This document shows positions 1 through 11,923 of a stretch of 11,923 nt of DNA, in pieces (position 1 is the first letter of the stretch; each line of letters starts with the position of its first letter). The stretch covers positions 1-11,923 of the forward strand of contig PATE01000113.1 in the NCBI GenBank assembly GCA_002712305.1. The letters run 5' to 3'. Below the pieces are notes generated by a model. That model was not told the origin of the DNA. It did no database searches and worked only from the letters and a program-made list of their open reading frames with translations. The DNA comes from Gemmatimonadota bacterium (GTDB lineage Bacteria > Latescibacterota > UBA2968 > UBA8231). Both the position numbers and the translations under genes were made by a program.

Positions 1-80
1 CCAGGGCGCATGCCGGGACCATCATCGGCGTAGAGGTTACCGCGCTACTGTCAATCGTTACAGGCGTCGACCCGCAATCG
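1..80. other. Window edge downstream of the porV-like gene; no gene supported
   Basis: No complete gene is visible. On the minus strand two adjacent ATG codons (25-23 and 22-20) open a frame reading MMVPACAL before the window ends. This could be the start of the next gene, but there is no clear Shine-Dalgarno sequence and only eight codons are seen. The main visible structure is a short tandem repeat shared with the end of the preceding gene, listed separately. Confidence 0.4.
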
Positions 81-94
81 CTACAGGCGTCGAC
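52..94. repeat. Two-copy 23-bp tandem repeat over the porV-like stop codon
   Basis: A 20-bp unit occurs at 52-71 (CAATCGTTACAGGCGTCGAC) and at 75-94 (CAATCGCTACAGGCGTCGAC), with one mismatch and a 23-bp period. The second unit carries the last codons (Ser-Arg-Arg-Leu) and the TAG stop of the minus-strand porV-like gene. The first unit, just downstream of that gene, repeats them with TAA in place of TAG. The period is not a multiple of three, so the second stop is in another frame. A small local duplication is the simplest reading. Confidence 0.8.
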
Positions 95-1016
95 TCAGGG
101 ATACTCGATGCACATCGCCCAGATCTGGGAAGGAGGAGAAGGCGTAGTCGACGCGATAGCTCCTCAGCTCGAGGCCGCCTCCGGCGGACAACCCGAGTGT
201 CTCGTCTCCCGCACTGCCACCCTGCTGCAGGCTGTACCCGGGCCGCAAGGTCAGACCTCCTCCGAACTCAATCTCGGCGCCGAATGTGGCGTACGCGTCG
301 TTGTCGTTCGGGACGGTGAAATCAGCCACGATCAGCAACGGCACCGGAAAGTGTGCGGGACGGTGAGCGATCCCGGCCCGAAGCAGAACGGGCAGCGAGT
401 CATCAAACCCATCGGTGTAGCCACTATAGACAGAACCGAGGTTGGCAATGGACGCACCCAGCGTCATTCCCTCCAGGGGGCCCATGAACAGAAGGCCGAG
501 ATCGAAGGCCAATGCGGCGGCGGAGTAGTCGTCGATACTGGAGTGGATGGATTTGATGCTGCCACCGGCCGACAGGCGGCCACCAAACAGTGACTGGGTT
601 GCTGTGACGGCGGCGGCCAGGTCGCTCGCACTGAACGTACCCAGATCCTGCCCATCGGCATCGGTTCGATGAAGGTCGCCGTAGTTGAAGTAGTTCACAC
701 TCACGCCAAAGGTGCGATCGCCACCAGGCATGGCAAAACTGAGAAAGCCCGCCTCCGTATCCACGAGATAGCTGGTGTAGGCAAGCGAGGCTGTGCGCGC
801 CTGCAGTCCATGAAGCCCGGCTGGGTTCCACGCAGGTGCTTCGATATCGCTGCGAATCGCCGTAAAGGCGCCGCCCAGGCCCGCGGCACGGGCGCCGACG
901 CCAACCTTGAGGAAACTGAAACCCGTCGTGCCGGCGCTGTCATTGATTGCGTGAACGTTCTGTGACAACAATGCGCTCAGGGCGACAGCCAGGAGGGTGA
1001 TACGTGGCATCCTCAT
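81..1016 (-). CDS. PorV/PorQ-family outer-membrane beta-barrel protein
   Basis: A 311-residue protein of the PorV/PorQ (UPF0164-like) family of outer-membrane barrels. PorV is known as a shuttle and attachment component of type IX secretion in Bacteroidetes, but many family members occur where that role is unproven, so only the fold is claimed. The N-terminus MRMPRITLLAVALSALLSQ followed by NVHA looks like a signal peptide. It is followed by the family hallmark region: FLKVGVGARAAGLGGAFTAI, then a WNPAGL motif. The rest is Gly- and aromatic-rich alternating sequence expected of beta strands. An open frame extends upstream to 1169, but that part lies inside gatA and lacks a signal peptide. The ATG at 1016, 31 nt after the gatA stop, is therefore the better start; the ATG at 1010 is also possible. 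It is the last complete gene of the block, and its 3' end is duplicated. Confidence 0.85.
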   Translation of the reverse strand: MRMPRITLLAVALSALLSQNVHAINDSAGTTGFSFLKVGVGARAAGLGGAFTAIRSDIEAPAWNPAGLHGLQARTASLAYTSYLVDTEAGFLSFAMPGGDRTFGVSVNYFNYGDLHRTDADGQDLGTFSASDLAAAVTATQSLFGGRLSAGGSIKSIHSSIDDYSAAALAFDLGLLFMGPLEGMTLGASIANLGSVYSGYTDGFDDSLPVLLRAGIAHRPAHFPVPLLIVADFTVPNDNDAYATFGAEIEFGGGLTLRPGYSLQQGGSAGDETLGLSAGGGLELRSYRVDYAFSSFPDLGDVHRVSLSRRL

Positions 1017-1047
1017 CGATTCTATCCAGTCGGAGCCGAAGCTCGAT

Positions 1048-2490
1048 TCAAGCGGTCTGTTCAATGTGATGGGCGGCACGAAGCAGCGTTTCCTCCGCGA
1101 AGGCAGGGGCCAGCAGTTGAGCACCGATGGGCAGGCCGTTCTGGGCGGTTGCCACGGGCACTGATACACCGGGAAGCCCAGCGAGATTCGCTGTCACCGT
1201 GTAGATGTCATTCAGATACATCTGCAGCGGGTCGTCGATCTTGTCTCCCAGGCAGAACGCCGTCGTCGGTGAGACGGGCCCCAGCAACAGGTCACAATCG
1301 GTGAAGGCGCGGGAGAAATCTTCGCGAATCAAGGTTCTGACCTTTTGCGCCTTGAGATAATACGCATCGTAGTACCCGGCGCTGAGTACGTACGTTCCGA
1401 GCATGATTCGGCGTTTGACCTCATCCCCAAAGCCTTCACTGCGGCTTTGATGGTACATCTGCTGCAGGTCGGATGCCTCGCCAGAGCGATAACCGAAACG
1501 GACACCGTCATAACGAGACAGGTTCGCCGACGCCTCTGCAGTGGCGACCACATAGTATGCACCGATGCAGTATTCGGCATGTCCTGCCACGGGCAGTGAG
1601 ACGTTCTGCAGTTTTGCTCCTGCCGATTCCAGTCGACTCGCCGTTGCCTCGATCGCAGCGGCCGTCTCTGCGTCGAGACCTTCGCCGAAGAACTGCTCCG
1701 GCAGTCCGATGGTTAGACCCTCGACCCCCGCTCGAAGTTTCTGACAATAATCAGGTACTTCCACATCCGCGCTGGTTGCATCTGAGGCATCATGCCCCGA
1801 GATCACACCCAAAAGCAGGGCAGCATCCTCCACATCCTTGGTCAGGGGGCCGATCTGGTCGAGGGAACTGGCAAAGGCAACCAGTCCGTAACGAGAGACA
1901 CGGCCATAGGTCGGTTTCAGTCCGACGATGCCGCAGTATCCAGCGGGCTGGCGCACGGAGCCTCCCGTATCAGATCCCAGCGCTGCGATCGCCGTGTCTG
2001 CGGCGACGGCGGCGGCGGAGCCACCACTGCTTCCGCCAGGAACTCGGTCGAGATCGCGAGGATTCCGGGCCGGGCCGAAATGGGAGTTTTCATTCGACGA
2101 GCCCATGGCGAACTCGTCCATATTCGTCTTGCCCAACAGGACGGCATCCGCCGCACGGAGTTTGGCGACAGCCGTCGCATCGTACGGAGCGACATAGTCG
2201 GCGAGGATTCGCGAACCGCACGTCGTGCGACCACCGCGAACACACATCACATCTTTGATGGCTATCGGAACACCGGCGAGTGGGCCAAGGGTGTCGCCGC
2301 GTTGTCGCCGCTCATCGACGTCCTGTGCTTGAGCGCGAGCCGCGTCGGCATCGAGGTGGACGTACGCGTTGACGCGCTCGTCTTCGGATTCAATCCGTGT
2401 GATGAGCGCGTCGATCAGCTCGACGGAGCCGATGTCACCGGAAGTCAGTCGTTGAACTGCCTCGTGCGCCGTCCACTGCGCCTCGGACAT
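1048..2490 (-). CDS. gatA: Asp-tRNA(Asn)/Glu-tRNA(Gln) amidotransferase subunit A
   Basis: A 480-residue, full-length amidase-signature protein. As subunit A of GatCAB it would hydrolyse glutamine and pass ammonia to misacylated Glu-tRNA(Gln) or Asp-tRNA(Asn), giving correct Gln- or Asn-tRNA in the cytoplasm. The Ser-cisSer-Lys triad is visible: Lys79 in GVPIAIKDV, Ser154 in the PGGSSGGS glycine-serine motif and Ser178 in GSDTGGSVRQP, matching the numbering I recall for S. aureus GatA. The GLKPTYGRVSRYGL stretch is typical of GatA rather than of generic amidases. The ATG at 2490 is 2 nt after the tatA stop, with GGAG at 2500-2497, 6 nt upstream. The partner genes gatC and gatB are not in the window, so the complex must be completed from elsewhere. 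Confidence 0.96.
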   Translation of the reverse strand: MSEAQWTAHEAVQRLTSGDIGSVELIDALITRIESEDERVNAYVHLDADAARAQAQDVDERRQRGDTLGPLAGVPIAIKDVMCVRGGRTTCGSRILADYVAPYDATAVAKLRAADAVLLGKTNMDEFAMGSSNENSHFGPARNPRDLDRVPGGSSGGSAAAVAADTAIAALGSDTGGSVRQPAGYCGIVGLKPTYGRVSRYGLVAFASSLDQIGPLTKDVEDAALLLGVISGHDASDATSADVEVPDYCQKLRAGVEGLTIGLPEQFFGEGLDAETAAAIEATASRLESAGAKLQNVSLPVAGHAEYCIGAYYVVATAEASANLSRYDGVRFGYRSGEASDLQQMYHQSRSEGFGDEVKRRIMLGTYVLSAGYYDAYYLKAQKVRTLIREDFSRAFTDCDLLLGPVSPTTAFCLGDKIDDPLQMYLNDIYTVTANLAGLPGVSVPVATAQNGLPIGAQLLAPAFAEETLLRAAHHIEQTA

Positions 2491-2492
2491 TC

Positions 2493-2804
2493 CTAACTCC
2501 GCGCTTCGCCGCCGGATTCAGTCTCCGTTGGCGCCGCGGCTGTGGGTTGCTGCGGCGGTGCTGCGGGCTGTTGGGGCGGGGCCGCGTCCTGGCGTGACAC
2601 CTGACCCGCAGGGGGCGGGATCGTCTGTGCGCTCTGTGGATTGATGGTGCCGCTCACATCTACCTCCTCCTGCACATCCTTGACCGCTTTGCGGAATTCA
2701 CGGATGCCCTTGCCGAGCCCTTGTGCCATTTCGGGAATACGACGGGCGCCGAACAGCAGCAGGACGACGAGGAAGATGACGAGAATTTCCCAATGACCGG
2801 GCAT
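2493..2804 (-). CDS. tatA: Sec-independent (Tat) translocase protein TatA/TatE
   Basis: A 103-residue TatA-type protein. TatA oligomerises in the inner membrane to let folded, twin-arginine-signal proteins cross after recognition by TatC. The architecture is clear: a single transmembrane helix at about residues 5-19 ([13 protein letters not shown]), the FGARRIPEM hinge corresponding to the usual FGPKKLPEL, and an amphipathic charged helix ([19 protein letters not shown]). After these comes a disordered Pro/Gln/Ala tail with a repeated PPQQPAA-like unit at about residues 75-90. The ATG at 2804 has a strong AAGGAG site at 2817-2812, spaced 7 nt. No tatC or tatB is adjacent. The gene abuts gatA, which suggests co-translation of the two. 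TatA versus TatB is decided by the short hinge and small size. Confidence 0.93.
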
Positions 2805-2828
2805 GATGTAGCTCCTTTGGCAGCCGGC

Positions 2829-3110
2829 TCAGTACGAATACTTGAAGTAGTACCAACCGACGAACAGGCCGAGCAGGGTGATGACATTAAAGTTCAGGGC
2901 CAGTTCGAACTGGAACGACAGGATGATGAGGTTGAGCATGTGGGGCCCAATGTCGTACTGAAAATAATCAAGCAGGGCCCGTTCTACGATACTGCCATCA
3001 CTGGCGACGAAGCGCAGGATCAGTCGAAGAGATTCGCCCACGACACTGCCACCGATGGCACTGATGAAGAGAATGACGATCAGATGTCCGATCGGCTTGT
3101 CCTGGAGCAT
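2829..3110 (-). CDS. Small membrane protein, DUF4321-like
   Basis: A 93-residue hydrophobic protein with no known biochemical function. Two membrane segments are visible. The N-terminal one (about residues 8-32) is rich in Gly and small residues (LIVILFISAIGGSVVGESL). The C-terminal one (about residues 58-88) ends in an aromatic-rich YYFKYSY tail. The pattern of a Gly-rich first helix with GES, a polar loop, then an N-L-x-x-L-S-F-x-F-x-L-x-x-N segment resembles the DUF4321 family, which I assign from memory of its layout. The gene begins 14 nt after the pssA stop with no convincing Shine-Dalgarno sequence, so it may depend on translation of pssA. It lies between phospholipid synthesis and tatA, which fits a membrane role but does not define one. 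Confidence 0.7.
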   Translation of the reverse strand: MLQDKPIGHLIVILFISAIGGSVVGESLRLILRFVASDGSIVERALLDYFQYDIGPHMLNLIILSFQFELALNFNVITLLGLFVGWYYFKYSY

Positions 3111-3124
3111 AAAGGTGGCCGATC

Positions 3125-3841
3125 TCAGGCGTGTTGGGTGACTTCATTGCTGAACATACCCCAAAGTCGCCGATACAGACCAGAGGCAATGTAGAGCATG
3201 GCGAGAGGAAAGAAGATCTCGCGTGACGTAGCTGGGTGAAGGATCAGCCCAACGGAGATTAGGAAATAGACAACCTTGAGTCGATCGCGCAGCGCGCTGG
3301 AACGGAAATTCGGCACCGCGTCGTACTCAACGCGACTGACCATCAACAGACTCAGCAGTACCATCAAGGCGATGCCGAACTGAGCGGCATGGATCGTATC
3401 CCAGGTGCGTTCGGTGTACACGACATACTGCGTCAATACGATGGCAGCAGAGGGGATGGGCAAACCCATGAAGAATTCGCCTTTTTCACCCTCTTCGTGA
3501 CTGATCACATTGAAGCGAGCCAACCGTGAGGCACCAGCCAGCAGAAAACAGGCCGCCGCAACGGCTCCCCATGGGGAAGGCAGCAGGCTGTGATAGAGCA
3601 TGAAGGCGGGAACGACGCCAAAGGTGCACACGTCGGCGAGCGAATCGAATTCGATCCCGAACTTGGAATCTGTGCCGATCAGACGAGCGAGTCGTCCGTC
3701 CATATTGTCGAGAGCGGCTGCCAGCAGGATCAGCCAGGCAGCTGGCACATACCGGCCCTCGGCGACAAAACTCAGAGCGACGAACCCACATACGAGATTG
3801 CCCAGCGTAAATAGACTGGGGATGACGCCACGATCGATCAC
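3125..3841 (-). CDS. pssA: CDP-diacylglycerol-serine O-phosphatidyltransferase
   Basis: A 238-residue integral membrane enzyme that would make phosphatidylserine from CDP-diacylglycerol and serine at the cytoplasmic membrane. The full CDP-alcohol phosphotransferase signature D-x2-DG-x2-AR-x8-G-x3-D-x3-D is present: Asp45, Asp48-Gly49, Ala52-Arg53, Gly62, Asp66 and Asp70. Hydrophobic helices follow through to the C-terminus. An ATG-initiated frame extends to 4000, but that segment lies within psd and is not protein-like. I choose the GTG at 3841. It overlaps the psd stop in a GTGA junction and has GGGAG at 3853-3849, 7 nt upstream. Its product is the substrate of the neighbouring psd enzyme, so the two form a two-step path to phosphatidylethanolamine. 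Confidence 0.94.
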   Translation of the reverse strand: MIDRGVIPSLFTLGNLVCGFVALSFVAEGRYVPAAWLILLAAALDNMDGRLARLIGTDSKFGIEFDSLADVCTFGVVPAFMLYHSLLPSPWGAVAAACFLLAGASRLARFNVISHEEGEKGEFFMGLPIPSAAIVLTQYVVYTERTWDTIHAAQFGIALMVLLSLLMVSRVEYDAVPNFRSSALRDRLKVVYFLISVGLILHPATSREIFFPLAMLYIASGLYRRLWGMFSNEVTQHA

Positions 3842-4476
3842 TGGATAACTCCCATTACCGTTTCGCCGGCTCGCACTCGGTCGCCGACACTGACGCGGAT
3901 CTCCACATGGTTCGGTACGATTAAATCTACACGAGAACCAAAACGGATGAGGCCAAAACGTTCCCCAAGATCCACCTGCTGCCCCGGCTGCAGATAACAT
4001 GCAATCCGTCGTGCAAGAATGCCGACGATCTGCTTCACCACCAATCGCGTGTCTCCCTGACGAATGCCGATCACGCTTTGCTCGTTCTGCTCGGACGCAT
4101 CCTCGGCGAAAGCCACCTTGTAGCGCCCAGAGCGACGTTCGACCACGTCGATTTCGCCGGCCAGGGGAATGCGGTTGATGTGGACATTGAAGACCGACAG
4201 AAACACACTGATCCTCGTTGCCGCATCTCCAACATATTCATCTGCCCCGTCCAAGGGCTCGATGGCCACGACACGACCATCGGCGGCGGACACGACCGCT
4301 CCTGCCACATCCGGTGGGCGACGCCCTGGATCGCGGAAGAAAAACACCATGAATCCGGCCAGGATGGTAAATAAAACCGCCGCAGCCGCAACGATGGGCT
4401 GCGTTTGGGCCACCCACCAACAGAGCGCGGCGAGCACAGCGGCAACAGCCAGGAATGGATAACCTTCACGAGCCAT
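3838..4476 (-). CDS. psd: Phosphatidylserine decarboxylase proenzyme
   Basis: A 212-residue enzyme of the short bacterial/archaeal-type Psd family. It converts phosphatidylserine to phosphatidylethanolamine at the membrane. The proenzyme self-cleaves before a serine that becomes the pyruvoyl cofactor; here the site is Gly180-Ser181 within RFGSRVDL. Other family marks are two N-terminal membrane segments (about residues 7-46) ending in FFFRDPGRRPP, the SAADGRV motif near residue 63 and FNVHINRIP at residues 96-104. The ATG at 4476 is 6 nt after the htrA-like stop. Its Shine-Dalgarno sequence is weak. The stop overlaps the pssA GTG, which suggests translational coupling and balanced synthesis of the two enzymes. 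Confidence 0.95.
   Translation of the reverse strand: MAREGYPFLAVAAVLAALCWWVAQTQPIVAAAAVLFTILAGFMVFFFRDPGRRPPDVAGAVVSAADGRVVAIEPLDGADEYVGDAATRISVFLSVFNVHINRIPLAGEIDVVERRSGRYKVAFAEDASEQNEQSVIGIRQGDTRLVVKQIVGILARRIACYLQPGQQVDLGERFGLIRFGSRVDLIVPNHVEIRVSVGDRVRAGETVMGVIQ
3849..3853 (-). promoter_or_regulatory. Shine-Dalgarno site fixing the pssA GTG start
   Basis: GGGAG on the minus strand (3853 to 3849) lies inside the last codons of psd and ends 7 nt before the GTG at 3841. It supports this GTG over upstream ATG codons lying deep inside psd. Confidence 0.7.
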
Positions 4477-4482
4477 ACCGGG

Positions 4483-5616
4483 TCAATCCCACTCGGATCC
4501 GGCACGCGGACGTTCCTCGACCTCGAATTCTACTCGGCGACGTTTGTCGCTGCGGAACAGGTCGATGGTACACGTTTCAGAGACCCTCATCTGCGTCAGA
4601 ATTCCCCATGCTTCATCAGCGGATCGCACGACCTCCCCGTTGATCGACAGAATCACATCGCCACGGGAAAGATCCGTCATGTAGGCAGGACTCTCTACCG
4701 CGATCTGAGCCACCAGTGCACCTTCGGTATGATCGAGACCCAGGTAATGAGCGAGTCGGGGTGTCAAATCCTGTAACTCAACAATTCCGTGCCACGGTTG
4801 CCGCACTCGACCGTGGGTCTGGATCTCATCCAAAAAGCGTCGGGCCGCCTTGATGGGGATGGCGAAACCGATGCCGATGGAGCCGAAGTCGTATCCGCGC
4901 TCGCCGCCACCCGGGAAGATGAAGCTGTTAATGCCGATCACCTCGCCAAGGGCGTTCACCAGCGGGCCACCGCTGTTGCCGTGATTCACGGCGGCATCCG
5001 TCTGGATCATGTCGCGATAGTGGTAGTTCCCCTGCGGTTCCTGGAAGTCTCGATCTAAGGCACTGATAACACCAATACTTACGGTGAGTCCAAGGTCGAA
5101 TGGATTGCCGATGGCGATGGCCCATTCGCCCACAAGAATATCGTCGGAATCCCCCAGAGGTGCAACCGGAAGCGGATCCCCCTCTACCTCGAGAACGGCC
5201 AGGTCCAGCAGAGGGTCGATCTCAACATTGATCACTTCGAGATCTCGTTCTTCGCTCAAGAAGATCTTGATTTTCCTGACCGCTTTCAGGTTGCCGAGCA
5301 CGTGGGCATTGGTCAGGATCCGATAAGGGTCAACCACGACACCTGAGCCACCCGAGATCCGGTCCCGTTCAGCCGCATACAATCGATTCAGAGAGGAGTG
5401 GGGACCGAGGAAATGCTGCAGAAACGGATCGCGATAGTAGACGGTTTCTCGGTGGAGCACATGAATGCTCACCACAGACGGCTGTACCCGCTCGACCGCT
5501 CGAACCACGGCATTTCGCCTCGAGGCGGAGATCTCCTGCGCGGACCCGCTCGACGGGGCAAGCAGAACGGCGACTGCACTCAAGAACAGGGCCCTTTTGG
5601 ATCTCGTAACTATCAT
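4483..5616 (-). CDS. htrA: HtrA/DegP-like (S1C) trypsin-type serine protease with one PDZ domain
   Basis: A 377-residue secreted protease likely to act in periplasmic protein quality control. It has an N-terminal signal peptide (about residues 1-26, basic start, hydrophobic core, SGSAQ cleavage region). A trypsin-like domain follows with the triad His105 in LTNAHVL, Asp138 in LLDLAVLEV and Ser215 in NHGNSGGPL. One PDZ domain (about residues 275-368) contains SRGDVILSINGEVV. Classical DegP and DegQ have two PDZ domains, so this is closer to DegS or single-PDZ HtrA in layout, but it lacks a clear retained anchor beyond the signal sequence. His212 stands where Pro is common (NPGNSGGPL); I do not think this affects catalysis. 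The ATG at 5616 lacks a Shine-Dalgarno sequence and overlaps the stop of a possible short leader ORF. The gene heads the envelope-themed block. Confidence 0.92.
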   Translation of the reverse strand: MIVTRSKRALFLSAVAVLLAPSSGSAQEISASRRNAVVRAVERVQPSVVSIHVLHRETVYYRDPFLQHFLGPHSSLNRLYAAERDRISGGSGVVVDPYRILTNAHVLGNLKAVRKIKIFLSEERDLEVINVEIDPLLDLAVLEVEGDPLPVAPLGDSDDILVGEWAIAIGNPFDLGLTVSIGVISALDRDFQEPQGNYHYRDMIQTDAAVNHGNSGGPLVNALGEVIGINSFIFPGGGERGYDFGSIGIGFAIPIKAARRFLDEIQTHGRVRQPWHGIVELQDLTPRLAHYLGLDHTEGALVAQIAVESPAYMTDLSRGDVILSINGEVVRSADEAWGILTQMRVSETCTIDLFRSDKRRRVEFEVEERPRAGSEWD

Positions 5617-5705
5617 ATATGCATGTACGTTAACACGTTTCTACGATCGCAACAATGTTCGCCAATCGGCACAACGCCAGAGCCGTCGGCCACGGGTCGG
5701 CTCAT
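5613..5705 (-). CDS. Possible 30-codon leader ORF overlapping the htrA start
   Basis: A 30-residue frame starts with MSRPVADGSGVV, contains the motif EHCCDRR and ends in TYMHI. Its TGA (5615-5613) overlaps the htrA ATG as ATGA. An AGGA sequence lies only about 2 nt before its ATG, which is closer than ideal. The protein resembles no family I know. It could be a translated leader that delivers ribosomes to the SD-less htrA start, or a chance frame. Confidence 0.25.
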   Translation of the reverse strand: MSRPVADGSGVVPIGEHCCDRRNVLTYMHI

Positions 5706-5740
5706 GGTCCTGACGCCTCGAGGCCTGTGCCCAATCACAC
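5617..5740. other. Gap between truA and htrA; putative regulatory leader
   Basis: This 124-bp gap is the largest inside the gene run. Its htrA-proximal 35 bp are clearly AT-richer than the surroundings (ACGTGTTAACGTACATGCAT on the minus strand), which is compatible with a promoter or an open leader. I cannot pick out convincing -35 and -10 hexamers. A GC-rich hairpin (5680-5703) and a 10-bp palindrome GCCTCGAGGC (5715-5724) lie nearer truA. Neither has a following T-run, so no standard terminator is visible. Confidence 0.4.
5680..5703 (-). repeat. Hairpin-capable inverted repeat downstream of truA
   Basis: Perfect 6-bp arms GAGCCG (5680-5685) and CGGCTC (5698-5703) are separated by 12 nt. 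They lie in a further, loosely paired context (GGCACA 5668-5673 and TGTGCC 5726-5731). There is no U-tract, so this could be an RNA structure in a read-through transcript or a weak attenuator rather than a simple terminator. Confidence 0.35.
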
Positions 5741-6526
5741 TCAAGGCTGCGGCCGGCGAAGATCGCCTGAGGGGCCACCCATGCTGTCGTCATAGTCAAC
5801 GCCCAGCAGGCACAGCCCCCGGGAGGGGACCGTGGGGCCCGCCTCTGTCCGGAGCCCCGGTTCACTGAGCAATCGGGCCACGTCATCCACAGGTCGTTTG
5901 CCTTCGCCTACCTGGGTCATCGTGCCCACAAGGATTCTCACCATATGGCGCAGGAAGCGGTCGCCATGAATTTCGAACACCCACTCGCCATCGGCAACGG
6001 ACCAGACCGCCTCGGAGATGGTGCAGTCGTGGTGATCCGGTTCAGGATGAGGATTGCAGAAGGCACGGAAGGCGTGCTTCCCGATGAGCAGACGCGCTGC
6101 CTCCTGCATGGGATCCAGTTCCAGACGGCGTGGCATGATCCAGACCAGATGCCGCTGCAGCGGATGAGGTGTCGCTGTGAGTCGATACCGATAGCGTTTG
6201 CCGCGGGCACTGTAGCGGGCGTGAAAATCACCTGCCACGTCCAGCGCGCGGCGGACAGAGACATCGGGTGGCAGCAGGGCATTCAGGGCTCGTCTGAATC
6301 GCTCAGGTTCGTGGGGCCGTGATGTCGTGATGTGTGCCACAAGCCCCCGTGCGTGAGTTCCCGCATCGGTCCGCCCCGACCCTACAGGTGCAGATTCCTC
6401 CTGCAGGAACTGTCGAAGGGCACGACTCAACTCCCCTTGAACCGTGCGTCCTCGGGTCTGTTGCTGCCAACCGAGGAAGTGGGTGCCATCGAATTCAAGA
6501 TCGAGGCGAATCACGCGTTGTGTCAT
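5741..6526 (-). CDS. truA: tRNA pseudouridine(38-40) synthase TruA
   Basis: A 261-residue enzyme that isomerises uridine to pseudouridine at positions 38-40 of the tRNA anticodon arm. The catalytic aspartate is Asp54 in the diagnostic GSGRTDAGTHARG motif. Other TruA features are the N-terminal LDLEFDGTHFLGWQQQ, the central DFHARYSARGKRYRYRL, and the C-terminal GDRFLRHMVRILVGTM near residue 193. Length is normal for the family. The ATG at 6526 overlaps the ecfT stop as ATGA, and AGGGG at 6536-6532 is spaced 5 nt. The ecfT-truA pairing matches a conserved order known in Firmicutes, where the two are co-transcribed although unrelated in function. Confidence 0.97.
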   Translation of the reverse strand: MTQRVIRLDLEFDGTHFLGWQQQTRGRTVQGELSRALRQFLQEESAPVGSGRTDAGTHARGLVAHITTSRPHEPERFRRALNALLPPDVSVRRALDVAGDFHARYSARGKRYRYRLTATPHPLQRHLVWIMPRRLELDPMQEAARLLIGKHAFRAFCNPHPEPDHHDCTISEAVWSVADGEWVFEIHGDRFLRHMVRILVGTMTQVGEGKRPVDDVARLLSEPGLRTEAGPTVPSRGLCLLGVDYDDSMGGPSGDLRRPQP

Positions 6527-7338
6527 GGTTGCCCCTGGGTGGCCAACCAGATCTGTCCCGCCACGGCCAGCACGACGAGGATCGCGGCGCCCGCGTCTGC
6601 CCGGCCCATCTGGAGAGGTCTGAATCGTGTTCGCCCATCGCCTCCTCGATAGCCGCGTGCCTCCATCGCCACGGCGAGTCGATCGGCTCGGGAAAAGGCC
6701 GACAGGAACAAGGGCACCAGAAGGGGGACCAACCTGCGGGCACGGCGGATGGGGCCGCCGGTGAAGTCGGCCCCCCGCGCCATCTGTGCTTTCTGCAGTC
6801 TCTCGGCCTCATCTGCCAGGACCGGGATGAAGCGAAGGGCGATGGAAACCATCATCGCCAACTCATGGGCCGGAACGCCGAGCCGGCGGAAGGGCTTCAA
6901 TAGGGATTCCAGGCCGTCCGTCAGCGCAATCGGAGTTGTGGACAGAGTGAGCATGGAGGCCGCTGTCACAAGCGAGGCCAGCCGTAGACTGAACAGGATT
7001 GCGGCACTGAGGCCTTCATCGGTGACCACCAGAGATGCGTGAGGGACCACCCATCGTGTCGTGCCCGGGGTCATGAACAGATGAAGAAGGGCGGTGACGC
7101 CAATGAGCCAGGCAAAGGATCGGAGGTTCCGCAACAGGATGTTGAGAGGGAGACGGCCGACGAGGGCGACGAGGGCGACAAATACCGTGAACAGGGCAAC
7201 AGGTGCCACATCGCGTGAGGCCAAAGCCGCCACCATCAGGGCAACGAGAGAGAGCAGCTTTGTGCGCGGGTCGAGTCGGTGGAGCAAACCCGTTCCTGCA
7301 ACGTAGCGACCTACAGCAATATCACGCAGTAGTGGCAC
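6523..7338 (-). CDS. ecfT: Energy-coupling factor transporter transmembrane protein EcfT
   Basis: A 271-residue membrane protein of the CbiQ/EcfT family. It couples ATP hydrolysis by EcfA subunits to vitamin or metal uptake through an S-component. The N-terminal GRYVAGTGLLHRLDPRTKLL is typical. Several hydrophobic segments follow (about residues 27-60, 74-90, 112-132, 203-214 and 249-266). The two Ala-Arg-Gly coupling motifs that contact the ATPases are visible in AQMARGADF (residues 187-189) and AMEARGYRGG (residues 227-229). The start appears to be GTG at 7338, 8 nt after the site-2 protease stop, with only a weak GGGTGG upstream. No ATPase or S-component gene lies in the window. The preserved coupling motifs imply that an EcfA partner exists elsewhere. 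Confidence 0.9.
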   Translation of the reverse strand: MPLLRDIAVGRYVAGTGLLHRLDPRTKLLSLVALMVAALASRDVAPVALFTVFVALVALVGRLPLNILLRNLRSFAWLIGVTALLHLFMTPGTTRWVVPHASLVVTDEGLSAAILFSLRLASLVTAASMLTLSTTPIALTDGLESLLKPFRRLGVPAHELAMMVSIALRFIPVLADEAERLQKAQMARGADFTGGPIRRARRLVPLLVPLFLSAFSRADRLAVAMEARGYRGGDGRTRFRPLQMGRADAGAAILVVLAVAGQIWLATQGQP

Positions 7339-7346
7339 GAGACGTT

Positions 7347-7988
7347 TCAGCCACCCAGAGGGAGACCGACCAACAGACCGTAGAGCAGACGGGCAGGTGG
7401 GAAGATGAGCCCCGTGATGAGGTACGTGCCGGTGAGGCTACTGAACAAGATCACCGCCAACAGACCCCACATGAGCCAGCTTGAGTTTCGATAGCGGCTG
7501 CCAAGAGGTTCGGGCAGCAGGTTGCCGAGCACCTTGGAGCCATCCAGCGGCGGCAGAGGAATGAGATTGAAGAATGCGAGGAGCAGGCTCAGAAGCACCA
7601 GCGCCTGCATGGAGAGAAACAGGAAAGTTCCCATCGACGTCACCAGAAGCGTCGGTGCAAGGACGCGCAGGCACAGTCCGACGACGACGGCGGTAGCGAG
7701 GTTGATCGCCGGGCCAGCGGCGGCGATCAGCACCAGGTCGCGACGTGGATTGCGAAGGAAACGTGTATCCACCGGCACGGGCCGCCCCCAGCCGAAATGC
7801 ACGAGGACGAGCAGGATCGTGCCAACTGCATCGAGATGGGACAGAGGGTTGAGGGTTACCCTCCCCAGGGCTCGTGGGGTTGGGTCACCCAGAGCGTCGG
7901 CCACCACGGCATGGGCAAACTCGTGAAGCGTCAGTGCAACGACGATCGCGGGAAACCATAGAAGGAATTCGATGAACTCAGCTGACAC
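7347..7988 (-). CDS. Site-2 protease family membrane metalloprotease (M50)
   Basis: A 213-residue polytopic membrane protein of peptidase family M50, which cleaves substrates within or near the membrane. The zinc site HEFAH is at residues 22-26 in the first helix. GPAIN (92-96) and NLIPLPPLDG (141-150, with Asp149 as the likely third zinc ligand) complete the active-site set. There is no PDZ domain, unlike RseP. This short PDZ-free form is closer to the widespread 'site-2 protease family' proteins, and the substrate cannot be told from sequence. The start appears to be GTG at 7988, 9 nt after the recombinase stop and without a clear Shine-Dalgarno sequence. No sigma or anti-sigma factor gene is adjacent. 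Confidence 0.92.
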   Translation of the reverse strand: MSAEFIEFLLWFPAIVVALTLHEFAHAVVADALGDPTPRALGRVTLNPLSHLDAVGTILLVLVHFGWGRPVPVDTRFLRNPRRDLVLIAAAGPAINLATAVVVGLCLRVLAPTLLVTSMGTFLFLSMQALVLLSLLLAFFNLIPLPPLDGSKVLGNLLPEPLGSRYRNSSWLMWGLLAVILFSSLTGTYLITGLIFPPARLLYGLLVGLPLGG

Positions 7989-7997
7989 GCAAGACGC

Positions 7998-8966
7998 TCA
8001 GGGGCGAGGGGGGGTGGGATCGGTGGGCAGCGAAGGGGCATCCACCGCAGCCGCAGGAAGGTCTGAAGGTACGTCACGCACATAAACCTGTGTGCTGGCC
8101 ATATCGGCGTGGCCAAGCAGGTGTTGTACATCCTGCAGCAAGGCACCTCCCTCGAGCAGGTGGACGGCGAAGGTATGCCGAAGGGTCTGTGGGCTTACGG
8201 TGCGTTCGATGTGAGCCGACGCAGCGGCGGCACGGATGATCTTCCAGATACCCATCCTTGAAAGGGCCCTGCCCTGCGCGTTGAGAAACAGAGTGTCTGT
8301 CGTGGTCTCCTGAACAAAATGGTCGCGGCCAGATCGCTCGTAGACAGACAATGCCAGCAATGCAGCCTGTCCGACAGGTATGATCCTGTGTCGAGCCCCC
8401 TCACCGGAAACCTGCAGAAGACGCTGCTCGTGTTGGATATCTGCGCATCGAAGCGAGATCAGCTCCGAGACTCTGACCCCCGTGGCGTACAGGGTCTCCA
8501 GCATTGCGCGATCTCTCAGCGATCGAGGATCATCGCCCTGAACAGCACTGACCAGGCGAATCGCCTCATCGATACTGAGCGGATCAGGATCTCGTCTGCC
8601 CACTCGGGGGGGCGACAGTCCTTCCGTCGGGTCGGTGGTGAGGAGTCTCTCCTGAAGAAGGTGATCGTGGAATCGGCGCAAGGAGGACAGGTTGCGGGCG
8701 ATGGTGGCCGAACTCAGAGCGGACTGGTGGAGAGACTCCACCAGGGCCGCCGCATGTTTTGCAGACAGGTCTGTGAGACCTCGGGCACCCGCCTGGGTGG
8801 CGGCGGCCAGATAACGCATAAGATCACGGCGGTAGGCATCGAGAGTACTCTTGCTGACCTGCTCAGACTTCAGGTCGGCGAGAAATCTCTCCAGCGCGCC
8901 GTCCAGTTCTGGCGCAAGTCCGGAGGCCTCGCCTTCGGCGCTAACGCTGCTCCGAGATTTGGACAC
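7998..8966 (-). CDS. xerD: XerC/XerD-family tyrosine recombinase with atypical active site
   Basis: A 322-residue two-domain tyrosine recombinase; the family resolves chromosome dimers at dif, among other roles. The SAM-like N-terminal core-binding domain spans about residues 20-112 and the catalytic domain about 128-298. Against E. coli XerD from memory, the catalytic domain aligns without gaps. Arg165 (ATGVRVSEL), Arg263 (TLRHTF), His286 (LLGHADM) and the nucleophile Tyr295 (STQVY) are kept. The catalytic Lys position is Glu189 (VSGEGARHR) and the His of H-x-x-R is Gln260 (SPQTLR). The tail after Tyr is Pro/Ala/Asp-rich (SDLPAAAVDAPSLPTDP), unlike the usual helix. The start appears to be GTG at 8966, overlapping ogt by 26 nt, with no clear Shine-Dalgarno sequence and no alternative that keeps the N-terminal domain. 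XerC versus XerD cannot be decided; the symbol is provisional. Confidence 0.85.
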   Translation of the reverse strand: MSKSRSSVSAEGEASGLAPELDGALERFLADLKSEQVSKSTLDAYRRDLMRYLAAATQAGARGLTDLSAKHAAALVESLHQSALSSATIARNLSSLRRFHDHLLQERLLTTDPTEGLSPPRVGRRDPDPLSIDEAIRLVSAVQGDDPRSLRDRAMLETLYATGVRVSELISLRCADIQHEQRLLQVSGEGARHRIIPVGQAALLALSVYERSGRDHFVQETTTDTLFLNAQGRALSRMGIWKIIRAAAASAHIERTVSPQTLRHTFAVHLLEGGALLQDVQHLLGHADMASTQVYVRDVPSDLPAAAVDAPSLPTDPTPPRP

Positions 8967-9525
8967 GGTTGCCGTCGAAGGCGATTCCCTCGTGTTGGAG
9001 CAGAGCTTTCTTCCAGTGAGGGCCCGCAGAATAGCCGGTCAGCGCATCCGTAGAGGCGACGATGCGATGACAGGGGTAGATGATGGGGAGCGGGTTCTGG
9101 GCTACGATGTTTCCCACGCTCCGAGCACGACTGACCGGAAGGCCAAGGCGCAGGGCGAGTTCCCCATAGGTCTCGTAGGAGCCAGAGGGGACCTCATTGA
9201 GCGCTTCCCAGACCGTCCGTTGGAAATCGGTACCAATCTTTGGCGGCAAAGGGATTTCGAAGCTCGTCGGTTTGGCCATGAAATACCGCATGACTTTGGC
9301 GATCAATTCCTGGCCCGCCGGGTGAGGTGGCAGGAAACGACGAAGCGTCGTGCGCCGATCCTCCGGGTCAAAGGGGCCGATCACGACATTGATCACGGTC
9401 TCCTCATGCCAGCAGATGCGGACGGTACCAAACTTCGTGATCACGTCCGTCGACGCTGTCAACGTATCGTCGACTTCATCGTAGAAAGCGGGCCGGTAGG
9501 GTTGACGAATCCCGTCATCGCTCAT
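8941..9525 (-). CDS. ogt: Methylated-DNA-[protein]-cysteine S-methyltransferase
   Basis: A 194-residue suicide DNA-repair protein that transfers alkyl groups from O6-alkylguanine or O4-alkylthymine to its own cysteine. The acceptor is Cys152 in NPLPIIYPCHRIV. The helix-turn-helix region contains SRARSVGN (about residues 132-139), which includes the base-flipping arginine finger. LTGYSAG follows, as in the family. The N-terminal ribonuclease-H-like domain (about residues 20-90) is present but divergent. There is no AraC-type domain, so this is Ogt-like rather than Ada. The ATG at 9525 overlaps the uvrC stop as ATGA, with AAGGAG at 9538-9533 spaced 7 nt. It is therefore likely to be co-expressed with uvrC, pairing direct alkyl reversal with excision repair. 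Confidence 0.94.
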   Translation of the reverse strand: MSDDGIRQPYRPAFYDEVDDTLTASTDVITKFGTVRICWHEETVINVVIGPFDPEDRRTTLRRFLPPHPAGQELIAKVMRYFMAKPTSFEIPLPPKIGTDFQRTVWEALNEVPSGSYETYGELALRLGLPVSRARSVGNIVAQNPLPIIYPCHRIVASTDALTGYSAGPHWKKALLQHEGIAFDGNRVQISEQR

Positions 9526-11408
9526 GCGGCGACTCCTTCAGTCACACCATCGTCGTCGCTCCGTGTCTCTTCACCTGGTGGCTGGAGGTGCTCTTTCAAC
9601 TGATTCGCCAGTTTCAGACTGACACCCTTTACGGCGGCAATCTGTTCTGGATCTGCCTCGCGTAGCTGCCGTACAGAACCGAATTCACGCAGCAGAGCCT
9701 GGCGGCGTTTGGGGCCGATACCCGGGATGTCATCGAGACCGGATGCGATCGTGCGTTTGGTGCGGAGTTTCCGGTGGTGGGTGACAGCAAATCGATGCGC
9801 CTCATCTCGCAAAACCTGCAGGAGCCGGAGACTGGCCGATGCTCTGGGGAGCAAGATGGGTTCGGATTCCCCCGGAACGAAGATCTCCTCCAATCGCTTG
9901 GCCAGACCCACAACAGGAAGGTCGTAGATCTCGAGTTGCCGCAATGCATCGATGGCGTTCGACAATTGTCCCTTGCCCCCATCGATCATCAGCAGGTCGG
10001 GCAGGGCCTCTCCACGACGACGAAGACCACTGATGCGGCGGGGGACCACTTCGTGAATACTGGCGAAATCGTCGGGCCCCTGCTCACTCTCGCTGCGGAT
10101 ACGGAAGTGGCGATACTCACTGCGCTTCGGTTTGCCATCGATCATCACCACCAGGGAGCCCACCGTATCCGTCCCCTGGAAGTTGGAGATGTCGATGCCC
10201 TCGATTCGCCGTGGCAACGTGGGACTGCTGATGTCGCGCTGCAGCGAATGAACGGATTGGGGCACGCGATCGCGCAGGGCCTCCCTCTTCAGCCTGCGTT
10301 CCTCCAACATGTGCGCCGCATTGCTCACCGCCAATTCCTGCGCTTGCGCCTTGAGACCACGTTGGAAAGCGGCGACCGTCACCTTCACGTCACTCTTGCT
10401 GGTCAACCACGCGGCCAGCTCCTCGCCATCGGACAAGGCCACATTGACATGGATCTGACGAGGGATGAAGTCGGACTGGAGATAGAACAGGCGGATAAAG
10501 GCTGAGATGATCTCGGCGTCGCTGGCCTCGATCACGCCACCGAGGAAGTGATGCTTGTCCCCCACAACTCGGCCTTCTCGAACTTCGAGAACGGTGCAGC
10601 AGGCCTCGTCGTCATGGCGAGCCAACCCGATGATGTCACGATCAATCTGCTCTTCCAGAACCATTTTCTGGCGATGCTGGTATACCTCGAGGGCCTCGAT
10701 CTGGTCGCGACATCGGGCAGCCACCTCGAACTTCAGTTCCTCTGACGCGGTCGCCATTCTTTCGCGCAACTCGCGAATGACACTCGTCTTGTCACCCCGA
10801 AGGAAACGAACGGCCTGATTCACACTCTTGCGATAGTCGATCTGACTGACGATGCCCTCACAGGGACCCTCGCATCGGTGAATCTGGTATTCCATGCACA
10901 ACTTCACCTTCGGATCTGGCAGATCGTAGCGGCAACTGCGTACCGGAAAGATCCGGTGCATGACGTCTAGCATCATGCGCATCTGTCGTGCACTGCTGTA
11001 GGGACCCAGATACCTCGACCCATCCTTCAGTACATCACGAGTCCAGAAGATCCGCGGAAAGGGTTCGTCCGTGATGCGAATGAAGGGATACTTCTTGTCG
11101 TCTTTGAGATTGATATTGTAACGAGGCTTGTGGGCCTTGATCTGCGTCGCCTCAAGGATGAGGGCTTCCTGCTCCGTCTGCGTCAGGATGACGTCCAGGT
11201 CGGCCACGCGGCGCACCATCAACTCGATCCGTGCACCGCGCTCTGAAACGCCGGACTCCTGGAAATAGGAGCGTACGCGAGATCGCAGACTCTTGGCTTT
11301 ACCGACGTACAGGATCTTGCCGGTCTCGTCCTTCATCAGATAGACACCGGGCGCACTCGGCAGCGTGTCGAGCTTGTGCCGCACCGTCTCTGAGAGGGTC
11401 AGCTTCAA
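9522..11408 (-). CDS. uvrC: Excinuclease ABC subunit C
   Basis: A 628-residue UvrC, the nuclease that makes both incisions around a lesion in nucleotide excision repair after UvrAB loading. The GIY-YIG domain (about residues 18-98) has GVYLMKD, LYVGKAKSLRSRVRSYF and Glu86 in ALILEATQI. Cys159, Cys171, Cys179 and Cys183 match the four cysteines reported to hold a 4Fe-4S cluster in E. coli UvrC. A UVR domain covers about residues 205-245. The RNase-H-like domain has Asp406 (GIDISN), Asp476 (MIDGGKGQL) and His538 (DEAHRF). Tandem helix-hairpin-helix motifs (about residues 556-608, IPGIGPKRRQALL) end the protein. The start is taken as TTG at 11408, just downstream of an in-frame TAG (11438-11436); GTG at 11384 is an alternative. 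The Shine-Dalgarno sequence is weak for both. Confidence 0.97.
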   Translation of the reverse strand: MKLTLSETVRHKLDTLPSAPGVYLMKDETGKILYVGKAKSLRSRVRSYFQESGVSERGARIELMVRRVADLDVILTQTEQEALILEATQIKAHKPRYNINLKDDKKYPFIRITDEPFPRIFWTRDVLKDGSRYLGPYSSARQMRMMLDVMHRIFPVRSCRYDLPDPKVKLCMEYQIHRCEGPCEGIVSQIDYRKSVNQAVRFLRGDKTSVIRELRERMATASEELKFEVAARCRDQIEALEVYQHRQKMVLEEQIDRDIIGLARHDDEACCTVLEVREGRVVGDKHHFLGGVIEASDAEIISAFIRLFYLQSDFIPRQIHVNVALSDGEELAAWLTSKSDVKVTVAAFQRGLKAQAQELAVSNAAHMLEERRLKREALRDRVPQSVHSLQRDISSPTLPRRIEGIDISNFQGTDTVGSLVVMIDGKPKRSEYRHFRIRSESEQGPDDFASIHEVVPRRISGLRRRGEALPDLLMIDGGKGQLSNAIDALRQLEIYDLPVVGLAKRLEEIFVPGESEPILLPRASASLRLLQVLRDEAHRFAVTHHRKLRTKRTIASGLDDIPGIGPKRRQALLREFGSVRQLREADPEQIAAVKGVSLKLANQLKEHLQPPGEETRSDDDGVTEGVAA

Positions 11409-11482
11409 GAGCGCCTGACATCCTGTTGAAGGGGGCTACTCCAAAACGCGAGGCATCTCCACGTCTGGCGAGATTCATCGCA

Positions 11483-11512
11483 AATGTATGAATTGCCCTC
11501 AGATATCGTAAA
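11483..11512 (-). promoter_or_regulatory. Putative promoter for the uvrC block
   Basis: On the minus strand, TTTACG (11512-11507) and TACATT (11488-11483) each match the sigma-70 -35 and -10 consensus at four of six positions, with an 18-nt spacer. They lie about 75 nt upstream of the uvrC start. The -35 element overlaps one arm of the inverted repeat. This is a weak prediction made by eye. Confidence 0.25.
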
Positions 11513-11537
11513 GCGGGACGCGTAGAGATACGATATC
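11502..11537. repeat. Perfect 9-bp inverted repeat upstream of uvrC
   Basis: GATATCGTA (11502-11510) and TACGATATC (11529-11537) are exact reverse complements separated by 18 nt, with arm centres 27 bp apart. Each arm contains the palindrome GATATC. There is no adjoining U-tract on the side that would end the methyltransferase transcript, so an operator for a dimeric regulator is at least as likely as a terminator. It does not match the Gram-positive or enterobacterial LexA boxes I know. Confidence 0.6.
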
Positions 11538-11567
11538 GAAAAAAGGTGTCCCGGGTGCCGCGGGGCG

Positions 11568-11923
11568 TCAGTCGCGGAAGACGCGCAGCAGAAGGCTCTT
11601 GAGATACCGTCCCTCGGGGAAGGCGGGATCGATCGGGTGATCGGCAGGGTGACCGTTGGCGTGCAACAGTCGAACCGAGACGCGGGCGCCAGGTGCTGCT
11701 CTGCGCACGACCTGGAAAAAATCATCTTCGCTGACCCGGGTTGAGCACGAGGCGGTCATCAGATAGCCGCCATCTCGAACCAGGCGCAGGGCGTTTCGAT
11801 TCAGTTTGGTGTACACGCCCAGTGCGTTCTTTACATCCCGCCCTTTGCGCACCAGCGAAGGGGGGTCGACGACGACGACATCGAACCTGGGGCCCTTCGA
11901 ACGCTCGGCCAGGGAATCGAGGA
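11568..11923 (-). CDS. RlmI-family class I SAM-dependent rRNA methyltransferase (C-terminal part)
   Basis: The last 117 codons of a gene whose 5' part lies beyond the window edge. The visible part fits the RlmI-type 23S rRNA (cytosine-C5) methyltransferase family. It has motif IV in FDVVVVDPPSL, then GGYLMTASCSTRVSEDDF (the family's SCS region), and the closing DHPIDPAFPEGRYLKSLLLR that resembles the usual DHP...PEG-x-YLK-x-L ending. The frame runs open to the window end, so the true start cannot be seen. An internal ATG at 11852 is not the start because motif IV lies upstream of it. The exact target nucleotide is not established. Confidence 0.88.
   Translation of the reverse strand, partial: LDSLAERSKGPRFDVVVVDPPSLVRKGRDVKNALGVYTKLNRNALRLVRDGGYLMTASCSTRVSEDDFFQVVRRAAPGARVSVRLLHANGHPADHPIDPAFPEGRYLKSLLLRVFRD

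Follow-up and report, generated by a model that had tools for sequence, protein, structure and literature searches.

Catalytic residue loss in XerD and a candidate single-recombinase replacement in a family of Latescibacterota

We propose that, in the family of Latescibacterota to which the window genome belongs, a third tyrosine recombinase, here called Rec3, has probably displaced the XerC/XerD pair in chromosome dimer resolution, and that XerD has been kept as a non-cutting DNA-binding protein. The window (the whole stretch of DNA analysed, 11,923 nucleotides, contig C113 of a 4.77-Mb assembly) carries an xerD gene whose product reads R-E-Q-R-H-Y at the catalytic positions and so does not match the R-K-H-R-H/W-Y expected of an active tyrosine recombinase. 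We designate the window genome G000, its family f1 and its genus g1, to which G001 also belongs; families f2-f9 of the same phylum are the outgroups for the XerD comparison. The features on which the argument rests are collected in Table 1.

Table 1. Positions of the features discussed (window coordinates unless a contig or locus is given)
Feature	Position	Strand	Remark
xerD orthologue, 322 aa, GTG start	7998..8966	-	intact frame; decayed active site
Codon of Arg165 (= XerD Arg148), kept	8472..8474	-	alignment with E. coli XerD
Codon GAG, Glu189 replacing catalytic Lys (XerD Lys172)	8400..8402	-	in the turn between model strands 182-186 and 192-196
Codon CAG, Gln260 replacing first catalytic His (XerD His244)	8187..8189	-	opens model helix 258-271
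Codon of Arg263 (= XerD Arg247), kept	8178..8180	-	alignment with E. coli XerD
Codon of His286 (= XerD His270), kept	8109..8111	-	alignment with E. coli XerD
Codon of Tyr295 (= XerD Tyr279 nucleophile), kept	8082..8084	-	alignment with E. coli XerD
Pro-rich C-terminal tail replacing the LHxxxHPRA tail	7998..8069	-	predicted disordered
ogt-like gene (O6-methylguanine methyltransferase domain), syntenic neighbour	8941..9525	-	
uvrC, syntenic marker of xerD in f1, f3 and f4	9522..11408	-	named by eye from translation
Rec3, tyrosine recombinase	G000:C17:21663-22541		all six catalytic residues
Inverted rec3-mutL segment, genus g7	L235 5406-8920 vs L260 8853-12362		also L263, L275

Results

Identity and active site of the window XerD

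The window gene is a XerD orthologue by its best family model, its vertical descent and its conserved neighbourhood (uvrC-ogt-xerD order). TIGR02225 is its top profile match at 283.7 bits, under the curated cut-off of 329.6, and a PDB sequence search returned 1a0p (XerD) as the top match at E 3.3e-48. Chain 14 of PDB entry 9i5v, labelled ribosome-associated inhibitor RaiA, also resembles XerD along a Xer-like stretch (E 1.4e-29), which points to a fusion or a label error. At the other end of the window, positions 81-1169 of the minus strand hold a gene for a PorV/UPF0164-like outer-membrane protein.

When window XerD was aligned by MAFFT to E. coli XerD, residues R165, E189, Q260, R263, H286 and Y295 paired with R148, K172, H244, R247, H270 and Y279. 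The alignment and the codons bear out the earlier note on this gene, which had described a gap-free alignment with exact catalytic spacing that keeps both arginines, the second histidine and the tyrosine, and has Glu in place of the lysine and Gln in place of the first histidine. Its statement that the beta-hairpin (QVSGEGARHRII) contains no lysine also holds, and a substitute lysine in the hairpin was therefore rejected. The two changes out of six that it reported are real and understate the divergence, as window XerD deviates at 12 of the 59 columns conserved at ≥90% in a comparison with 41 XerD-type proteins, drawn from other genomes and nearly all from other phyla, and every one of these 41 proteins has Lys and His at the two replaced positions. 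Window XerD furthermore lacks the LHxxxHPRA C-terminal tail that is present in G001, and this replacement is either genuine divergence or a local assembly error.

The structure model of window XerD has a pLDDT of 86.8, is mostly low-confidence from residue 288 on, and is numbered one lower than the protein. Its fold matches Xer recombinases, with MrpR/YopR also a structural match (Z 14.5-15.1). In Cre, K201A is inactive and yet binds DNA and synapses, whereas substitutions of His289 are tolerated and activity is kept (PMC4381057), which makes the loss of the lysine the weightiest of the changes. By analogy with K201A, window XerD should fold and probably binds DNA, and should not cleave it efficiently.

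XerD across the family and the phylum

The catalytic lysine is missing from every XerD found in f1, whereas all XerDs examined in f2-f9 read RKHRHY. The variant is thus lineage-specific, as had been suggested among other options, and a sequencing error or a mutation of a single strain is ruled out by the loss of the lysine across the family. The residue at this position is Arg in G001, g3, g5, most of g7 and G011, Ala in G004, Gly in G017 and Cys in G016, and the position is deleted in G008 and G014. The two replacements differ in their conservation: Glu is peculiar to the window genome, and Gln for the first His is common to g1 and g5 and is also found in G008 and G014, having arisen separately in this part of g4. 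The XerD of G024 (L035) has lost Arg I (now Gly) besides the lysine, and the XerC of the same genome is intact. XerD has been inherited vertically, judging from a tree that recovers f1 (100/99), g1 with g5 (100/99), g4 and g7, and uvrC adjoins xerD in f1, f3 and f4.

We consider it unlikely that XerD is simply being lost, made redundant by Rec3 and decaying without a remaining function. Of ten window genes compared between G000 and G001, xerD shows the lowest conservation (61% identity vs 73-88% for the others), the loss of its C-terminal tail in the window genome may reflect ongoing decay, and no XerD was found in G002 and G006, both of which are incomplete assemblies; yet the frame is intact, the gene is retained in most f1 genomes, and XerD and XerC are both under purifying selection where this is measurable. 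For the G005-G009 pair of the sister genus g5, dN/dS is 0.130 at a dS of 0.28 for XerD and 0.124 at a dS of 0.24 for XerC, although this XerC is without the catalytic Tyr, and these values near 0.12 differ little between the N-terminal and the C-terminal domain of either protein. The same ratio is unobtainable for the window's own gene, since synonymous sites are saturated between G000 and G001. The intact frame and the selection seen in g5 agree with the earlier judgement that the gene is not an obvious pseudogene.

Partner XerC, FtsK and SMC

Orthologues of XerC, identified by shared neighbour genes, read RKHRHY in the outgroups and in the majority of g4 and g7 genomes; in two, Arg replaces Lys. 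The XerCs of G000 (contig C144) and G001 have lost Lys, both His and Tyr, those of G005, G009 and G015 (g5) and of G002 (g2) are decayed likewise, and that of G012 has similar motifs broken by an assembly gap. The window genome is thus without a partner XerC with an intact catalytic set, and, as its XerC is more decayed than its XerD, XerC cannot rescue XerD there; the proposal of a recombinase relying on a second active Xer protein fails for this partner. The genome also encodes SMC and an FtsK with an intact gamma domain.

A third recombinase, Rec3

The earlier note had suggested looking in the same genome for a second Xer gene with a full catalytic set. A PF00589 search of the genome brought up Rec3 as another intact tyrosine recombinase, which lies outside the window and could not have been seen from it. 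Rec3 is found in 22 of 25 f1 genomes at at least 57% identity and is absent from all 39 other genomes of the phylum. It retains the complete set of six catalytic residues wherever its sequence is covered, and its identity between G000 and G001 is 87%, compared with 61-63% for XerD and 62% for XerC. As few branches carry both the losses and the gain of Rec3, the association between them does not represent many independent events. Rec3 scores 74.7 bits against the XerS model (cut-off 267), XerH is absent among its phmmer matches at E 0.001, and by these comparisons it appears to be no close relative of either.

Rec3 could instead be an old mobile-element integrase that came to lie beside dif and does not resolve dimers, these being left to residual XerCD or tolerated. 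We find this improbable: its closest relatives found outside f1 are indeed plasmid and phage tyrosine recombinases, at ~30% identity, and it adjoins old dif-like sites, but the gene holds a fixed position between mutL and leuS in the loci compared, its catalytic set is intact, it is located exactly at the terminus, it is the best conserved among the three recombinases, and a search of viral contigs (IMG/VR) returned no close relative. Resolution of chromosome dimers would be the more probable activity of Rec3.

The palindrome and the dif-like sites at the terminus

The palindrome ACTAACKATAA-CAGGCA-TTATCGWTAGT lies ~200 bp upstream of rec3 and has a dif-like architecture, with 11-bp arms, a 6-bp spacer and an ATAA-6-TTAT core. 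Each of 16 f1 genomes has exactly one copy, which adjoins Rec3 wherever this was checked, and a search of three outgroup genomes returned none, as did a control pattern. With the terminus placed by distance from dnaA, the two f1 genomes assembled as a single contig have the palindrome 49.3% and 49.8% of the chromosome away from dnaA, about half a chromosome, and therefore at the replication terminus. The palindrome is not seen in G000 because the contig ends ~165 bp upstream of Rec3, before the site; in the relatives of G000, Rec3 is a recombinase gene adjoining a unique dif-like site at the terminus. The asymmetric spacer (CAGGCA or its complement) stands in opposite orientations relative to rec3 among L228 (G007), L217 (G018), L219 (G001) and L229 (G005).

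A strict pattern finds six dif-like sites in each of G018, G020, G021 and G023 and four or five in G022, G024 and G007, with zero for the control, and a looser pattern finds mostly about one site per genome in families with a canonical XerD. In G018 and G024 every strict site falls in a region of ~45 kb around the palindrome, the rest of the genome having none. All of the 38 sites on contigs that also carry the palindrome point inward, and all 48 sites examined are intergenic by crude gene calls in DNA that is ~90% coding. In g1 and g5 the search returned no strict site, and one or two degenerate ones adjoin Rec3. As to a dif site in the window genome, the remaining point of the earlier note, no canonical one was found: this fragmented assembly has no strict site and only two degenerate ones beside Rec3. 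With the sites of g1 and g5 so degenerate, it is doubtful that window XerD still has a DNA target. Across the genomes, the occurrence of dif-like sites follows the condition of XerC/XerD, and that of the palindrome follows Rec3. The canonical-XerD genome G025 has two perfect dif-like sites in direct orientation at 8677 and 17921 of L226 (contig C199), 9.2 kb apart beside asnS, possibly a dif-flanked module.

Between close species of g7 (88-97% identity), a 3.5-kb segment holding rec3, the palindrome and mutL is inverted, with both breakpoints at flanking inverted dif-like sites, and these sites have therefore recombined recently there, by XerC/XerD or by Rec3. XerC is intact in g7 and XerD mostly has Arg for Lys; the recombination is most simply ascribed to intact XerC with or without this XerD, Rec3 being less likely, and the change of Lys to Arg need not be fatal. 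Because of this inversion we claim full loss of cutting only for g1, g5 and possibly g2. The 6-bp spacers mostly differ among the dif-like sites of one genome, and this, together with the inversion seen, led us to drop the notion that such an array would be self-destructive under active XerCD.

These observations also bear on the palindrome as an operator of the rec3 promoter, with Rec3 acting on the dif-like sites. The position of the palindrome upstream of rec3 and the recombination of the sites flanking rec3-mutL in g7 would suit an operator, which we nevertheless doubt, as the paired 11-bp arms, the 6-bp spacer and the ATAA-6-TTAT cores resemble dif, and the palindrome is still present in g1 and g5, whose Rec3 is intact and whose dif-like sites have decayed. 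The least probable alternative is that XerD continues to recombine DNA through an altered active site, at a low rate or under FtsK control. In its favour, Arg, Arg, His and Tyr are kept, g7 shows inversion despite Arg for Lys in its XerD, FtsK-gamma is intact, and Cre retains activity with His289 substituted (PMC4381057). Against it, Glu carries a charge opposite to that of the general acid it replaces, the K201A change inactivates Cre, relatives have Ala, Gly or a deletion at the lysine (G024 being also without Arg I), the partner XerC has no Tyr, and g1 and g5 have only degenerate dif-like sites.

Discussion

We favour displacement of XerCD by Rec3 in dimer resolution, with a structural or regulatory function as the preferred option for window XerD. 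In the order of events that we envisage, Rec3 would first have settled at the old dif locus, and XerD would then have lost its lysine in the f1 ancestor. The single dif would next have become several dif-like sites, after which XerC would have lost catalytic residues in g1, g2 and g5; finally, the XerD of g1 and g5 would also have lost the first His as the dif-like sites decayed. Rec3 would now resolve dimers at the palindrome by the terminus as a single recombinase, and the XerD of the window genus would be retained for a non-cutting role at the terminus. The leading guess for this role is SMC unloading, known from Bacillus subtilis XerD, or service as a landing pad for FtsK; that it is SMC unloading in particular is a narrower claim that we regard as rather unlikely. 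More tentatively than the displacement itself, and with a little less than even confidence, we read the whole lineage as caught mid-replacement, in which Rec3 and the palindrome would have taken the old dif locus, XerC and XerD would be selected, non-cutting terminus proteins, and an inward dif-like array would have formed (g7) and then been lost (g1, g5).

XerCD is among the most conserved chromosome-maintenance systems. Family f1 offers both intermediate and apparently defunct XerCD pairs, has sister families that are canonical, and carries an intact candidate replacement alongside. This makes two processes testable, namely the replacement of a two-enzyme system by a one-enzyme system and a catalysis-free role for XerD. 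It also means that annotation of xerC and xerD does not guarantee a working XerCD-dif system. A literature search on Xer systems in Latescibacterota found no paper.

Comparison with known systems

The E. coli XerC/XerD-dif system is alike in its orthologous XerD and XerC, its FtsK with a gamma domain and its dif-like sites at the terminus. It is unlike in that here XerD is without Lys and His and XerC without four of the six residues including Tyr, a third recombinase is present, and other f1 genera have several inward dif-like sites. Streptococci have an XerD-like protein (NF002685/PRK02436), related to XerD and described as not acting at difSL, alongside XerS; the match of window XerD to it is very weak, at 25.1 bits with a cut-off of 178.

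The single-recombinase systems XerS/difSL, XerH/difH and XerL/dif, the last from Legionella (PMC5357621, PMC9765430), likewise have one tyrosine recombinase and a site at the terminus. Single recombinases adjoin their dif sites (PMC5357621), and the XerS and XerH genes do so as Rec3 does its palindrome. These systems differ in that f1 keeps xerC and xerD with decayed active sites and in that Rec3 appears to be no close relative of XerS or XerH.

The XerD of B. subtilis unloads SMC at the terminus, on the account of Karaboja 2021 given in passages of PMC12322038, PMC8242196 and PMC13220808, and it resembles our case in a terminus role beyond dimer resolution and in the presence of SMC in the window genome; it is a canonical recombinase, however, whereas window XerD is without Lys and His. 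Finally, MrpR/YopR of phage SPbeta is a tyrosine-recombinase fold turned into a DNA-binding repressor without recombinase activity (PMC10516654), although it is a phage repressor rather than a chromosomal XerD and has lost other residues.
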